Shown here: positions 1 through 64,000 of the stretch, one piece after another
Layout of the letters: every line of letters starts with the position of its first letter
Numbering within the stretch: position 1 is the stretch's first letter
Assembly (NCBI GenBank): GCA_015062205.1
Contig: SUVB01000056.1
Coordinates: 1 to 64,000 of the forward strand
Length of the DNA stretch: 64,000 nucleotides
Direction: 5' to 3'
Source of the DNA: Desulfovibrio desulfuricans
GTDB lineage: Bacteria; Desulfobacterota; Desulfovibrionia; Desulfovibrionales; Desulfovibrionaceae
The notes under the pieces: model-generated
Database searches by the model: none
The model's input: the letters and a program-made list of their open reading frames with translations, nothing else
Told to the model about the DNA's origin: nothing
Program-made: the position numbers and the translations under genes

Positions 1-1
1 C

Positions 2-148
2 CTTGAGGCGGAGTGGGGACAAAAATATCCACAGATGATCTTGTCTTGGCGTCGCAACTGGCCGGAACTCTCCACATTTTTCAGGTACCCGGCAGAGGTG
101 CGTCGCCTGATTTATACCACCAATCCCATCGAGAGCCTGAAGCGTTCC
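2..148 (+). pseudogene. IS256-family transposase remnant (C-terminal fragment)
   Basis: The frame is open from base 2 and reads through a tryptophan-rich stretch (SWRRNWPEL), FFRYP, then IYTTNPIESLKR. This is the highly conserved C-terminal signature of IS256-type DDE transposases (W..NW..L..FF.YP..IR..IYTTN.IES). Similarity stops abruptly after IESLKR near base 148, where the sequence continues as the antisense of a primase gene. The expected catalytic C-terminal helix and the terminal inverted repeat are not visible, so this is a broken remnant. Most of the element lies left of the window or is lost. Confidence 0.8.
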
Positions 149-453
149 ACGCCCTCTCTACCGTCACAGTCAACAGCCCAGAGGCCAGACGCTGGCCCCG
201 TCGGCATACCAACCATAGCGGCGGGGTTCTCTGCCCACCATTTTTCAATCATCCGTGAATCTGTAGACGCATCCTTGAATCCGTGGCGCGTGTAGGGCCG
301 CTTGTTCTCTGGATTGCACGGGAAAACAGGCTTGCCACGCTTGGCATACCCAAGGGCCGCTTGCAACATGCTCATTGAGTCGTTCATTACGCCACCTTCC
401 GCCGGGGCGGCGGTGAGGTGTTCGGCGAAGGCTTGCAAAATGTCGTTACCCAT
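112..453 (-). pseudogene. Phage-type bifunctional primase-polymerase, N-terminal fragment
   Basis: The 113-codon frame starts at 453 behind a good AGGAGG site. It carries the start of a prim-pol domain: ALGYAKRGKPVFPC, a K-P substrate-loop element, an IEKWWAENPAAMVGMPTG stretch and the VDCDG acidic motif that would hold metal-binding aspartates. Family members normally run several hundred residues. Here homology ends near base 150, where the IS256-type remnant begins, and the last ten codons are antisense transposase. The gene is therefore truncated and probably inactive. It overlaps the stop of the small gene upstream, which suggests one operon with the AlpA gene. Confidence 0.72.
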
Positions 454-658
454 GCCGCGCCCTCCTGAAAAAGATTTCTCCCAGAAAGGAACACACGGCC
501 TTGACGTAGCGGGGCTGAATCACCCTGCGCAGGTATCGGCAATCAGCGCAGCGGACGCCAGTTTCAGCTTGCAGGCGGCAGGGGAACGGGGGTATAAAGC
601 AGCCATCGGCCCCTTCCCATTTGCCCCGCCCGCCAGCGGGGTTTTTCATTTTTTGCAT
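446..658 (-). CDS. Small hypothetical protein of the integrated element
   Basis: A 70-codon frame preceded by a GGGGGG ribosome-binding stretch six bases before the ATG. It sits between the AlpA gene (13 bases upstream) and the primase fragment, whose start it overlaps by eight bases. The product is basic and has a CADC pair plus a later cysteine, which hints at a small metal-binding fold, but I do not recognise a family. Its position and tight spacing suggest co-transcription with alpA. It could be an over-called ORF, because the length is short and the sequence is GC-rich. Confidence 0.45.
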   Translation of the reverse strand: MQKMKNPAGGRGKWEGADGCFIPPFPCRLQAETGVRCADCRYLRRVIQPRYVKAVCSFLGEIFFRRARHG

Positions 659-670
659 GGACAGCCCCCC

Positions 671-895
671 CTACATTGCCGCCGGGGCTTGCGCATTGAG
701 GCGGTCAATCAAGGCGCGAATGTCGGCAACGCGGTAGCCCTTGGCCCGTGCGCCAAGACTGACAGGGGCCGGGAACTCTCCCGACTTGACGCCCTCATAC
801 CAGCGGGTAGGGCCAACAGGGATGAACTGGAGAACTTGACGGAGCCGCAGAAAGCCAGTCTCCGGCAGGGAAGGGGCAGAAATGTTTTGTGCCAT
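671..895 (-). CDS. AlpA-family helix-turn-helix regulator / excisionase
   Basis: A 74-residue protein of the AlpA/MerR-like winged helix family found in P4-type and tRNA-integrated elements. The segment LRLRQVLQFIPVGPTRWYEGVKSG is the typical helix-turn-helix opening (R...V....G.s.st.Y..v..G.FP.P), followed by FPAPVSLGARAKGYRVADIRALI with the R/G-x-W-like recognition turn. AlpA proteins activate integrase or excision genes. Here it lies upstream of the primase fragment and downstream of the cargo gene and integrase. Its ribosome binding site (GGAGG, about 8 bases before ATG) lies inside a hairpin at 903-934, so translation may be controlled. Confidence 0.8.
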   Translation of the reverse strand: MAQNISAPSLPETGFLRLRQVLQFIPVGPTRWYEGVKSGEFPAPVSLGARAKGYRVADIRALIDRLNAQAPAAM

Positions 896-902
896 AAAGA
901 AA

Positions 903-934
903 GCCTCCGGTTAAAAACGAATTTTGCCGGAGGC
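903..934 (-). promoter_or_regulatory. Inverted repeat masking the alpA ribosome binding site
   Basis: GCCTCCGG at 903-910 is a perfect inverted complement of CCGGAGGC at 927-934, with partly complementary AT-rich sequence between them. In the mRNA direction the 3' arm is CCGGAGGC, directly followed by a short spacer and the alpA ATG at 895. The stem therefore contains the Shine-Dalgarno bases. It could limit translation or act as an operator. No T-run follows, which argues against a terminator. Confidence 0.5.
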
Positions 935-947
935 TAACACGCAGACA

Positions 948-1012
948 ACTACGCCTGTCACTACGCCAACAAAGCCTTTTTACTACGTATTTCACTACGC
1001 CGTCACTACGCT
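948..1012. repeat. Cluster of five ACTACG repeats upstream of alpA
   Basis: The hexamer ACTACG occurs at 948, 960, 982, 994 and 1005, mostly as ACTACGCC and often preceded by C (GTCACTACG). Start-to-start spacings are 12, 22, 12 and 11 bases, close to helical multiples. The cluster fills the gap between alpA and the stop of the cargo gene. Such phased short repeats are typical of binding arrays for regulators, excisionases or replication initiators. Which one applies here is an inference. Confidence 0.6.
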
Positions 1013-1626
1013 TTTTCTTCGTTGCCGTCTTTGAGCAGTGCTAGGGCCTTTTTCTGGTAAAAATCGCTGCACTGTTTTTGCGTGGCGAAGTGCTCTTCCT
1101 TGTTCAAGCCCCCTTCATAGAGCAGCGCCCCGATGATAGAGAGGGATAACCCTTTTTCTTGCAGGGCTTTTGCAATTTCTGGTCTCGTTTTACCCTCTTT
1201 GAGCATATCGGAAGCAATAGATGGAAGCCCCCAATATTGGCTCTGATTATCTGATAAATCCTTAGTATGTAAGATGTTATCAATTTCTTTCCTCAAAAAC
1301 TTAAAACTTTTAATCGTATCAATTCTCTCTTCTAATGAAATACCTAGAATATTCGCCTCTCTTGTATGGAATGGAAAAATAAAAGTATCGTACCTAGTCC
1401 AAATATTTTCAATGCTTGTTCCTTCACAAACACAATACTCCATTTTTTCTGCTGAAAAAACAGCAACAGCATCTTCATTACTATCTACTATTTTTACGTC
1501 AAACACTTTCTTTCCATCTTCAGTATATGCAGTTATCTGTTTTTCTCTTATTATGTCTAATAAATCAAGCGGAGTGAATACGTTATTGTCAATTAGTTCT
1601 AGAGCTGTTACATAACGACTCTCCAT
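1006..1626 (-). CDS. Hypothetical AT-rich cargo protein of the integrated element
   Basis: A 206-residue soluble protein with no family I recognise. The start at 1626 (MESRYVTALEL) is preferred because GGGGTAGGGAAA precedes it. The upstream extension of the frame is GC-rich and lacks a good site. Bases about 1260-1620 are clearly richer in A/T than the surrounding genome, which suggests recent transfer. The C-terminal third has a helical stretch, LKEGKTRPEIAKALQEKG, reminiscent of a resolvase-type helix-turn-helix, so DNA binding is possible. It lies between the integrase and alpA on the same strand and could be a moron or accessory (defence or regulatory) gene. Confidence 0.7.
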   Translation of the reverse strand: MESRYVTALELIDNNVFTPLDLLDIIREKQITAYTEDGKKVFDVKIVDSNEDAVAVFSAEKMEYCVCEGTSIENIWTRYDTFIFPFHTREANILGISLEERIDTIKSFKFLRKEIDNILHTKDLSDNQSQYWGLPSIASDMLKEGKTRPEIAKALQEKGLSLSIIGALLYEGGLNKEEHFATQKQCSDFYQKKALALLKDGNEEKA

Positions 1627-1736
1627 TTTCCCTACCCCTTTATAAGATGCCCTTGAAGTATTCCCACGGCAGGGCGGCAAGGGTATCCGCCTTTTCGGCA
1701 TGGGTAGCTATTCCACGCCTAGCCGGGGAAATGTTG

Positions 1737-2951
1737 TCAGTCCACCGCCGCCCGCAGGCCGTCCAGATAGTCGGCCCAAGCCTCCATCATGGCCCGGCGT
1801 TCCGGCAGGTATTCGGCATGATTATACGCAGCCCGGACGGCGTTCTTTTCACCGTGGGCAAGCTGCGCCTCGATTACGTCCGGGCGGTATCCCTGTTCAT
1901 TGAGCAGGGTAGAGGCCATGCCCCGGAAACCGTGGATGGTCATAACCTCTTTGCCGTAGCCCATGCGCCGCAGGGCATTGAGCAAGCCCATATCCGATAT
2001 GCAGCGCGTGGCCGAAAATGTGGACGGGAACACCAGCCCGGCAGGGCCGGAAAATTCCCGCATGGAGCGGAACAGCTTCACCACTTGGGGGGCAAGGGGC
2101 ACAGTGTGCGGGCGGCGCATCTTCATGCGCCCGGCAGGGATGACCCACGTTGCGGCGTCAAGGTCGATTTCTTCCCATGCGGCGGCCCGCAGTTCCCCGG
2201 AACGGACAAAGACATACGGCAGGATGCGCAGGGCGTGGCAGATAGTCGGCTCGCCCTGGTAGGCGTCAATATCCCGCAGCAGGCGGCCAATGGCGGCGGG
2301 GTCAGTGATTGCGGCATAGTGGCGCGTCTGGACGGGTGCAAGGGCTTCCGTCAGGCCCGCCGCCGCATCATGCTTCACAATGCCGGAAATGCGGGCGTAG
2401 CGCGTCACCTGTCCGCAGAGTTGCGCAAGCCTGTGCGCCGTCTCAATCGCGCCCCGCGCTTCGGCTTTCTGTATGGCCGCAAGAAAATCCGCCGCTTCAA
2501 GGTCGGCAAGGGGTACGTTGCCCAGATAGGGGAAAAGCTGGTTTTCCAGCCGCAAGAGAATTTTTTTCTGATGCCCCGGCGTCCATGCGCAACGCTTCTT
2601 GCCGTACCACTCCCGCGCCACGGCCTCGAACGTCTGCCCCTTGACGGTTTCCACGGCCACGGCTTCGGCCTTGGCGGCCTTGTCGGCTTTGCGTTCCTCT
2701 CCGGGGTCAAGGCCACGCCGCAGCATGTCCTTAATCTCTGCCGTCCGGCTCCGTGCTTCCTTCAAGCCTACGGCGGGATATACGCCAAGGGAAAGACGCT
2801 TTTCCTTGCCCCCGAAGCGGTATTTGATACGCCACCACTTGCCCCCGCTGGGGGCAACCTCGATGTACAAGCCTTCGCCGTCCGCCAGCTTGTAGCGTTT
2901 TTCCTTGGGCTTTGCCGCGCGAATGGCTGTATCCGTCAGCTTGAAAGGCAT
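1737..2951 (-). CDS. int: Tyrosine recombinase / P4-type integrase
   Basis: 404 residues, from MPFKLTDTAIRAAKP, the hallmark N-terminus of P4-like integrases (DUF4102 arm-binding domain, about residues 1-90). A core-binding domain follows and then the catalytic domain. Catalytic elements visible are RSGELRAAAWEEID (first Arg), HGFRGMASTLLNE (HxxR), LAHGE (second His) and the tyrosine in the YNHAEYLPER segment. It therefore looks intact. The gene is read away from the tRNA-Leu(GAG) gene whose 3' end lies 170 bases upstream, the usual arrangement for an element integrated at a tRNA 3' end. The element extends left, beyond the window. An upstream in-frame extension to 3029 has no good start context. 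Confidence 0.93.
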   Translation of the reverse strand: MPFKLTDTAIRAAKPKEKRYKLADGEGLYIEVAPSGGKWWRIKYRFGGKEKRLSLGVYPAVGLKEARSRTAEIKDMLRRGLDPGEERKADKAAKAEAVAVETVKGQTFEAVAREWYGKKRCAWTPGHQKKILLRLENQLFPYLGNVPLADLEAADFLAAIQKAEARGAIETAHRLAQLCGQVTRYARISGIVKHDAAAGLTEALAPVQTRHYAAITDPAAIGRLLRDIDAYQGEPTICHALRILPYVFVRSGELRAAAWEEIDLDAATWVIPAGRMKMRRPHTVPLAPQVVKLFRSMREFSGPAGLVFPSTFSATRCISDMGLLNALRRMGYGKEVMTIHGFRGMASTLLNEQGYRPDVIEAQLAHGEKNAVRAAYNHAEYLPERRAMMEAWADYLDGLRAAVD

Positions 2952-3057
2952 AGGGGCAACTCCCAGGGGCGCAAAAAGTTGCCCCCTGCACTTGCCCCCA
3001 AAGTTGCCCCCTTTTCTCGCGGCTGTCAACGGACTTTGGCGAACATAGACGAACGCT

Positions 3058-3103
3058 AAAAACGAAGAAAGCCCGCTTGGCTCAAGGCTTTGCGGGCTTT
3101 CTT
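3058..3103 (-). terminator. Rho-independent terminator behind tRNA-Leu(GAG)
   Basis: AAGAAAGCCCGC (3065-3076) and GCGGGCTTTCTT (3092-3103) form a perfect 12-bp stem. On the minus strand it is followed by a run of five T at 3062-3058. It lies 22 bases past the 3' end of tRNA-Leu(GAG), so it probably ends that transcript. Because integration usually uses the tRNA 3' end, the element boundary should be at or next to this structure. Confidence 0.75.
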
Positions 3104-3124
3104 GGATATATATGAAATCTTTGT

Positions 3125-3209
3125 TGGTGCCGAGGGCGGGACTCGAACCCGCACAGCATTCGCCACTGCCACCTCAAGACAGCGTGTCTACCAGTTCCAC
3201 CACCTCGGC
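3125..3209 (-). tRNA. tRNA-Leu (anticodon GAG)
   Basis: An 85-nt class II tRNA ending in encoded CCA. The acceptor stem is GCCGAGG paired with CCTCGGC. The D-arm includes TGGTAGACACG, and the anticodon stem CTGTC/GGCAG encloses loop TTGAGGT, giving anticodon GAG. A variable arm and the T-arm GGTTCGAGTCC follow. The next gene on its 3' side is the integrase, so this tRNA is the likely attachment site of the element at the left of the window. The gene itself is intact. Confidence 0.95.
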
Positions 3210-3317
3210 GCGACAAGTCAGATAGCCCAACGCGCTGCGTTTGGCAAGTATTTTTTTCTGGGGAAGGCTTGCGCTCGGCGTGTGATGCGGGTAAGTGTGT
3301 ACATTCGCGAGGTGTGC

Positions 3318-4412
3318 ATGGATTCCACGGTGCGGGATTTTTTGCGCGACACGGGGCCCGTGTTGTGCCTGGACATCGGCAGCGGCACGCAGGACGCGCT
3401 TCTGGCCCGGCCGGGGCTGGAATGCGAAAACTGGCCGCGTTTCGTGCTGCCGGCGCCCGCACGGCTGGCGGCGCAGCGCATACGGGAACTGACGCTGCTG
3501 CGCCGCGGCATCTGGCTGTACGGCGACAACATGGGCGGCGGCTTTACGCAGGCCGTCAGGGAACATCTGGCCGCGGGGCTGCGGGTCTGCGCCACGGCGG
3601 CGGCCACGCGCGGCATCCATGACAATGAGGATGTTGTCCGGGGGCTGGGCGTGGAAATCCGTTCCGCCTGCCCGGAGGGTTGCGTGCCGGTACATCTGGC
3701 CGATTATGCGCCGGATTTCTGGGTCGCCCTGCTGCGTCAGGCGGGCCTGCCTCTGCCGCACATGGTGCTTGCCGCCGCGCAGGATCACGGGTTTCACCCC
3801 GGCGGCAACCGACAGGCCCGCATGCGCGCATGGTCGGAGTTGCTGTCTTCTTCGGCGGAACCCGCACGCTGGATCTACGCCGAACCGCCCTTCGCGTTGA
3901 CGCGCCTCATCCCCTTGCATGCAAAGACGGGCGGGCCTGTGGCCGATACGGGCACAAGCGCGCTGCTGGGCGCGTTGTGCGACCGCGAGGTCATGGAGCG
4001 CAGTTTTCGCCAAGGCGTCACCATCGTCAACGTGGGCAACGGTCACACGGTGGCGGCCCTGGTCTACCGGGGGCAGGTGCGCGGCATTTACGAGCACCAC
4101 ACGGGCATGCGCACACGGGAGCAGCTGCTGGGCGATCTTGAGCAGTTCCGCAGGAGCTGGCTGCCCGCCGAAGAAGTGCAGGCCACGGGCGGGCACGGCA
4201 CGGCCTTTGGCCCCTATTGCGAAGAGGCGGGCGGCTACGCGCCGACCTATATCACCGGTCCCCGGCGCACGTTGCTGGAGGGGCAGGGACGCTTCCTCGC
4301 GCCGCACGGCGACATGATGCTGGCGGGATGTTTCGGCCTGCTGTGGGGCTGGGCGCACGCCCGCGCGGCGGCCGCGCAGGCTGACGGAGAGGCGCCTCGT
4401 ATCCCCCTGTGA
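3318..4412 (+). CDS. DUF1786 protein, ASKHA-fold ATPase-like, function unknown
   Basis: 364 residues. The start at 3318 is chosen for its GAGGTG site six bases upstream and because the conserved domain begins at once (CLDIGSGTQDALL). DIGSGT near residue 19 and the later VNVGNGHTVAALV resemble the two phosphate-binding motifs of the actin/Hsp70/sugar-kinase fold. This matches DUF1786, known from archaea and delta-proteobacteria and not characterised. It is followed 69 bases later by a phenylacetate-CoA ligase homologue on the same strand, so the two may be expressed together. It has no signal peptide or membrane segment and should be cytoplasmic. Confidence 0.8.
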   Translation: MDSTVRDFLRDTGPVLCLDIGSGTQDALLARPGLECENWPRFVLPAPARLAAQRIRELTLLRRGIWLYGDNMGGGFTQAVREHLAAGLRVCATAAATRGIHDNEDVVRGLGVEIRSACPEGCVPVHLADYAPDFWVALLRQAGLPLPHMVLAAAQDHGFHPGGNRQARMRAWSELLSSSAEPARWIYAEPPFALTRLIPLHAKTGGPVADTGTSALLGALCDREVMERSFRQGVTIVNVGNGHTVAALVYRGQVRGIYEHHTGMRTREQLLGDLEQFRRSWLPAEEVQATGGHGTAFGPYCEEAGGYAPTYITGPRRTLLEGQGRFLAPHGDMMLAGCFGLLWGWAHARAAAAQADGEAPRIPL

Positions 4413-4481
4413 GGGGGGACGAGATAACCGTGGCGGCGCGCCGGCGCCGCACACAGGGCAGAGAAGGCTGCGGAGGACGGC

Positions 4482-5780
4482 ATGGAATATTTTGATGAAG
4501 CGGAACTGTGGAGCCGGGAACGCATCGAGGAAACGCAGCTCATCCGCCTGCGCAACACGCTGGCGCGGGCACGCAGGTGCGCCTTCTACCGCGAACGTCT
4601 GGACGAGGCAGGCATCGGGCCGGATTCCATCCGCAGCCTGGATGACGTGCGGCGCATCCCTTTCACCACCAAGCAGGATCTCCGTTCGCAGTACCCCACG
4701 GGCCTGTTGTGCGTGCCGCAGAGCGAGATTGTGCGCATGCACTGTTCCAGCGGCACCACAGGGTCGCCTGTGGCCATCTGCCATACGCAGAACGACATCA
4801 ATTCCTGGGCTGATCTCATGGCGCGCAGCATGTTCATGGTGGGCGTGCGCAGGGAGGACGTGTTTCAGAACATGTCCGGTTACGGACTGTTTACGGGGGG
4901 GCTCGGCATCCATTTCGGGGCGGAGCGCATCGGCTGCATGACCATTCCGGCGGGCGCGGGCAATTCCCGCCGCCAGATCAAGCTTGCGCTGGACTTCCAC
5001 ACGACAGTGGCGCACATTTTGCCGTCGTATGCCCTCATTCTGGGGCAGCACCTGCGCGACATGGGCATGGACCCGCACGAGTTTCCCCTGCGCATTGCCG
5101 TGGTGGGGGCGGAGCCGTATTCCGAGGAATACCGGCACCGCATTGAAGATTTGTTCAACATGAAGGTCTACAATTCCTACGGCCTTTCCGAGATGAACGG
5201 CCCCGGCGTGGGCTTCGAGTGCCTCCTGCAGAACGGGCTGCATCTGTGGGAAGACGCCTACATCCCGGAAATCGTCAATCCCGAGACCGGCGAGCCCGTG
5301 CCCGACGGCGAGGTGGGCGAACTTGTCATGACCTGTCTGTGCCGCGAGGGCATGCCCATACTGCGCTACCGCACGCGCGACCTCACCCGCTTCCTGCCGG
5401 GCGACTGCCCCTGTGGCCGGCATCACCGCCGCATGGATCGAATCCTCGGCCGCGCGGACGACATGTTCATCATCAAGGGCGTCAACTGTTATCCCATGCA
5501 GGTGGAGCAGGTCATCATGACGTTCCCCGAAGTGGGGCAGAACTACCTCATCCTGCTGGAGAACGACGGCATAGGCGACGTGATGCGCGTGCAGATTGAA
5601 GTGCGCGAAGAGTGCTTCGTGGAAGACATGCGCGTGCTCCGCAACCTGCAGCAGGCCATTGCCGCGCGCCTGCGGGACGAGATTCTTGTCACCCCCAGGG
5701 TGGAACTTGTGGAGAGCAACAGCCTGCCGCGCTCCGAGGGCAAGGCCGTGCGCCTCAAGGACATGCGCGCCAAGAAATAG
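4482..5780 (+). CDS. paaK: Phenylacetate-CoA ligase family protein (AMP-forming)
   Basis: 432 residues, the usual length of PaaK-type adenylate-forming ligases, which activate aryl acids with ATP and CoA. Visible motifs are HCSSGTTGSPVAI (nucleotide-binding loop), YGLSEMNGPGVGFEC (A5-like), YRTRDLTRFLPGDCPCGR and GRADDMFIIKGVN (hinge and C-terminal domain). A GGAGGACGGC site precedes the ATG. There are no ring-oxygenation or other phenylacetate catabolism genes nearby. In an anaerobe the substrate could be phenylacetate, indoleacetate or another aryl acid formed from amino acids, as inferred for many homologues. Its partner upstream is the DUF1786 gene. Confidence 0.88.
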   Translation: MEYFDEAELWSRERIEETQLIRLRNTLARARRCAFYRERLDEAGIGPDSIRSLDDVRRIPFTTKQDLRSQYPTGLLCVPQSEIVRMHCSSGTTGSPVAICHTQNDINSWADLMARSMFMVGVRREDVFQNMSGYGLFTGGLGIHFGAERIGCMTIPAGAGNSRRQIKLALDFHTTVAHILPSYALILGQHLRDMGMDPHEFPLRIAVVGAEPYSEEYRHRIEDLFNMKVYNSYGLSEMNGPGVGFECLLQNGLHLWEDAYIPEIVNPETGEPVPDGEVGELVMTCLCREGMPILRYRTRDLTRFLPGDCPCGRHHRRMDRILGRADDMFIIKGVNCYPMQVEQVIMTFPEVGQNYLILLENDGIGDVMRVQIEVREECFVEDMRVLRNLQQAIAARLRDEILVTPRVELVESNSLPRSEGKAVRLKDMRAKK

Positions 5781-6009
5781 CGCACAGAAGGGCGGAACAG
5801 CCTGGAGGACGGTTCGGGCGACGCGCGCCGGCTGCGGATGCAGAGCTGGAATGCAACAGCGGCGGCGCAGGGGCGTTTTTTGCAAAAAGCAGGCTGAAGC
5901 GGCTCCCGTGTTGCGCCCGCATCATGAAATGTATCCTGCTGTCATTGATATTCGCCTGCAAAATTCATCACTGTTTTTCTTGAGAACGTGACACCGGCTT
6001 GGAGGACGC

Positions 6010-6603
6010 ATGGATTTCCTGCCGTTTCCCGTCGCCTCGCTGCTGGCCGGGGCCTTCATCACGCTGCTGGGCTTCGTGCTGCTGCTCAACGTTTTTGGCC
6101 TGCCCGCCAACTGGGTGCTGCTGGGGCTGGTGGCCCTGTGGAAGGTCATCCACCCCGGCGCGGACATGGGCGCGGGCTTCTGGGTGCTGATGGTGGGCAT
6201 TGCCGTGTCGGGCGAGGCGTTGGAGATGGGGCTGCAGGTTCTCAAGGCCCGGCGTTACGGCTCCAGCGCATCCGGCACGTTTGCGGGCATGCTGGGGGCC
6301 ATTGCCGGGGCGATCCTGCTGGCGCCGCTGTTCTTCGGCCTGGGGGCGCTTGTCGGCGCGCTGGCGGGCGCGTGGACAGGCTGCTTCCTCATGGAAACCC
6401 TCAAGGGCAGGCCGTTGCGCGAGTCGCTGGACGCCGCCTTCGGGGCCATGGTGGGCCGCTTTCTGGGCACGGTATGCAAGTGCGGGGCGGGCGGCTGCAT
6501 GCTGGCCCTGGCCGCCGGGCGCATCTGGCCCGCGTTGCCGCCCGCGCAGGATTCCGGCGAACCCGCCGGGATGGCGCTGTATCTGCTGTGCGGGTTGTGC
6601 TGA
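6010..6603 (+). CDS. DUF456 family membrane protein
   Basis: A 197-residue, very hydrophobic protein with about five predicted membrane segments rich in glycine and alanine. The glycine-rich middle part (SGTFAGMLGAIAGAILLAPLF) is the repeated glycine-zipper pattern of DUF456. A clear GGAGGACGC site precedes the ATG. The function is unknown in the family. The gene ends 17 bases before trmJ and is probably co-transcribed with it. The 229-base gap upstream of this gene is AT-rich near its end and may hold the promoter. Confidence 0.8.
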   Translation: MDFLPFPVASLLAGAFITLLGFVLLLNVFGLPANWVLLGLVALWKVIHPGADMGAGFWVLMVGIAVSGEALEMGLQVLKARRYGSSASGTFAGMLGAIAGAILLAPLFFGLGALVGALAGAWTGCFLMETLKGRPLRESLDAAFGAMVGRFLGTVCKCGAGGCMLALAAGRIWPALPPAQDSGEPAGMALYLLCGLC

Positions 6604-6620
6604 CGGGGCCGGGGGGCTGC

Positions 6621-7400
6621 ATGCTGCTGGACAATCTGGAAGTGGTGCTGGTCAAGACGCGCTTTCCCGAAAACATCGGCATGGCGGCGCGGGCCTGCGT
6701 CAACATGGGCTGTCCCGTGCTGCGCCTTGTGGAACCGGAGCGCTGGGACAGGGAAAAGGCCCGGCCCCTGGCCACGCCCAAGGGGCAGGGCCTCCTTGAT
6801 GCCGTGACCGTGCATGCGGCCCTGGCCGATGCCGTGGCCGCAAGCTCGCTGGTCATCGGCACCACGGCGCGGACGGGGGGCTGGCGGCAGGCCCTGCTTT
6901 CGCCGCACGCTGCCGCACGCGAGGCCGCCGCCGCGCTGGCGCGGGGAGAGCGTGTTTCCCTTGTTTTCGGGCCGGAAGACCGAGGCCTCGACAATGAGGA
7001 GATCACGCACTGTCCGCGGCTGGCGACCATTCCCACCGATCCGGCGGCCAGTTCGCTCAACCTGGCGCAGGCCGTGCTGCTCATGACCTATGAATGCGCA
7101 GAGGCCGTCCGCGACCGTCGGCGCGGCGCGGAAGCTGCGGCAGCAGACGACCGTGCCGGCGGGGGGGCAGGGGAGGACGGCGCGCGGCCGGGCGGCCGCA
7201 AGGTGACGGCAGCCGAGCAGGAGCGCCTCATGGCGGCGCTCAGGGATATGCTGCTGCGGCTGGATTGCCTGCACGGCGACAATCCCGATTATTTTTTTCA
7301 GCCATGGCGGCGGCTGTTCGGCCGCGCGGGGCTGCTGCGGCATGAGTACGACGCCCTCATGGGCCTGTGCCGTCAGGTGCGCCGCAAGCTCGGCGCGTAG
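6621..7400 (+). CDS. trmJ: tRNA/rRNA 2'-O-ribose methyltransferase, TrmJ-like (SPOUT)
   Basis: 259 residues. The three SPOUT motifs are clear: VKTRFPENIGMAARACVNMG near the N-terminus (motif 1), VFGPEDRGLDNEEI (motif 2) and IPTDPAASSLNLAQAVLLM (motif 3, the trefoil-knot SAM pocket). This pattern fits TrmJ, which methylates position 32 of tRNAs. A low-complexity Ala/Gly linker near residues 165-185 separates the catalytic domain from a C-terminal helical extension, as in TrmJ. The start at 6621 is inferred from the conserved N-terminus, because the frame is open far upstream. Related TrmH-family enzymes with other substrates cannot be excluded. Confidence 0.85.
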   Translation: MLLDNLEVVLVKTRFPENIGMAARACVNMGCPVLRLVEPERWDREKARPLATPKGQGLLDAVTVHAALADAVAASSLVIGTTARTGGWRQALLSPHAAAREAAAALARGERVSLVFGPEDRGLDNEEITHCPRLATIPTDPAASSLNLAQAVLLMTYECAEAVRDRRRGAEAAAADDRAGGGAGEDGARPGGRKVTAAEQERLMAALRDMLLRLDCLHGDNPDYFFQPWRRLFGRAGLLRHEYDALMGLCRQVRRKLGA

Positions 7401-7457
7401 CGGGGCCGGGCGCTCCGCCGGGCGTGTGCCCCCGCAGGCCGCAGGGGCGGGACGCAC

Positions 7458-8558
7458 CTACACGTTGAACAGGAAGTGCATGACGTCGCCGTCCTGCACC
7501 GGATAGTCCTTGCCCTCCACGCGCAGTACGCCGTCGGCGCGGCAGGCGGCCTCGCTCTCGTGGCTCATGTAGTCGTCGTAGGAGATGACCTCGGCCCGGA
7601 TGAACCCGCGCTCGAAGTCGGTGTGGATGACGCCTGCGGCCTGCGGGGCCTTCCAGCCTTTGCGGATGGTCCAGGCGCGCACCTCGTCCGGCCCGGCGGT
7701 GAAGTAGCTGCACAGGCCCAGCGTGTCGTAGCCCACGCGGATGATGCGCACAAGGCCGCTCTCGTCAATGCCGTAGGAGGCCAGCATCTCCGCCTGTTCC
7801 CCGTCGGAGAGCCCCTGCAGCTCCTCTTCCAGCTTGGCGCAGATGCGGGCGAACCCGGCCTGCCGTCCGGCCGCGAAACGTTGCAGCTCGGCGGAAAAGG
7901 CATTGCCTTCGGCCACGGCGGCCTCGTCCACATTGGCGCAGTAGATGACGGGCTTGGCCGTGAGCAGGCCCAGCTCGCGCCATGCCTCCAGAAAGGCGTC
8001 ATTCTCCGGCAGGCTGAACGCGCGGGCGGGCTGCCCCGCGTTGAGCGCGTCGAGCAGGCCCTGCATGATCTCCGCGGCGGCCTTGGCCTCCCTGCTGCCC
8101 TTGGCCGCCTTCTGCAGTTTTTCCAGCCGCCGTTCCACGCTCTGCAGGTCGGCCAGCAGCAGTTCCGTCTCAATGGTTTCCACGTCGCGCAGGGGGTTCA
8201 CGCTGCCGTCCACGTGGGTGATGTTGCCGTCCTCAAAGCAGCGCACCACATGCACGATGGCCGCGCACTCCCGGATATTGCCCAGAAACTGGTTGCCCAG
8301 CCCCTCGCCCTTGCTGGCCCCGCGCACCAGCCCGGCGATGTCGATGAAGTCCACGCTGGCGTAAATGGTCTTTTTGGGGTGAACCTTGGCGGTGAGCGCG
8401 TCCACCCTTTTGTCCGGCACGGCCACGGTGGCCTTGTTGGGTTCAATGGTGCAGAAGGGGTAGTTGGCGGCCTGCGCGTTCTGGGCCTTGGTCAGGGCAT
8501 TGAACAATGTGGACTTGCCCACGTTGGGCAGCCCCACGATACCGATGCTGAGCGACAT
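7458..8558 (-). CDS. ychF: Redox-responsive ATPase / GTPase YchF
   Basis: 366 residues, the standard YchF length. The N-terminal P-loop [35 protein letters not shown] (G3 and switch) and the C-terminal TGS-type segment ending in [15 protein letters not shown] identify this Obg-family protein, which prefers ATP and binds ribosomes. It is convergent with trmJ, with 57 bases between the stops. It lies downstream of the FlgO cluster on the same strand but is separated from it by a terminator at 8612-8641, so it probably has its own promoter in the short gap. Confidence 0.95.
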
Positions 8559-8611
8559 GCCGGCTCCTTGCTGGATGGGTGCAGAACTGGCGGCGGGCGT
8601 TCCCGGCCGCG

Positions 8612-8641
8612 AAAAAACGCGCCGCCCCGAAGGACGGCGCG
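8612..8641 (-). terminator. Terminator of the FlgO-family cluster
   Basis: A GC-rich hairpin, CGCGCCGCCC (8618-8627) against GGACGGCGCG (8632-8641) with one mismatch and a CGAA loop. On the minus strand it is followed by six T (8617-8612). It lies 39 bases past the stop of the last FlgO-family gene and 53 bases before the ychF start. Confidence 0.75.
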
Positions 8642-8679
8642 CATGTTATAGACGCAATGCGCGGGTGAGGCAAGCGCCG

Positions 8680-9318
8680 CTATTGCAGGCGGGTGGTCGC
8701 CGGGGGCACGCCGCCCCCGTCAACGGCGCTGCCGCCGCCGAGAGGCTTCTCGCGCAGCAGGGGGCGCAGGTCCGGCGTGATGGGCACCGTGGCCGAGGCC
8801 ATGGCCAGCACCTCGTTGCCCGGCGTGTGGATAAGCCGGATGCTGAAGCGCACCTGCTTGGGCGTGATGACGTAGGTGCCGGCCATGATGGCCTGGCTGG
8901 TGGCCGTGGTGGTGAGCAGCTTGCGCACGTCGCGCGTAAGCACAAATTCGCCCCGATTCTTGTCGAAACGGATGTCGCGCCCCTTGCGCAACTCCTGAAA
9001 ACGATAGCCCTTGTCCATGAGCTCGGTGGAAATTTCTTCCATCATCTGGCGGGCCAGCGGGCAGGCGCGTTCCAGGTCGTTGATGTTGACCGGCGTGGTG
9101 CCCATGATCATGATGCGCGCCCGCGCCAGTTTTTTGCGGTTTCTGGCGGTCATGTTGGGGTCGTCGCCGGAATAGCGCATCATGAGCTGGTCGTCCAGCT
9201 GGTCGGCGATGTCGTCGGCGGCCTCGGGCACATTGCCGCCGAAGCCGAGGAAGGCCGCCGCCGTCAGGGGGAAGAGCAGGGCGGCCAGCACAAGGACGAT
9301 GACGATAAAGCGATTCAT
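8680..9318 (-). CDS. FlgO-family exported protein
   Basis: 212 residues with an N-terminal signal peptide (MNRFIVIVLVLAALLFPLTAAA). The mature part follows the FlgO domain pattern: an ADDIADQLDDQL helix, a PVNINDLERACPLARQMMEEIST segment, then GEFVLTRDVRKLLTTT, an IMAGTYVIT core strand and a final ATVPITPDLRPLL strand. FlgO proteins are outer-membrane-associated factors near the flagellar basal body in Vibrio. The gene is third in a three-gene minus-strand cluster with another FlgO-domain lipoprotein. Export to the periplasm is well supported, while the flagellar role is inferred from the family and the upstream promoter. Confidence 0.78.
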   Translation of the reverse strand: MNRFIVIVLVLAALLFPLTAAAFLGFGGNVPEAADDIADQLDDQLMMRYSGDDPNMTARNRKKLARARIMIMGTTPVNINDLERACPLARQMMEEISTELMDKGYRFQELRKGRDIRFDKNRGEFVLTRDVRKLLTTTATSQAIMAGTYVITPKQVRFSIRLIHTPGNEVLAMASATVPITPDLRPLLREKPLGGGSAVDGGGVPPATTRLQ

Positions 9319-9353
9319 GGCAATCTCTCGGCTCCCGGTGCGGCAGGGGCGGT

Positions 9354-9704
9354 TCAGCGCATGGTGCGCAGCAGCAACTCCACGCCGTCCAGTTCTCTTT
9401 TGAGGATAAACAGGGTCTGGTTGTCCGTGCAGATGGACAGGGCCTGCAGATAGCGCTGGCGGGCAAGTTCGTAGCGCCCCTCGGTGCGGAACTGCCGCGC
9501 TTCCTCGAGATAGCGCAGGCTGTGCTCCCTGGCTTCGTCAAGGTATTTCCGCCGCTCCTTGGCCTCGCGTCTGGCCTGGGCGTCATCCGGGGCGTTGCCG
9601 TAGGCGGAGAGGCTGTCGGCCGCGGCCGGAACGCCGGTCAGCAGCGCAGCCGCAAGCAGCGCGCCCGGCAGGGAAAATTTGCAGCGTTGCAAGAGTGCGT
9701 TCAT
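9354..9704 (-). CDS. Small exported hypothetical protein of the FlgO cluster
   Basis: 116 residues with a signal peptide (hydrophobic LPGALLAAALLTG, cleavage probably after PAAA). The mature part is highly charged and helical (YGNAPDDAQARREAKERRKYLDEAREHSL), then a tetratricopeptide-like stretch, GRYELARQRYLQAL. The start at 9704 has a GGGGG site seven bases upstream. The gene lies 17 bases after the FlgO-type lipoprotein gene and 35 bases before the second FlgO gene, so it is very likely in the same transcript. I do not recognise a named family. A structural role beside FlgO proteins, such as a FlgT- or FlgP-like partner, is a guess from position only. Confidence 0.7.
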   Translation of the reverse strand: MNALLQRCKFSLPGALLAAALLTGVPAAADSLSAYGNAPDDAQARREAKERRKYLDEAREHSLRYLEEARQFRTEGRYELARQRYLQALSICTDNQTLFILKRELDGVELLLRTMR

Positions 9705-9720
9705 GATGCCCCCGAATACG

Positions 9721-10434
9721 TTATCTGCCCTGCCGTATGCGCATGGAACCGCTGCTGATGGCGGCGGCGGGCGTGTACAGCCCGGTGAAGGGGCTGCTGC
9801 CGTTGCTGTAGGAGCGGTTGCCGCTGCCGCTGCTGCCCACGGAAACGCCTGAACCGTTTTTGGGAGCGGGCGGGGCCGTGGGCTCGTCGTTTTTGCCCAT
9901 GCGCGCGACAATGGGCGTGTTCACCAGCACAAGCTGCCCCGTGCGCATCACAAGGCCGTCGCTGGCGCGCACCAGGCGGGCGTTCACAAAAGTGGCGTCC
10001 TTGTCCGTATAATACGTGCCCACCAGCAGGGCAGCCCATTTCTGCCCCTCGGTGCTCACAATCTGGCTGGAGGCCAGCGCCAGGTCATCCCGCCCGCCCT
10101 GCACGGAGATTTTGCCGGTCAGGCGGTATTCGCGCGTTGGGAAGCCCCGCTGGTTGAACTCGTAAAACAGCGATTCGGCCATGAGGCGGCCCAGAGGCGA
10201 CGTGCGCGAGGTGTTGTTCTGGTCCACAAAGGATGTGGGCATGGCCACAAAGCCCTGGATGGCGTCGTCGGGCATGGTGGCCAGCATCTGGTCCGCCAGT
10301 TCCCGGCTTTTCAGCTTCAGCTCCACGGCGTCCGTGTAGCCGGGGGAGGTCGGCGAAGCCGGCTTCGCGGAGCAGCCGGGCAGCAGCAACAGCAGAAGCG
10401 CGCAGGGCAGGAAAAGGCGCTGCAACATATGCAT
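9721..10434 (-). CDS. FlgO-family lipoprotein
   Basis: 237 residues. The N-terminus has a leucine-rich signal with the lipobox LLPGC, so the protein should be lipid-anchored. The FlgO domain follows: SRELADQMLATM, FVAMPTSFVDQNNTSRTSPLG, LGRLMAESLFYEFNQRGF, then LLVGTYYTDKDATFVNARLV with the final strand MRTGQLVLVNTPIV. The C-terminus is a Gly/Ser/Asn-rich tail. The start at 10434 is preferred over an ATG two codons later because of the upstream GGGGTTTCT. It is first in the cluster, and a sigma-28-like promoter lies 77 bases upstream at 10511-10537. Confidence 0.82.
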   Translation of the reverse strand: MHMLQRLFLPCALLLLLLPGCSAKPASPTSPGYTDAVELKLKSRELADQMLATMPDDAIQGFVAMPTSFVDQNNTSRTSPLGRLMAESLFYEFNQRGFPTREYRLTGKISVQGGRDDLALASSQIVSTEGQKWAALLVGTYYTDKDATFVNARLVRASDGLVMRTGQLVLVNTPIVARMGKNDEPTAPPAPKNGSGVSVGSSGSGNRSYSNGSSPFTGLYTPAAAISSGSMRIRQGR

Positions 10435-10510
10435 AGAAACCCCGATAGTGTTGGCGAACCGCGCGGCCGTGCGCCTTGAGCGCATGACCTGACAGTTCTC
10501 TTGTGGAATC

Positions 10511-10537
10511 GTATCGTCACCCCGGCCGAAAACTTGA
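10511..10537 (-). promoter_or_regulatory. Candidate sigma-28 (FliA) flagellar promoter
   Basis: Reading the minus strand, TCAAGTTT (10537-10530), then exactly 11 bases, then GACGATAC (10518-10511). The FliA consensus is TAAAGTTT-N11-GCCGATAA, so 13 of 16 positions match with the correct spacing. It points toward the FlgO-family lipoprotein gene that starts at 10434. Confidence 0.65.
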
Positions 10538-10554
10538 GAGTTTGTCAGGAAAAT

Positions 10555-10583
10555 TTGACAGGGTGCAGCCGTATCCGGATATA
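10555..10583 (+). promoter_or_regulatory. Candidate sigma-70 promoter for ispG-proS and downstream genes
   Basis: A perfect TTGACA at 10555-10560 is followed after 17 bases by GATATA (10578-10583), and TATATG overlaps it. The 363-base gap between the divergent FlgO lipoprotein and ispG genes holds this site and the sigma-28-like site. From here to the ispG start is about 210 bases, in which I see no gene or clear RNA structure. The -10 element is weak. Confidence 0.45.
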
Positions 10584-10797
10584 TGCAAGATGCGTTCCGA
10601 AATGCGCGGGGAATATGCTGCAAAAAACCGTCCCCGCGTGGCCGCCGTACCGGGCGGCTGCGTGCATGGGGCGGGCTTCGTTTCCCGCGTCCGGCGGCCT
10701 CGGGCGCGGGCTTGGCTTGTCTGCGGAAATGGCATACAAACCGTTGGTTATGGCGCGCGGCATGCGGACGCGCGCAAACGACGCGCGGGGGGAGCCC

Positions 10798-11871
10798 ATG
10801 CGGAAAAACAGAACCCGCGCCATCCGGCTTGGCGCGCTGTCCGTCGGCGGCGGCGCCCCCGTGATGGTGCAGAGCATGACCAATACGGACACGCGCGATG
10901 TGGAGGCCACGCTGGCCCAGATTGCGCGCCTTGAGGCGCGCGGCTGCGAGGCCGTGCGCCTGGCCGTGCCCGACAGGGCCGCGGCTGCGGCCCTTGCCGC
11001 CATCCGGGCGCGCGCGCGCCTGCCGCTCATCGCGGATATCCATTTCGACCACCGGCTGGCCGTGGCCGCACTGGAGGCCGGGCTGGAGGGGCTGCGCATC
11101 AACCCCGGCAACATCGGCCCCCGCGAGCATGTCAATCGCGTCGTGGACGCGGCCAAAGCCCACCATGCGGTGATCCGCGTGGGGGTCAATTCCGGCTCGG
11201 TGGAAAAGCGCCTGCTTGAGAAGTACGGCGGCCCCTGCCCGGCGGCCTTGGTGGAGAGCGCCCTCGGGCATGTGCGCATGCTGGAGGATCGCGGCTTTGG
11301 CGACATCAAGATTTCCCTCAAGTCCTCCTCGGTGCTGCACACCATCGAGGCCTACCGCAAGCTGTCCGAGGCGTGTGACTATCCCCTGCACATCGGCGTC
11401 ACCGAGGCGGGGGGGCTCATGCGGGGCACGGTGAAGTCTGCCGTGGGGCTGGGCATACTGCTGCACGAGGGCATAGGCGACACGCTGCGCGTCTCCCTCA
11501 CCGCCGACCCGGCGGAGGAAGTGACCGTGGCCTGGGAGATCCTGCGCGCCCTGGGCCTGCGTTCGCGCGGGCCGGAAATCATTTCCTGCCCCACCTGCGG
11601 CCGCACGGAGATTGACCTTTTTGCCCTGGCGCGCGCCGTGGAGGAGCGGCTGGCCGAGTCCACGGCCGACATCAGGGTGGCCGTCATGGGCTGCGTGGTC
11701 AACGGGCCGGGCGAGGCCCGCGAGGCCGATCTGGGGCTGGCGGGCGGCCGGGACAAGGGCGTCATTTTCCGCAGGGGCGAGGTCATTCGCTCTGTCCGGG
11801 GGCAGGAGGCGCTGCTGGCGGCTTTCATGGAAGAACTGCAAACACTGCTCAACGAAAAGGAACATTGCTGA
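10798..11871 (+). CDS. ispG: (E)-4-hydroxy-3-methylbut-2-enyl-diphosphate synthase
   Basis: 357 residues, the usual bacterial size. IspG reduces MEcPP to HMBPP in the methylerythritol phosphate route to isoprenoids and carries a [4Fe-4S] cluster. Visible are [12 protein letters not shown] at the N-terminus, [19 protein letters not shown], and the cluster region with [11 protein letters not shown] (two Cys) and [11 protein letters not shown] (third Cys plus the following Glu as fourth ligand). The start at 10798 has a GGGGGGAG site. The stop overlaps the proS ATG by one base, giving translational coupling. dxs and ispA of the same pathway lie further along this strand. Confidence 0.96.
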
Positions 11872-13607
11872 TGCGTTTCAGCCAGAGTTACATCCCCACG
11901 CTCAAGGAAACCCCGGCCGAGGCCGAGGTGGTCAGCCACAAGCTTCTGCTGCGCGCAGGCATGGTGCGCAAGCTCACCAGCGGCATGTACACCTACCTGC
12001 CGCTGGGTCTGCGCGTGCTGGAAAAGATCAGCCGCGTCATCCGGGAGGAGATGGAGCGGGCCGGATATCAGGAGCTGCTCATGCCCATGGTGCAGCCTGC
12101 CGACCTGTGGAAGGAGTCCGGCCGGTGGGAGCACTACGGCAAGGAGCTGCTCCGCTTCAGGGACCGCAATGACCGCGAGTACTGCCTCGGCCCCACGCAC
12201 GAGGAGGTCATCACCGACCTGGTGCGCGGCGAGGTCAAATCCTACCGGCAGCTGCCCGTGCGCCTCTTCCAGATCCAGACCAAGTTTCGTGATGAGATAC
12301 GCCCCCGCTTCGGCCTTATGCGCGGACGCGAATTTATCATGAAGGACGGCTATTCCTTTGACGCGTCGCCCGAAGGGGCGGAGAAGAGTTACTGGGACTG
12401 TCATGCCGCCTACAGGCGCATTTTCGCCCGTCTCGGGCTGCGTTTCCGCCCTGTGGAGGCCGATTCCGGCTCCATCGGCGGCAATTTCTCGCACGAGTTC
12501 ATGGTGCTGGCCGACGCGGGCGAGGACACCATTGCCTTCTGCCGTGACTGTGACTACGCCGCCAATGTGGAGCGCGCCGAAGTGCGCTGTGAAGCGTCCG
12601 CCGCACGTCCCGGCGCCTCCTGCCCGCCGCTGGAGCGTGTGCCCACGCCGGGCGCGCACACGGTGGAGGAGGTGGCGGCCCTGCTGCGCGCGCCCGCATC
12701 CTCCATCGTCAAGACGCTGCTTTTCATGGCGGACGGCAAGCCCGTGGCCGTGCTGGTGCGCGGCGACCGCGAGGCCAACGACGTGAAGCTCAAGAACCTG
12801 CTCCATGCGCAGGACGTGCACCTGGCCGACGCCGAGACGGTCCGGGCCGTCACGCATGCCCCGGTGGGCTTCGCCGGGCCGGTGGGGCTGGACATCCCCG
12901 TCTATGCCGACAACGAACTCATGGCGGGCACGGACTACGTGGCCGGGGCCAATGCGGCGGATACGCACTGCATCCATGTGGATCTGAGCCGCGACGCCCG
13001 CGTGACGGCCCGGGCCGATCTGCGCATGATTACCGCCGAGGACAGATGCCCGCGCTGCGGGGGGCGCATGGAGCTCACCCGCGGCATTGAGGTGGGCCAC
13101 GTCTTCATGCTGGGAACCAAGTACAGCGACGCTCTGCACGCCGCCTTTCTGGACGAGGGCGGCAAGGAACAGGTCATGATCATGGGCTGCTACGGCATCG
13201 GCGTGTCCCGCGTGGCCGCCGCCGCCATCGAGCAGAATCACGACGAGCACGGCATCATCTTTCCCCCGGCCATCGCCCCTGTGGACTGCATGCTGCTTAA
13301 CCTTGACCCGCGCAGCGAGGCGGTGAACGCCACGGTGGAGGAACTCTACGCCCGGCTGCAGGGCCTGGGCCTGGACGTGCTGCTGGACGACCGCGAAGAG
13401 CGCCCCGGCGTCAAGTTCAAGGATGCGGACCTGCTGGGCATTCCCCTGCAGCTAGTGGTGGGCGGCAAGGGCCTTGCCCGCGGCATTGTGGAATGCAAGG
13501 ACCGCCGCAGCGGTGAAAAGGGCGAGCTGCCGCTGGACGGTTTTGCGGACGCCTTCACGGCCTGGCGCGAGGGCGCGCTGGCGGGCTGGAAGGCGCAGCA
13601 GGCCTGA
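11871..13607 (+). CDS. proS: Prolyl-tRNA synthetase
   Basis: 578 residues, matching the long bacterial type (ProS with an inserted editing domain). It charges tRNA-Pro. Class II signatures are visible: [20 protein letters not shown], motif 2 around [20 protein letters not shown], and motif 3 [21 protein letters not shown]. The insertion domain (about residues 220-400) includes [19 protein letters not shown]-terminal anticodon-binding domain follows. The ATG at 11871 overlaps the ispG stop. A TTG two codons earlier is less likely. Confidence 0.97.
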
Positions 13608-13620
13608 GCGGGGGCATGCG

Positions 13621-15105
13621 GTGCAGGGCGACGCGGCCGTACTGGGCGTTCGCGAGCTGACAGAGCAGCTGCGCGGCGCGCTTGAGGGCAAATTCCCCTT
13701 TGTCTGGGTGCGGGGCGAGGTGTCCAACCTTTCCCGTCCCGGCTCGGGGCATATCTACTTCAGCCTCAAGGACGCCGACGCACAGCTGCAGTGCGTGTGG
13801 TTCCGGCAGAAGCAGCAGTCGGCCCGGCAAGGGTTCGATCCGCTCACCGGCGAGGTGCTGGATCCCGATGCCCCTTCGCCGCTGGACATGCTGCGCAACG
13901 GCCTGGACGCGCTCTGCGCCGGGCGCGTCACTGTATACGCGCCGCGCGGGCAGTACCAGCTTGTGGTGGATCTCGTGCAGCCCGCCGGGGAAGGCCTGCT
14001 GGCCCAGGCCTTCGAGGCGGCGCGGCGCAAACTGGCCGCGCAGGGCTATTTCAGCCTGGAGCGCAAGCGCCCCCTGCCCGCCGATCCGCAGCGCGTGGCC
14101 CTGATCACCTCGCCTACGGGGGCGGCCATCCACGATTTCCTTGAACTGGCCGCCAACCGGGGCAGCGGGGCGTGCATCCGTCTCTTCCCGGCGCTGGTGC
14201 AGGGCGAGGGAGCCGCGCCGTCCATCACCCGGGCGCTGGACGAAGCCAATGCGCAGGGCTGGGCGCAGGTGGCGGTGCTCATCCGGGGCGGCGGCTCTCT
14301 GGAAGATTTGTGGGCTTTCAATGAGGAGGCCGTGGCCCACGCCGTATTCCGTTCGCGCCTGCCGGTGCTGGCGGGCATAGGGCATGAGGTGGACGTAACC
14401 CTGGCCGACATGACGGCCGATGTGCGGGCCGCCACGCCCTCGCACGCGGCCCAGCTGCTCTGGCCTGCGCGCGCCGAGCTCATGCAGCGTGCGGACGAGG
14501 CGGAGGCGGCCCTGCGCCGCGCCGCGTCGCGCCGTCTGGAAACGGCCTTTGAGGCCCTTGCCCGCCGGGAAAACGCCCTGCGCTGGCTTTCGCCCGTGCG
14601 GCATCAGGCCCGTCTTGCCGAGCGCCTTGACCTGTTGCGGCGCGCCCTTGCGCGCGCCGCCCGCCAGTGGCTTGACGGACGGGAGACGGCGCTGCGCCGC
14701 CTGGAGGCGGCCCGTTGCGCCGCGCTGGGGCCGGCGCGGCTGGATGTGCTCGCCGGGCGGCTGGACATGGCTGCGGCCCGGCTGGAGGCCGCCCCGTCCC
14801 GGCTGCTGTCCGTCGGGGAAGGACAGCTGACCGCGCTGCGGCGGCGCCTGGATGCGGCGGGCCGGGCGGGGCTGGAACAGCGGGCGCGCCTGCTGGAAAC
14901 CATTGCGCTGCATCTCGCGGCCGGGGATCCGCTGCTGCCGCTGCGGCGCGGCTACGCGCTGGCGCGCACGGCCGGGGGCGGGGTGTTGCGCTCTGTGCAG
15001 GGAATCACGCCGGGTACGGCCGTGGAAGTGCAGCTGGCCGACGGCGCGCTGGCAACCGTGGTGAGCCGTGTGCGGCCCGAACCGCCGGAGGGAGGGGAAC
15101 ACTGA
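13621..15105 (+). CDS. xseA: Exodeoxyribonuclease VII large subunit
   Basis: 494 residues from a GTG start at 13621, which has a G-rich site upstream and puts the conserved OB-fold right at the N-terminus (VRELTEQLRGALE, then FPFVWVRGEVSNLSRPGSGH). The catalytic domain contains ALITSPTGAAIHDFLEL, LIRGGGSLEDLWAFNEE and LPVLAGIGHEVDVTLAD, all typical of XseA. A long coiled-coil C-terminal region follows. With XseB it forms an exonuclease on single-stranded DNA. The xseB gene is in the same operon, separated only by the M23 peptidase gene. Confidence 0.96.
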   Translation: MQGDAAVLGVRELTEQLRGALEGKFPFVWVRGEVSNLSRPGSGHIYFSLKDADAQLQCVWFRQKQQSARQGFDPLTGEVLDPDAPSPLDMLRNGLDALCAGRVTVYAPRGQYQLVVDLVQPAGEGLLAQAFEAARRKLAAQGYFSLERKRPLPADPQRVALITSPTGAAIHDFLELAANRGSGACIRLFPALVQGEGAAPSITRALDEANAQGWAQVAVLIRGGGSLEDLWAFNEEAVAHAVFRSRLPVLAGIGHEVDVTLADMTADVRAATPSHAAQLLWPARAELMQRADEAEAALRRAASRRLETAFEALARRENALRWLSPVRHQARLAERLDLLRRALARAARQWLDGRETALRRLEAARCAALGPARLDVLAGRLDMAAARLEAAPSRLLSVGEGQLTALRRRLDAAGRAGLEQRARLLETIALHLAAGDPLLPLRRGYALARTAGGGVLRSVQGITPGTAVEVQLADGALATVVSRVRPEPPEGGEH

Positions 15106-16067
15106 TGCATCCGCTCAATGTGTTGTGCATGGCGACGCTGGCCGTGTGCGTGCTGGCGTCGGCCGGGCCCGCCGCCGCGCTGACGCTGGAAGCGCCGGCG
15201 AGGGCCGCGCGCGGCGACGCCTTTCTGGTGTCGGTGGTGAGCAACACGCCGCTGCGCTCCGTTACGTTCCGCTGGCTGGGCAAAAGGCACAAGGCGCAGG
15301 CCGCGCCGGTCAACATGGCCGGGCATGCCGGACGGCGGGGCGCGTCCGGTCGCCGCACGCAGTGGCGGGCCGTCATGCTTCTGCCCGTGCCCCTGGACAG
15401 CAGCGAGAGCGGCGGCGACCTGACGGCGGCTCCCCAGCCGGAGTATGCGAAGGACGCGGCGAGCGCGGCCCCCGTCGTACGGCATGTGGCCTTTTACGAC
15501 AAGAAGCGACCCGTGCAGAAGCTGACTGTGGACAGAAAATATGTGACGCCGCCGCCGGAGCAGGCGGCGCGCATCAAAGCCGACAGGGAGAAGGTGCGCA
15601 ATGCGCTGGCCCGGCGGCTGGACGAGCGCTGCTGGACACTGCCCTTCCACCGGCCCGTGCCGGACAGGGGCGTCTCCAGCCTGTTCGGCCTCAAGCGCGT
15701 GTTCAACGGGCAACCGCGCGGCGTGCACCGGGGGCTTGACCTGCGCTCGCCGCAGGGCCAGCCCGTCACGGCCTGCGCCGACGGCATTGTGGCTCTGACC
15801 GGCGATTTGTACTATTCCGGCAATGTGGTGTACATCAATCACGGCGAGGGGGTGTTCACCGCCTACCTGCATTTGTCCGAAATTCTGGTCAGGGAGGGGC
15901 AGAGGGTGCGCCGGGGAGAAGCCGTGGGCCTTGTGGGAGCCACGGGCCGCGTCACCGGGCCGCATCTGCACCTTTCCCTCATCGTGCAGGGCGAATCTGT
16001 TGATCCGCAGCCTTTTCTGGCTGCACAGGCCTCTTCCGCCGGGAAAAAACATGAGCGCAAAGACTGA
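15105..16067 (+). CDS. Exported M23-family metallopeptidase (LytM domain)
   Basis: 320 residues with a signal peptide (residues about 1-26, ending in PAAALT). An N-terminal beta-rich region (residues about 30-190) precedes the LytM domain. Zinc ligands are visible as HRGLDLRSPQGQPV (HxxxD) and GPHLHLSLIV (HxH), with YINHGEGVFTAYLHLSEI between. Such enzymes cut peptidoglycan cross-bridges in the periplasm or, if partly degenerate, activate amidases. All metal ligands seem present here. The ATG overlaps the xseA stop by one base, and its own end overlaps xseB by 17 bases, so it is locked into this operon. Confidence 0.9.
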   Translation: MHPLNVLCMATLAVCVLASAGPAAALTLEAPARAARGDAFLVSVVSNTPLRSVTFRWLGKRHKAQAAPVNMAGHAGRRGASGRRTQWRAVMLLPVPLDSSESGGDLTAAPQPEYAKDAASAAPVVRHVAFYDKKRPVQKLTVDRKYVTPPPEQAARIKADREKVRNALARRLDERCWTLPFHRPVPDRGVSSLFGLKRVFNGQPRGVHRGLDLRSPQGQPVTACADGIVALTGDLYYSGNVVYINHGEGVFTAYLHLSEILVREGQRVRRGEAVGLVGATGRVTGPHLHLSLIVQGESVDPQPFLAAQASSAGKKHERKD

Positions 16068-16299
16068 CGACACCTTTGAAAGGAAAATGGCCCGCCTGCA
16101 GGAAATCGTGACCGCTCTGGAAAGCGGCGACCTGCCGCTGGAAAAAGGCATGGCCCTGTACAAGGAAGGCGCGGCCTGCGCGCGCCGCTGCCGGGAACAG
16201 CTGGAAAAGGCCCGGCACGAGCTGGAACTGTGGCAGGACGGGCAGGCGCGCCCCATGAACATGGACGGCCGGGACGGCGGGGAGGCGGAACAGGCATGA
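16051..16299 (+). CDS. xseB: Exodeoxyribonuclease VII small subunit
   Basis: 82 residues, the normal size. The core FERKMARLQEIVTALESGDL, then LPLEKGMALYKEGAACARRC, is the diagnostic two-helix XseB pattern. Several XseB copies bind the coiled coil of XseA. The start at 16051 lies inside the end of the M23 peptidase gene, and the stop overlaps the ispA ATG in an ATGA arrangement. Confidence 0.95.
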   Translation: MSAKTDDTFERKMARLQEIVTALESGDLPLEKGMALYKEGAACARRCREQLEKARHELELWQDGQARPMNMDGRDGGEAEQA

Positions 16300-17189
16300 T
16301 GCCCGCAGACGACATGAAGGCCCTGCTGCGGGACAGGGGCCGGGATGTGGAGGCCTTTCTGACCACCTGCCTGGACGGAAGGGATATGCCGCCGCGCCTC
16401 AGGGAATCCATGCTCTACAGCCTGCTGGCCGGGGGCAAGCGCCTTCGGCCCGTGCTGTGCATGAGCGCGGCCGCCCTGTGCGGGCTGGAGCCGCAGCGCG
16501 CGTTGCCTTTTGCCGCCGCCATTGAGATGATTCACACCTATTCGCTCATCCATGACGATCTGCCCGCCATGGATGACGACGATCTGCGCCGGGGCAGGCC
16601 CTCCAACCACAAGGCCTTTGACGAGGCCACGGCCATTCTGGCGGGGGACGGCCTGCTGACGGACGCCTTTCTGACCATGTGCCGCACCGCGCTGCCCCCT
16701 GAGCGGGTGCTGGCCGCCGTGGCCGAACTGGCGCTGGCGGCGGGTTCCTCAGGCATGGTCGGCGGGCAGGAGTGGGACATGCTCTACACCGGCGGCCCGG
16801 CCGTCGATCTGGAGCGGCTGCGCGGCATGCACGCCATGAAAACCGGGGCCCTGCTGCGGGCCTCCTGCGTGTGCGGGGCGCTGCTCGCCGGGGCGGAATC
16901 CACCGCGCGCGAGGCTGTGGCGGCCTATGGCGCGGCCCTGGGGGTGGCCTTCCAGATTGCGGACGACATCCTTGACGTGGTTGCCGACACGGCCACCCTG
17001 GGCAAGCCCGCAGGCAGTGATGCGGCGCAGGGCAAGAACACATATCCGGCCCTTGTGGGACTGGAAAAAAGTCGTGAGTTGGCGCGCGCCCAGGCGGATG
17101 CGGCCTGCGCCGCGCTGGCCGGATTTGACGGGCGGGAGGCGGAATTTCTGCGCGCCCTGGCCGAGTACACGATAACACGGGCAGCCTGA
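16296..17189 (+). CDS. ispA: Geranyl/farnesyl diphosphate synthase
   Basis: 297 residues, typical for short-chain trans-prenyltransferases. The first aspartate-rich motif is in SLIHDDLPAMDDDDLRRG and the second in FQIADDILDVV. AGGKRLRPVLCM and GQEWDM are also characteristic. The enzyme condenses IPP with DMAPP or GPP to give C10-C15 chains. The start at 16296 overlaps the xseB stop. The gene ends one base before the dxs ATG, so two consecutive isoprenoid steps are tightly coupled. Chain length cannot be fixed from sequence alone. Confidence 0.94.
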   Translation: MMPADDMKALLRDRGRDVEAFLTTCLDGRDMPPRLRESMLYSLLAGGKRLRPVLCMSAAALCGLEPQRALPFAAAIEMIHTYSLIHDDLPAMDDDDLRRGRPSNHKAFDEATAILAGDGLLTDAFLTMCRTALPPERVLAAVAELALAAGSSGMVGGQEWDMLYTGGPAVDLERLRGMHAMKTGALLRASCVCGALLAGAESTAREAVAAYGAALGVAFQIADDILDVVADTATLGKPAGSDAAQGKNTYPALVGLEKSRELARAQADAACAALAGFDGREAEFLRALAEYTITRAA

Positions 17190-17190
17190 C

Positions 17191-19095
17191 ATGGACGGTA
17201 TGGACGGGGCCACGCCGCTGCTGGACGGCATTGACACTCCCGCGCGCCTGCAGTCCTTTTCCGACGCGCAGCTGGCGCAGCTGGCCCGGGAGGTGCGCCG
17301 CCGCATCATTGACGTGGTTTCGCACAACGGCGGGCATCTCGCGCCCTCGCTGGGCGTGGTGGAGCTGACGCTGGCCCTGCTGGCCACGTTTGACGTGGGG
17401 CGGGACAAGCTCGTCTGGGACGTGGGGCATCAGGCCTACGCCTACAAGCTGCTCACGGGGCGCGCCGCGCGGTTCCACACCTTGCGCACGTTCGGGGGGC
17501 TGTCCGGCTTTCCGCGCATGGCCGAGAGTCCTTATGACCACTTCGGGGTGGGGCACTCCTCCACGTCCATCTCCGCCGCGCTGGGCATGGCGCTGGGGCG
17601 TGATCTTGCCGGGCTGGACCACCACGTCATCGCCGTCATCGGCGACGGTTCGCTGACCGCCGGGGAGGCCTTCGAAGGCCTCAATCTGGCCGGGCACATG
17701 GGGCGGCGGCTGATTGTGGTACTCAACGACAACGAGATGTCCATCTCGCCCAATGTGGGCGCGCTTTCGCTCTTTCTCAGCCGCACGCTTTCCAGGCGCT
17801 GGGTGCGCCAGACCCGCCGCGAGGTGCTCAAGTTCCTGCGCTCCATTCCGCGCATCGGGCAAAAGCTGGCCGTCTACGCCATGCGGGGCGAGTGGAGCTT
17901 CAAGTCCTTCTTCACGCCGGGCATGCTTTTCGAGGCCTTCCGCTTCAACTACATCGGGCCGGTGGACGGGCACGACATTCCGGACCTGCGGCGTCACCTC
18001 GCGGCGGCCGCCGCCATTGAGGACGGCCCGGTGCTGCTGCATGTGCGCACCTGCAAGGGCAAGGGCTATGCCCCGGCGGAAAAAAATCCCACCCTGTATC
18101 ACGGCATCGGGCTGTTCACGCCCGAAACCGGCCAGCCCGTGCCTTCCACGGCGAAACTGCCGTCCTTTACCAGGGTGTTCAGCAGAACCCTGGTGGAGTT
18201 GGCCGAACACAATGACAAAATTATCGCAATCACGGCGGCCATGCCCGAGGGCACGGGCACGGACGCATTCCGCGCGCGTTTCCCCGATCGTTTCGTGGAT
18301 GTGGGCATCTGCGAGCAGCACGCCGTCACCTTTGCCGCCGGGCTGGCCTGCCAGGGCTATCGGCCGGCGCTGGCCGTGTATTCCACGTTTTTGCAGCGCG
18401 CCTATGACCAGATAGTGCATGACGTCTGTCTGCAGAATCTGCCCGTGACCTTCTGCGTGGACCGCGCGGGTCTGGTGGGCGAGGACGGGGCCACCCACCA
18501 CGGCGCGTTCGACATCGCCTATCTGCGGCATATCCCCAACATGCATCTGCTGGCCCCGCGCGACGAGGACATGCTGCGCCACTGCCTGTACACGGCCCTG
18601 AACGCCTCCGGCCCCTGCGCCCTGCGCTATCCGCGCGGCGCAGGCTTCGGCGTGCCGCTGGAGGGCGCGCCGCGTCCGCTTGCCCCCGGCGTGGGCGAAA
18701 TCCTGCAGGAGGGGACTGACGTGGCCGTCATCGCTGCGGGCAACAGGGTGCACCCTGCGCTGGAGGCCGCGGCCCTGGCGGAGCAGGAGGGGGGCATACG
18801 GGCGCTGGTGTTTGACCCCGTATGGCTCAAGCCCCTGCCGGAAGCGCAGCTGGCCGACATTGCCCGCCGGTTTGACCGCATTCTTCTTGTGGAAGAGGGC
18901 GTGCTGGCCGGCGGTTTCTCCTCTGCCGTGCTGGAATTCTGGAACGACAGGGGCCTGTTGCGCGGGCAGCGCATCAAACGCCTGGGCCTGCCGGATTGCT
19001 TTATTGAACACGGCAGCCAGCTGCGCCTGCGGGAACAGGCTGGGCTGCGCTGCAAGAACATTGTGGAAGCCCTTGTGGAACTGGTTGTTCGGTAA
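17191..19095 (+). CDS. dxs: 1-deoxy-D-xylulose-5-phosphate synthase
   Basis: 634 residues, full length. It makes DXP from pyruvate and glyceraldehyde phosphate with thiamine diphosphate, the first MEP-pathway step. The TPP motif GDGSLTAGEAFEGLN...LNDN is present, as are HNGGHLAPSLGVVELT and the transketolase-like EQHAVTFAAGLACQGYRP. It is the last gene of the ispG-to-dxs run, so three isoprenoid genes (ispG, ispA, dxs) are on one strand within 8.3 kb. Confidence 0.97.
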   Translation: MDGMDGATPLLDGIDTPARLQSFSDAQLAQLAREVRRRIIDVVSHNGGHLAPSLGVVELTLALLATFDVGRDKLVWDVGHQAYAYKLLTGRAARFHTLRTFGGLSGFPRMAESPYDHFGVGHSSTSISAALGMALGRDLAGLDHHVIAVIGDGSLTAGEAFEGLNLAGHMGRRLIVVLNDNEMSISPNVGALSLFLSRTLSRRWVRQTRREVLKFLRSIPRIGQKLAVYAMRGEWSFKSFFTPGMLFEAFRFNYIGPVDGHDIPDLRRHLAAAAAIEDGPVLLHVRTCKGKGYAPAEKNPTLYHGIGLFTPETGQPVPSTAKLPSFTRVFSRTLVELAEHNDKIIAITAAMPEGTGTDAFRARFPDRFVDVGICEQHAVTFAAGLACQGYRPALAVYSTFLQRAYDQIVHDVCLQNLPVTFCVDRAGLVGEDGATHHGAFDIAYLRHIPNMHLLAPRDEDMLRHCLYTALNASGPCALRYPRGAGFGVPLEGAPRPLAPGVGEILQEGTDVAVIAAGNRVHPALEAAALAEQEGGIRALVFDPVWLKPLPEAQLADIARRFDRILLVEEGVLAGGFSSAVLEFWNDRGLLRGQRIKRLGLPDCFIEHGSQLRLREQAGLRCKNIVEALVELVVR

Positions 19096-19130
19096 GCAGG
19101 CAACGTCTCAAATTGACTGGACATGTCGCC

Positions 19131-21074
19131 ATGAAATCAAGGCTGGTCAGGACAAACATCGCTGTTGCAGGCATTCTGCTGATAGGATTCGCCGTGATAG
19201 CGACACTGCATTTTTATTCTTTTTACAAGGATGCGATGCTGCGCATCTACCGCGAGTCGTCACAGGAAATTTCAGGAATCTACGCGAAGATGTCTTCGCT
19301 GTTCATCAAGGAGGTGAGCATTTCGACCTCCATGGCCAACGACGGATTTCTTATTTCCTACCTCTCGGACGACAAGTCATACGCAAAAAAGGATTTTGAA
19401 TCCGTCATCACCAGTTACCTTCAGGGCTGTCAGAAAATATACGGTTTTGACGCGGCCTTTCTGTCGCTGACGAGGAACAAGGCCCTGTATTCCCAGAAGG
19501 GCTTTGACCGCATCCTCTCGGACGACGCCGCCAGCGCCTGGTACAATGCGGCCCTCGCGCATGACCGCGATTACGACATAAATATTGACACGGATAAATT
19601 TGCGAACAATGAAATTTCCATTTTTGTCAACTGCAAGATCAAGGACAGGGACGGCCGGCTTATCGGCATCATAGGCGTGTGCATCCATGTGGACAAGATT
19701 GTCGCCTCTATCCGTGATTTTGAAAAGGCCACCGGCGCGCAGGTGAAACTTGTCAATGAGGGCGGCATCATAGAAATATCCAGTGACAGACAGGGATTTG
19801 AAAGGGTGGACTGGTTTTCCGTCAACGGCAACAAAAAGTTCCGTGAACAGTTTGCCGCCGCAAAGCAGGAGGGAACATCTTCCGAGATGGCGAGCTTTTC
19901 CGGCGTGAATCCCGTGACGGAAAACTATATCACGGTGAAGTATCTGCCGGAGCTTTCCTGGTTCCTGGTTGTCGAGCATTATACGGGCAGTTTTTTCAGG
20001 AACATCAAGAAGAGCGCCGGAGAATCCGCCCTGGTGTTCATTGCGGTGCTGCTGGCCGTGCTCTTCGTCATCAGCAGGGTTATCCGCGGCTTTGAGACGC
20101 AGCTGAAGAACATGCTTGAGGAGAAGCAGCGCCATTTCCACGACGCCACGGGGCAGATGTACAAGCATATTTATGAAGTGGACATCACCGGCGACCGCTT
20201 TGCCCCGGACAGCGAACTGCGCCGTTTCGCGGGTCTGGATACGGACGGGCTGAGCTATTCGGAAAACCTGCGTCTGGCGGCGGAACGGCTGGTCAAGGAG
20301 GGGTTCAGGGAGGACTTCCTTGAAGCCTTTTCGCGGGAGAACATCCTGCGCGAATTTTCGCGGGGCGTTGACCACATTAACAGGGAAATACCCCTCGCCC
20401 ATGACGGGAAGGGGCATCAGTGGCACCGTTTCAATGCCTTTGTGTTCACAGAGGATGAGCAGGGCGGCGCGGTGCACATGTACCTTTATGTCCGCAATGT
20501 CGACGCGGAGATGAAGAAGGCGGCGCAGGCCCGCACGGACGCCCTCTCGCAGTGCCTGAGCCGCGGCGCTGCGGAACAGGGCATAGAGGAGTGCCTTGCC
20601 GCTGCCCAGGACCATGAGCATGTCTTTTTCATCATTGACGTCGATAACTTCAAGCGCGCCAATGACACGTTCGGCCATGCCTTCGGCGACGCCTGCATCC
20701 GGCAGTTCGCCGCCGCCATCAGGGGGCAGTTCCGCACAGGCGACCTCATCGGCCGCATCGGCGGCGATGAGTTCGTGGTGCTCATCCCCTGTCCGGACGA
20801 GGAATGGGCGCGCGACAAGGCCGCCACGCTCGTGCAGGCCCTGGATATGGACTGCGTGCTGGGCGACGCCAGAATGCACATTTCCGCCAGCGTCGGCGCG
20901 GCCATGTACCCCGTGGACGGGATGGACTTCGCCACGCTGTACCGCAAGGCCGATACGGCGCTCTACGCCGTCAAGGAGAACGGCAAGAACAATGTGCGCT
21001 TCTATGCGCCGGAGGAGAATGACGGGGCCGGCGGCGCGGCGGGCGAACAGGCCGGCCCGGCGGACGCCGCATGA
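19131..21074 (+). CDS. Membrane-bound diguanylate cyclase with periplasmic sensor domain
   Basis: 647 residues. A first membrane helix (about residues 10-30) and a second (about 300-320, LVFIAVLLAVLFVISRVI) flank a periplasmic region that looks like a double-Cache sensor. A cytoplasmic PAS-like stretch then leads to a GGDEF domain with the intact catalytic motif GGDEF at residues 544-548. RTGD at 535-538 is five residues upstream, as expected for an inhibitory I-site. It should make cyclic-di-GMP in response to an extracellular ligand, with product feedback. The ATG at 19131 lacks a strong ribosome binding site. The gene follows dxs by 35 bases and may be read through from it. Confidence 0.9.
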   Translation: MKSRLVRTNIAVAGILLIGFAVIATLHFYSFYKDAMLRIYRESSQEISGIYAKMSSLFIKEVSISTSMANDGFLISYLSDDKSYAKKDFESVITSYLQGCQKIYGFDAAFLSLTRNKALYSQKGFDRILSDDAASAWYNAALAHDRDYDINIDTDKFANNEISIFVNCKIKDRDGRLIGIIGVCIHVDKIVASIRDFEKATGAQVKLVNEGGIIEISSDRQGFERVDWFSVNGNKKFREQFAAAKQEGTSSEMASFSGVNPVTENYITVKYLPELSWFLVVEHYTGSFFRNIKKSAGESALVFIAVLLAVLFVISRVIRGFETQLKNMLEEKQRHFHDATGQMYKHIYEVDITGDRFAPDSELRRFAGLDTDGLSYSENLRLAAERLVKEGFREDFLEAFSRENILREFSRGVDHINREIPLAHDGKGHQWHRFNAFVFTEDEQGGAVHMYLYVRNVDAEMKKAAQARTDALSQCLSRGAAEQGIEECLAAAQDHEHVFFIIDVDNFKRANDTFGHAFGDACIRQFAAAIRGQFRTGDLIGRIGGDEFVVLIPCPDEEWARDKAATLVQALDMDCVLGDARMHISASVGAAMYPVDGMDFATLYRKADTALYAVKENGKNNVRFYAPEENDGAGGAAGEQAGPADAA

Positions 21075-21137
21075 GGCCGCGCGGGAGGCGGCGGGGCGGA
21101 AAGGCCCTGCGCCTCTCTCCGTCGGTCCCCTGTCTTT

Positions 21138-21869
21138 CTATTTGCGCAGGATGGCGCGCAATGTCTCGGCTTCCGGGCCGGAGCGGCGTTGCAGGAATTG
21201 CTCCAGCCGTGCCGTCACGGCCGGATGGCGGGGCGCCAGTTCATAGAGGGAGGAAGCGGCCGCGGCGCAGACGGCAAAGGCCCGGTCGTTCTGCATGCCC
21301 GCCGCCTTGAGAGCGGCGTACCGCAGCGCCGCGTTGATGATGGCGTCAAGCAGGGCCGTATCGCCCGAAGCCATGAAGCCCGTCCAGTACATCTGCACAA
21401 CTGTCGGTTCCGACCGGATATCCCAGGCGGAGAGCGGGGCCGGACTCCTGCTGATCTGCCCGCGCAGCAGCCGGTCTTCCGGGGTCAGCAGGCGGTCGAG
21501 CAGCGCGGTCTCGTCCGGAAGCTGCGCCATATGTGCTGCCCAGGCCAGCGTGCGGCGGCCATTGCGTCCCAGCGTGTCCGGCGGGGGCAGAAGGCGCTGC
21601 CGGGCGTCGGGGTTCGCGCGCAGCACCTGGGCAAAGAAGGCCGCCAGCGTGAGTTGCTTCCGATTGTCCGCCAGCGCGCCCTGCGCGTCGAAAACGCGCA
21701 GGATGCCCGGCAGCGTTTCCGGACGCGGCTTCAGGTAGTAAAATTCCATGTCCCTGGCGTACAGCGGCAGCGTCTTGGAGAGGGCCGCGGCCGCGCTCGC
21801 CGGGCGGGGCAGGGGCGGCAGGGCGGAAAGCGCGAGCAGGAGCAGGCAGCACAGGAACGATCGCTTCAT
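21138..21869 (-). CDS. Exported protein of unknown function
   Basis: 243 residues with a strong signal peptide (CCLLLLALSALPPLP, cleavage probably near ASAAA). The mature protein is mostly helical, with a final region LEQFLQRRSGPEAETLRAIL, and resembles no family I know. The start at 21869 is chosen because of GGAG in its upstream region. An upstream ATG at 21890 would overlap the HD gene stop. It is 13 bases behind the HD hydrolase gene on the same strand, so the two form a pair, and it is convergent with the diguanylate cyclase. Periplasmic localisation is the only firm statement. Confidence 0.75.
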   Translation of the reverse strand: MKRSFLCCLLLLALSALPPLPRPASAAAALSKTLPLYARDMEFYYLKPRPETLPGILRVFDAQGALADNRKQLTLAAFFAQVLRANPDARQRLLPPPDTLGRNGRRTLAWAAHMAQLPDETALLDRLLTPEDRLLRGQISRSPAPLSAWDIRSEPTVVQMYWTGFMASGDTALLDAIINAALRYAALKAAGMQNDRAFAVCAAAASSLYELAPRHPAVTARLEQFLQRRSGPEAETLRAILRK

Positions 21870-21882
21870 CAGCGTCTCCGCG

Positions 21883-23121
21883 TCAGTCAAAATCGGCCAG
21901 CAGGGCGTCCAGGCGCAGGGCGGGCAGGGGGCTTTCGCGCAGCCGGGTCAGCAGGCGCACGCGCGCCTCCAGCAGATGCGGTGAGGAAACTCCGTTGCGG
22001 ATGGAACTGTGCGCCTCCAGAAAGGCGGCCAGGTTGTCGCACATCTTGATGAGCTGCCCGTCCTTGGGGTCCAGTTCGTCGCGGTTGCAGGCCGCGAGGG
22101 CCGCAAAGCCGTCCAGCCTGCGGACGCGTCCTTCCTCGCGGATGCATTCCTGAAATTCCGAACCCGCCTCCAGCCCCAGATAATAGCTGATGCGCTCCAC
22201 AAGCGAAGTGAAGCCCTCGGCGCGCAGCGGCGCGAAGAGGCGGCGCTCCAGTTCCTTTGCCTCGTAGGCCTTGATGAGCTTCGGCAGCTCGGCGGTGGAC
22301 TGCTTGACCGGGGAAATGATGTCGCGGGTCAGCACTTCGGGCAGGTCGTGGAACAGGCCGCAGAAAAAGTTGTTGCAGGCCCTGGCCGGGCAGGCCTTCA
22401 CCGCCATGCTGAAAATGTAGGCATAGGCGGCCACGATGAACATGTGCCCCAGCACGGAAGTGGCCGGGATGCGCGGGGCCTGCGTCCAGCGGGTCTGAAA
22501 GCGCAGCTGCCCGCAGAGGTTGGCCAGACGAGCCAGGGCCGTGCCGGGCGTGCGGATGGCCGCAAGGCCGCGCAGTTCGGCAAAGGCGGCCAGCCGGTCG
22601 GGGAAGGACCGGCCGATGTCGCCCATCTCGTCGTCAAAGGGGGTGTTCAGCGGTTCGATGAGGCGGAATTCCCACTGCGAGGCGAACAGATGCGCGGCGG
22701 TGAGGATGCGGCGGGCCGGAGTTTCCGCATCCGGCTCGGCGTGCCAGCGGCGCATGCGCTCCCAGAAGGGGCCCAGCGGCGCCAGGGCGGGTTCCAGACG
22801 GGCGAGCACATGTTCGGTGAGTTGCCGGAACTGTTCGGGATTTTCCTTGATTTTGTAATAGATGGGCGGCTTCACGTCCGTGATGATCAGCCGGTAGAAA
22901 TAGTCGAACAGGCCGCCCTCAATGATTTCGGTCGCCAGGGCCACGCGCTGCCTCTGGGGCAGATCCGCTGAATTTTCATGCCACAGCACGCAGGCCAGCA
23001 GCATCTTGTGCGCCTGCTTGTCGATTTCGAGCAGCTCCACCGGCCGGAGTTTGTCGTTCCAGCGCAAAAGGTATGCGCCGGAAAAAATGAGCTGGAGCAG
23101 ATTCTTGCGGATCGTGACCAT
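21883..23121 (-). CDS. HD-domain phosphohydrolase, YfbR-like
   Basis: 412 residues. The central part has the metal-binding set of HD hydrolases: [16 protein letters not shown] for the first His, then [19 protein letters not shown], where HD and the following E.L..D pattern resemble YfbR-type 5'-nucleotidases. A downstream [12 protein letters not shown] aspartate is likely the last ligand. The first 190 residues are extra compared with YfbR (about 200 residues) and hold a second helical region. Substrates may be nucleoside monophosphates, but the long N-terminus leaves this open. It is divergent from rplM, with 279 bases between. Confidence 0.8.
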
Positions 23122-23400
23122 GCATGCCTCCCGTTGCGGGCCGCAAAAACAGTTTGCACTATACGAGGGAATGGGCTAAATTTCAAGGACTTCAGGGCCG
23201 ATCGGCAGCGTGCGGGACGCGGCAGGGCTCTGGCCTGCGCGTCGTGCCCGGCATGCTTGACAGACGGCCGGGTTTGGCGTATTGGAGTCGCCTTTGCCGC
23301 GATATTGTCGTCATCCCCGTTCGGCGGCGCGTCGCATATGGAGTGTTTCGCAGCCGGATTCACGGCCGCTGATATTTGCAGATGTGAGGAGTCATTTCCG

Positions 23401-23835
23401 ATGAAGACGTTCAGCCCCACCCCCAAGGACATCAACCGCCAATGGTATGTGGTTGACGCTCAGGATCAGGTGCTCGGCCGTCTGGCGAGCCAGATTGCCC
23501 ACCGCCTGCGCGGGAAGCACAAGCCCGAGTTCGCCCCGCACATGGATAACGGGGATTTTATCGTGGTTGTCAACTGCGAGAAGATCAAGGTCACCGGCAA
23601 CAAGCCGGCCGACAAAAAGTACTACCGCCATTCCGGCTGGGTGGGCGGCCTGAAGACCACCAGCCTCGGCGACATGCTGGCACGGACGCCCACCCGCGTG
23701 CTGGCTGCCGCTGTGCGGGGCATGCTGCCCAAGAACCGTCTGGGCCGTGCCATGCTGAAAAAACTCAAGATCTACGCCGGGCCCGAACATCCCCACGCGG
23801 CCCAGAATCCCCAGCCGCTGACGCTGCCGCACTAA
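23401..23835 (+). CDS. rplM: 50S ribosomal protein L13
   Basis: 144 residues. L13 signatures are [19 protein letters not shown] near the N-terminus, [30 protein letters not shown], and [23 protein letters not shown] at the C-terminus. AGGAG lies about eleven bases before the ATG. The 279-base gap to the divergent HD gene should hold the promoter and leader of the rplM-rpsI operon. I see no obvious autoregulatory structure. Confidence 0.98.
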
Positions 23836-23848
23836 AGGAGCAAGAGCC

Positions 23849-24241
23849 ATGAGCGAGAAATTTGAATACGGCACCGGCCGTCGCAAGACCGCTACGGCCC
23901 GCACCCGCCTGTATGCCGGTTCCGGCGGCATCACCGTGAACGGCCGCGCCTATGAGGAATATTTTCCCCGCAAGACCCTGCAGATGATCATTCGCCAGCC
24001 GCTGGTGCTGGCCAAACTGGCCGACAAGCTTGACGTGCGCGTCAATGTGGCCGGCGGCGGCGTGGCCGGGCAGGCCGAAGCCGTGCGCCACGGCATTTCC
24101 CGCGCGCTGCTGCTGGTTGATCCGGCCCTGCGCCCCGTGCTCAAGAAAGCCGGCTTCCTCACCCGCGACGCCCGCAAGAAGGAACGCAAAAAGTACGGCC
24201 TGCGCGCTGCCCGCGCCCGGTACCAGTACTCCAAGCGTTAA
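23849..24241 (+). CDS. rpsI: 30S ribosomal protein S9
   Basis: 130 residues, beginning [20 protein letters not shown] and ending with the conserved basic tail [11 protein letters not shown] whose last residues reach the ribosomal P site. It has the full normal length. It follows rplM by 13 bases, with a GGAGCAAGAGCC ribosome site, in the usual L13-S9 pair, and is closed by the double hairpin at 24255-24314. Confidence 0.98.
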
Positions 24242-24254
24242 TCCGCATGTGTTC

Positions 24255-24314
24255 GGAAGCCCCGGCTTCGGGGCTTCCGCCGTTTTCGGCGGGCTGTTGC
24301 GGCCCGCCTTTTTT
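24255..24314 (+). terminator. Tandem hairpin terminator of rplM-rpsI
   Basis: The first hairpin pairs GGAAGCCCC with GGGGCTTCC (24255-24278) without a T-run. The second pairs GGCGGGC (24288-24294) with GCCCGCC (24302-24308) and is followed directly by six T. The second is a standard intrinsic terminator. Confidence 0.9.
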
Positions 24315-24468
24315 GCGCCGTTAATCGTAGTTAAATGCTAGGGAACGGCTGCGTTGCTTGCGGGGCAGGGCGGCGGCGCATATGCTTGCTGCCGAACGCG
24401 GCGTGCGGCATCCAAGGGCCGCCGGAGCTGCGGTCGCCGTTTCGGGCGGCACGCCCTGGAGATATTGC

Positions 24469-26271
24469 ATGAAAACGACAAACGACGCAGCCTTGCCGGT
24501 GCTGGACTATGCCTACGTGCACGAACGCACGCAGGCCACTACCGGCTATTTTTCCTGCGTGCCGCCGGAAGGGCTGGATTTTGCCGCAGCCCTGCGGCGT
24601 CTGGAAGCGGCGCCTCTGGATGAATTTCTGCACCTGCACCTGCTGCGGCAGATGGCCGGGCAGACGCCGGAGGCATTGCGCGCCTTGGCGGCGGACTGCT
24701 ATGATGCCGCCGCAGATAGGTTTACGCGGCCGGTGGCGGCGGCCTTGCTGGCGGAATGCGCGCTGCTGCGCGCCGGGGATACGGCCGGCGCGTCGGCTGC
24801 GGCCGCCCGCCTGGGCTTTCCCGCCGATGCCGCCTGCCGTCTCGCGGCGCACAGTCCCACCATCCACCTGCGGGCAGCCGCCCGGCCGGATCATGCGGCG
24901 GCCGCAGCGTGGAGCGCGCTGTTTCGGGAGAACATCTGCGGGCATCACTTCCTGCCCGCGCCGGAAGATTCGGATATTCCTTCTCTGTTTGACGACGCGG
25001 CGCTGCGGACGGCTGCCGCCGCCATGCGGGAACATGCGGGGGAACTGGCGCGCCTGCATGCGATCATGGCCGCCGCCCCCGGCCCGGCCGTACCGCGCCC
25101 CCCGGCGCAGGAAACGTATTTGCGCGCACTGGACGCCCTGATGGAAAACGGCGTTCTGGACGGCCCTGAAATGCGGCACGAGGCCTCACTTTCGCCCATT
25201 GCCCTGCTGCGCGGCTGGCTGGTGGACGTGCGCGTGGACAACGGGGCTGTGCGCCATACGCTGCGGGGCAGGGCCACGGCCTACGGCCGGGGGCTTTCGC
25301 TGGCGGCGGCGCGCGCTTCGTACGCCATGGAAATTGTGGAGCGGGCCAGCGCCTATGTGAGCGTGGGGCCGGGCGACGGCACGGATGCGCATGCGGGCGA
25401 GATTCTTGACCGCAAACATCCCTTGCCCCTGACGCGGGCGCGGCGTTCCGAGTTGCTTGCCCGGGGGCATGCCGCGCTGGACCCGAATGTTCTTCCGCTG
25501 GAAGCGCCCTACCATGACGAGCCCCTGCACTGGCTGCCCGCCGTGGACGCGCGCGGCGCTTCGGTGCCGGTTCCCGCCCAGGCGGTGTTTTTGTTCTGCA
25601 ATCTGGACGAGCAGGCGCTTTTTCTGGCGGGCGGTTCCACGGGGCTTGCGTCGGGCAACAGCATGGACGAGGCCGTGGTTTCGGCCCTGACGGAAATTGT
25701 GGAGCGCGACGCCGAGGCCACCACGCCCTTCGCCCGCACGCAATGCTTCACGCTGCGCAGTCGCGACAGGCTTCTCCAGTCCCTGCTGGACGATTATGCC
25801 AACTGCGGCATCCGCGTGCAGTTTCAGGATCTGACCACCGAGCTGGGCGTGCCCGCCTATCAGTGTTTCGTCATGGGGCGCGGCGGCAGCGTGGCCCGCG
25901 CCACGGCGGCCAATCTCAGCGGTCCGCGGGCCGCCCTCGCCGCGCTGACCGAAACGCCCTGGCCGTATTCCACAGCGCAATCCACGCCCCCGCAGCCCTC
26001 GGCAGCCGGCCTTGCGGGGCTGCCCGTGCGCATACTGGAAGACCTGCCGGATTACAGCCTGCCCTCGGCCTCCGCCAACCGCCGCCTGCTGGAAGCCGTG
26101 CTGGCCGCGCACGGCAAAAGCCCGCTCTATGTGGACCTGACCCGGCGGGATTTCGACATCCCCGTGGTGCGGGCCCTTGTGCCCGGCCTCGCGCTGACGG
26201 CGGAATGGGACCGTTTCTCCCGCCCGGATGTGCGCCTTTTCGCGCGCTGTGCGGCCCTGTTCCGGCGATAG
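24469..26271 (+). CDS. YcaO-domain protein with helical N-terminal extension
   Basis: 600 residues. Residues about 264-590 form a YcaO domain. The ATP-binding helices are SLAAARASYAMEIVERASAY (E288, E291) and SALTEIVERDAEA (E409, E412, D414), preceded by LASGNSMDEAV. YcaO enzymes use ATP to activate a backbone amide, making azolines, amidines or thioamides. Others, like E. coli YcaO, help beta-methylthiolation of ribosomal protein S12. Residues 1-260 are alanine-rich helices, possibly repeat-like, and do not match a known partner domain. No precursor peptide, TfuA or dehydrogenase gene lies beside it, so it is a stand-alone YcaO. The start has a GGAG site. Confidence 0.87.
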   Translation: MKTTNDAALPVLDYAYVHERTQATTGYFSCVPPEGLDFAAALRRLEAAPLDEFLHLHLLRQMAGQTPEALRALAADCYDAAADRFTRPVAAALLAECALLRAGDTAGASAAAARLGFPADAACRLAAHSPTIHLRAAARPDHAAAAAWSALFRENICGHHFLPAPEDSDIPSLFDDAALRTAAAAMREHAGELARLHAIMAAAPGPAVPRPPAQETYLRALDALMENGVLDGPEMRHEASLSPIALLRGWLVDVRVDNGAVRHTLRGRATAYGRGLSLAAARASYAMEIVERASAYVSVGPGDGTDAHAGEILDRKHPLPLTRARRSELLARGHAALDPNVLPLEAPYHDEPLHWLPAVDARGASVPVPAQAVFLFCNLDEQALFLAGGSTGLASGNSMDEAVVSALTEIVERDAEATTPFARTQCFTLRSRDRLLQSLLDDYANCGIRVQFQDLTTELGVPAYQCFVMGRGGSVARATAANLSGPRAALAALTETPWPYSTAQSTPPQPSAAGLAGLPVRILEDLPDYSLPSASANRRLLEAVLAAHGKSPLYVDLTRRDFDIPVVRALVPGLALTAEWDRFSRPDVRLFARCAALFRR

Positions 26272-26393
26272 CTCCTCCCGGGCCGGAGGGGGCCGCCGGC
26301 GCGGAAAGTTCGTTGCGCGGGAAGAACAAGTGGGGTATGCTCGCGAATCGGGCCGGGACCGTCCGGCGAACGCACAACCTCATGGAGGCTAGA

Positions 26394-27539
26394 ATGAAAC
26401 TGGGTACGATTCTTGCCGCGCTGGCCGGGGCCGCGCTCTGCTTTGGCGCGACGGGTCAGGCGCGGGCCGCTGACGCCGCGCCCATCAAGATAGGCGTCTA
26501 TCTTCCCCTGACCGGGCAGAACGCCTTTGGCGGCCAGCTGGAGTTGGAGGGCGTGCGCCTCGCCCAGAAAGAAATGCCCAAGGCGCTTGATCGCCCCGTG
26601 GAACTGGTGGTGGTGGACAACAAGTCCGACAAGGTGGAGGCGGCCAACGCCGTGAAACGCCTTGTGGAGCGGGATAAGGTCGTGGCCCTCATCGGTTCCT
26701 ACGGCTCTTCGCTGGCCATGGCCGGCGCGGAAGTGGCCGAAAAGGCCAAGATTCCCGGCGTGGGCACCTCCTGCACCAATCCTCTGGTGACGCAGGGCAA
26801 GAAATTCTACTTCCGCGCCTGCTTTATCGATCCCTATCAGGGCGCGGCCGCGGCCACCTATGCCTATGACACGCTCGGCTTCCGCAAGGCCGCCGTCCTC
26901 ATGGACATGACCAACGACTACGCCGTGGGGCTTTCCAGCTTCTTCTCCCGCTCCTTCAAGAAGCTGGGCGGCGAAGTGGTGGCCACGCTCAAGTACAGCT
27001 CCGGCGATCAGGACTTTACCGCGCAGCTTACCGAGCTCATCGCCAAAAAGCCCGACATCGTCTTCATGCCCGCGTACTTTGCCGAAGGGGCCATCATCAT
27101 GAAGCAGGCCCGCGAACTGGGCGCCACGTTCCGCCTCATGGGCGCGGACGCCATGGACAATCCCGACACGCTCAAGCTGGGCGGCAAGGCCGCAGAAGGC
27201 TTTTTGCACACCACCTTCCCCTATGATCCGGCCATGCCCAGCATGACCAACGAGGCAAAGCGCTTTACCGAAGCCTGGAAGGCCGCCTATCCGGACAAGG
27301 AAACCAACGTCAACGGCGCCCTGGGCTACAATACCTATTTCCTCATTGTGGACGCCATCAAGCGCGCCGGTTCGGCCGAACCCCAGGCCATTGCCAAGGC
27401 TCTGGCCGAAACAAGGGATCTGCCCACGGCGCTGGGCAAGCTTTCCATCAATGCCACCCACGACGCGGAAATGCCCGTGGGCATCATTGAATACAAGAAC
27501 GGCAAGCGCGTGTACGTGGGCGAAGTGACGCCCAAGTAG
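26394..27539 (+). CDS. livJ: Branched-chain amino acid ABC transporter substrate-binding protein
   Basis: 381 residues with a signal peptide (cleavage near ARAADAA). The mature N-terminus IKIGVYLPLTGQNAFGGQ is the classic opening of type I periplasmic leucine/amide-binding proteins, followed by VALIGSYGSSLAMAGAEVAE and VFMPAYFAEGAIIMKQARE. The start at 26394 is preceded by GGAGG; an ATG four codons upstream would bury that site. Permease and ATPase genes livHMGF follow after a terminator and a structured gap, which should give more binding protein than permease. Ligand choice (leucine, isoleucine, valine or another amide) cannot be read from the sequence. Confidence 0.93.
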   Translation: MKLGTILAALAGAALCFGATGQARAADAAPIKIGVYLPLTGQNAFGGQLELEGVRLAQKEMPKALDRPVELVVVDNKSDKVEAANAVKRLVERDKVVALIGSYGSSLAMAGAEVAEKAKIPGVGTSCTNPLVTQGKKFYFRACFIDPYQGAAAATYAYDTLGFRKAAVLMDMTNDYAVGLSSFFSRSFKKLGGEVVATLKYSSGDQDFTAQLTELIAKKPDIVFMPAYFAEGAIIMKQARELGATFRLMGADAMDNPDTLKLGGKAAEGFLHTTFPYDPAMPSMTNEAKRFTEAWKAAYPDKETNVNGALGYNTYFLIVDAIKRAGSAEPQAIAKALAETRDLPTALGKLSINATHDAEMPVGIIEYKNGKRVYVGEVTPK

Positions 27540-27554
27540 GTCTGTTCCCGTTCA

Positions 27555-27586
27555 GCCCCGCGGCGCAAACCGCCGCGGGGCGTTTT
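27555..27586 (+). terminator. Terminator or attenuator between livJ and livH
   Basis: GCCCCGCGGCG (27555-27565) pairs perfectly with CGCCGCGGGGC (27571-27581) across a CAAAC loop and is followed by GTTTTC. It lies 16 bases past the livJ stop. A partial stop here would explain a higher livJ output than livHMGF. Confidence 0.75.
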
Positions 27587-27628
27587 CGCGTCTTTCTTCC
27601 GCCCTGTGGGGGGAGCGGCGGGACATTG

Positions 27629-27728
27629 CGGATGCGCGGCATCCGTGAACCATCCCGGGAATTCTTTTAGGCATTCCACCACTGCGCGGAGCGCGCAGTG
27701 AGTCCATGCCGGGCGGCAGGCCGCCCGG
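27629..27728 (+). other. Structured spacer with three perfect hairpins upstream of livH
   Basis: Within 100 bases are CGGATGC/GCATCCG (27629-27645, loop GCG), CACTGCGCG/CGCGCAGTG (27680-27700, loop GAG) and CCGGGCGG/CCGCCCGG (27709-27728, loop CAGG). The 273-base gap between livJ and livH holds no gene that I can support. The structures may protect the livJ mRNA 3' end, form an RNA leader, or be an extragenic repeat family. Confidence 0.5.
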
Positions 27729-27812
27729 GCGTATGGGCATGCGCCGTTTACGGGCCGCCGCACAGACGCGTGCGGCCTGCCGTCGGCCCGCGCGGTCGCG
27801 CCGAGGTGACTC

Positions 27813-28706
27813 ATGAGCCTTGACATGTTTTTGCAGCACTGTTTCAACGCCCTGACCCTGGGCTCGCTCTATGCGCTGATCGCCATCGGCTACACCATGG
27901 TGTACGGCATCCTGCGGCTCATCAATTTCGCCCACGGCGATATCCTGATGGTGGGCGCGTACTTCGTGTTTTTCGGCACCTTCGCCTTCGGCTGGCCCTG
28001 GGGCGTGGCCGCCGTGGCCGCCGTGGCGGGCGCCAGCGTGCTGGGCATAGTGGTGGAAAAGGTGGCCTACCGGCCTCTGCGCGACGCCCCGCGCATCTCC
28101 GCGCTCATCAGCGCCATTGCCGTTTCCTTCTTTATCGAAAGCCTCGCCGTGGTGGTCTTTACCGGTCAGCCGCGCCCCGTGCTCCAGCCGGAATGGCTGA
28201 TTTCGGAATGGCAGGTGGGCGGCGTGCGCATCCTGCCGCTGACGGCCTTTGTGCCCGCCATGACCATCGTGCTGGTGGGCGTGCTGCTGTATGTGGTCTA
28301 TCGCACCAAGCCGGGCCTGGCCATGCGCGCCATTTCCAAGGATATCGAAACCACGCGTCTGCTGGGCGTCAAGGTGGACAACATCATAGCCCTGACCTTC
28401 GGCATCGGTTCGGCCCTGGCGGCGGCCTCGGGCATCATGTGGGCGCTGCGCTACCCGCAGGTGCATCCCTACATGGGCATCATGCCGGGCCTCAAGGCCT
28501 TTATCGCCGCCGTATTCGGCGGCATAGGCTCCATTCAGGGCGCGGTCATCGGCGGCGTGGCCCTGGGCTTCGTGGAAATCATGACCGTGGCTTTCATGCC
28601 CGAGCTTTCGGGCTACCGCGACGCGTTCGCCTTCGTGCTGCTGGTGCTGGTGCTGCTGTTCAAGCCCACGGGCCTCCTGGGCGAGAGCATGGAGGAGAAG
28701 ATCTGA
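27813..28706 (+). CDS. livH: Branched-chain amino acid ABC transporter permease LivH
   Basis: 297 residues and about eight membrane helices. The opening LTLGSLYALIAIGYTMVYGIL and LRLINFAHGDILMVGAY are diagnostic of LivH, and the EAA-like loop is LAMRAISKDIETTRLLGV. It forms the channel together with LivM. GAGGTG lies just upstream of the ATG. The stop overlaps the livM ATG (TGATG), so synthesis of the two permeases is coupled. Confidence 0.95.
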   Translation: MSLDMFLQHCFNALTLGSLYALIAIGYTMVYGILRLINFAHGDILMVGAYFVFFGTFAFGWPWGVAAVAAVAGASVLGIVVEKVAYRPLRDAPRISALISAIAVSFFIESLAVVVFTGQPRPVLQPEWLISEWQVGGVRILPLTAFVPAMTIVLVGVLLYVVYRTKPGLAMRAISKDIETTRLLGVKVDNIIALTFGIGSALAAASGIMWALRYPQVHPYMGIMPGLKAFIAAVFGGIGSIQGAVIGGVALGFVEIMTVAFMPELSGYRDAFAFVLLVLVLLFKPTGLLGESMEEKI

Positions 28707-29739
28707 TGCGCCCGGACAGAAACACCGTTCTGAGCATCGCGGTCATGCTGCTCTTCGGCCTCGCGCTCACCCAGGCCGAGAGCTTCCTTGGCGACTACCA
28801 GATATACATCGCCAAGCTCATCTTCATCAACGCCATCCTGGCCCTTTCGCTCAACCTCATCTACGGGTTCACCGGCCTGTTCTCGCTGGGGCACGCCGGC
28901 TTCATCGCCATCGGCGCCTATGTGTCGGCCCTGTGCATTCTGCCGCCGGAACAGAAGGAAATGATGTGGATTCTCGAACCCATCATCTGGCCCTTCTCCG
29001 AGCTGCTCACGCCCTTCTGGGTCTCCGTGCTGGCAGGCGGCTTTGTGGCGGCCGTGTGCGCCTTCGTCATTGCTGTGCCCGTGCTGCGTCTGGGCGACGA
29101 CTATCTGGGCATCGCCACTCTGGGCTTTGCGGAGATCATCCGCGTGGTCATCGTCAACGCCACGCCCATCACCAACGGCTCGCTGGGCATCAAGGGCATT
29201 CCGGGCCACGCCACGCTGCTCTCCTGTTACGGCTGGACGCTGTTCACCCTCATCGTGCTGGCCAGGCTTGTGTTCAGCAATTTCGGCAACGTGCTGCGCT
29301 GCATCCGCGACAACGAGATCGCCGCGCGCGTCATGGGCATCAACGTGTTCCGCTACAAGGTACTCTCCTTCTGTCTGGGCGCGTTCTTCGCGGGCGTGGG
29401 CGGGGCGCTGCTGGGCACGCATCTTTCCACCATCGACCCCAAGATGTTCAACTTCCTGCTGACGTTCAACGTGCTCATGTTCGTGGTGGCCGGCGGGCTC
29501 GGCTCGCTGACGGGCAGCCTGCTGGGGGCCACGGTCATCACCATCCTGCTGGAATGGCTGCGCGCCATAGAGGAACCCATGAACCTGGGCTTCATCGAAC
29601 TGCCGGGCATTCCCGGCATGCGCATGGTGGTCTTCTCGCTGGTGCTGCTGGCCATCATTCTGTATCGCCGTGAGGGCATCATGGGCACGCGGGAACTGAC
29701 CTGGAAGAGCCTCGGCGCATTCTTCAGGAGGGGCAAGGC

Positions 29740-29743
<4 letters not shown>
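28706..29743 (+). CDS. livM: Branched-chain amino acid ABC transporter permease LivM
   Basis: 345 residues and about nine to ten membrane helices. Typical stretches are LALSLNLIYGFTGLFSLGHAGF near the start, DDYLGIATLGFAEIIRVV and the cytoplasmic loop CIRDNEIAARVMGINVFRYK. It pairs with LivH in the inner membrane. The ATG at 28706 overlaps the livH stop and the end overlaps the livG ATG by four bases. Confidence 0.95.
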
Positions 29744-30561
<818 letters not shown>

Positions 30562-30564
30562 AGC

Positions 30565-31287
30565 ATGCTTGAAATTCGCGATCTCCATGTGCGCTACGGC
30601 GGCATCCAGGCTGTGCAGGGCGTGAGCCTGCGCATTCCCCGGGGCAGCATCGTCACGCTCATCGGGGCCAACGGCGCGGGCAAGAGCAGTATTATCCGCT
30701 CCATTGCAGGCCTGAACAAGACTGTCAGCGGCGCCATCGAACTGACCCGCAACGAGGGGGATGCGCCCGTCTCGCTCATGGGCCTCAAGCCGGAAGACAT
30801 GGTGCGCCGCGGCATCTCGCTTTCGCCCGAGGGGCGGCGCATCCTGCCGCACCTGACCGTGGAGGAGAATTTGCTGCTTGGCGCGTATTCGCGCTCGGAC
30901 AGGGATGAAATCCTGCACGATATGGAGCGGGTGTACAGTCTCTTTCCCCGCCTCAAGGAACGCAGCTGGCAGAAGGGCGGCACGCTTTCCGGCGGCGAGC
31001 AGCAGATGCTGGCCGTGGGCCGCGCGCTCATGAGCCGCCCGGATATGCTGATGCTGGACGAGCCCTCGCTGGGGCTGGCCCCCCTGCTGGTGCGCGAGAT
31101 TTTCGAAATCATCCGGCGCATCAACGAGGAAGGCAAGACCGTGCTGCTTGTGGAGCAGAACGCCTTCGCCGCGCTTTCCGTGGCTGATTACGCCTACATC
31201 CTTGAAGTGGGGCGGGTTGTGCTGGAAGGGCCCGGCAAGGAGCTGCTCGAAAATCCCAGGGTCAAGGAAGCCTATCTCGGCGGGTAG
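30565..31287 (+). CDS. livF: Branched-chain amino acid ABC transporter ATP-binding protein LivF
   Basis: 240 residues. It has Walker A GANGAGKSS, the signature LSGGEQQMLAVGRALMS, Walker B MLMLDEPSLGLAP and LLVEQNAFAALSVADYAY, all standard for LivF. It is the last gene of the Liv operon, 35 bases before the M16 protease gene. No terminator is visible in that short gap, so read-through is likely. Confidence 0.95.
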   Translation: MLEIRDLHVRYGGIQAVQGVSLRIPRGSIVTLIGANGAGKSSIIRSIAGLNKTVSGAIELTRNEGDAPVSLMGLKPEDMVRRGISLSPEGRRILPHLTVEENLLLGAYSRSDRDEILHDMERVYSLFPRLKERSWQKGGTLSGGEQQMLAVGRALMSRPDMLMLDEPSLGLAPLLVREIFEIIRRINEEGKTVLLVEQNAFAALSVADYAYILEVGRVVLEGPGKELLENPRVKEAYLGG

Positions 31288-31322
31288 GCCCGCCGCGATT
31301 CACCTATATATCAGGAGCAATC

Positions 31323-33941
31323 ATGCGATATATGTTTTTTTGGGCGGCAGCGTTGCTGCTCTGCCTGTCGGCCGGCACGGCCCAGGCCGCCCCGGGCGGC
31401 GAGCGGCTGCTCACGCGCCTGCCCAACGGGCTGACTGTCTGCATCATCAGGGATGCGCGTTTCCCCCTGGCGGCCACGCGGCTCTATGTGCGCACGGGTT
31501 CGGCCAATGAGGACGCGAAGCAGGCGGGCATCAGCCATCTGCTGGAGCATATGGTCTTCAAGGGCACGAATCACCGCCCCAAGGGGCGGATTGCCCGGGA
31601 TGTGGAGGCGCTGGGGGGATATCTCAACGCGGCCACCAGTTTTGACAAGACCTGGTTTATCACCGATATGCCTGCCGCGCACTGGCGCACGGGCATGGAC
31701 GTGGTCAAGGAAATGGCCTTCCAGGCCTCGCTGGACGCCAAGGAGCTGGAGGCGGAGAAGGAAGTGGTCATCTCCGAGCTGGAGCGCGACCAGGATTCCC
31801 CCACGCATCGCCTGTTTGAAGCCCTGCAGACGTCCGCCCTGCACGGCACGCCCTACGGGCGGCCCATCATCGGCTTCAGGGAAACGGTGCGCGCCGTCAC
31901 CGCCGAGGATCTGCGCGCCTATGTGCAACGCTGGTATCAGCCGCAGAACATGCTTCTGCTGGTGGCGGGCGACATTGAGCCGCAGGCCGTGCTGGACCAT
32001 GCCGCGAAGCTTTTCGGCGGGTTGAGCAACACGCACGAGTTTCCGGCCCCCGCGCCGGTCGACCTGCGGGGCGCGCCCGGCGGTCCCCGCGTGGAGGTGG
32101 TGCGCGGCCCCTGGAACAAGATATATCTGGGCATGGCCTTCCCGGCGCCGGCCCTGGGCGACCTGCGCTCCGTGGGGCTGGATGTGCTCTGCTATGCGCT
32201 GGGCGGCGACAGCGCTTCCGTGCTGCCTCTGGCCTACATGTACGACAAGCGCCTTGTGGACAATATCGACATGGGCAACATGAGCCTTGCCCGGGCCGGC
32301 ATGCTCTACCTGACCGCCACCCTGGCCCCCGAAAAGCTGGAAGAATTCTGGGGCAGTCTCACAGCGCGTCTGGCCCGCCTGAAGGCCGCGGAATTCAGAC
32401 CGGAAGCCCTGCAGCGCGCCCGCTACAACCTTGAGGATTCCCTGGATCGCTCTGCGGAGACGCTCTCCGGCCTGGCCTCCTGGGCGGGCACGGTGCAATT
32501 TGATCTGGGCGGGGAACAGGCGGAACGGAACCTGCGCTTTGCGCAGCGCAATGCGGACTTTGCCCAAGTGCAGGAGGCCATTGACCTCTGGCTGAATCCC
32601 TCGCTGTTGCGCGTGCGCGTGCTGGCTCCGGAACATGCAGACCTGCCCGATCTTGAGGCCGTACTGCAGAAAAACTGGCCCGGCCCGGCGGCCTCTGCTG
32701 CCGCCGCGCAACAAGGCGCTGCCGCCGGGCGGCGGGAAACGGTGAATCTGGGAAAGGGGCGCACGCTGATCCTCATTCCCGACGCCACCGTGCCCTATGT
32801 GTCGCTGGATTTCATGCAGCCGGGCGGCAATGCCCTGCTGACGCCACAGCAGCAGGGCCTGGCCGAACTGACCGCCCGCACCCTGACCGAGGGATGCGGC
32901 AAGATGGATTCGCCCGCCCTGAGCCGTTATCTGGCCGACAGGGCCGCCGAACTGGAGGCCCGGGCCGGGATACAGTCCTTCACGGTGTCGCTGACCGGTC
33001 CGTCCCGTTTCAATGCGGACTATTTTGCCCTGCTGGGCGACGTGCTGCGCAAGCCGCGCCTGGACGCCAGGGATGTGCGGCGGGAGGCGGAGGACGTCAA
33101 GGCAGCCATCCGTCAGCGTGCGGACAGGCCCACGGCCCTGCTGTTCTCCCGTCTGGGGCCCTTCCTCTACCCGGGGGGGCAGGTGTACGGCTATGATCCC
33201 CTGGGCACGGCGGCCAATCTTGACGCCTTCACTGCCAGGGATGTGCGCGCGTTCTGGAAGAAGCAGCTGGCCCAGTCCTGGACGCTTGCCGTGGCGGGCG
33301 ATTTTGACCGCGAGGCCGTGCTCGCCTTTGCCCGGAAACTGCCCGTGCCGGAGGCGTCGGAATTCCGGCTCGCGGCCCCTGCGTGGGGAACGGAAAAAAC
33401 GCTGGATCTGCATCTGCCGGGCCGCAATCAGGCCCATGTGCTGCAGGCCTTCAAGGCCGTGCCGCTCACACATCCCGACGCCCCGGCGCTGTCGCTGCTG
33501 CAGGCTGTGCTGGCGGGGCAGAGCGGTCTGCTGTTTACCCGGCTGCGCGACGAGCAGGGGCTTGGATATGTGGTCACGGCCATGTACAACGGCATGGCCG
33601 AGACGGGCCGCATGGTCTTTTACATCGGCTCCACGCCGGACAAGGTGGAGCAGGCCCGGCAGGGCTTTGCCGCCGTCATCGGCGACCTCAAGAGCAACCC
33701 CCTGCCTGCGGATCTGCTGGCGGCCGGGGCCAACAGCCTGCTGGGCGACTACCTGCGCAGCAGGCAGAGCCTGCATGCACGCGCGGGCGAGGCTGCTACG
33801 GAAGTCACGCTGGGGCTTCCCGAAGGGTTCGAGAAAAAGCTCATTGAGCGGGCCTCCGAACTCACGCCGGAAGACCTTCAGGCCGTCGCCCGCAAGTACC
33901 TGACGGAGGAGAACCGTTACGATATGACCCTGCTGCCGTAA
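31323..33941 (+). CDS. Exported M16-family zinc metalloprotease (two-domain)
   Basis: 872 residues with a signal peptide (cleavage near AQAAPGG). The inverted zinc motif H72-L-L-E75-H76 lies in ISHLLEHMVFKGT, and a downstream glutamate-rich helix (KEVVISELERDQDSP) supplies the third ligand. The second, inactive half ends with the R...Y substrate motif TRLRDEQGLGYVV. The length and order match pitrilysin-like enzymes that digest peptides in a closed chamber. The signal peptide puts it in the periplasm. It follows livF closely, so transport and peptide breakdown may share regulation, although that is inference. A strong terminator ends the gene. Confidence 0.93.
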   Translation: MRYMFFWAAALLLCLSAGTAQAAPGGERLLTRLPNGLTVCIIRDARFPLAATRLYVRTGSANEDAKQAGISHLLEHMVFKGTNHRPKGRIARDVEALGGYLNAATSFDKTWFITDMPAAHWRTGMDVVKEMAFQASLDAKELEAEKEVVISELERDQDSPTHRLFEALQTSALHGTPYGRPIIGFRETVRAVTAEDLRAYVQRWYQPQNMLLLVAGDIEPQAVLDHAAKLFGGLSNTHEFPAPAPVDLRGAPGGPRVEVVRGPWNKIYLGMAFPAPALGDLRSVGLDVLCYALGGDSASVLPLAYMYDKRLVDNIDMGNMSLARAGMLYLTATLAPEKLEEFWGSLTARLARLKAAEFRPEALQRARYNLEDSLDRSAETLSGLASWAGTVQFDLGGEQAERNLRFAQRNADFAQVQEAIDLWLNPSLLRVRVLAPEHADLPDLEAVLQKNWPGPAASAAAAQQGAAAGRRETVNLGKGRTLILIPDATVPYVSLDFMQPGGNALLTPQQQGLAELTARTLTEGCGKMDSPALSRYLADRAAELEARAGIQSFTVSLTGPSRFNADYFALLGDVLRKPRLDARDVRREAEDVKAAIRQRADRPTALLFSRLGPFLYPGGQVYGYDPLGTAANLDAFTARDVRAFWKKQLAQSWTLAVAGDFDREAVLAFARKLPVPEASEFRLAAPAWGTEKTLDLHLPGRNQAHVLQAFKAVPLTHPDAPALSLLQAVLAGQSGLLFTRLRDEQGLGYVVTAMYNGMAETGRMVFYIGSTPDKVEQARQGFAAVIGDLKSNPLPADLLAAGANSLLGDYLRSRQSLHARAGEAATEVTLGLPEGFEKKLIERASELTPEDLQAVARKYLTEENRYDMTLLP

Positions 33942-33985
33942 GATGCGGAGCAGATACCTTCAATCCGGCAACCGGACGACACCGG

Positions 33986-34039
33986 ACTGACGCCGCAGCC
34001 TGCGACAGCGGTACAGGCTGCGGCGTCAGTATTTTTTTT
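33986..34039 (+). terminator. Strong intrinsic terminator after the M16 protease gene
   Basis: A perfect 16-bp stem (33986-34001 against 34015-34030, beginning ACTGACGCCGCAGCCT) with a 13-base loop, followed by A and eight T (34032-34039). From here to about 34450 there are roughly 400 bases with no gene I can support. Confidence 0.95.
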
Positions 34040-34450
34040 GTAAAAACAGCATATTAAAAAAATGCAAAAAAAATTCGACGGGAAATTCCCGGATGGGGCG
34101 CATCTGCGGGATGTCAAGTGTCGGGTTGTCGTTGTTTTGCCCTTTGCCGTCTTGAAAGAGCTGTCCCGGCAGGCTACACTTTCCGGGTTCCACATGGATC
34201 GGCATCCCCGACGGAGTGCCTGAACGCCGTGTTCCGCTGCCCGGCAGGCAGCAGTGCTGCTGCAGTCCCTGCGATGCGCGCTGCCCGATGCCGACGGCAA
34301 ACGGCGACAGATGCTCCGCAAGCGGCGCAGTTTTGCTCCGGGCGAGAGGCGGCGTGAGCGACGCACACCGGCGCGGGGCTTTTTGTGAGAAATTTTGTCA
34401 GAAATGCCGTTGTATTGCTTTGAAGCTAGGAAGACTTTTTTTGCCGCCCG
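34040..34450. other. Intergenic stretch without a supported gene
   Basis: About 410 bases between the M16 terminator and the riboswitch promoter region. The left end is AT-rich (A-runs near 34055-34075) and the middle is GC-rich. Short frames here have no ribosome binding site or recognisable product. A palindrome GCAGCAGTGCTGCTGC at about 34248-34263 could bind a regulator. I see no tRNA or mobile-element ends. Confidence 0.4.
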
Positions 34451-34452
34451 CA

Positions 34453-34481
34453 TTGACAGTGGATAGTTCTTTTGAGATTTT
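34453..34481 (+). promoter_or_regulatory. Candidate promoter of the cobalamin riboswitch - nrdD transcript
   Basis: A perfect TTGACA at 34453-34458 and an AT-rich -10 region GATTTT at 34476-34481 with a 17-base spacer. Transcription would start near 34488, just before the riboswitch core. The -10 match is poor, so the exact start is uncertain. Confidence 0.4.
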
Positions 34482-34489
34482 CTAGAAAC

Positions 34490-34645
34490 TGAAAGCGCCA
34501 CTGGGCTTAATCGGGAATCCCGTGCGAATCGGGAGCGGACCCGCCGCCGTGAGCCTGAAAAAATCCGCTTTTCCCCGTGCGCCACTGGCTCTGCCGGGAA
34601 GGCCGAAAAGCGGAAGGCAAGCCGGAAGACCTGCTTTCACCGGAA
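34490..34645 (+). promoter_or_regulatory. Cobalamin (B12) riboswitch upstream of nrdD
   Basis: Conserved blocks of the cobalamin aptamer appear in order: GGGAATCCCGTGCGAATCGG (34513-34532), GAGCGGACCCGCC (34533-34545), the GTGAGCCTGAAA region, GCCACTGGCTCTGCCGGGAA (34581-34600), and the B12-box AAGCCGGAAGACCTGC (34619-34634). Adenosylcobalamin binding normally shuts off the downstream gene. Here that would switch off the oxygen-sensitive, B12-independent class III reductase when B12 is available for a class II enzyme. Exact ends are approximate. The expression platform lies in 34646-34771. Confidence 0.93.
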
Positions 34646-34687
34646 CCATTGCGGATATCGGCAACGGGTATTTGCCGGCATGCCGCC

Positions 34688-34707
34688 GGCGGGGCGAGCG
34701 CCCCGCC
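34688..34707 (+). promoter_or_regulatory. Hairpin in the expression platform between riboswitch and nrdD
   Basis: GGCGGGGC (34688-34695) pairs with GCCCCGCC (34700-34707) across a GAGC tetraloop. A second, shorter hairpin GTCGC/GCGAC follows at about 34714-34727. There is no long T-run after them. This suggests control of translation initiation or a Rho-type mechanism, not a classical terminator, but the alternative pairings have not been computed. Confidence 0.45.
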
Positions 34708-34771
34708 TGTTGCGTCGCGCCTGCGACGGGCCGCGGTTTCCGGTACAACATGTGAGGAGTTTGGAGCCGCC

Positions 34772-37027
34772 ATGCTCGCCAGCATCATCAAACGTGACGG
34801 AACGGAAGCGCCTTTCGACTCGGTCAAGATACTCAACGCCATCACCAAGGCCAACAAGGCGGTGGGCGGTGAGGACATGTCTCCCACAGATCTGCTGTAC
34901 GTCACCGAAAAGGTCTGCAAGGCGCTGGAGCAGCGCGGCCTCAAGCATGTTGAAGAAATTCAGGACGTGGTTGAGGAAACCCTGATCCGCTTTGACTACG
35001 CCAAGACGGCCAAGGCTTACATTCTGTATCGTGCCGAGCATACGAAAATCCGCAATGCGGAATCGTATCTCATGGACATCTATAAAAAGCTGACGTATTC
35101 CCCGGCCATCAAGGAAGACATCAAACGCGAGAACGCCAACATCGACGGCGATACGGCCATGGGAACCATGCTCAAGTACGGTTCCGAAGGCTCCAAGTAT
35201 TTCATAGACAACTACATCCTGCCCAAGGACGCCTCGGCCGCCCACATCAACGGCGACATCCACATTCACGACAAAGATTTCTACATGCTCACGGAGACGT
35301 GCTGCCAGATAGATCTCATCCCCCTGTTTAAAAACGGCTTTTCCACAGGGCACGGGCATCTGCGCGAACCCAACTCCATTGAGAGCTATTCCGCCTTGGC
35401 CTGCATAGCCATCCAGGCCAACCAGAATGAAATGCACGGCGGCCAGAGCGTGCCGCACTTTGATTATGCCATGGCCGGGGGCGTCATCAAGACCTACCGC
35501 AAGGAGTATGAACGGGCCTTTGCCGCCGTGCTGCGTCTTGTGGGGGGGATGGATGAAAAGCAGGCCGCAGCGCAGACCCGTGAATGCATGGGCCGCCTGC
35601 CGGAAGGCCCGCGCATGGGCTCCATTGACGCCTATGGGCGCGAACTTGTCGAGGCCGCCCCGGAAGCGCAGCGCGCACTTGTGGCGCAGGCCCACGCCTA
35701 TGCCGCCGACGAGGCCCGGAAATACGCCGACCGCCGCACGTATCAGGCCATGGAGGCCCTTATTCATAACCTGAACACCATGAACTCCCGCGCGGGCGCG
35801 CAGGTGCCCTTCAGCTCCATCAATTACGGCACGGATGTCTCCGCCGAGGGGCGCATGGTCGTCAGGAATCTGCTGGAGGCCACCAGGGCCGGGCTGGGCA
35901 ACGGCGAGACCTCCATTTTCCCCGTGCAAATATTCAAGGTGAAGTCCGGGGTGAACTACAATCCCGGCGAGCCCAACTACGACCTGTTCAAGATGGCCAT
36001 GGAAGTCTCCGCCCTGCGGCTCTTTCCCAATTTCAGCTTCATGGACGCCCCCTTCAACCTGCAGTACTACCGCGAGGGCGACTACAATACCGAAGTGGCC
36101 TACATGGGCTGCCGCACGCGCGTCATGGGCAATGTGCACGATCCCGAGCGCGAGGTGACCTGCGGCCGCGGCAATCTGAGCTTCACCTCCATCAATTTGC
36201 CGCGCCTGGGCCTGGACGCCCAGGGCGACGTGAAGAAATTCTATGCCCTGCTGGATGACCGCATTGATCTGGTCTTCCGGCAGCTCCTGCACCGCTTCAA
36301 GATCCAGTGCGCCAAGAAAGTGCGCAACTATCCCTTCCTCATGGGCGAGGGCGTCTGGATTGACTCCCGCAAGCTCAAGCTGGACGACGCCATCGGCGAA
36401 GTGCTCAAGCACGGCACGCTGACCGTGGGCTTTATCGGCCTGGCCGAAACGCTCAAGGCGCTCACGGGCCGGCACCACGGCGAGAGCGAGGAGGCGCAGA
36501 AGCTCGGCCTGGAAATCATCACCCACATGCGCAAGCGCTGCGACGACAAATCCGCCGAGACCGGCCTGAACTTCTCGCTCATAGCCACCCCGGCGGAAGG
36601 GCTCAGCGGCCGTTTCGTGGCGCTGGACAAGGTGAAATACGGCTGTATCCCCGGCATTACCGACAGGGATTACTACACCAATTCCTTCCATGTGCCGGTG
36701 TACTATCCCATCAAGGCGTTCAGGAAAATCCAGCTTGAGGCGCCTTACCATGCCCTGACCAACGGCGGCCACATCACCTATGTGGAGCTGGACGGCGACA
36801 CCTGCAAGAACCCCGAAGCGTTCGAGAGCATCATCCGCTACATGCATGACCAGGGCGTGGGCTACGGCTCCGTCAACCACCCTCTGGATCGTGACCCCGT
36901 GTGCGGCTATGTGGGCGTCATTAACGGGCGTTGCCCCCGTTGCGGGCGCAGGGAAGGCGAGGGCGTGAGCGCCGAGCTGCTGGAAGAGCTGCGCAAAAAA
37001 TACCCGCATACTCCTAGGTGGGACTAG
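34772..37027 (+). CDS. nrdD: Anaerobic ribonucleoside-triphosphate reductase, large part lacking the glycyl-radical loop
   Basis: 751 residues. It has an N-terminal ATP-cone (IKRDGTEAPFDSVKI, LIRFDYAKTAKAYILYR), then the class III core: INGDIHIHDKDFYMLTETCC, HGGQSVPHFDYAMAGGV, the tip-loop cysteine in AYMGCRTRVMGNVHDPE and GLAETLKALTG. It makes deoxynucleotides anaerobically. The C-terminus has a zinc-ribbon piece with C711, C721 and C724, but Asp708 stands where a fourth cysteine is usual (DPVCG instead of CPVCG). The chain stops at a TAG 27 codons after C724, before any R..GY glycyl-radical motif. That motif is in the next gene, in the same reading frame. The start has GGAG upstream and agrees with the conserved N-terminus. 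Confidence 0.95.
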   Translation: MLASIIKRDGTEAPFDSVKILNAITKANKAVGGEDMSPTDLLYVTEKVCKALEQRGLKHVEEIQDVVEETLIRFDYAKTAKAYILYRAEHTKIRNAESYLMDIYKKLTYSPAIKEDIKRENANIDGDTAMGTMLKYGSEGSKYFIDNYILPKDASAAHINGDIHIHDKDFYMLTETCCQIDLIPLFKNGFSTGHGHLREPNSIESYSALACIAIQANQNEMHGGQSVPHFDYAMAGGVIKTYRKEYERAFAAVLRLVGGMDEKQAAAQTRECMGRLPEGPRMGSIDAYGRELVEAAPEAQRALVAQAHAYAADEARKYADRRTYQAMEALIHNLNTMNSRAGAQVPFSSINYGTDVSAEGRMVVRNLLEATRAGLGNGETSIFPVQIFKVKSGVNYNPGEPNYDLFKMAMEVSALRLFPNFSFMDAPFNLQYYREGDYNTEVAYMGCRTRVMGNVHDPEREVTCGRGNLSFTSINLPRLGLDAQGDVKKFYALLDDRIDLVFRQLLHRFKIQCAKKVRNYPFLMGEGVWIDSRKLKLDDAIGEVLKHGTLTVGFIGLAETLKALTGRHHGESEEAQKLGLEIITHMRKRCDDKSAETGLNFSLIATPAEGLSGRFVALDKVKYGCIPGITDRDYYTNSFHVPVYYPIKAFRKIQLEAPYHALTNGGHITYVELDGDTCKNPEAFESIIRYMHDQGVGYGSVNHPLDRDPVCGYVGVINGRCPRCGRREGEGVSAELLEELRKKYPHTPRWD

Positions 37028-37081
37028 CGGATTCACATATCGGCAGTTGTATATTGTCAGCGAGTAAAGGAGAAGAGGCTC

Positions 37082-37252
37082 ATGTTGATGAAATCGCGTC
37101 TGTTTGAGGAGAGCAAGCCCGCCGTCAAACTGGTGGGGGAGGGGGTGGGCTTTGAGCGCACCCGCCGCATCACCGGCTATCTTGTGGGCACGCTCGACCG
37201 CTTCAATAACGCCAAGCGCGCCGAGGAGCGCGACCGGGTCAAGCATGCCTGA
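37082..37252 (+). CDS. Separate glycyl-radical subunit of the class III reductase
   Basis: 56 residues. RRITGYLVGTLDRFNNAKRA, then EERDRVKHA, is the canonical C-terminal NrdD radical loop, with Gly32 as the radical site (codon 37175-37177). It is absent from the 751-residue NrdD. A good AAAGGAG site lies nine bases before the ATG. The frame is the same as nrdD and only one amber codon plus 18 sense codons separate them, so it could also be reached by read-through. The stop overlaps the nrdG ATG (37245). NrdG is expected to generate the glycyl radical on this small protein, which must then dock in the NrdD active site, in the way the YfiD spare part replaces the loop of pyruvate formate-lyase. 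Confidence 0.88.
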   Translation: MLMKSRLFEESKPAVKLVGEGVGFERTRRITGYLVGTLDRFNNAKRAEERDRVKHA

Positions 37253-37754
37253 CGGTGATACGCCGCAGCTCAGGCTTTCGGGCATCGTGGAGGAATCCAT
37301 TGTCGACGGCCCGGGGTTGCGGTTTGTGCTGTTCACGCAGGGGTGTCCGCACCACTGCAAGGGGTGTCACAACCCGCAGACGCACAGTTTTGAGGGCGGC
37401 TTTCTGCTGACGGCAGAGGCCGCCCTCGCGCGCATCCGTGAAAATCCCCTCCTGGCCGGCGTGACCTTTTCCGGCGGCGAGCCCTTCGAACAGCCGCGGG
37501 CGCTCTGCGCCGTGGCCGAAGGCGTGCGCGGCATGGGCAAGAATGTCGTCACCTTCACCGGGTATACCTACGAGGCCCTGCTGCGCCGCGCCGACCCCTG
37601 GACAGCGCGCCTGCTGGAATTGACCGACCTACTTATCGACGGCCCCTATGTGGAGGCCCTGCAGAATCTTGATCTGCGGTTCCGCGGCAGCTCCAACCAG
37701 CGCGAGCTTGACCGCGCCGCCCGCGCCCGCCTGCGCGCCGCCTGCGCGCTGTGA
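37245..37754 (+). CDS. nrdG: Anaerobic ribonucleotide reductase activating protein (radical SAM)
   Basis: 169 residues, the normal size. The radical SAM cluster motif is C34-x3-C38-x2-C41 in TQGCPHHCKGCHNPQTH, and the SAM-binding GVTFSGGEPFEQP follows. NrdG uses S-adenosylmethionine and a [4Fe-4S] cluster to remove hydrogen from the NrdD glycine. The ATG at 37245 overlaps the end of the 56-residue glycyl-radical gene, so the activase and its substrate protein are translationally coupled. It is under the same B12 riboswitch. Confidence 0.95.
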   Translation: MPDGDTPQLRLSGIVEESIVDGPGLRFVLFTQGCPHHCKGCHNPQTHSFEGGFLLTAEAALARIRENPLLAGVTFSGGEPFEQPRALCAVAEGVRGMGKNVVTFTGYTYEALLRRADPWTARLLELTDLLIDGPYVEALQNLDLRFRGSSNQRELDRAARARLRAACAL

Positions 37755-37794
37755 CGGGCGGAGCAGGGCAGCTGCAGGGAAAGGCTGTTTTCGG

Positions 37795-37825
37795 GGGAGG
37801 GGCTTTTTTGAAAAATGCCCCTCCC
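37795..37825. repeat. Inverted repeat after nrdG
   Basis: GGGAGGGGC (37795-37803) pairs perfectly with GCCCCTCCC (37817-37825), and the 13 bases between (six T, G, five A, T) can extend the stem. No T-run follows on the plus side. It lies 40 bases past nrdG and about 150 bases before the end of the convergent lysE-type gene, so it may terminate or protect either transcript. Confidence 0.5.
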
Positions 37826-37974
37826 TGCGCCCCACCGCAAAAACGTTCATTGCATAGCGTACCGCGCAGGTCATGGCCTTTCCGGGCCGTGGAACTGCGC
37901 TGCGCTCACGGCAGCGGTCTTCCCTCTCCCAAAAACTTCAGGGCGTCTGCCCAGGGGACGGCTGCAGGGCGGCG

Positions 37975-38640
37975 TCATGTGCGTCCGGTGAACAGCAGGG
38001 CGACCGCCAGCGCCACAAAGACGCAGCCTGCGATACGCTGGATCAGTATCTGCCCTGCGGGCGACCGGTTGAACCATACGGCCAGCCGTCCGCCCAGCGC
38101 CGCCACGGTGCAGAACACCACGATGGTCGCCAGCATGAACAGCGCCCCCAGGCACGCCACCTGCAGAGCCGCGCTGCCCCTGGCCGGGTTGCAGAACTGC
38201 GGCAGGAAGGCCAGAAAGAAGATGGAAACCTTGGGATTGGTCACGTTCATGACAATGCCCCGCCGGTACAGGGCCGCATATCCGGGAAAATCCGCCCGGC
38301 GGCGGGGCGTTCCGGCCTCTCCCGCCGCCTGCTCGGCGGCGTCGGCCCGCGCGGCTCCGGCGCGGAAGGAAAGCCGGGCCAGCCACAGCAGGTAGGCCGC
38401 GCCCGTGATTTTCAGCAGGGTGAACGCCAGGGGCGAGGTCTGGAAAATGACGGCCACGCCCAGCGCCACGGCCGTGGTGTGCACGCACAGGCCCGTGACC
38501 AGACCCAGCGTGGTGGCGACGCCTGCGCCCGCGCCGTACAGGGCGGACTGGGTGAGCACGAAGATGTTGTCCGGCCCCGGCGCTATGCCGAGCAGGAGGG
38601 AAGCGGCGAAAAACGCCAGCATAACGTCGGGCGTGGGCAT
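37975..38640 (-). CDS. LysE/RhtB-family amino acid exporter
   Basis: 221 residues with six predicted membrane helices. The N-terminal FFAASLLLGIAPGPDNIFVLTQS is the signature of the LysE/RhtB superfamily, and VMNVTNPKVSIFFLAFLPQF is its second conserved block. Such proteins export amino acids such as homoserine, threonine or lysine; the substrate cannot be assigned here. The gene start overlaps the GIY-YIG gene stop by one base. Confidence 0.9.
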   Translation of the reverse strand: MPTPDVMLAFFAASLLLGIAPGPDNIFVLTQSALYGAGAGVATTLGLVTGLCVHTTAVALGVAVIFQTSPLAFTLLKITGAAYLLWLARLSFRAGAARADAAEQAAGEAGTPRRRADFPGYAALYRRGIVMNVTNPKVSIFFLAFLPQFCNPARGSAALQVACLGALFMLATIVVFCTVAALGGRLAVWFNRSPAGQILIQRIAGCVFVALAVALLFTGRT

Positions 38641-38909
38641 TACGTCATGCCTCCGGTGAGCAGGAAGGGCAGTTTTTGGGATTTGGGGCGGGATTTTACC
38701 GCCGCTTCAAGGCGCAACGCCTGCTTTTTGTCCGGACAGGTCCGGCAGGCCAGCAGCGATACCGGGCGTCTGCCGCGCGTGTAGCGGGCTCCGCCGGCCG
38801 CCAGCCCGTTGTGTTGGGCAAGCCGGCGTTGCGGGTTGGTGGTGACGCCGCAGTACAGCGTGCCGTCGGCGCATTCCAGCAGATAGACGAACCAGGATGC
38901 GGCGCGCAT
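38640..38909 (-). CDS. GIY-YIG domain protein, UPF0213/YhbQ type
   Basis: 89 residues, the length of YhbQ-like proteins. The GIY-YIG motif appears as FVYLLECADGTLYCGVTTN, with conserved Arg in PQRRLAQHN and a GARYTRGRRPVSLL block. It is a small single-domain nuclease-like protein of unclear role, possibly in DNA damage. It shares its stop with the LysE-type start. The ribosome binding site is weak. Confidence 0.85.
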   Translation of the reverse strand: MRAASWFVYLLECADGTLYCGVTTNPQRRLAQHNGLAAGGARYTRGRRPVSLLACRTCPDKKQALRLEAAVKSRPKSQKLPFLLTGGMT

Positions 38910-38927
38910 AGGTGTGCCTGTGCGTGG

Positions 38928-39407
38928 TTAGTCCAGCCCCCCGGCAAGCCAGGCCGTGAGCAGGAAGGAAACAAGCCAGTTGACTGCACGCCGGGGCCAG
39001 GGGTTAAGCGTCGGCCTGCCCGCGCCGAATTGCCTCAGGTTACGCAGAAAGCCCAGAGCCGAGCCGAGGGTATGGAAGAAGACAAAGCCCAGGGCCGCCA
39101 GAAAACCTAACCTGACGAGGCAGAACAGCGCGATGCCGCAGGTGACGCCCGGGGCAAGACAGCCTTCGCGGAACAGGCCGCCGAGGGCTTCTGTGCCGCC
39201 GTTCGCGGTGAAGACGCCGCCGAACGAGCCGGAGTAAAAAAAGGCGCGCCGCCCGTCGGCCCTTTCCCTGTCGTCGAAGCCGCCGCGCTGCCCAGTGTTG
39301 TCCTGCCCGTCGTGCAGGACTTCGACCTCCACCACGCGGGGGCCGTCGTCGCGCCCGTCCGGGGCGTCGTGCTGTCCGAAAGGCGGGCGGGGGGCGGGAA
39401 CTGTCAT
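38928..39407 (-). CDS. Hypothetical membrane protein
   Basis: 159 residues with a clear GGAGGT site before the ATG at 39407. The first 55 residues are polar and rich in Asp, Gly and Arg. Then FFYSGSFGGVFTANGG and two hydrophobic helices follow (LFCLVRLGFLAALGFVFF and WLVSFLLTAWLAGGL at the very end). I do not recognise a family. It lies 18 bases upstream of the GIY-YIG gene on the same strand and is probably in that small operon. It is divergent from the Sel1-repeat gene. Confidence 0.65.
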   Translation of the reverse strand: MTVPAPRPPFGQHDAPDGRDDGPRVVEVEVLHDGQDNTGQRGGFDDRERADGRRAFFYSGSFGGVFTANGGTEALGGLFREGCLAPGVTCGIALFCLVRLGFLAALGFVFFHTLGSALGFLRNLRQFGAGRPTLNPWPRRAVNWLVSFLLTAWLAGGLD

Positions 39408-39569
39408 GCATGACCTCCGTAACGGGTACGCGGCGGGGAAATGCCGTCTCTCCGTTTTTGCCCGCTGTGCGGGGCCGCGTCAAGGGGGGCGGATCTGCCT
39501 TGCCAAGGGCTGGCTTCGGCACTATCTATGGCATGTGCCGCGGAACATTGCGGCGGCAAAGGAGAGCTT

Positions 39570-40283
39570 ATGAAACATTACGGCTTGGCGGCAGTGCTGG
39601 CGGCGGGTCTTGTGCTGGCGTGCGGCCCCGCGTCGGCGGAACCGGCCCCGAATACGGAACAGGCGGCCGCGCCGATGCCGGAGCAGGCGTCGGGGCAGGC
39701 GGCGGATCAGGCGCTGAGTGCGGCCTGGACCGCCTATAATATCGGCCAGTACAAGAAGGTGGTGCAACTGGCGCAACCCCTGGCTTCCGAGGGCAATCCG
39801 CGCGCGCAGGTATTGCTGGCCCGCTGCTATGAAAACGGGCTGGGCGTGCCGCAGGATATGGAGACGGCGGCCAAGTGGCTGCGTCTTGCGGCGGATCAGA
39901 ACTACGGCGAGGCGCAGATCAAGCTGGCCTATCTGTACGATCTGGGCGTCGGCGTGCCCAGGGACGAAAAGGCCGTGGCCGGGCTGATGGCCCGCGCCGC
40001 CGAGGCGGGCAATGCCGAGGCGCAGTTCAATCTGGGGCTGTACTACAGCCAGGGCCGTTACGGCTACCCTAGGGATCAGGCGCAGAGCTTTGCCTGGGCC
40101 CTGCGTTCCGCCGAGCAGGGGTATGCGCAGGCCGAGCGCTACGTGGGCGCGTGCTATGAGCACGGCGTGGGCGTGGAGCAGAACGCCGAACAGGCCGCCC
40201 TCTGGTACAACAGGGCGGCGCGTCAGGGTCTGCACAAGGAAGGCAGCGTATTCACCAATTCGCGCGAGTACACCATGCCGTAG
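39570..40283 (+). CDS. Exported Sel1-repeat (TPR-like) protein
   Basis: 237 residues with a signal peptide (LAAVLAAGLVLACGPASA). A cysteine in the hydrophobic stretch may be a lipobox (VLAC). At least four Sel1 repeats follow, each with an A...L...Y..G.GV pattern, for example ARCYENGLGVPQDMETAAKW, KLAYLYDLGVGVPRDEKAV, LYYSQGRYGYPRDQAQSFAW and YEHGVGVEQNAEQAALWY. Such proteins act as periplasmic scaffolds for protein contacts. AAAGGAGAG precedes the ATG. No partner is evident. Confidence 0.88.
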   Translation: MKHYGLAAVLAAGLVLACGPASAEPAPNTEQAAAPMPEQASGQAADQALSAAWTAYNIGQYKKVVQLAQPLASEGNPRAQVLLARCYENGLGVPQDMETAAKWLRLAADQNYGEAQIKLAYLYDLGVGVPRDEKAVAGLMARAAEAGNAEAQFNLGLYYSQGRYGYPRDQAQSFAWALRSAEQGYAQAERYVGACYEHGVGVEQNAEQAALWYNRAARQGLHKEGSVFTNSREYTMP

Positions 40284-40312
40284 CGGACCGCTGCATCGGC
40301 CTTCCGGCTGCG

Positions 40313-40346
40313 ACGCGCCCCTGTTTCGGAAGAAACGGGGGCGCGT
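40313..40346. terminator. Inverted repeat between convergent Sel1 and recJ genes
   Basis: ACGCGCCCCTGTTTC (40313-40327) pairs with GAAACGGGGGCGCGT (40332-40346) with one T-G pair and a GGAA loop. It lies 30 bases past the Sel1 stop and 26 bases past the recJ stop. T-runs are missing, so termination efficiency is uncertain. Confidence 0.5.
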
Positions 40347-40371
40347 TCAGGTTCCGCCGGACATGGCGGCG

Positions 40372-42105
40372 TCAGCAGGGCCGCCAGTCCTTGATGCCCA
40401 CATCCACGGAGGCCATGCCGTTGAACGTGTCCAGACGGGGCGTATAGGCCACAAGAATGCGACGCCCCACCAGTTCCGGCCCCAGCTCTCCGGCCATGCG
40501 CCAGGCCTTGGCGGAGAGCGTGACGCCGCCGGCTTCGTCGGTCAGGCGCAACTGCACATGCTCGCGGCCGCGCCCGAGGGGGGAACGCTCCTTTACCAGC
40601 AGCGGCGGCGACTGGAAGACGGGTTCCGGGTTGGCGGGGCCGAATGGCTGTAACATCTCAAGTTCTTTGAGAAAAGTCCTGTCGGCGGCCTTGTCGAATC
40701 CCAGCGTGCATTCCAGGGTCAGGCTGGGGCTGAGCGGGGCCGTGCCCAGAACCTCGGCCGCGACGGCCTCAAAACGGGCGCGGAATTCCTCCAGCCTGTC
40801 GGCGGTCAGCCGCACGCCGGCGGCCTGCCTGTGCCCGCCGAAGGAGAGCAGGCTGGATGCCGTGCGGCGCAGGGCCGCGTACAGATCAAATTCTCGCGTG
40901 GAACGCCCGGAGCCTTTGAGGCTGCCCTGATCCTCGCACAGGATGATGGTGGGACGGTAGAATTCCTCCACGATGCGCGAGGCCACAATGCCCACAATGC
41001 CGGGCCGCCAGTCTTTGCCGTAGAGCACCAGCCCGGCGCGCGGCTCGCGGGAGAGCATGTCCACGGCCTGCTCGCGCGCGGCGGCGTGGATGCGTTCCTC
41101 CTCCTGCCGTCGGGCCGTGTTGAGGTCGTCCAGCTCCCGCGCGAGGCGGGCCGCGGCGGCATAATCCTTTTCGCGCAGCAGGCGCAGGGCCAGCTCGCCA
41201 TTGCCCATGCGTCCGGCGGCATTGATGCGCGGCGCCAGGCGAAAGACGACCTGCCCGGCGCTCAGGACGGCGGACGGATCCATGCCGCTGACCGTCTTGA
41301 GGGCGGCCATGCCCGGCCGTTGCGCCCTGGCGATGCGCGCAAGGCCGCCGCGCGTCAGCACCCGGTTCTCGCCGGTGAGGGGCATGACGTCGGCCAGCGT
41401 GCCCAGCGCCACAAGGTCCAGGCAGTCGCCCATGTTGTGTTTTCTGCCGGTATGCGGGGCCAGCGCGGCGTTGAGCGCGCCCATGAGGTAGAAGGCCACG
41501 CCCACCCCGGCCAGATGCGGGTAGGGCAGATCCTCTTCCCGGCAGAGGCGGGGATTGCAGAGGGCGTGTGCCGGGGGCAGCGTCTCCGGCGGCAGATGGT
41601 GATCGGAAACCACAACGGTCATGCCCAGTTCGCGGGCGCGGCGCACGGCTTCCACGTCGGCGATGCCGCAGTCCACGGTCAGCAGGATGCGGCAGCCCTG
41701 CGCGGCCAGCGCCTCCACCTGCGGCACATTGAGCCCGTAGCCTTCGGCGTCGCGATCCGGGATGTGGTGCAGGGCCGCAATGCCGTGGGTTTCCAGCACG
41801 TCCAGCACCAGTGCGGCCGCCGTGACGCCGTCCACGTCATAGTCTCCCCAGACGGCCAGACGCTTTCCGGCCAGCAGCCCGTCGGCCAGCAGACGCGCGG
41901 CCTCCGGCAGGTGCGGCCAGCGGTCCGGGGGCGTCAGGGAGCCCAGCCGCGCGGCAAGAAAGGCCTCCAGGGCGGCCTGCGTGTTCAGTCCGCGCCGCCA
42001 CAGCAGTTCCAGCAGCAGGGGGGAGACGGCAAGGGCTTCCGCCCAGCCGGGGGGCGGGGCCGGGGCGACATTCTCCGGCGGTCGGCGCAGCAGCCAGTTT
42101 TTCAC
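40372..42105 (-). CDS. recJ: Single-stranded-DNA-specific exonuclease RecJ
   Basis: 577 residues from a GTG at 42105, four bases after the stop of the TPR gene. The frame is open upstream, but the family homology begins at [11 protein letters not shown]-phosphoesterase motifs are clear: [14 protein letters not shown] (motif I), [15 protein letters not shown] (II) and [18 protein letters not shown] (III, DHH). The DHHA1 region has [14 protein letters not shown] and [13 protein letters not shown]. RecJ degrades single-stranded DNA 5' to 3' in recombination and mismatch repair. The length is normal. Confidence 0.95.
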
Positions 42106-42109
42106 AAAA

Positions 42110-42967
42110 TCAGCCCGCCGCCTTGGGTTGCGGGGCTGCGGGCTGCGCCGCCCCGGGCTGTGCCGCGCTCTGCGCGGCCTGCAGCGCGGCCTTGACGCCG
42201 TCCAGCTTGTCGGCGGGCACCAGCTGCTTCTGGATGAGCCAGGCCAGGAACTTGAGCGAAGGCTCGTGGCGCGGGGCCAGATGCAGCCCCTGCAGCAGAT
42301 TGTCCACGCAGCCGGCAATATCCTTGGTTTCCAGCAGCACGCGGGCCATGTTCATGTAAAGATTTTCGTCGTCCTTGGTCAGTTCCAGGGCGCGGCGGTA
42401 GTATTCCAGCGACTGCTTGAGCATCTTGTTCTTGCGCAGGCTGATGCCGAAATCGTTGAACAGGTGTTTGTGCTCCGGCTCGAAGGCGGCGTCCAGCTTG
42501 ACCAGGCGCTGGAAAATGTCCTCCGCCTTGGCGTTGTCGCCGCGTTCCAGGTAGGTGAGTCCGATGCCGAAGTTGGCGCGCACATTGTCCGTATCCAGCT
42601 TGAGCGCCCGGGAATATTCGTATTCGGCGGCGAAGGTCTCGCCGTTTTCGCGGTGGGCGTCGCCGTTGTTCACGTTCTGCTGCAGTTCCTGCATCTTGGG
42701 AAAAACAGAGTTCATGTAGAACTCAGGTTCGGGCGAGAACTTGGCGATCAGCTCGTCCATGGTGATCTTGCGCTTGGGACCGCTGGGCACATAGTTGGTG
42801 TTGAGAGGCTGGCATTCGATGACGTCGCCGTGCTGCTCCACGAACCAGAAGGTTTTCTGCACGGTTTTGCGGGTGGTGGTGCCGGTGCCGACCTTGCGGA
42901 TTTCCTGTGAGGAAAAAACGCCGCGCACTTCGGATTTGTCGCCGGCCTTGGGGGTTTGCATGGACAT
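42110..42967 (-). CDS. Tetratricopeptide-repeat protein
   Basis: 285 residues. Residues 10-70 form a conserved N-terminal region ([20 protein letters not shown] and a WFVEQ stretch) that is not a repeat. About four TPR units follow ([60 protein letters not shown]). The C-terminus is an Ala/Pro/Gln-rich tail. There is no signal peptide, so it is a cytoplasmic scaffold-like protein. It is immediately upstream of recJ, and translational coupling is likely. Confidence 0.85.
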
Positions 42968-43059
42968 GGTGGATTCCCTGTTCTCTTGTTGCCTGATGGT
43001 GTGCCGTGGCCGACGCGCCCTGCGGTTGCGCCGGCCGGAAAATTTTCAGCAGTGCGGCG

Positions 43060-43767
43060 TTACGCTGCGGCCTCCGCCATTTCGGCCATGATAGCGCGCG
43101 CGGCCGCCACCGGGTCGGGCGCGGCCGTGACGGGCCTGCCCGCCACCAGGAAATCCGCCCCGGCCCGCACGGCGGCGGCGGGCGTCATGATGCGGCGCTG
43201 GTCGCCTGCCGCCGCGCCCGCCGGGCGGATGCCGGGGCAGAGACAGCGCAGGCGCGGCGTCGCCGCCTTGACGGCTGCCGCCTCATGGCCGGAACAGACC
43301 ACGCCGTCCAGTCCCCAGTCAGCCGCGCCGCGCGCAAGCTGCGGGGCGAAATCCTGCGGATCGGCCGCAATGCCCGGCATCTCGCCGGGGGCGAAACTGG
43401 TCAGCACCGTGACGCCGAAGAGCAGGGGCGGGCGGGGCAGCCCTGACGCAGCTTCCACGGCGGCGCGGCACATGCGTTCGCCGCCCTGGCAGTGCAGGGT
43501 CAGCATGTCCGCGCCCACGGCGGCGGCGGCCTTGACGGCCTGCGCCACCGTATGGGGAATGTCGTAGAACTTCAGATCCAGAAAGACCCTGAAGTCCATC
43601 CCCGCCAGTTCCGCGAGAAGCGACGGTCCGGCCCAGGTGAACAGTTCCATGCCCACCTTGCACCAGGGCACAATGCCGCGCAGCTGCCGGGCCAGGTCCA
43701 GCGCCGGCTTGGCTGCGGGAAAATCCAGCGCCACCGCCAGTTGCGGGGCAGAGGGAGATGAGGGCAT
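43060..43767 (-). CDS. pyrF: Orotidine-5'-phosphate decarboxylase
   Basis: 235 residues. The catalytic DxKxxD motif is in FLDLKFYDIPHTVAQAV. Other family marks are LAVALDFPAAKPAL at the start, KVGMELFTWAGP, and the phosphate-gripper LCPGIRP with a later ADFLVAGRPVTAAPDP. It makes UMP in pyrimidine synthesis. The start at 43767 agrees with the conserved N-terminus. It is 92 bases downstream of gmk, so two nucleotide-metabolism genes lie together. Confidence 0.95.
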   Translation of the reverse strand: MPSSPSAPQLAVALDFPAAKPALDLARQLRGIVPWCKVGMELFTWAGPSLLAELAGMDFRVFLDLKFYDIPHTVAQAVKAAAAVGADMLTLHCQGGERMCRAAVEAASGLPRPPLLFGVTVLTSFAPGEMPGIAADPQDFAPQLARGAADWGLDGVVCSGHEAAAVKAATPRLRCLCPGIRPAGAAAGDQRRIMTPAAAVRAGADFLVAGRPVTAAPDPVAAARAIMAEMAEAAA

Positions 43768-43859
43768 GGCTGGAACCTCGGTTCCGGACGGCGGCCGGAA
43801 GTTTTCTGCGTCGCTGCGCGCCCTGCGGGCGTGACGCGCCGCAGGACGTAGACGAACGC

Positions 43860-44468
43860 TCAACGGTTCAGAACGGCCTCCACCAGCCCCCTGTTGCGGC
43901 GGGGGGCCAGGGCTGCGGCCAGGTAGACCGCGCGCAACATGTCGTAGGCCTCGTCCAGGTTGTCATTGACCACGAGGTAGTCGTACCAGCGGGCCTCAAG
44001 CAGTTCCTTGCGGGCGTTGGCGAGCCGGAGGTCGATGGTGGCCTCGTCGTCCGAGCCGCGCCCGCGCAGGCGGTTTTCCAACTCCCGCATGCCCGGCGGC
44101 AGGATGAAGGCGAAAACGGCCTCTTCAAGCGTCAGCTTGAGCTGGGCCGCCCCCTGCACGTCGATGTCGAAAATGAGGTCGCGGCCCTGGCGCAGGGCCT
44201 CCCGCACCGGGGCCAGCGGCGTGCCGTAGAGGTTGCCGTGGACTTCGGCCCATTCCGCGAAGTGGTTTTCGGCGCGCCGCCGTTCAAACTCCTCCCGGGA
44301 GAGGAAAAAGTAATCCCTGCCGTCCTGCTCGCCGGGGCGCGGCTGCCGTGTGGTGCAGGAGATTGAATAGCCGATGCGGGGGAACTCCGCCCGGAGTTTC
44401 CTGACCAGAGTGGTCTTGCCGGCCCCGGAGGGCGCGCTCAACACAAGTGCAATGCCTTCGCGGGGCAT
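43860..44468 (-). CDS. gmk: Guanylate kinase
   Basis: 202 residues. The P-loop SAPSGAGKTTLVRKL, the GMP-binding SCTTRQPRPGEQDGRDYFF and FDIDVQGAAQLK are all present. The enzyme converts GMP and ATP to GDP. The start overlaps the stop of the remA-type gene by one base, a conserved pair in many bacteria. Confidence 0.96.
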   Translation of the reverse strand: MPREGIALVLSAPSGAGKTTLVRKLRAEFPRIGYSISCTTRQPRPGEQDGRDYFFLSREEFERRRAENHFAEWAEVHGNLYGTPLAPVREALRQGRDLIFDIDVQGAAQLKLTLEEAVFAFILPPGMRELENRLRGRGSDDEATIDLRLANARKELLEARWYDYLVVNDNLDEAYDMLRAVYLAAALAPRRNRGLVEAVLNR

Positions 44469-44722
44469 CAGTCCGTTTCCTCCTGCGCAAAGCGCTGGCT
44501 GATGGTTTCGGGCTGGATGGAGGAAAGGATGACGTGGTTGGAATCCGTCACCAGTATGGAGCGCGTCTTGCGCCCCTGCGTGGCGTCAATGAGCCTTCCC
44601 TCGGCGCGGGCGTCCTCGCGCAGGCGTTTCATGGGCGAGGAGGCGGGGCTGACAATGCCCACCACACGGCCCGCCAGCACATAGTTTCCGAAACCGATAT
44701 TGATAAGGCGGTCGCGCGGCAT
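44468..44722 (-). CDS. remA: DUF370 / RemA-family regulatory protein
   Basis: 84 residues, the standard size. [40 protein letters not shown] and [18 protein letters not shown] are the conserved blocks of RemA, a DNA-binding ring-forming activator of matrix genes in Bacillus. In Gram-negatives its role is unproven. The gene sits between yicC and gmk with minimal spacing, the same order as in Bacillus (yicC-like, remA, gmk). Confidence 0.92.
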
Positions 44723-44725
44723 GGC

Positions 44726-45607
44726 TTATTCCAGATTCTGGACCTGTTCGCGGCATTTTTCGAGTTCGTTCTTGAAATCCACCACCATGCGCGAGAGCTG
44801 CACATCCGGCAGTTTGTTGCCGCAGGTGTTTATCTCGCGGAAGCATTCCTGCAGGGTGAAGTCAAGGCGGCGGCCCGCATCCCTGCCGGATTGCAGCAGT
44901 TCGCTCAGGCGCTCCAGATGGGTGTTGAGGCGGGTGAGCTCCTCGGTCACGTCCAGCCGGTCGGCCAAGATGACGATTTCCTGCAGGAGGCGGCCCTCCT
45001 CCAACTCCTGTCCGGACTGGGCCAGAGCCTCGCCAAGGCGCTCGCGCAGGGCCTCGGCGCGTTCTTCCTTGATGGCGGGGGCACGTTCGGCAATAAGGCC
45101 CGTCCATTCCTGCATGCGCAGAATGCGCGACTGCATGTCGGTGGCCAGGGCGCGGCCTTCGGCGGCGCGGGCTTCATTCCAGTCTTCCAGGGCCAGGGCA
45201 AGGCCTTCTTCCAACTCTCCGGCGGCGTCTTCATCCAGCTCATCGGCGCTGTCGCTCCAGAGCGCGGAAATGTGCAGCAGGGCGTTGCAGTCGGGCGTGA
45301 AAGCGCTTCCCCGCCCGGCGGCAAAGTCCTGCAGGCTGTCGAGCATGGCGGCGGCCTGCGCGGCGTCGAAGCGCATGGACGGGGCCATGCCCGGCGCGTA
45401 CTGCAGGGTCAGGCTGACGTCCACACGGCCGCGCGAGGCATAGCGGCGGACGACCTTTTCCAGCCGCGGCTCCATGCCGCGCACGGAGACGGGCAGACGC
45501 CACTTGAGGTCCAAATGGCGGCCGTTGACGCTCTTGATTTCCCATTGCTGGGTGCTGTGGTCATTTTCCACCAGGCAGCGCCCGAAGCCGGTCATGCTGC
45601 GAAGCAT
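44726..45607 (-). CDS. yicC: YicC-family endoribonuclease
   Basis: 293 residues. The start at 45607 is chosen because the family begins MxRSMTGFGR, as here, with AAGGAA upstream; an upstream ATG at 45649 is unlikely. The conserved C-terminal block, QECFREINTCGNKLPDVQLS with VVDFKNELEKCREQVQNLE, is intact. YicC proteins are metal-dependent endoribonucleases. It is the first gene of the yicC-remA-gmk-pyrF group. The AT-rich gap upstream (about 45700-45745) probably has the promoter. Confidence 0.93.
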   Translation of the reverse strand: MLRSMTGFGRCLVENDHSTQQWEIKSVNGRHLDLKWRLPVSVRGMEPRLEKVVRRYASRGRVDVSLTLQYAPGMAPSMRFDAAQAAAMLDSLQDFAAGRGSAFTPDCNALLHISALWSDSADELDEDAAGELEEGLALALEDWNEARAAEGRALATDMQSRILRMQEWTGLIAERAPAIKEERAEALRERLGEALAQSGQELEEGRLLQEIVILADRLDVTEELTRLNTHLERLSELLQSGRDAGRRLDFTLQECFREINTCGNKLPDVQLSRMVVDFKNELEKCREQVQNLE

Positions 45608-45795
45608 AGGTTCCTTCCTGCTGAAGCGGTATCCGCCAGTGTAGAGCAAGGCCCCCGCGAATGCAAGAAAGACCGTGCCCGAAAAGGGCCGCCCGGGAAC
45701 GATGCGTTATTTTGTAACATGCTGAATATTCAATTTTTTTAACGTCGTCGGAAAGGCGGCTGCCGCCGCGCGGCGCGGGCGGCATCCCCCTGCGG

Positions 45796-46035
45796 TCAGT
45801 GCGCGCCGCCGCAGCCGCCGCAGCCGCCGGAAGCGCAGGAGGGCGGCATGCCGGTCCCCAGCGGCCGCACAGGGCCGGGCTTGTAGGGGAAGGCTCCCGT
45901 TTTCAGGGGGCTGGGGACGCTCATCTGCCGTTCCGTGCCCGCGCCGCACTGCGGGCAGGCGGGGGCGTCGTCGCCGAAGACCAGTTCCTCGAATTTGTGA
46001 CCGCAGGCCGTGCAGACGAAATCGAACATGGGCAT
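45796..46035 (-). CDS. FmdB-family zinc-ribbon protein
   Basis: 79 residues. The N-terminus MPMFDFVCTACGHKFEELV and ACPQCGAGTERQM give the CxxC...CxxC zinc ribbon of FmdB-like regulatory proteins. The C-terminus is CASGGCGGCGG. A GAGGAG site precedes the ATG at 46035. The family is linked to regulation of formamidase-type genes in some bacteria but its role is unclear. It is upstream of yicC on the same strand, 188 bases away. Confidence 0.9.
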   Translation of the reverse strand: MPMFDFVCTACGHKFEELVFGDDAPACPQCGAGTERQMSVPSPLKTGAFPYKPGPVRPLGTGMPPSCASGGCGGCGGAH

Positions 46036-46456
46036 GGAAGTTCTCCTCGGAAAGGGGCGAAAAAAAAAACGGCGCATGCCGCGCCGGGGGGCGTGCCAAA
46101 AAACGGCGGCGCGGACGGGATCAGTGCGCGCCCGCGTATGTTCCATAGTATAAGGCGGGACGCCCGCAAGGCAAGGGGGAGGGAAGGCGGCCGCGCGACG
46201 GGCGTGGAGGCTGTTTCCTGCATGGCGGCAATTCGGGAATGGGCATCGGCAGAAATGTATATCTTCTCATCCGCAACTGCCGTGAAAAATGCGTGTTGCC
46301 CGATTCGCCGGGCGGGCGTTTCGCGCCTGCCGCAACGCCGCTTGACGGGCATGGGGACGCATTTTATGACTATGCACACACGCGCTGTTTTGCGCCGTCG
46401 GCGGCCCCTGCGGGGCGCAACGCGGACGGCGCGGGGCGCGATACGGAGGTATTGCC
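46036..46456. other. Divergent intergenic region without a supported gene
   Basis: A 421-base gap between fmdB (minus) and the DJ-1/PfpI gene (plus). A run of ten A at 46061-46070 and an AT-rich patch near 46250-46270 could be part of promoters. Short frames in it have no good start and no recognisable product. I see no RNA gene or repeat. Confidence 0.45.
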
Positions 46457-47044
46457 ATGGCTGCGAAAAAAATTCTGGTGCTGGCCGGGGACTATGTGGA
46501 AGACTATGAAATCATGGTTCCCTTCCAGATGCTGCTCATGCTGGGCTACGAGGCGCATGCCGTCTGCCCCGGCAAGAAACCCGGCGATGTGGTGCGCACC
46601 GCCATCCACGACTTTGAGGGCGACCAGACCTATTCCGAGAAGCGCGGGCACAATTTCGGCATCAATTATGATTTCGACAAGGTCAACACGGCGGACTACG
46701 CGGGCCTGTACATCCCCGGCGGTCGCGCGCCCGAGTACCTGCGTCTGAACCAGCGCGTGCTGGAGATCGTGCGCGAGTTCAACGACGCCAAAAAGCCCAT
46801 TGCCGCCATCTGCCACGGCCCGCAGATACTCGTTTCGGCGGGCGTGCTGAAAAACCGCTGCTGCACGGCCTACCCTGCCGTCAAGCCCGATGTGGTGGAT
46901 GCCGGAGCCCAGTGGCGTGATTCCAATGCCACCCTGAGCGACGCCGTGGTGGAGGGCAATCTGGTGACGGCGGCGGCCTGGCCCGCCCATCCCGCGCTCA
47001 TCGCGGCATTTGCCGGGCTGCTGGGGGCGACCGTCAGCATCTGA
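46457..47044 (+). CDS. DJ-1/PfpI-family protein
   Basis: 195 residues. The nucleophile elbow [10 protein letters not shown] holds Cys119 and His120, and Glu15 in [10 protein letters not shown] is the conserved acidic partner. [15 protein letters not shown] completes the active-site region. This subfamily is annotated as protease, deglycase or chaperone, and the true reaction is debated. GGAGG precedes the ATG. It stands alone between divergent fmdB and a convergent radical SAM gene. An oxidative or carbonyl-stress role is plausible but inferred. Confidence 0.92.
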
Positions 47045-47116
47045 CCGCGACGCGCAAACGCCGGAAACAGACGTGCGGCCGCGGATGTTGCCGCAGCCGC
47101 CGGAATTGCGGGAGAA

Positions 47117-47148
47117 AACGCCGCGCCTGTAGTCACGGGCGCGGCGTT
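47117..47148. terminator. Bidirectional terminator candidate
   Basis: AACGCCGCGCC (47117-47127) and GGCGCGGCGTT (47138-47148) form a perfect 11-bp stem between the convergent DJ-1 and radical SAM genes. On the minus strand it is followed by TTTTC (47118-47114). It lies 72 bases after the DJ-1 stop and 77 bases past the radical SAM gene stop. Confidence 0.7.
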
Positions 47149-47225
47149 GCATATCGGGAGGCTTCGCCGGGATTTTTTCGCTTCAGCGGCGCACCGGTCG
47201 CTGCCGACGGGGGGGGATTGCCGTC

Positions 47226-48107
47226 CTACTCCGTTTGCGAGCGTTTTGCTGAAGGCGTGATTTCCTCGTGGAAAAAGTAGTTCACCACAATGGGCGGCGC
47301 GTTGAACGGACGGCGCATGGAATCGTCGTCGCGCACATACGGCAGGCCCTCGCCCTGACAGAAGACGCGCAACTCCTCGTTGAGCTCCGTCCAGTAGCTC
47401 CTGTCGCCCCTGCCGTAGATGTTCCGGTACAGTGTGGACAGTTCCGGGCGCGCGACGCTGATGTAGTCCAGAATGTCCTTTTTGAAGCCGCCGCGCAGGT
47501 TGAGATTCTCCAGCCAGACAAGATTGCAGCGATCCCTGGCGCGCCGGATGATGGCGCAGGGATCGCTGATGCCGGGAAAAATGGGGGAGATGAAGCAGGT
47601 GGTGCTCACGCCTGCGTCATGAAATGCCTTCATGGCGGCGAGGCGCCGTTCTATGGAGACTGCCCTGTCCATGTCGCGCCGGAAGCCCTCGTCCAGGGTG
47701 TTGATGGAAAAGGACACCCGCGCACGGGGAAAAGTTTTGATGAGTTCCAGGTCGCGCAGCACCAGGTCGGACTTGGTGGCAATGCTGAGGGTGCAGCCGC
47801 TGCCCGCCATCTGCTCCAGCAGGGCTCGTGTGCGCCCGTATTTCCTTTCCAGCGGCTGGTAGGGGTCAGTGACGGAACTCAAAAACAGTTCCTTGCCCGC
47901 GTATCTCTCCGGCCGGGCGACGGGCGGCCACAGCTTCACGTCCACAAACTCGCCCCAGGGTTCAGGGTGGTTGGTAAAACGCTTCATGAAGGATGCGTAG
48001 CAGTAACGGCAGGCGTGGGCGCAGCCGACGTAGGGATTGACCGAATAGTCGGCCACCGGGAGATTGGACTTCGTCAGAATGCTTTTGACAGTGATTTCCT
48101 GCAGCAT
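47226..48107 (-). CDS. Radical SAM protein, SPL/Rv2578c-like
   Basis: 293 residues. The cluster motif is C29-x3-C33-x2-C36 in VGCAHACRYCYASF. LFLSSVTDPYQPLERKYGRT and TLSIATKSDLVLRDL are typical of the photolyase-like/Rv2578c radical SAM group. FISPIFPGISDPCAIIRRA with another cysteine follows. Homologues are linked to DNA-lesion repair or to unknown tasks; no partner here proves a role. The start at 48107 is 31 bases past the smpB stop. It is the last gene of the long minus-strand run. Confidence 0.85.
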   Translation of the reverse strand: MLQEITVKSILTKSNLPVADYSVNPYVGCAHACRYCYASFMKRFTNHPEPWGEFVDVKLWPPVARPERYAGKELFLSSVTDPYQPLERKYGRTRALLEQMAGSGCTLSIATKSDLVLRDLELIKTFPRARVSFSINTLDEGFRRDMDRAVSIERRLAAMKAFHDAGVSTTCFISPIFPGISDPCAIIRRARDRCNLVWLENLNLRGGFKKDILDYISVARPELSTLYRNIYGRGDRSYWTELNEELRVFCQGEGLPYVRDDDSMRRPFNAPPIVVNYFFHEEITPSAKRSQTE

Positions 48108-48138
48108 GGAGCACTCCGCGGCGTTGACGCGGCCCGCA

Positions 48139-48594
48139 TCAGGCCAGTTCGCGGGCCAGATCCCTTTCCTCGGCGCGGCGCTTGAGGGTTTCGCGGTGGT
48201 CATGCAGTTTCTTGCCCCTGCCCAGGGCGATTTCCACCTTGATCCTGCCGTGGTGGAAATAGAGGCGGACAGGCACCACCGTGAGGCCTTTCTGGGCCAC
48301 CGCGCCCGCCAGGCGGGCAATTTCCCTGTCGTGCAGCAGCAGCTTGCGGTCGCGGTCCGGCTCCTGCGGGGCATAGCCCGCATTGGCGTAAGGCGCGATG
48401 TGCAGCGAGACAAGCCATGCCTCGCCGCGGCGAAAGTCCACGTAGCTGTCGATGAAGTTCACCTTGCCCGCGCGGATGCTTTTGACTTCCGGCCCGGTCA
48501 GGACGATGCCCGCTTCGGTGAAGTCCGAGAGTTCGTAGAGATGGCGGGCCTTCTTGTTGGCGGCCACGGTGGTGGGAGTGGTTTTTGGGCTCAT
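48139..48594 (-). CDS. smpB: SsrA-binding protein
   Basis: 151 residues. Conserved blocks: NKKARHLYELSDFTEAGIVL, TGPEVKSIRAGKVNFIDSYV, LHIAPYANAG, RKLLLHDREI and LTVVPVRLYFHHGRIKVEIA, then the basic tail KKLHDHRETLKRRAEERD. SmpB delivers tmRNA to stalled ribosomes. The start overlaps the EI gene stop in an ATGA arrangement. Confidence 0.96.
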   Translation of the reverse strand: MSPKTTPTTVAANKKARHLYELSDFTEAGIVLTGPEVKSIRAGKVNFIDSYVDFRRGEAWLVSLHIAPYANAGYAPQEPDRDRKLLLHDREIARLAGAVAQKGLTVVPVRLYFHHGRIKVEIALGRGKKLHDHRETLKRRAEERDLARELA

Positions 48595-50363
48595 GGCTGA
48601 CTGTTGGTGAAAATGCTTGAAGTGTGGAAGGCCAACTCCCGCCCCAGAGACTGTTGCAGCTTTTCGCGCACCATGCGTTTGGAGGCGGCCACATCCGTGC
48701 TCATCAGCACGCTGCCCGCGAGCTCCATGCAGTCTTCGGCGTTGAACTGGCGGATAAGGTGTTTCATGCCGGGCACGAAGCGCGGCGCGGCGGAAACGGC
48801 GTCCACGCCCATGCCCAGCAGCAGGGCCAGCCCGAAGGGGTCGGAGGCCAGTTCCCCGCAGACGGAGACGCTGATGCTCTCGCGGTGGGCCGTATCAATG
48901 ATGTGCTTGAGGGTGCGGACCACGGCCGGGTGCAGCGGCTCGTTGAGATAGGCCACATGGCGGTTGTTGCGGTCAATGGCCATGATATAGTGGATAAGGT
49001 CGTTGGTGCCGATGCTGAAGAAGTCGCACTCGCGGGCCAGCGCGTCGCAGATCAGGGAGGCGGCGGGCGTTTCTATCATGACGCCCAGGGGCGGCCGGGC
49101 CGCGTGGGGCAGATGCTGCACCGTCAGCTCCTGATGCAGTTCCTGCATGATGCGGCGCGTCTGCAGCACCTCATCCAGGCTGGAGATCATGGGCAGCATG
49201 AGGGCCACATTGCCGTGGGCTCCGGCACGCATGAGCGCCCGCAGCTGCGTGCGGAAGAGGCCCGGATGGCGCAGGCAGAAGCGGATGCCGCGCAGGCCCA
49301 GCGCCGGATTGGGCTCGTTGAGCACGGCCTGGGCGTGCAGCATCTTGTCCGCGCCCACGTCCAGCGTGCGAAAGACGGCGCGCTGCGGGGCCAGGGCGCG
49401 CGCCACGCTGCCGTATTCCGTCAGCAGTTCTTCCTCGTTGGGCAACTGTTCCCTGAAATAGGCGAATTCCGTGCGGTACAGGCCCACGCCGTCCGCGCCG
49501 CTCCTTGCAATGGAGGACAGCTCCCGGGCGCTTTCAAGGTTGGCCTGTACCTCCACGCGCACGCCGTCGCACATTTCGGCGGGCCAGCAGGCCGTTTGCA
49601 GCGTCAGCGCCTCCCAGGCATTGTAGTCCTCGCGGTGTGCGGCGTAGCGGGCCAGATCGGCCTCGTCCGGGCCCAGCAGCACGCAGCCGCCAAGGCCGTC
49701 CACAATGACGGGCTCATCCTCGCGCGCGCTGTCCACAAGGCCGGTGACGCCCGCAAGGCAGGGAATGTGCAGCCCGCGCGACAGGATGGCCGTGTGCGAC
49801 GTGGGGCCGCCCTCTGCGGTCAGGATGCCCCGCACGCGGTCGAGATCCAGCTCCATGACGTCGGCGGGGGAGAGGTCCTCCGCCACCAGCACGCCGTCAT
49901 TGTCCGCTTCTTTGTCTTGGCCGGGACCCGCGGCCAGATGTTCGCGCAGGCGCAGCCCCACGGCCCGGATATCCTGGGCGCGGTCGCGCAGGTAGGGGTC
50001 GTCCATGCCGCGGAAGAGCGCGCAGAGCTCGTCCACCGTGAGCTTGAGCGCCCAGGAGGCGCAGATGAGCTTGTGGCTGATGCGGGCCAGCGTCACATTG
50101 AGCAGCCGGGGGTCGCGGGCCATCTCCATCTGCGCGGCAATGACGTCGCGGTATTCCGCAAGATCGTCGGGCACATTGGCCATGGTGACGGCAAACGCGG
50201 CGCGCACGCGTTCGGCGGCGGCGCGCAGGGCCTCCTGCTCGGCGTTCACCTCGTCGGGCGTGATGCGGCGCTCCTCATCCTGCCGCGTCCTGTGGGCGAA
50301 GCGCGTCCTGCCGATGGCTATGCCGGGCGAGACGGGCGTGCCGAAAAGTACCGCGCGAGCCAT
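48591..50363 (-). CDS. ptsI: PTS enzyme I (phosphoenolpyruvate-protein phosphotransferase)
   Basis: 590 residues. The phosphorylated His is in GGPTSHTAILSRGLHIPCL, with TEFAYFREQLPNEEE, LDVGADKMLHAQA and FSIGTNDLIHYIMAIDRNN as the PEP-binding barrel signatures. EI takes phosphate from PEP and passes it to HPr, encoded three bases upstream. In this window only a IID-like protein could follow further in the chain, so the system may be regulatory, or the other EII parts may be elsewhere. It overlaps smpB downstream. Confidence 0.95.
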   Translation of the reverse strand: MARAVLFGTPVSPGIAIGRTRFAHRTRQDEERRITPDEVNAEQEALRAAAERVRAAFAVTMANVPDDLAEYRDVIAAQMEMARDPRLLNVTLARISHKLICASWALKLTVDELCALFRGMDDPYLRDRAQDIRAVGLRLREHLAAGPGQDKEADNDGVLVAEDLSPADVMELDLDRVRGILTAEGGPTSHTAILSRGLHIPCLAGVTGLVDSAREDEPVIVDGLGGCVLLGPDEADLARYAAHREDYNAWEALTLQTACWPAEMCDGVRVEVQANLESARELSSIARSGADGVGLYRTEFAYFREQLPNEEELLTEYGSVARALAPQRAVFRTLDVGADKMLHAQAVLNEPNPALGLRGIRFCLRHPGLFRTQLRALMRAGAHGNVALMLPMISSLDEVLQTRRIMQELHQELTVQHLPHAARPPLGVMIETPAASLICDALARECDFFSIGTNDLIHYIMAIDRNNRHVAYLNEPLHPAVVRTLKHIIDTAHRESISVSVCGELASDPFGLALLLGMGVDAVSAAPRFVPGMKHLIRQFNAEDCMELAGSVLMSTDVAASKRMVREKLQQSLGRELAFHTSSIFTNSQP

Positions 50364-50366
50364 GCG

Positions 50367-50657
50367 TCATTCCTGCATGTCTGTGAGGAAACGGGCCAGA
50401 CCGCACAGGGCGTCGCGGGCGTCCTCGCCCTTGGCCAGCAGCGTCAGTTCCGCGTCGGCGGGGGGGGCGAGGGAAAGGATGTCCAGCATGCTTTTCGCGT
50501 CCGCCTCGCCGGTGTCGCTGATGAGCAGGATGTCGGCGGAATAGCGTTGCGCCTCCTGCGCCAGGCGCGCCGCCGGGCGGGCGTGCAGGCCGTTGCGCAG
50601 GCCCACGCAGATGCGCAGGGAGAGCCCGCGCGGCGTCTGTTCTATGGCTTCTTCCAT
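50367..50657 (-). CDS. HPr-family phosphocarrier protein
   Basis: 96 residues. The active His25 is in RNGLHARPAARLAQ. Ser56 in KSMLDILSLA is at the position that HPr kinase phosphorylates in other bacteria. The extra N-terminal residues (about 10) precede the usual HPr start; ATG at 50657 is chosen because the upstream frame is poor. EI follows three bases downstream, and the IID-like gene is upstream. Confidence 0.92.
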   Translation of the reverse strand: MEEAIEQTPRGLSLRICVGLRNGLHARPAARLAQEAQRYSADILLISDTGEADAKSMLDILSLAPPADAELTLLAKGEDARDALCGLARFLTDMQE

Positions 50658-50708
50658 TGCTCCACCTTCAGGGGCGGCATCCGGCCGCGCCCGCAAAACG
50701 ACAATATC

Positions 50709-51458
50709 TTACATGCCTGCCAGCACCAAGTCCACGAGAATAAGCGCGCCCAGCGCCGCGCACCACAGCGGCATGCGCGGCAGGCGCAGCCGGCCCGTCA
50801 GCCAGGCGGCGGCGAGCAGCGCAAGCGTGCCGAGCGCGTAACCGGCCCAGGGGAAGGGCTGCGCGCGGCCGGCCGGCAGGTTCCGGAGAACCAGCGCCGT
50901 CAGCACGGCATTGACCATCTTGAGCCTGGCGGCCCAGTTGATGATGTTCAGCTGTCGCAACCGGGCGAGCGCCGCCATGCCCCGGCGCAGCCCGTAGAAA
51001 AAGGCCCAGACCCTGAACAGCAGCTGGGCGGCGCACAGGGCGGCGGTCAGCGCTGCCGCGAGGCCCGTACAGCCGCACAGCAGCAGGTTGATGCAGGCAA
51101 GCGCCCAGAAGGGCAGCAGCGAGCCGCTGAAAAAGGCGTCGCCCAGGGCGGAAAGGGTTGTGGCCAGCGTCTCGCGCACGGCGCTGACGGAGGTTGCAGG
51201 CAGGGCTCCTCTGGCGACGGCCTCCTCCAGAGACAGCAGGATACCCACAAAAAGAGGCGCCATGAGGGGGTGGGTATGGCTGTGCGCGGCATAGCGGGCG
51301 AAGGCCTCGGCCCGTGCCTGCGGCTCGGGATAGAGATGGCGCAGGCCCGGCTCCAGCACGAAGGCCATGCCGATCTGCTGCATGCCCCTGGCCGTCATGG
51401 CCGCGTTGATGCAGGCTGAGCGCGCCAGGCAGGCAAGAGCGACGCTTGTGGGATACAT
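50709..51458 (-). CDS. PTS mannose/fructose/sorbose-type EIID component-like membrane protein
   Basis: 249 residues. The N-terminal half resembles EIID: CINAAMTARGMQQIGMAFVLE, LRHLYPEPQARAEAFARYAA, HTHPLMAPLFVGILLSLEEA and ATTLSALGDAFFSGSLLPFWA. The last third has three or four hydrophobic segments. It has no IIA, IIB or IIC partner in the window, although HPr and EI follow directly. It could be an orphan component that works with distant IIABC genes, or it could have a role in signalling. The start at 51458 has a GGGGGTG site. Confidence 0.8.
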   Translation of the reverse strand: MYPTSVALACLARSACINAAMTARGMQQIGMAFVLEPGLRHLYPEPQARAEAFARYAAHSHTHPLMAPLFVGILLSLEEAVARGALPATSVSAVRETLATTLSALGDAFFSGSLLPFWALACINLLLCGCTGLAAALTAALCAAQLLFRVWAFFYGLRRGMAALARLRQLNIINWAARLKMVNAVLTALVLRNLPAGRAQPFPWAGYALGTLALLAAAWLTGRLRLPRMPLWCAALGALILVDLVLAGM

Positions 51459-51633
51459 GGCACCCCCGTTGCGGATGCAGGACGCGCCGCAAAAGCGCAA
51501 TGCCGCGCGAGAGCGGCGACGGCGCGGCCGGCGGATGCGACGGCAACGCAACAACAACACGGCAGAACCGCAAGCCGTTGCCGCGGCGCGCATGCGCCCG
51601 CAGCGGTCGCGCTCCGACAGCCCTGCCCGCGCG

Positions 51634-52473
51634 TCACCCCTGCGGATTCGCGTTCAGCAGGGCGTAAATCTCCTTGCCGGTCCAGCCCCGCACGTGTTCC
51701 TGCACGCGGCGGGCGACTTCCCGCGGTTTGCCGCCCAGCGCCAACTCCGCCCGGAGACACCGGCGCACCTCGTCGTCCGGGGTGCGTTCCTTCTGCTCCG
51801 GGGGGCCGATGATCACCGTCATTTCGCCCAGCAGGTCGTCCGGCAGGTCTGCGGCGGCCTCAAGACGCGTGAGTATAAATTCCTCATGCTCCTTGGTCAA
51901 TTCCCGGCAGACGGCCAGCTCGCGCGGGCCGAGAACGGCGGCGGCGCGGACGAGGCTCTCCCTGAGCCTGTCCTTGCGTTCAAAAAAGATGAGCGCGCCG
52001 GGCACGTGGGCAAAGGCCCGGAACAGGGCGTCGCGTCCGGCGGCATCGCGCGGCAGAAAGCCCAGAAAGCTGTACGGCAGCGGCGGGATGCCCGCCGCCG
52101 AGAGCGCCGTTACGGGGGCCGAAGGGCCGGGCAGGGGCGAGACGGGCAGGCCCTCGGCGCGGCAGGCCCGCACCAGCCGGTAGCCGGGATCGGCCAGCAG
52201 GGGGGTGCCCGCATCCGAGACCAGCGCTATGGTGCCGCCCTCCCGCAGCAGACGCAGCACGCCCTCCTGGCGATCCTGCTCGTTGTGGTCGTGGAAGCTC
52301 AGCAGACGCCGGGCGGCAATGCCGCATTGCCGCAGGAGCTGCGCCGTGCGGCGCGTATCCTCGGCCAGCACCAGGTCGGCCGAAGACAGGATATCGCGCG
52401 CCCGGGGCGAGAGGTCACCAGGGTTGCCAAGCGGCGTGGCCACTATCCACAGACGGTTCGCAGGAAAAGGCAT
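51634..52473 (-). CDS. rsmI: 16S rRNA (cytidine1402-2'-O)-methyltransferase
   Basis: 279 residues. [66 protein letters not shown] and LPGPSAPVTALSAAGIP are the standard RsmI motifs of the tetrapyrrole-methylase fold. It methylates the ribose of C1402 in the decoding centre. The start overlaps the yraN end by 59 bases. Its GGAG site lies about eleven bases upstream. Confidence 0.95.
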   Translation of the reverse strand: MPFPANRLWIVATPLGNPGDLSPRARDILSSADLVLAEDTRRTAQLLRQCGIAARRLLSFHDHNEQDRQEGVLRLLREGGTIALVSDAGTPLLADPGYRLVRACRAEGLPVSPLPGPSAPVTALSAAGIPPLPYSFLGFLPRDAAGRDALFRAFAHVPGALIFFERKDRLRESLVRAAAVLGPRELAVCRELTKEHEEFILTRLEAAADLPDDLLGEMTVIIGPPEQKERTPDDEVRRCLRAELALGGKPREVARRVQEHVRGWTGKEIYALLNANPQG

Positions 52474-52879
52474 GGCGGTAATGCTCCGGATACAGGACGT
52501 CGCCCCGACGCAGCACGCAGACCACGTCAAAGCGGCAGGGGCTGCCCCATGCGTCGTGCGCCGCAAGCCAGGCCCCGGCCGCACGGCAGAGGGCGCGGCG
52601 CTTGGCAGGGGTGAGCGCCGCGGCAGGGCCGCCGTACTCCGCGCTGCTGCGGGTTTTCACTTCCACAAAAACCACGGTGCCGCCCTCGCGGCACACGAGG
52701 TCCAGCTCCAGCCGGCCGCTGCGCCAGTTGCGGTCCAGCAGGGTGAAACCGTTGCGCAGCAGCAGGGCAAGGGCCGCATCCTCGCCCTGCGCGCCAAGGC
52801 GCACATGGGCCGGGGCGTCATCCTTCCTGCGCCTGCGGTCCCCGCCGTCCGCCGTCGTACGGAACAGGCGCGGCATCAC
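52415..52879 (-). CDS. yraN: YraN/UPF0102-family nuclease-like protein
   Basis: 154 residues. [34 protein letters not shown] contains the conserved glutamate pair and L-D core; FVEVKTRSS is the E-V-K catalytic-like motif of the PD-(D/E)XK fold. Function is unknown, although homologues are often near rnhB and rsmI. The first 24 residues are extra and basic. It overlaps rsmI (59 bases) and rnhB (4 bases). Confidence 0.9.
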
Positions 52880-53625
52880 AGCAGGCTCGCCTGTTGCGGG
52901 CCGGGCCGTTCCGGCAGCACGCCCCGGAAGGTCAGACGATGCAGGGGGCAGGGCCCCAGACGGCGCAGGGCGTCCAGGTGTTCCCGGGTGCCGTAGCCCT
53001 TGTGCTCCTCAAAGCCGTAGCCCGGCCAGCGCCGGGCCAGCCGCCGCATCAGCCGGTCACGAAAGGTCTTGGCCAGGATGGATGCTGCGGAAATGGCGGG
53101 TTCGCTTTTGTCGCCGCCCACAATGGCCCGCTGCGCCGGGAGTGACGCCGGACCTCCCTTGCGCCATCGGAGGGCCAGCGTTGCCGTGGGCACCGTCTTG
53201 TCGCCGTCCACGAGCAGCAGGGCAGGAGGTTGCCGCAGGGCGCACACGGCGCGGCTCATGGCTTCAAACGTGGCCTGCAGGATATTGACGGCGTCGATGC
53301 GGGCGGGCCAGACCACGCCCAGGCCCCAGGCCACGGCGCATTGGCGGATGTGCGGGGCCAGCGTTTCGCGCGTGCGCGCGCTGCAGGCTTTGGAATCGTC
53401 CAGACCGGGCAGGTCGAATACGGCGGGCAGCATGACGGCGGCGGCCACCACCGGACCGGCCAGACAGCCGCGCCCGGCCTCGTCAATGCCCGCCGTCGTT
53501 TCGGGAAGGGGGCGGGGCGGCATGGCGCGCGCCGTCGGCAGGAGGGTCAGGCCGGCGTCGGCGCTGCCGCCGCGCAGCAGGGTGAAAAGGCTGGATTCAT
53601 CAGAAGGCGCGATTTTCCGGCTCAT
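52876..53625 (-). CDS. rnhB: Ribonuclease HII
   Basis: 249 residues. The active site is [20 protein letters not shown] (Asp and Glu), [13 protein letters not shown] (DSK), LLLVDGD and [12 protein letters not shown]. It removes RNA from RNA-DNA hybrids and single ribonucleotides. The first 40 residues before the conserved start are longer than usual; an internal ATG at [10 protein letters not shown] would give the standard length. It follows rplS by 150 bases and overlaps yraN. Confidence 0.94.
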
Positions 53626-53775
53626 GCGTGTTCCGGCAGGGGAGGCCTGCGGCGCGGGCTGCCCGCCCTGTTTCGCGCGGCGGGCGCAGGACGCGCCGCA
53701 ACGCGCCGGGGATGGCGGTTGCCCGTCCATGCCCGGCGCGTCGTGGAAAACGTTGTGGCGATTCCGCGCAAGGGA

Positions 53776-54123
53776 TCAGAAACGGCCGCGCGGTTTGATG
53801 CGGGCGGCCTTGCCCTTGAGGTCGCGCAGGAAGTACAGGCGGCTGCGGCGCACACGGCCCTGCGAGACGAGCTCCACATGGTCGATGAAGGGCGAGTTGA
53901 GCGGGAAGATGCGTTCCACGCCCACGCCGTCGGAAATCTTGCGCACCGTGAAGGTGGCGTTGGTGGTGCCGCGTTTGATGCGGATGACATTGCCCTGGAA
54001 GATCTGGATGCGTTCCTTTTCGCCTTCCACAATGCGCAAATGCACCTTCACCGTGTCGCCGGAGCGAAAGGCGGGCATGTCCATGCGCTGGTTTTCCCGT
54101 TCGATTTTCCTGATGATGTCCAT
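53776..54123 (-). CDS. rplS: 50S ribosomal protein L19
   Basis: 115 residues, the normal size. [53 protein letters not shown] and [20 protein letters not shown] are all L19. It is 75 bases downstream of the trmD fusion. The usual rpsP-rimM-trmD-rplS operon is represented here only by trmD-rplS. Confidence 0.98.
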
Positions 54124-54198
54124 CGTGAACTCCTTGCAAATCCGGAGGATTGTTGCGTCGTTGCAGAACGCGCCGAGGCGCCCGGGCCGTCTGTGGCG

Positions 54199-55506
54199 TC
54201 AGCAATAGTCGCCGAGAATCCTGTCAGCCAGGATGGCTGCCGCGCTGCGCACCGAGAGATGGTTGTACCCCAGAAAACGCAGCGGCCGCAAGATGCCGTC
54301 GCACAGCGCAAGCGCTTCCGGCGCGAGCCCCCGCGCCGTGCCCAAGCAGAGCATGACCGGAGCCTGCCCGCACCAGCGCCGCACATGGCGCGGCGTCAGC
54401 AGCGGAAGCCCCGGCCGGGAGGCCGTTCCCCCGGCGGGCCATACGGCGGAACTGGCCACCAGTCTGGGCCGTGCGCCGTAGTGCGCGGCCACATGCGCCG
54501 CCGCTTCTTCCAGCGAGGCCGCAGGCCGCACCAGCCCGAGCGCTTCAGCCCGGTCGGCCTTGCCTGCTGCGGCGGGCTCCTTTGTCCAGTGGCGCAAAAT
54601 GTCTTCCAACAGCCGCAGCTGGTCGCGCAGGGGCGTCACCACATGGAACAAGCCCATCGCATAGCTGCGGGAAATTCGGGCTATATCGTGTATGTCCAGA
54701 TTTGTCAAAGAGGAAGCGCCGGTTTTTTTTGCATCCAGAATGACCGGGTAGTGCACGAGGCAGAAGGAGAGATTGCGCCCCGGCCGTTCACGGGGAATTT
54801 CGGCCAGAAATTGCGCATCCTCGCGGGTGAGGGGCGCTTCGTCGAGCAACTCCGGCCGCAGGCGCAGCGTGGTCCGCAGGGATTCCTGCCGGCGCCAGCG
54901 GGCAATGCGGCCGTGGTCGCCCGAGGTAAGCACCTCGGGCACGGGCAGGCCTTCCAGCGTTTCCGGCCGCGTGAACTGCGGATACTCCAGCAGGCCCGTC
55001 TCAAAGCTTTCGTCCTCGCCGGACGCCTCCTTGCCCATGAAGCCGGGCATGAGGCGCGCCACGGCCTCCAGCACGGCGAGGGCCGCGCTTTCGCCGCCGT
55101 TGAGCACCACATCGCCCACGCTCACGGGTTCCAGGGGGAAGATCTGCGCCAGCCGGGCGTCGATGCCCTCATAGCGGCCGCAGATGAGGGTCAGGTCTTC
55201 CTCACGCGCCAGTTCCCGCGCCAGCTCCTGCGTCAGCGGGCGGCCTGCGGGCGTCAGCAGCAGCATGCGGCCGGGGCGCTCAATAGCGCGCAGGGCGCGG
55301 GCCAGCGGATCGCCCTGCATGACCATGCCGGGGCCGCCGCCGTAGGGGCTGTCATCCACATGGCGGTGGCGCTCCGTGCTGTACCGGCGGGGGTCGTGGA
55401 AACTGCACTGCACGATGCCCGCCTCCCGCGCGCGGCCCAGGAGGGCCGTGGACAGGGGGGAGTCGAAAAATTCGGGAAAGAGCGTGACGAGGTGAAAGCG
55501 CGGCAT
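54199..55506 (-). CDS. trmD: tRNA (guanine37-N1)-methyltransferase TrmD fused to a second SPOUT-type RNA methyltransferase domain
   Basis: 435 residues. Residues 1-235 are TrmD: FHLVTLFPEFFDSPLSTALL, DDSPYGGGPGMVMQGDP, LICGRYEGIDAR, and SVGDVVLNGGESAALAVLEA. It methylates G37 of tRNAs to prevent frameshifting. Residues about 245-435 form a second domain (SFCLVHYPVILDAKKTGASS, LTNLDIHDIARISRSYAMG, VVTPLRDQLRLLEDI, and a C-terminal ARGLAPEALALCDGILRPLR). This matches the Methyltrn_RNA_4 type of SPOUT methyltransferase found alone or fused to TrmD in delta-proteobacteria and related lineages. The target of the second domain is unknown. The start at 55506 fits the conserved TrmD start. Confidence 0.92.
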   Translation of the reverse strand: MPRFHLVTLFPEFFDSPLSTALLGRAREAGIVQCSFHDPRRYSTERHRHVDDSPYGGGPGMVMQGDPLARALRAIERPGRMLLLTPAGRPLTQELARELAREEDLTLICGRYEGIDARLAQIFPLEPVSVGDVVLNGGESAALAVLEAVARLMPGFMGKEASGEDESFETGLLEYPQFTRPETLEGLPVPEVLTSGDHGRIARWRRQESLRTTLRLRPELLDEAPLTREDAQFLAEIPRERPGRNLSFCLVHYPVILDAKKTGASSLTNLDIHDIARISRSYAMGLFHVVTPLRDQLRLLEDILRHWTKEPAAAGKADRAEALGLVRPAASLEEAAAHVAAHYGARPRLVASSAVWPAGGTASRPGLPLLTPRHVRRWCGQAPVMLCLGTARGLAPEALALCDGILRPLRFLGYNHLSVRSAAAILADRILGDYC

Positions 55507-55594
55507 GGGCGCAGAGTGCCGCAAAAGTCCGCGCCGGACAAGTGGAAATATCTTTTGCCGCAGCCTGTCGCGGTCTGTCGTGCCGGGCGAGGAC

Positions 55595-55624
55595 AAAAAA
55601 CGCCCCGGCCGCAGGGCCGGGGCG
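55595..55624 (-). terminator. Intrinsic terminator of the fusA-like gene
   Basis: A perfect 10-bp stem CGCCCCGGCC/GGCCGGGGCG (55601-55624) with loop GCAG. On the minus strand it is followed by six T (55600-55595). It lies 27 bases past the fusA-like stop and 88 bases before the trmD start, so trmD is a separate transcript. Confidence 0.92.
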
Positions 55625-55651
55625 TCGCCGCCGGAGAAGGGGAGGGCGGGG

Positions 55652-57715
55652 TTATTCCGCCGCGATGTGCGCCTTGTGCTCGGCAATGACCTTTTCGGCC
55701 ACGGGCTGCGGCGCTTCCTCGTAGTGGTCGAATTCCATGGTGAAGAAGCCCTGCCCGCCGGTCATGGAGCGCAGGTCGGGCGCGTAGCGCAGCACTTCGC
55801 TCATGGGCACATGGGCCTTGATTTCGGTGACGCCGGCCTGCGAGTCCGACCCTAGCACCTTGCCGCGCCGGGAGGAGAGGTCGCCGATGACGTCGCCCAT
55901 GCTCTCATCCGGCACGGACACGGTGAGCAGCACGATGGGCTCCAGCAGCACGGGCTTGAGCGTCTCCATAGCCTTCTTGAACGCCAGCGAACCGGCCACC
56001 TTGAAGGCCATTTCGGAGGAGTCCACCGTGTGGTAGCTGCCGTCGTACACCTTGACGCGGAAGTCCACCACCTGGCATCCGGCTAGGAAGCCGCGGGCGG
56101 CAGCCTCCTGAATGCCCTTGTCGATGGCGGGGATGTACTGGCGCGGGATGGCCCCGCCCACGATGGCGTCCTCAAATCGGTAGCCGGAGCCGCGCGGCAG
56201 GCCTTCCATCTCGATCCAGCAGTCGCCGAACTGGCCGCGCCCGCCGGACTGCTTCTTGTGGCGGCCCTGCACCTGGCACTTGCCGCGCACGGTCTCGCGG
56301 TAGGGCACCTTGGGCGTCTTGAGCACGATATCCACCTTGAAGCGGCGCTTGGCCTTTTCCACGGAAAGTTCAATGTGCAGCTGGCCCATGCCGGAGAGCA
56401 GAATGTCGCCGGTCTCCTCGTCGCGGCCCAGGCGCAGGGTGACGTCCTCGTCCAGCAGGCGCTGCATGGCCGCGTAGACCTTGTCTTCCTCGCCCTTTTC
56501 CTTGGGGGCCAGGGCGTAGGTGATGAGCTGGGGCGGCAGTTCGGGCATGGGCAGTTCAAAGGGGGCCTTCTCATCGCAGAGCGTGTCGCCGGTGCGGGTA
56601 TTCTTGAGCTTGGCCACGGCCACGAGCGCGCCGGGACCGAGGGGCTCCTTGCAGGGCGTCTGGGTCTTGCCCAGGATGTAGAGCGGGTTGCCCAGGCGCT
56701 CGTTTTCCTCGCTGCGCATGTTTTTCAGCGTGACGTCGCCGTTGAGCGTGCCGGAGAGCACCCGCAGCAGGGAGAGCTGGCCCGCGAAGGGATCGGCCAG
56801 CGTCTTGAACACGAAGCAGGCCGCCGGGCCTTCCGGATCGGGAGCGCGCTCCGCGCCGTCACGTCCGACAAGGGGCGGCCGGTCGAGGGGCGAGGGCAGC
56901 AGGGCTTCAATGGCGTCCAGCAGGGCCTTGCCGCCTTTGTTTTCCAGCGCGGAGCAGGTCAGCACGGGAGTCAACTCGCCCTTGACCACGCCCGCGCGCA
57001 GCCCGGCCCTGAGATCCTCCGCCGAGAGGCTGCCTTCTTCCAGGTACTTCTCCATGAGGGCTTCATCGCTTTCCGCGATGTTTTCCACTGTGACGTCCCG
57101 CAGCAGGGTTACGTCGTCGGCAAGCGAGGCGGGAACGCCCGCCTCGGCGGAGGCGCCGTCCTCGCCGAACATGTGGGCCGTGCCCGAGAGCACATCCACC
57201 ACGCCCACGAAGGTTTCCCCCTGCCGGATGGGCAGCTGCAGCACCACGGGCTTGACGCCCAGCGTGGTCAGGCCGTCGAGGGCCATCTGGAAGTCCGCGC
57301 GGTCGCGGTCCATTTTATTGATGACAATGGCGGCGGGCAGACCGGCCGCGCGCACGAGGCCCCAGAATTTTTTTGCCAGCGGGCGCACGCCGTCCACGGC
57401 GTCCAGCACAAAGACGGCGCTGTCCACCCCCTTGAGCAGGCATTCCATATCGCCCGTGAAGTTGCCGTCGCCGGGGATATCCAGCAGGAAATGGCGGTTC
57501 CTGTTCCAGAGATAGGTGGCGCAGGCGGGCTGCACCGAACCGCGGCGGCGCGTTTCCTCCGGCTCGTAGTCCAGGCAGGTGGTGCCGTCTTCAACGGCGC
57601 CCATGCGGCTGACGGCTCCGGCCCTGTACAGCAGCATTTCCGCCAGGGACGTTTTGCCGCAGCCGCCGGTGCCGACAAGTGCGAACGTGCGTTGCATTTC
57701 CAGTGGAGTAGGCAT
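55652..57715 (-). CDS. EF-G-like translation GTPase (FusA2-type paralogue)
   Basis: 687 residues with EF-G domain order. The P-loop is unusual (GTGGCGKT, residues 15-22, instead of AHIDAGKT). The G3 motif is DIPGDGNF (79-86) instead of DTPGHVDF, so the catalytic histidine is replaced by Asp. NKMD (G4) is normal. The rest has a domain III region, domain IV and a C-terminal LRSMTGGQGFFTMEFDHYE typical of EF-G. This pattern is known in EF-G-like paralogues, which do not simply replace EF-G. GGGAG precedes the ATG at 57715. Its terminator separates it from the trmD operon. Confidence 0.9.
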   Translation of the reverse strand: MPTPLEMQRTFALVGTGGCGKTSLAEMLLYRAGAVSRMGAVEDGTTCLDYEPEETRRRGSVQPACATYLWNRNRHFLLDIPGDGNFTGDMECLLKGVDSAVFVLDAVDGVRPLAKKFWGLVRAAGLPAAIVINKMDRDRADFQMALDGLTTLGVKPVVLQLPIRQGETFVGVVDVLSGTAHMFGEDGASAEAGVPASLADDVTLLRDVTVENIAESDEALMEKYLEEGSLSAEDLRAGLRAGVVKGELTPVLTCSALENKGGKALLDAIEALLPSPLDRPPLVGRDGAERAPDPEGPAACFVFKTLADPFAGQLSLLRVLSGTLNGDVTLKNMRSEENERLGNPLYILGKTQTPCKEPLGPGALVAVAKLKNTRTGDTLCDEKAPFELPMPELPPQLITYALAPKEKGEEDKVYAAMQRLLDEDVTLRLGRDEETGDILLSGMGQLHIELSVEKAKRRFKVDIVLKTPKVPYRETVRGKCQVQGRHKKQSGGRGQFGDCWIEMEGLPRGSGYRFEDAIVGGAIPRQYIPAIDKGIQEAAARGFLAGCQVVDFRVKVYDGSYHTVDSSEMAFKVAGSLAFKKAMETLKPVLLEPIVLLTVSVPDESMGDVIGDLSSRRGKVLGSDSQAGVTEIKAHVPMSEVLRYAPDLRSMTGGQGFFTMEFDHYEEAPQPVAEKVIAEHKAHIAAE

Positions 57716-57936
57716 GGTGATCTCCCTTAGTAGCAGTATGGCCCGCCTAGGGCGGCCGGATGGGCGAAAGCCGGGGAAGCGCTTCGTCTTCCTGTTGTAA
57801 TTCAGGGTTACGTTACAGAGTTGTCCTGCAAAAGGGAAGGGGCCGGGGCGGATGTTTCGGCGTATCGGCGCTTGACAGCCCGCCCGTCTGCGAGGAAATA
57901 TCCGTTATATTCGCCCGAGCGGCTGGAGAGTGCGGC

Positions 57937-58626
57937 ATGATGGTATGGCTGTGGGTTGCCCTGGGGGGCGCCACCCTTGTGGCGGCGATCATTTTCAGCG
58001 TGCGCCTCAGAAAGCGGGGAACCGCCTCGCTGGAGGACGACCGTGAGCGGGCCCGCGCGCGCATCCGCCGGACCGAGGAAGAAATTTTCGAGGAACAGAA
58101 CCGGATGACTTCGGGCGAACATCTGCACATCGCCCGCGCCGGTCTGGAGGACCTGCTGCGGCTGGCGGGCAATCCGCCGCAGGCGCGTCTGGAAATGGAG
58201 CATGCCGACCCGCGCGACGAAAGGGAATCGGCGCTTGCGCTGCACCTGCCGGGCGAAGTCCTGCATGTGGGCCTGAGCATGCGCACATGCCGGCTGCGCG
58301 GGGGCAAGATGGTCCGCCAGCGGGCCACCTGGCATTTACAGGGGGCAGAACTGCACGAAGAGTACGCGGATCTGGCCTCGCTCATGCATGCGGTCAGTCT
58401 GCGTCTGGCTTCGGCGCTCCGCGCCGCGGGCGGAACCGGCTGCGGCGCCGTCATGGAAGACCCGGCAGACGAAGCGCCGCCGGAGCTGCCACATTTTGCT
58501 CGGCGTTTTGCCCACGCGGCTGCAGGAATGCAGGGCGGGGCGGAACATCCCGGCCCGGGGCTGGGGAAGGCGCACGTTGACGGGCGTCCGCTTTCTTCCC
58601 GCGCGGCCGCGCAGGGGAAGCGCTGA
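57937..58626 (+). CDS. Membrane-anchored protein of unknown function
   Basis: 229 residues. One N-terminal membrane helix (VWLWVALGGATLVAAIIF) is followed by a positively charged stretch and an arginine/glutamate-rich helical region (DDRERARARIRRTEEEIFEE). A central part, LHLPGEVLHVGLSMRTCRLR and ATWHLQGAELHEEYADLAS, may be a small folded domain. I do not recognise a family. GGAGAG lies upstream of the ATG. It is divergent from the fusA-like gene and convergent with the thioesterase gene. Confidence 0.7.
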   Translation: MMVWLWVALGGATLVAAIIFSVRLRKRGTASLEDDRERARARIRRTEEEIFEEQNRMTSGEHLHIARAGLEDLLRLAGNPPQARLEMEHADPRDERESALALHLPGEVLHVGLSMRTCRLRGGKMVRQRATWHLQGAELHEEYADLASLMHAVSLRLASALRAAGGTGCGAVMEDPADEAPPELPHFARRFAHAAAGMQGGAEHPGPGLGKAHVDGRPLSSRAAAQGKR

Positions 58627-58715
58627 CGCCTCCGGCTGCAGGGGCTTTTCTGCAGCGGCGCAGTGCTGTGCCCGGCTCGCCTGACGGAGGCTCCGGGCCG
58701 CCCGTTCCCGCGCCG

Positions 58716-59135
58716 TCAGTCTTTCGGCGCGAGTTCGCGGAACCAGTCCGGCATGGGCACGGGGCGTCCTTCCCGGTTGGTGAGGGCGTGCTGGGTCATG
58801 CCGGTGGCGAGCAGTTGCGTCTTGTCCTCATTCCATATCTCATATACAAAGCGCAGGGATGCACGGCGGCGTTCGCTGATGGCCGCGCGCACCAGCACAA
58901 GGTCGTCATACCGGGCGGGGGCCCGGTAGCGGCACTGCGCCTCCCGCACGGGCAGTCGCAGGCCGCGTTCCTCCACGGTCGCGTAGCTCATGCCGCAGGC
59001 GCGGATGTACGTATTGCGCGAGCGTTCAAACAGGTGCAGGTATTCCGCATAATACAGCACGCCCATGGTGTCCGTTTCTCCATAGGACACACGGTGCTGC
59101 AGCCAAATGTCAGGGGTGGGGAACTGATCATGCAC
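58716..59135 (-). CDS. YbgC-like acyl-CoA thioesterase (hot-dog fold)
   Basis: 139 residues from a GTG at 59135, with AAGGAG upstream. The 4HBT motif is in HRVSYGETDTMGVLYYAEYL, with Asp as catalytic residue, and ERSRNTYIRACGMSYATVEERG follows. It hydrolyses acyl-CoA esters; substrate unclear. An ATG in another frame cannot produce this protein. The 5' end overlaps that of the mltA gene on the other strand. Confidence 0.9.
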   Translation of the reverse strand: MHDQFPTPDIWLQHRVSYGETDTMGVLYYAEYLHLFERSRNTYIRACGMSYATVEERGLRLPVREAQCRYRAPARYDDLVLVRAAISERRRASLRFVYEIWNEDKTQLLATGMTQHALTNREGRPVPMPDWFRELAPKD

Positions 59136-60302
59136 GCAAGGACTCCTTGGTTTGCGATGTTCGAGGAAGGGCGCGGCGCGGCGCGGCATTTCGGCCTGCG
59201 CCTTGCGCTGTTGCCGGCGGTGTTGGCAATGTTGGCGCTGTGCGCCTGCGCGAAGCATGCTCCGGCTCCGGCGGAGCAGCCGCCCCTGCCGCCGGTGGGC
59301 TTTGAAAGCCCGGAATTTTTTGTCGCCAATCTCTTTCCCCGCAATCAGGATCTGACGAGCTGGAAAGACATGGCGCCTACTGTGCGCAAGTCCCTCGCCT
59401 ACGTCAACCGCAAGCCGCAGGCCGCCGTGGCCGTGCGGCGCCCCGGCCTTTCCGTGACCTGGGGCGATCTCTCCCGTACGCTCACGCGCCTGCAGCAGCT
59501 ACTGCCCCGTCTGGATTCGGAACCGCGCCTCCTGCTGGAAAATTTCCGCTGGGCGGAGGTGAAGGGCGGCATCAACTATTCGGGCTACTATGAACCCGCC
59601 GTGCGCGCAAGCCGGACCCGCAAGCCCGGCTACACCCAGGCCATCTACAAGGTGCCGCCGGATCTGCACAAGGTCATAGCCCGGCGCGGCAAGTATTATG
59701 ACCGCCGCACCATTGAGGAGAAACAGGTGCTGGCGGGCAGGGGGCTGGAACTGGCCTGGGCGGCTGATCCGGTGGACGCGTTCTTTCTGGAGATTCAGGG
59801 GTCCGGCCGCCTGATCTTTGACGACGGCACCCAGGCCTTTGTCAACTATGCCGGCCAGAACGGCCACAAATACAAGAGTTCGGGCCGAATCATGCGCGAG
59901 AAGGGCCTGCTCAAACGCGGCGACATCTATGAACAGCGCGAATGGTTCAGGAACAACCCGGACCGCGTGCGCGAGATTCTCAACGACAATCCCAGCTACG
60001 TCTTTTTCAAGTTCGGCACGCAGGGCCCCACCGGCGCCATGGGCTATGAGGTGGACGACTGGCTTTCCTTGGCCACGGACAGGGGCTTCATCCCGCTGGG
60101 GGCTGTGGTGGCCTACGGCGTCAACGCGCCCGACGAGAAAAGGGGGAGTGTCCCCCTGCGCGGCATCGGCTTTGCGCAGGACGTGGGTGGGGCCATCAAG
60201 CGCAACCGCATTGATATCTTCTGCGGCAGTGATGAGCGCGCGAACTATGTGGCCAGCTTCCTCGACGCCAAGGGCCCGGCCTGGGTGCTGCTGGCGAAAT
60301 AG
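59130..60302 (+). CDS. mltA: MltA-type membrane-bound lytic murein transglycosylase
   Basis: 390 residues. A lipoprotein signal (LALLPAVLAMLALCAC) should anchor it to the outer membrane. The MltA core includes INYSGYYEPAVRASRTR, DPVDAFFLEIQGSGRL and the 3D domain with the catalytic Asp in GFAQDVGGAIKRNRIDIF. It cuts glycan strands to 1,6-anhydro ends. The start at 59130 has GGGG upstream; an ATG at 59157 has a weaker context and also keeps the signal. The start at 59130 overlaps the YbgC-like start on the other strand. Confidence 0.93.
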   Translation: MHARTPWFAMFEEGRGAARHFGLRLALLPAVLAMLALCACAKHAPAPAEQPPLPPVGFESPEFFVANLFPRNQDLTSWKDMAPTVRKSLAYVNRKPQAAVAVRRPGLSVTWGDLSRTLTRLQQLLPRLDSEPRLLLENFRWAEVKGGINYSGYYEPAVRASRTRKPGYTQAIYKVPPDLHKVIARRGKYYDRRTIEEKQVLAGRGLELAWAADPVDAFFLEIQGSGRLIFDDGTQAFVNYAGQNGHKYKSSGRIMREKGLLKRGDIYEQREWFRNNPDRVREILNDNPSYVFFKFGTQGPTGAMGYEVDDWLSLATDRGFIPLGAVVAYGVNAPDEKRGSVPLRGIGFAQDVGGAIKRNRIDIFCGSDERANYVASFLDAKGPAWVLLAK

Positions 60303-60486
60303 GAAGAGGGGCCCGCAGCGCGCCCGTAACCGGCGGGGAACATGCCGCGGCAATGCGCCGTCGGGGCGGCGTGCAAAAAAAGTTCTCGCCGGCGCCGGCA
60401 ATGGCGGATGTTATGAGACATGCCAATTCTCCCGCGGTGTCGCACGCTTGCAGGCCGTCGGCAAGTGTGATAGCCATAAACACTTT

Positions 60487-60570
60487 GCGAGAGTGGCGGA
60501 ATTGGTATACGCACTGGACTTAGAATCCAGCGCCTCAGGCATGCGGGTTCAAATCCCGCCTCTCGCACCA
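60487..60570 (+). tRNA. tRNA-Leu (anticodon UAG)
   Basis: 84 nt ending in encoded CCA. The acceptor stem is GCGAGAG with CTCTCGC, the D-arm contains TGGTATACGC, the anticodon stem CTGGA/TCCAG encloses CTTAGAA (anticodon TAG), and the T-arm is GGGTTCAAATCCC. It is 29 bases upstream of the tig start, so tRNA and tig are probably on one transcript that is processed. TTGCAG (60448-60453) may be part of its promoter. Confidence 0.95.
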
Positions 60571-60599
60571 GGCACTTCACCAAAGAAAAGGAGTCCTTC

Positions 60600-61955
60600 G
60601 TGGAATATAGCGCAGAAGACCTTTCGCCGGTCAAGAAAAAGGTCGTCATCACCACGGAACCGCAGGAAGTGGATGCGGCCATCATGGGGGCCGTGGCCCT
60701 GTACAAAACCTCCGTGCAGCTGGACGGGTTCCGCAAGGGCAAGGCGCCGGCCTCGGTCATTGAACAGCGTTTCCGCGACAAGATTTACGAGGAAGCCCGC
60801 CAGGATCTGATTAACGTCCACATCAACGACGTCATGCAGAAGATGGACGTGACGCCGCTGGCGGGCATCAACGTGGATGCCGAGGGCGCATTCGAGCGCG
60901 GCAAGGGGTACACTTACAGCGTGGAATTTGAAGTGCTGCCCGTGTTTGATCTGCCGCCCTATGAAGGCATGGAGGTGGAGCAGGAAAAAGTGGTGGCGGA
61001 CGAGAAGGAAGTGCAGCTCGTTCTGGACCGCATCCTGCGCGATCGCGCGGAGCTTGTGCCCGTGGAGGGCGGCGGCCCCGCCGTTGACGGGCAGATCGCC
61101 ACCATCGGCTTTGCCGCCTATGAGGACGGCAAACCGCTGGACGGCGTCAAGGCCGAGAACTTTGATCTGGCGCTGGGCGAGCATCAGGCTCTGGAAGACT
61201 TTGAAGCCCTGGTCAAGACCGTGCCCAACGGCGGCGAGGGCGAGGGGCCGATCACCTTCCCCGAAGATTTTCTCTCCAAGGAACTGGCGGGCAAAACCGT
61301 GACCATGAAGGTCAAGGTGTATGCAGTGAAGGAACGCAAGCTGCCCGAACTCAATGACGAACTGGCCAAAAGCCTGGGGCAGGAAAACGTGGAAAAACTG
61401 CGTGAAACCATCACCCAAAGCTACACCAAGAGCCGTTTTGATCTGAACAAGAGCGCCGCCCAGAAAACCCTGCTGGACCGCATGCTCAAAATGGTGGAAT
61501 TTGAACTGCCGCCCAGCATGGTGGAGACTGCCATGCGCACCCTGCTGGGCGACATGGCCGCCCGTCTGGAGCGCCAGGGGCGCAGCCTGGACGCGCTGGG
61601 CAAGAGCGTGGAGGAACTGCGCACCGAGGTCCGGCCCCAGGCCGAGGAGCTGGCCCGCTCGCAAGTGCTGCTGCTGGCCATAGCCAAGAAGGAAGGGCTG
61701 GACGTCAGCGAAACCGAGGTCAGCACGCAGCTGTACCGCATGTGCCTGCAATCCGGTGAGGACTTCAAGTCCACGCGCGAGGCCTATGAACGCTCGGGCA
61801 TGATCTTTGTGCTGCGCGACCGCATGCTGGCCGACAAGGCCATGGATCTGGTCTATGCCAAGGCAAGGGTGACGGAAGTGGAGCCGAAGGCCCCGGAATC
61901 CGGGGCTGCGGACACGGCCGCGCCGGACGCTCCCGCCGACGCCGAGAAAAAGTGA
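60600..61955 (+). CDS. tig: Trigger factor, ribosome-associated chaperone
   Basis: 451 residues from a GTG at 60600, with AAAGGAG upstream. The ribosome-binding signature is degenerate but recognisable in [20 protein letters not shown] (GFRxGKxP). The FKBP-like PPIase domain follows ([20 protein letters not shown]), then the long C-terminal helical arms. The tail is Ala/Asp/Pro-rich. Tig, ClpP and ClpX are next to each other, as in many bacteria, linking folding at the ribosome to degradation. Confidence 0.95.
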
Positions 61956-61962
61956 GACAGGG

Positions 61963-61994
61963 GGCGGCCTTTCGGGGTCGCCTTTTGGTTTTTT
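61963..61994 (+). terminator. Terminator between tig and clpP
   Basis: GGCGGCC (61963-61969) pairs with GGTCGCC (61976-61982) with one G-T pair and a six-base loop, and is followed by TTTTGGTTTTTT. It begins eight bases past the tig stop and ends 52 bases before the clpP ATG. Partial read-through to clpP is possible. Confidence 0.8.
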
Positions 61995-62046
61995 GCGGCC
62001 CCGGGCCGCACCCAAACCGGCCGCCGGCCGCGTTGCGAGGCTGATT

Positions 62047-62655
62047 ATGTCGCTTGTGCCCATGGTCATTGAAACCACAGGCCGCTCAGAGCGCGCCTAT
62101 GACATCTATTCCCGTCTGCTCAAGGACCGCATCGTGCTGCTGGGCACGGAGGTCAACGATGCCGTGGCCTCTCTCATCTGCGCGCAGCTGCTTTTTCTGG
62201 AATCGCAGGATCCTGAAAAGGAAATATACCTGTACATCAACTCTCCCGGCGGCTCTGTGACGGCGGGGCTGGCCATTTACGACACCATGCGTTTTATTTC
62301 CTCGCCCGTGGCTACGGTGTGCATGGGGCGCGCGGCCAGCATGGGCGCTTTTCTGCTGGCTGCGGGGAATCCAGGCACGCGTTTTGCATTGCCCAACAGC
62401 CAGATCATGATTCACCAGCCCTCGGGGGGCTTTCAGGGGCAGGCCACGGATATCGAAATCCACGCCCGTGAAGTGCTGCGCCTCAAGGAGCGCCTCAACC
62501 GCATGCTGGCGGAAAATACCGGCCGTCCCTATGAGGAGATGGTCAAGGCCACGGAACGAGACAACTTTTTGACTCCTGAGGAAGCCAAGGAACTTGGCAT
62601 CATCGACCGCGTCCTCGTGTCGCGGCATGAGATGGATCAGGAAAAGAGCAAGTAA
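62047..62655 (+). CDS. clpP: ATP-dependent Clp protease proteolytic subunit
   Basis: 202 residues. The catalytic Ser98 is in [12 protein letters not shown], His123 is in IMIHQPSGG, and an aspartate in the [11 protein letters not shown] region is the third member. [20 protein letters not shown] and [17 protein letters not shown] are standard. It forms a tetradecamer that works with ClpX. The start at 62047 gives the conserved [11 protein letters not shown] opening. clpX follows one base after the stop. Confidence 0.97.
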
Positions 62656-62656
62656 T

Positions 62657-63952
62657 ATGGCCAAAAATGAAAAGCCCACGGTGAGCGAACCCCTGCGCTG
62701 TTCCTTCTGCGGACGCAGCGAGCTTGAGGTACGCAATCTCATTGTGCAGGACGGCGCGAGCATCTGCGACAAGTGCGTCAAGGCCTGCACGGAAATCATC
62801 GCCCGCGACCGGGTGGAAGGAACGCCGGAGGACGGGGAGCGGCTGCTCTCGCCCCAGGAAATCAAGGAGCGCCTCGATCAGTACGTCATCGGACAGAACG
62901 AGGCCAAAAAAATTCTTTCCGTTGCGGTGCACAATCACTACAAGCGCGTGTTCTACGCCGACGCTCTGGGCGACGACGTGGAGCTGGAAAAGAGCAATAT
63001 CCTGCTGGTGGGGCCTTCCGGCAGCGGCAAGACGCTGCTGGCCAAAACGCTGGCCCGCGTGCTGCGCGTGCCCTTTGCCATCGCCGACGCCACCACGCTG
63101 ACCGAAGCCGGCTACGTGGGCGAGGACGTGGAAAACATTCTCGTGCAGCTGCTCCAGAATGCGGACTATGACCTGGAGGCCGCGGGCAAGGGCATCATCT
63201 ACATTGACGAGATCGACAAGATATCCCGCAAGGGCGACGGCCCGTCCATCACCCGCGATGTGTCGGGCGAGGGCGTGCAGCAGGCCCTGCTCAAGATCAT
63301 TGAGGGCACCGAGGCGAACATCCCCCCCAAGGGCGGCCGCAAGCATCCGCAGCAGGAATTCATCCGCATGGACACGCGCAACATCCTGTTCATTGTGGGC
63401 GGCGCGTTCGTGGGACTGGACAAGATTGTGGAATCGCGCATGAGCGGCGGCTCCATGGGCTTCGGCGCGCATGTGCGCTCCAGCAAGGCAATGCCCATGG
63501 GCGAACTGCTGGATAAGGTGCATCCGCAGGATCTGGTGAAATTCGGCCTCATCCCCGAATTTGTGGGCCGCATCCCCATCATCACCCATGTGGATGATCT
63601 GGAGGAGGCAGACCTCGTGCGTATCCTCACCGAGCCGAAAAATGCCTTGGTGCGCCAGTACCAAAAGCTCTTCGAGCTGGAGCATGTGGATCTGCGCTTC
63701 ACCGCCAACGCCCTCAAGGCCATCGCCGCCAAGGCCATTGAGCGCAAAACCGGCGCACGCGGTCTGCGCAACGTCATGGAGCGCATCATGCTCGACATTA
63801 TGTTCAGGCTGCCCTCCATGCCCAACGTGCGCGAATGTCTGATCAATCAGGCGGTCATTGACAAGGGCAAGGAGCCGGTGCTGCTCTTTACGGACGCCGC
63901 CGAGGCCGACGGGGCCCCCAAGGCCAAGGCCGGAAGCGGCAAGGCTTCGTAA
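62657..63952 (+). CDS. clpX: ATP-dependent Clp protease ATP-binding subunit ClpX
   Basis: 431 residues. The zinc-binding domain has C15, C18, C37 and C40. Walker A is [13 protein letters not shown] and Walker [25 protein letters not shown] and [15 protein letters not shown] are typical ClpX. The C-terminal region has [20 protein letters not shown]. ClpX unfolds substrates and feeds them to ClpP. It starts one base after the clpP stop. It is complete in the window, followed by 48 bases without a recognised element. Confidence 0.97.
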
Positions 63953-64000
63953 ATCGTCGGCTGCGTCGCGCCGTGCCGGCGTCGCGCAGGGCTCTTCGGG

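Follow-up and report, generated by a model that had tools for sequence, protein, structure and literature searches.

The class III ribonucleotide reductase encoded in the 64,000-nucleotide stretch of Desulfovibrio desulfuricans DNA analysed here (the window) has its glycyl-radical loop on a separate small gene, located between the gene for the catalytic chain and nrdG. Taking into account that relatives keep the split while stop codons and reading frames differ, that the loop genes move, and that they are under purifying selection, the locus very probably encodes a two-chain enzyme, in which an obligate radical subunit acts in trans and of which mobile spare copies are in circulation.

The glycyl-radical loop of NrdD is encoded by a gene of its own

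The elements of the locus are as follows.

34476..34652, + strand: cobalamin riboswitch preceding the nrdD operon (match to the whole Rfam model RF00174, 86.6 bits)
34772..37027, + strand: nrdD body, 751 amino acids, with ATP-cone, barrel and zinc site, without the glycyl-radical loop
35300..35302, + strand: codon of Cys177, the counterpart of Cys171 in Prevotella copri NrdD (8p23 alignment)
36110..36112, + strand: codon of the thiyl-radical cysteine Cys447, the counterpart of P. copri Cys416 (8p23 alignment)
36893..36943, + strand: zinc site D-x2-C-x9-C-x2-C, after which the body has no further folded element (from the sequence)
37025..37027, + strand: TAG ending the NrdD body (from the sequence)
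37066..37072, + strand: ribosome-binding site AAAGGAG preceding the loop gene (from the sequence)
37082..37252, + strand: stand-alone glycyl-radical gene (loop subunit), 56 amino acids (PF13597 match and conserved residues)
37175..37177, + strand: codon of the radical glycine, Gly32 of the small protein and Gly711 of P. copri NrdD (alignment to 8p23)
37245..37754, + strand: nrdG, radical-SAM activase with CPHHCKGC (TIGR02491, 133.6 bits, above cut-off)

A sequence-only reading of this DNA had claimed that NrdD ends at the TAG without a radical motif, and that the motif RRITGYLVG, with the radical glycine as residue 32, lies in a small gene that has its own AAAGGAG and overlaps nrdG. Both claims agree with the sequence and with the division of the Pfam NRDD model (PF13597) at the break: model positions 1-531 match the body (622.4 bits) and positions 533-562 the small protein (30.5 bits, above the cut-off of 26.2 bits). 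The separate gene is thus confirmed. The body also matches PF03477 on residues 4-91 and NCBIfam PRK07111 with 1047 bits, and its C-terminus, EELRKKYPHTPRWD, has no glycine in a radical motif. The D-x2-C of the zinc site is present in one-chain relatives too. The ATG of nrdG at 37245 lies within the loop gene, giving an 8-base overlap.

Aligned to 8p23 (chain numbering 4 higher; residues as named in PMC11226230), the two chains together match P. copri NrdD: the body contributes Cys177 and Cys447 as well as the NxN flap, and the small chain contributes Gly32, Tyr33 and Arg40. Only 54 bases separate the body stop from the loop start, and the loop gene is in the nrdD frame with no further stop in between, so that read-through needed to be excluded (see below).

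Conservation within the genus

Of 61 genomes of the genus, 46 share this end point of the NrdD body, the single-contig chromosomes G006, G041, G021 and G055 among them. By hand count, a separate piece corresponding to model positions 533-562 is encoded, beside the body or elsewhere, in 45 of the 46 genomes whose body stops at model position 531, and in none of the seven that have a one-chain NrdD only. The single split genome without a visible loop gene (G031) is a draft; so are G030 and G038, in which the loop gene is present and no body was seen. Genus relatives of the window's NrdD type are split, which supports the earlier proposal that the two-chain arrangement is obligate.

The loop gene can be separated from the body. 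It lies away from it in nine of the 46 genomes, perhaps in ten (in the tenth, G052, the locus is cut off by the contig end), with chromosomal neighbours of the displaced gene common to five genomes, and a 6-kb stretch (L141) carries the loop gene and nrdG with no body. The pN/pS ratio is 0.055 for operon and 0.201 for viral loop genes; both groups are under purifying selection. Decayed copies do occur, in one operon loop gene (L013) and in one Lawsonia-like genome (G146, L288).

The source assembly is a draft of 58 contigs and 92% completeness, and within it no second NrdD body was found, full-length or otherwise. It holds a second stand-alone loop gene, within a prophage (G000:C15:3172-3267), and a gene for the B12-dependent class II reductase NrdJ, so that NrdD may be dispensable in the presence of B12. 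The sequence-only reading had missed the phage copies, the occurrence in several phyla and the class II reductase of this genome.

Proposed mechanism

In the proposed enzyme, ATP-cone, zinc site and a barrel containing the thiyl cysteine Cys447 would belong to the large chain, and the glycyl-radical loop with the C-terminal tail would make up the 56-residue chain. The small chain would dock in the barrel at the place taken by the covalent loop in other NrdDs; in P. copri NrdD the entire radical domain has been described as able to become disordered (PMC11226230). NrdG would generate the radical on Gly32, from where it would be handed to Cys447 in trans. Oxygen cleaves glycyl-radical enzymes at the glycine (PMC3019208), and damage would therefore cost only the 6-kDa cartridge.

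Phage-borne and two-domain copies

A loop gene without an NrdD body is present in 41 of the 47 viral records searched. The radical glycine and the next tyrosine are invariant in an alignment of 14 rows, 12 of them viral; position 40 varies between arginine and lysine. Candidate stand-alone loop sequences are numerous (7997 of 8000 scored in one set, 7246 of 7306 in another), and some may be fragments. A 90-residue two-domain version has an extra N-terminal half, arranged like that of YfiD, and co-occurs with one-chain NrdD in some genomes. When six small proteins were scanned, PF13597 was matched; the other matches were below cut-off and none was PF01228.

Most simply, phage and prophage cartridges would maintain or raise the dNTP supply of the host during infection, and phage T4 carries Y06I, a spare part for pyruvate formate-lyase (PMC8683613). 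The 41 viral records fit a modulator equally well as a helper: by competing for NrdG or NrdD, the small proteins might block dNTP synthesis of the host or of another phage. We consider this unlikely, given the invariant glycine and tyrosine and the purifying selection on the viral copies; it is not obvious why a pure decoy should require the radical glycine.

Distribution beyond the genus and origin of the split

The order body-loop-nrdG recurs in Bacillota, Fibrobacter and Anaerobiospirillum, and a separate tiny radical protein is encoded in many other anaerobes. The split NrdD is the only one found in Massiliimalia timonensis; no other NrdD body was detected in Massiliimalia, the Fibrobacter, strain 1XD42-1 and one Bacilli bin. 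Weak phylum-level matches in G308, G333, G357 and G399 are frames of 113-159 residues belonging to another family, which may be GrcA; nothing in these four scored above thresholds with the window's three proteins.

A tree of 104 bodies, which left out four one-chain rows (L005, L006, L100 and L133) and retained long rows (L292 and L037, for example), requires at least seven changes of state, three of them forced by well-supported branches. A single origin was therefore rejected; splitting (or re-fusing) happened repeatedly.

In some related genera (L287, L289, L290 and L301) the body has an LERLRAVKGY-like C-terminus, which looks like a degraded loop that has kept a glycine (KGY), so that a glycine in cis may have a role there. 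When 121 body ends were compared with shuffled sequences, 119 scored, and for 20 of these at most two of 200 shuffles were equally high. L287, with 15.2 bits, exceeded its own 200 shuffles and the best of all shuffles (14.0), whereas the window's body was outside the best 25 of the 119 scored. Since the score is striking for a minority only, duplication followed by loss of the loop copy in cis is a suggestion for the origin of the split, not a result.

These body ends, and the two-domain versions found next to one-chain NrdD, could be cited for a large chain that uses a vestigial loop of its own, the small protein always being just a spare part for repair after oxygen damage. This is quite improbable, because the body end in the window lacks a radical-motif glycine and because loop-less body and loop gene occur together in the genus.

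Read-through, decay and interrupted genes

If the TAG were read through, by a suppressor, pyrrolysine or programmed recoding, the enzyme would be one chain, as the common frame and the absence of another stop in the window would allow. The stop itself is not conserved: among 36 genus loci the body ends with TAG in 17, TGA in 10 and TAA in 9. Loop and body are in the same frame in only seven of these loci (offsets 0/1/2: 7/17/12) and in 27 of 70 loci from named genomes (27/27/16). Taken together with the loop gene's own start and ribosome-binding site in the window and its distance from the body in nine genomes, these observations leave very little room for read-through, and it was rejected along with pyrrolysine and frameshifting. 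Still less probable is decay or misassembly of a gene made dispensable by reliance on NrdJ, for which the draft state of the assembly and the decayed copies mentioned above could be cited, as the same body end recurs in 46 genus genomes, including single-contig chromosomes, and in other phyla, under purifying selection; this conservation likewise led to the rejection of a sequencing error at the TAG. A split by an intron, intein or endonuclease was discarded as well: none was seen, the gap is 54 bases, and positions 33900-38000 contained no Rfam intron match.

Comparison with known systems

The window enzyme shares with the class III NrdD/NrdG systems of P. copri (8p23), phage T4 (1h78) and Thermotoga maritima (4coi) the ATP-cone, barrel, thiyl cysteine, zinc site, radical motif and a dedicated radical-SAM activase, NrdG, from the adjacent gene; a glycyl radical and NTP reduction are predicted. 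In contrast to those enzymes, whose radical glycine is at the C-terminus of the catalytic chain, the glycine is here on a separate gene product.

GrcA/YfiD and T4 Y06I are likewise small stand-alone glycyl-radical proteins, one version being phage-borne, and YfiD has an extra N-terminal half like that of the 90-residue NrdD-type version. The comparison with YfiD drawn earlier is fair, above all for the phage and 90-residue copies; replacement after oxygen damage is a putative function here. Membership in GrcA/YfiD was rejected: these belong to PF01228 and serve pyruvate formate-lyase, whereas the window's small protein belongs to PF13597 and has another partner enzyme. As the large chain in the window lacks a loop, the small part should be needed always, not only after damage.

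The split class II reductase NrdJa/NrdJb also has a C-terminal piece as a separate chain, but the small chain has predicted zinc-finger and IscU-like domains (PMC9669993) instead of a radical site. Phage reductase genes in pieces are known from Aeh1 (nrdA-a/b, reported functional) and from phiAS4 and 949 (nrdD) (PMC3653736). Unlike these, the window break involves no endonuclease or intron; the loci read here are cut after the zinc site and before the radical loop, and the small piece moves by itself.

Implications

A literature search found no paper describing a class III reductase with a separate loop; these enzymes are described with the radical on the catalytic chain (e.g. PMC9531940). A separate radical part could be added, withheld or labelled, which would permit direct tests of activation, oxygen damage and allostery. 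According to a 2021 paper on YfiD, only two spare-part proteins had been validated, both for pyruvate formate-lyase, and spare parts for other glycyl-radical enzymes may exist (PMC8683613); the present sequences add thousands of candidates for an enzyme making DNA precursors. The small phage loop gene likely acts on the dNTP supply of the host. Evenly balanced, in our judgement, is the wider proposal that class III reductases of many anaerobes use exchangeable cartridges, with an obligate subunit of 55-60 residues encoded beside nrdG and a mobile or two-domain pool on phages and elsewhere that would fit into the host's enzyme, through which a phage could re-arm or take over dNTP synthesis of its host. 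If this is true, a protein of 6-10 kDa would suffice for the phage, and it would need no reductase of its own.

Organization of the operon and the break point

The split reductase operon comprises the following elements:

34476-34652: cobalamin riboswitch ahead of the nrdD operon
34772-37027: nrdD, coding for the loop-less chain (body), 751 residues long; it has an ATP-cone, and its NRDD domain ends at Pfam model position 531 of 562
37082-37252: loop gene, a 56-residue ORF with its own AAAGGAG, matching NRDD model positions 533-562
37245: start of nrdG, overlapped by the loop gene

The Pfam match of the small protein is above the cut-off and, with the coordinates, bears out the sequence-only reading, which had proposed a separate radical-loop gene with its own AAAGGAG, overlapping nrdG. 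The small protein has its closest named relatives in Desulfovibrio. Since the operon is preceded by a cobalamin riboswitch and the genome also codes for the B12-dependent class II reductase NrdJ (locus L303), B12 probably shuts off the nrdD operon when NrdJ is workable, by the usual logic of such riboswitches.

The anatomy of the two chains was derived by alignment to Prevotella copri NrdD (8p23), with residue roles taken from PMC11226230. The body retains Cys177 and Cys447 (P. copri Cys171 and Cys416), the NxN flap (residues 121-123) and the zinc site, and the small protein retains Gly32, Tyr33 and Arg40 (P. copri Gly711, Tyr712 and Arg719). One zinc-ligand position of the body has Asp in place of Cys, which is no mark of the split because one-chain relatives have Asp there too. 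The chain is thus divided after the zinc site and ahead of the radical loop, which is buried. According to PMC11226230, the entire C-terminal radical domain is disordered in the inactive P. copri forms, and it is expected to move largely as a rigid body.

Conservation of the split in the genus

Matches in 61 genomes of the genus, the window's own included, were tabulated and sorted by hand. A body ending at position 531 was present in 46, and 45 of these had at least one separate loop piece, the sole exception being G031. Seven genomes had solely a one-chain NrdD of distant type, and no loop gene was found in any of the seven. Loop genes without a body occurred in two genomes (G030 and G038), a body fragment alone in two (G033 and G056), and four gave no body, loop or one-chain match. 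G030 is 98% complete; its loop gene (L148) stands alone and an NrdD body was not found.

The loop gene sits between the body and nrdG in 35 of the 46 split-body genomes (36 loci, G050 counted twice). At these loci the frame offset of the loop gene relative to the body was 0, 1 or 2 in 7, 17 and 12 cases, the window belonging to the seven, and the body stop codon was TAG in 17, TGA in 10 and TAA in 9. Conservation of the stop had been proposed as a check: the body ends at one and the same place in 46 of 61 genomes, while the stop codon differs. Sequencing error is rejected on the conservation of the split in the genus, and read-through on the varying frame offsets and stops. In addition to the usual operon, G050 has a second set (L137, contig C59), in which NrdD is divided three ways, into an N half, a C half and the loop, with nrdG following.

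Loop genes apart from the body

Ten of the 46 split-body genomes (G032, G012, G003, G024, G039, G059, G016, G047, G052 and G053) have no intact loop gene adjoining the body and one elsewhere; nine are firm, and in G052 the contig stops 316 bases past the body. In G003 the operon copy of the loop is decayed (L013), and a loop-nrdG pair adjoins a methionine-synthase gene (L141). In five of the ten (L139, L144, L146, L147 and L162) the loop genes have neighbours in common, including a glucosamine-6-phosphate isomerase/6-phosphogluconolactonase-like gene and a GGDEF gene; the neighbours scanned numbered five (four of L139, one of L144). Another neighbour in common is a peptidase M15 gene, of a type that occurs in phage lysins too. 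On one chromosome, two stretches (L169 and L170, G021:C1:973200-979400 and 2813900-2820100), each with a stand-alone loop gene in the corresponding place, have the surrounding gene families in common, a likeness that suggests a copied mobile element.

Loop genes in phages

The window's own genome has a second loop gene (68 aa), in a stretch identical to a 72-kb IMG/VR contig over 3096 bases; its neighbours include an endolysin gene, a Holliday-junction resolvase gene and genes for DNA methyltransferases of phage type. Among the best 80 of 102 viral loci found with this gene, 45 had a loop gene without a body in the stretch examined, seven had both, apart, 25 were one-chain (12 by frame and stop analysis, 13 by likeness to C. 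difficile phage matches) and three were fragments below threshold. For the 55 loci without one-chain NrdD, whole-record searches of 47 records found a body in six and none in 41, one of which (G061) gave an additional match (E 0.005) that was too weak to be counted; this absence is no proof, because some records are near-copies, many are fragments and none reaches a completeness rating of 90%.

Eggerthella lenta phage EL753P1 (L305, OP172808.1) has an nrdD without a radical loop, and the loop sequence lies 0.4 kb downstream in two overlapping frames, of which the annotation covers only the first. Judged by eye, this nrdD carries an intein-like insertion exactly at the active-site cysteine.

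Distribution beyond the genus

The loop alignment matched in 36 of 129 genomes of the family (completeness at least 90%). The strong matches came from 10 of 37 genera and were without exception in short frames, none longer than 150 residues; an eleventh genus gave a weak match to a one-chain NrdD. Of 197 genomes sampled from the phylum, 14 matched, with the strong matches in the window's genus.

When one genome per species was scanned, the best 80 of at least 576 loci, a list biased because it was chosen by similarity to the loop, comprised 70 with a separate body upstream, seven with only a loop gene in the stretch examined and three one-chain. They include Bacilli, Butyricicoccus, Lachnospiraceae, Oscillospiraceae, Fibrobacter and Anaerobiospirillum, for the most part metagenome bins. 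Six of these genomes were searched whole: four had a single body and a single loop gene (Massiliimalia timonensis G433, Fibrobacter G434, strain 1XD42-1 G436 and Bacilli bin G438), Anaerobiospirillum G435 had three loop genes to its one body, and Lachnospiraceae bin G437 had a split and a one-chain NrdD. In genome G146 (1.46-Mb chromosome) the loop gene is broken (L288) and a single weak NRDD match was found (E 1.4e-13); the split pair is kept in G112, of the same genus, and the class III reductase of G146 is apparently being lost.

A less biased count came from 60 genomes of Massiliimalia's family, hand-sorted by frame length and match start, of which 40 matched at E <= 1e-8. A short loop gene like that of the window was found in 17 and a short gene with a later match start in 12, while 19 had a long frame that was counted as one-chain NrdD; the long frame co-occurred in one of the 17 and in seven of the 12.

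All 14 later-starting genes from these 12 genomes carry an N-terminal domain of about 55 residues ahead of the loop, and neither the body nor NrdG of the window was matched in the 14 surrounding stretches. The resulting family of about 90-residue proteins (L306-L319 and viral L060, L065 and L093) has this domain conserved and fused to the NrdD radical loop. It was matched at E <= 1e-6 by 7246 of 7306 candidates, with query coverage of 86-100% among the 120 matches listed. Outside the loop, Pfam gave nothing above cut-off in five relatives tested (L054, L060, L065, L093 and L257). The layout recalls that of YfiD, in which residues 1 to 60 are disordered according to PMC8683613.

Selection and origin

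Pooled over 32 loop codons and pairs with pS < 0.65, pN/pS was 0.055 for 26 distinct operon loop genes of the genus, 0.197 for 26 genus loop genes distant from the body and 0.201 for 43 viral detached loop genes, all lowered by the codon-picking pattern, which fixes several positions; the invariance of these is therefore no evidence.

The body tree requires at least seven switches between split and one-chain forms, three of them forced. Body ends (GEGVxxE) resemble the start of the loop gene, and in related genera the body terminus resembles a degraded loop, with Pfam matches extending to positions 544-559; L287 scored 15.2 bits, more than any of its own 200 shuffles and more than the highest-scoring shuffle overall (14.0). 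This signal is absent from the window's own body. The two likenesses suggest that a detached copy may have come first, with decay of the covalent loop following; phage perhaps brought the detached copy.

Discussion

In the open-access literature (titles and abstract openings, subscription papers being mostly outside the scope), no paper was found in which a class III reductase has a separate radical subunit or is served by a spare part. PMC9531940 discarded sequences shorter than 400 residues, so that such small proteins would be hidden. Their genes are already known as entries, because databases label some of the proteins (D. piger, Sporobacter termitidis) 'anaerobic ribonucleoside-triphosphate reductase'. 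The gene facts are firm, and of the readings considered a two-chain enzyme accounts for them best; an oxygen cartridge and a takeover by phage are hypotheses.
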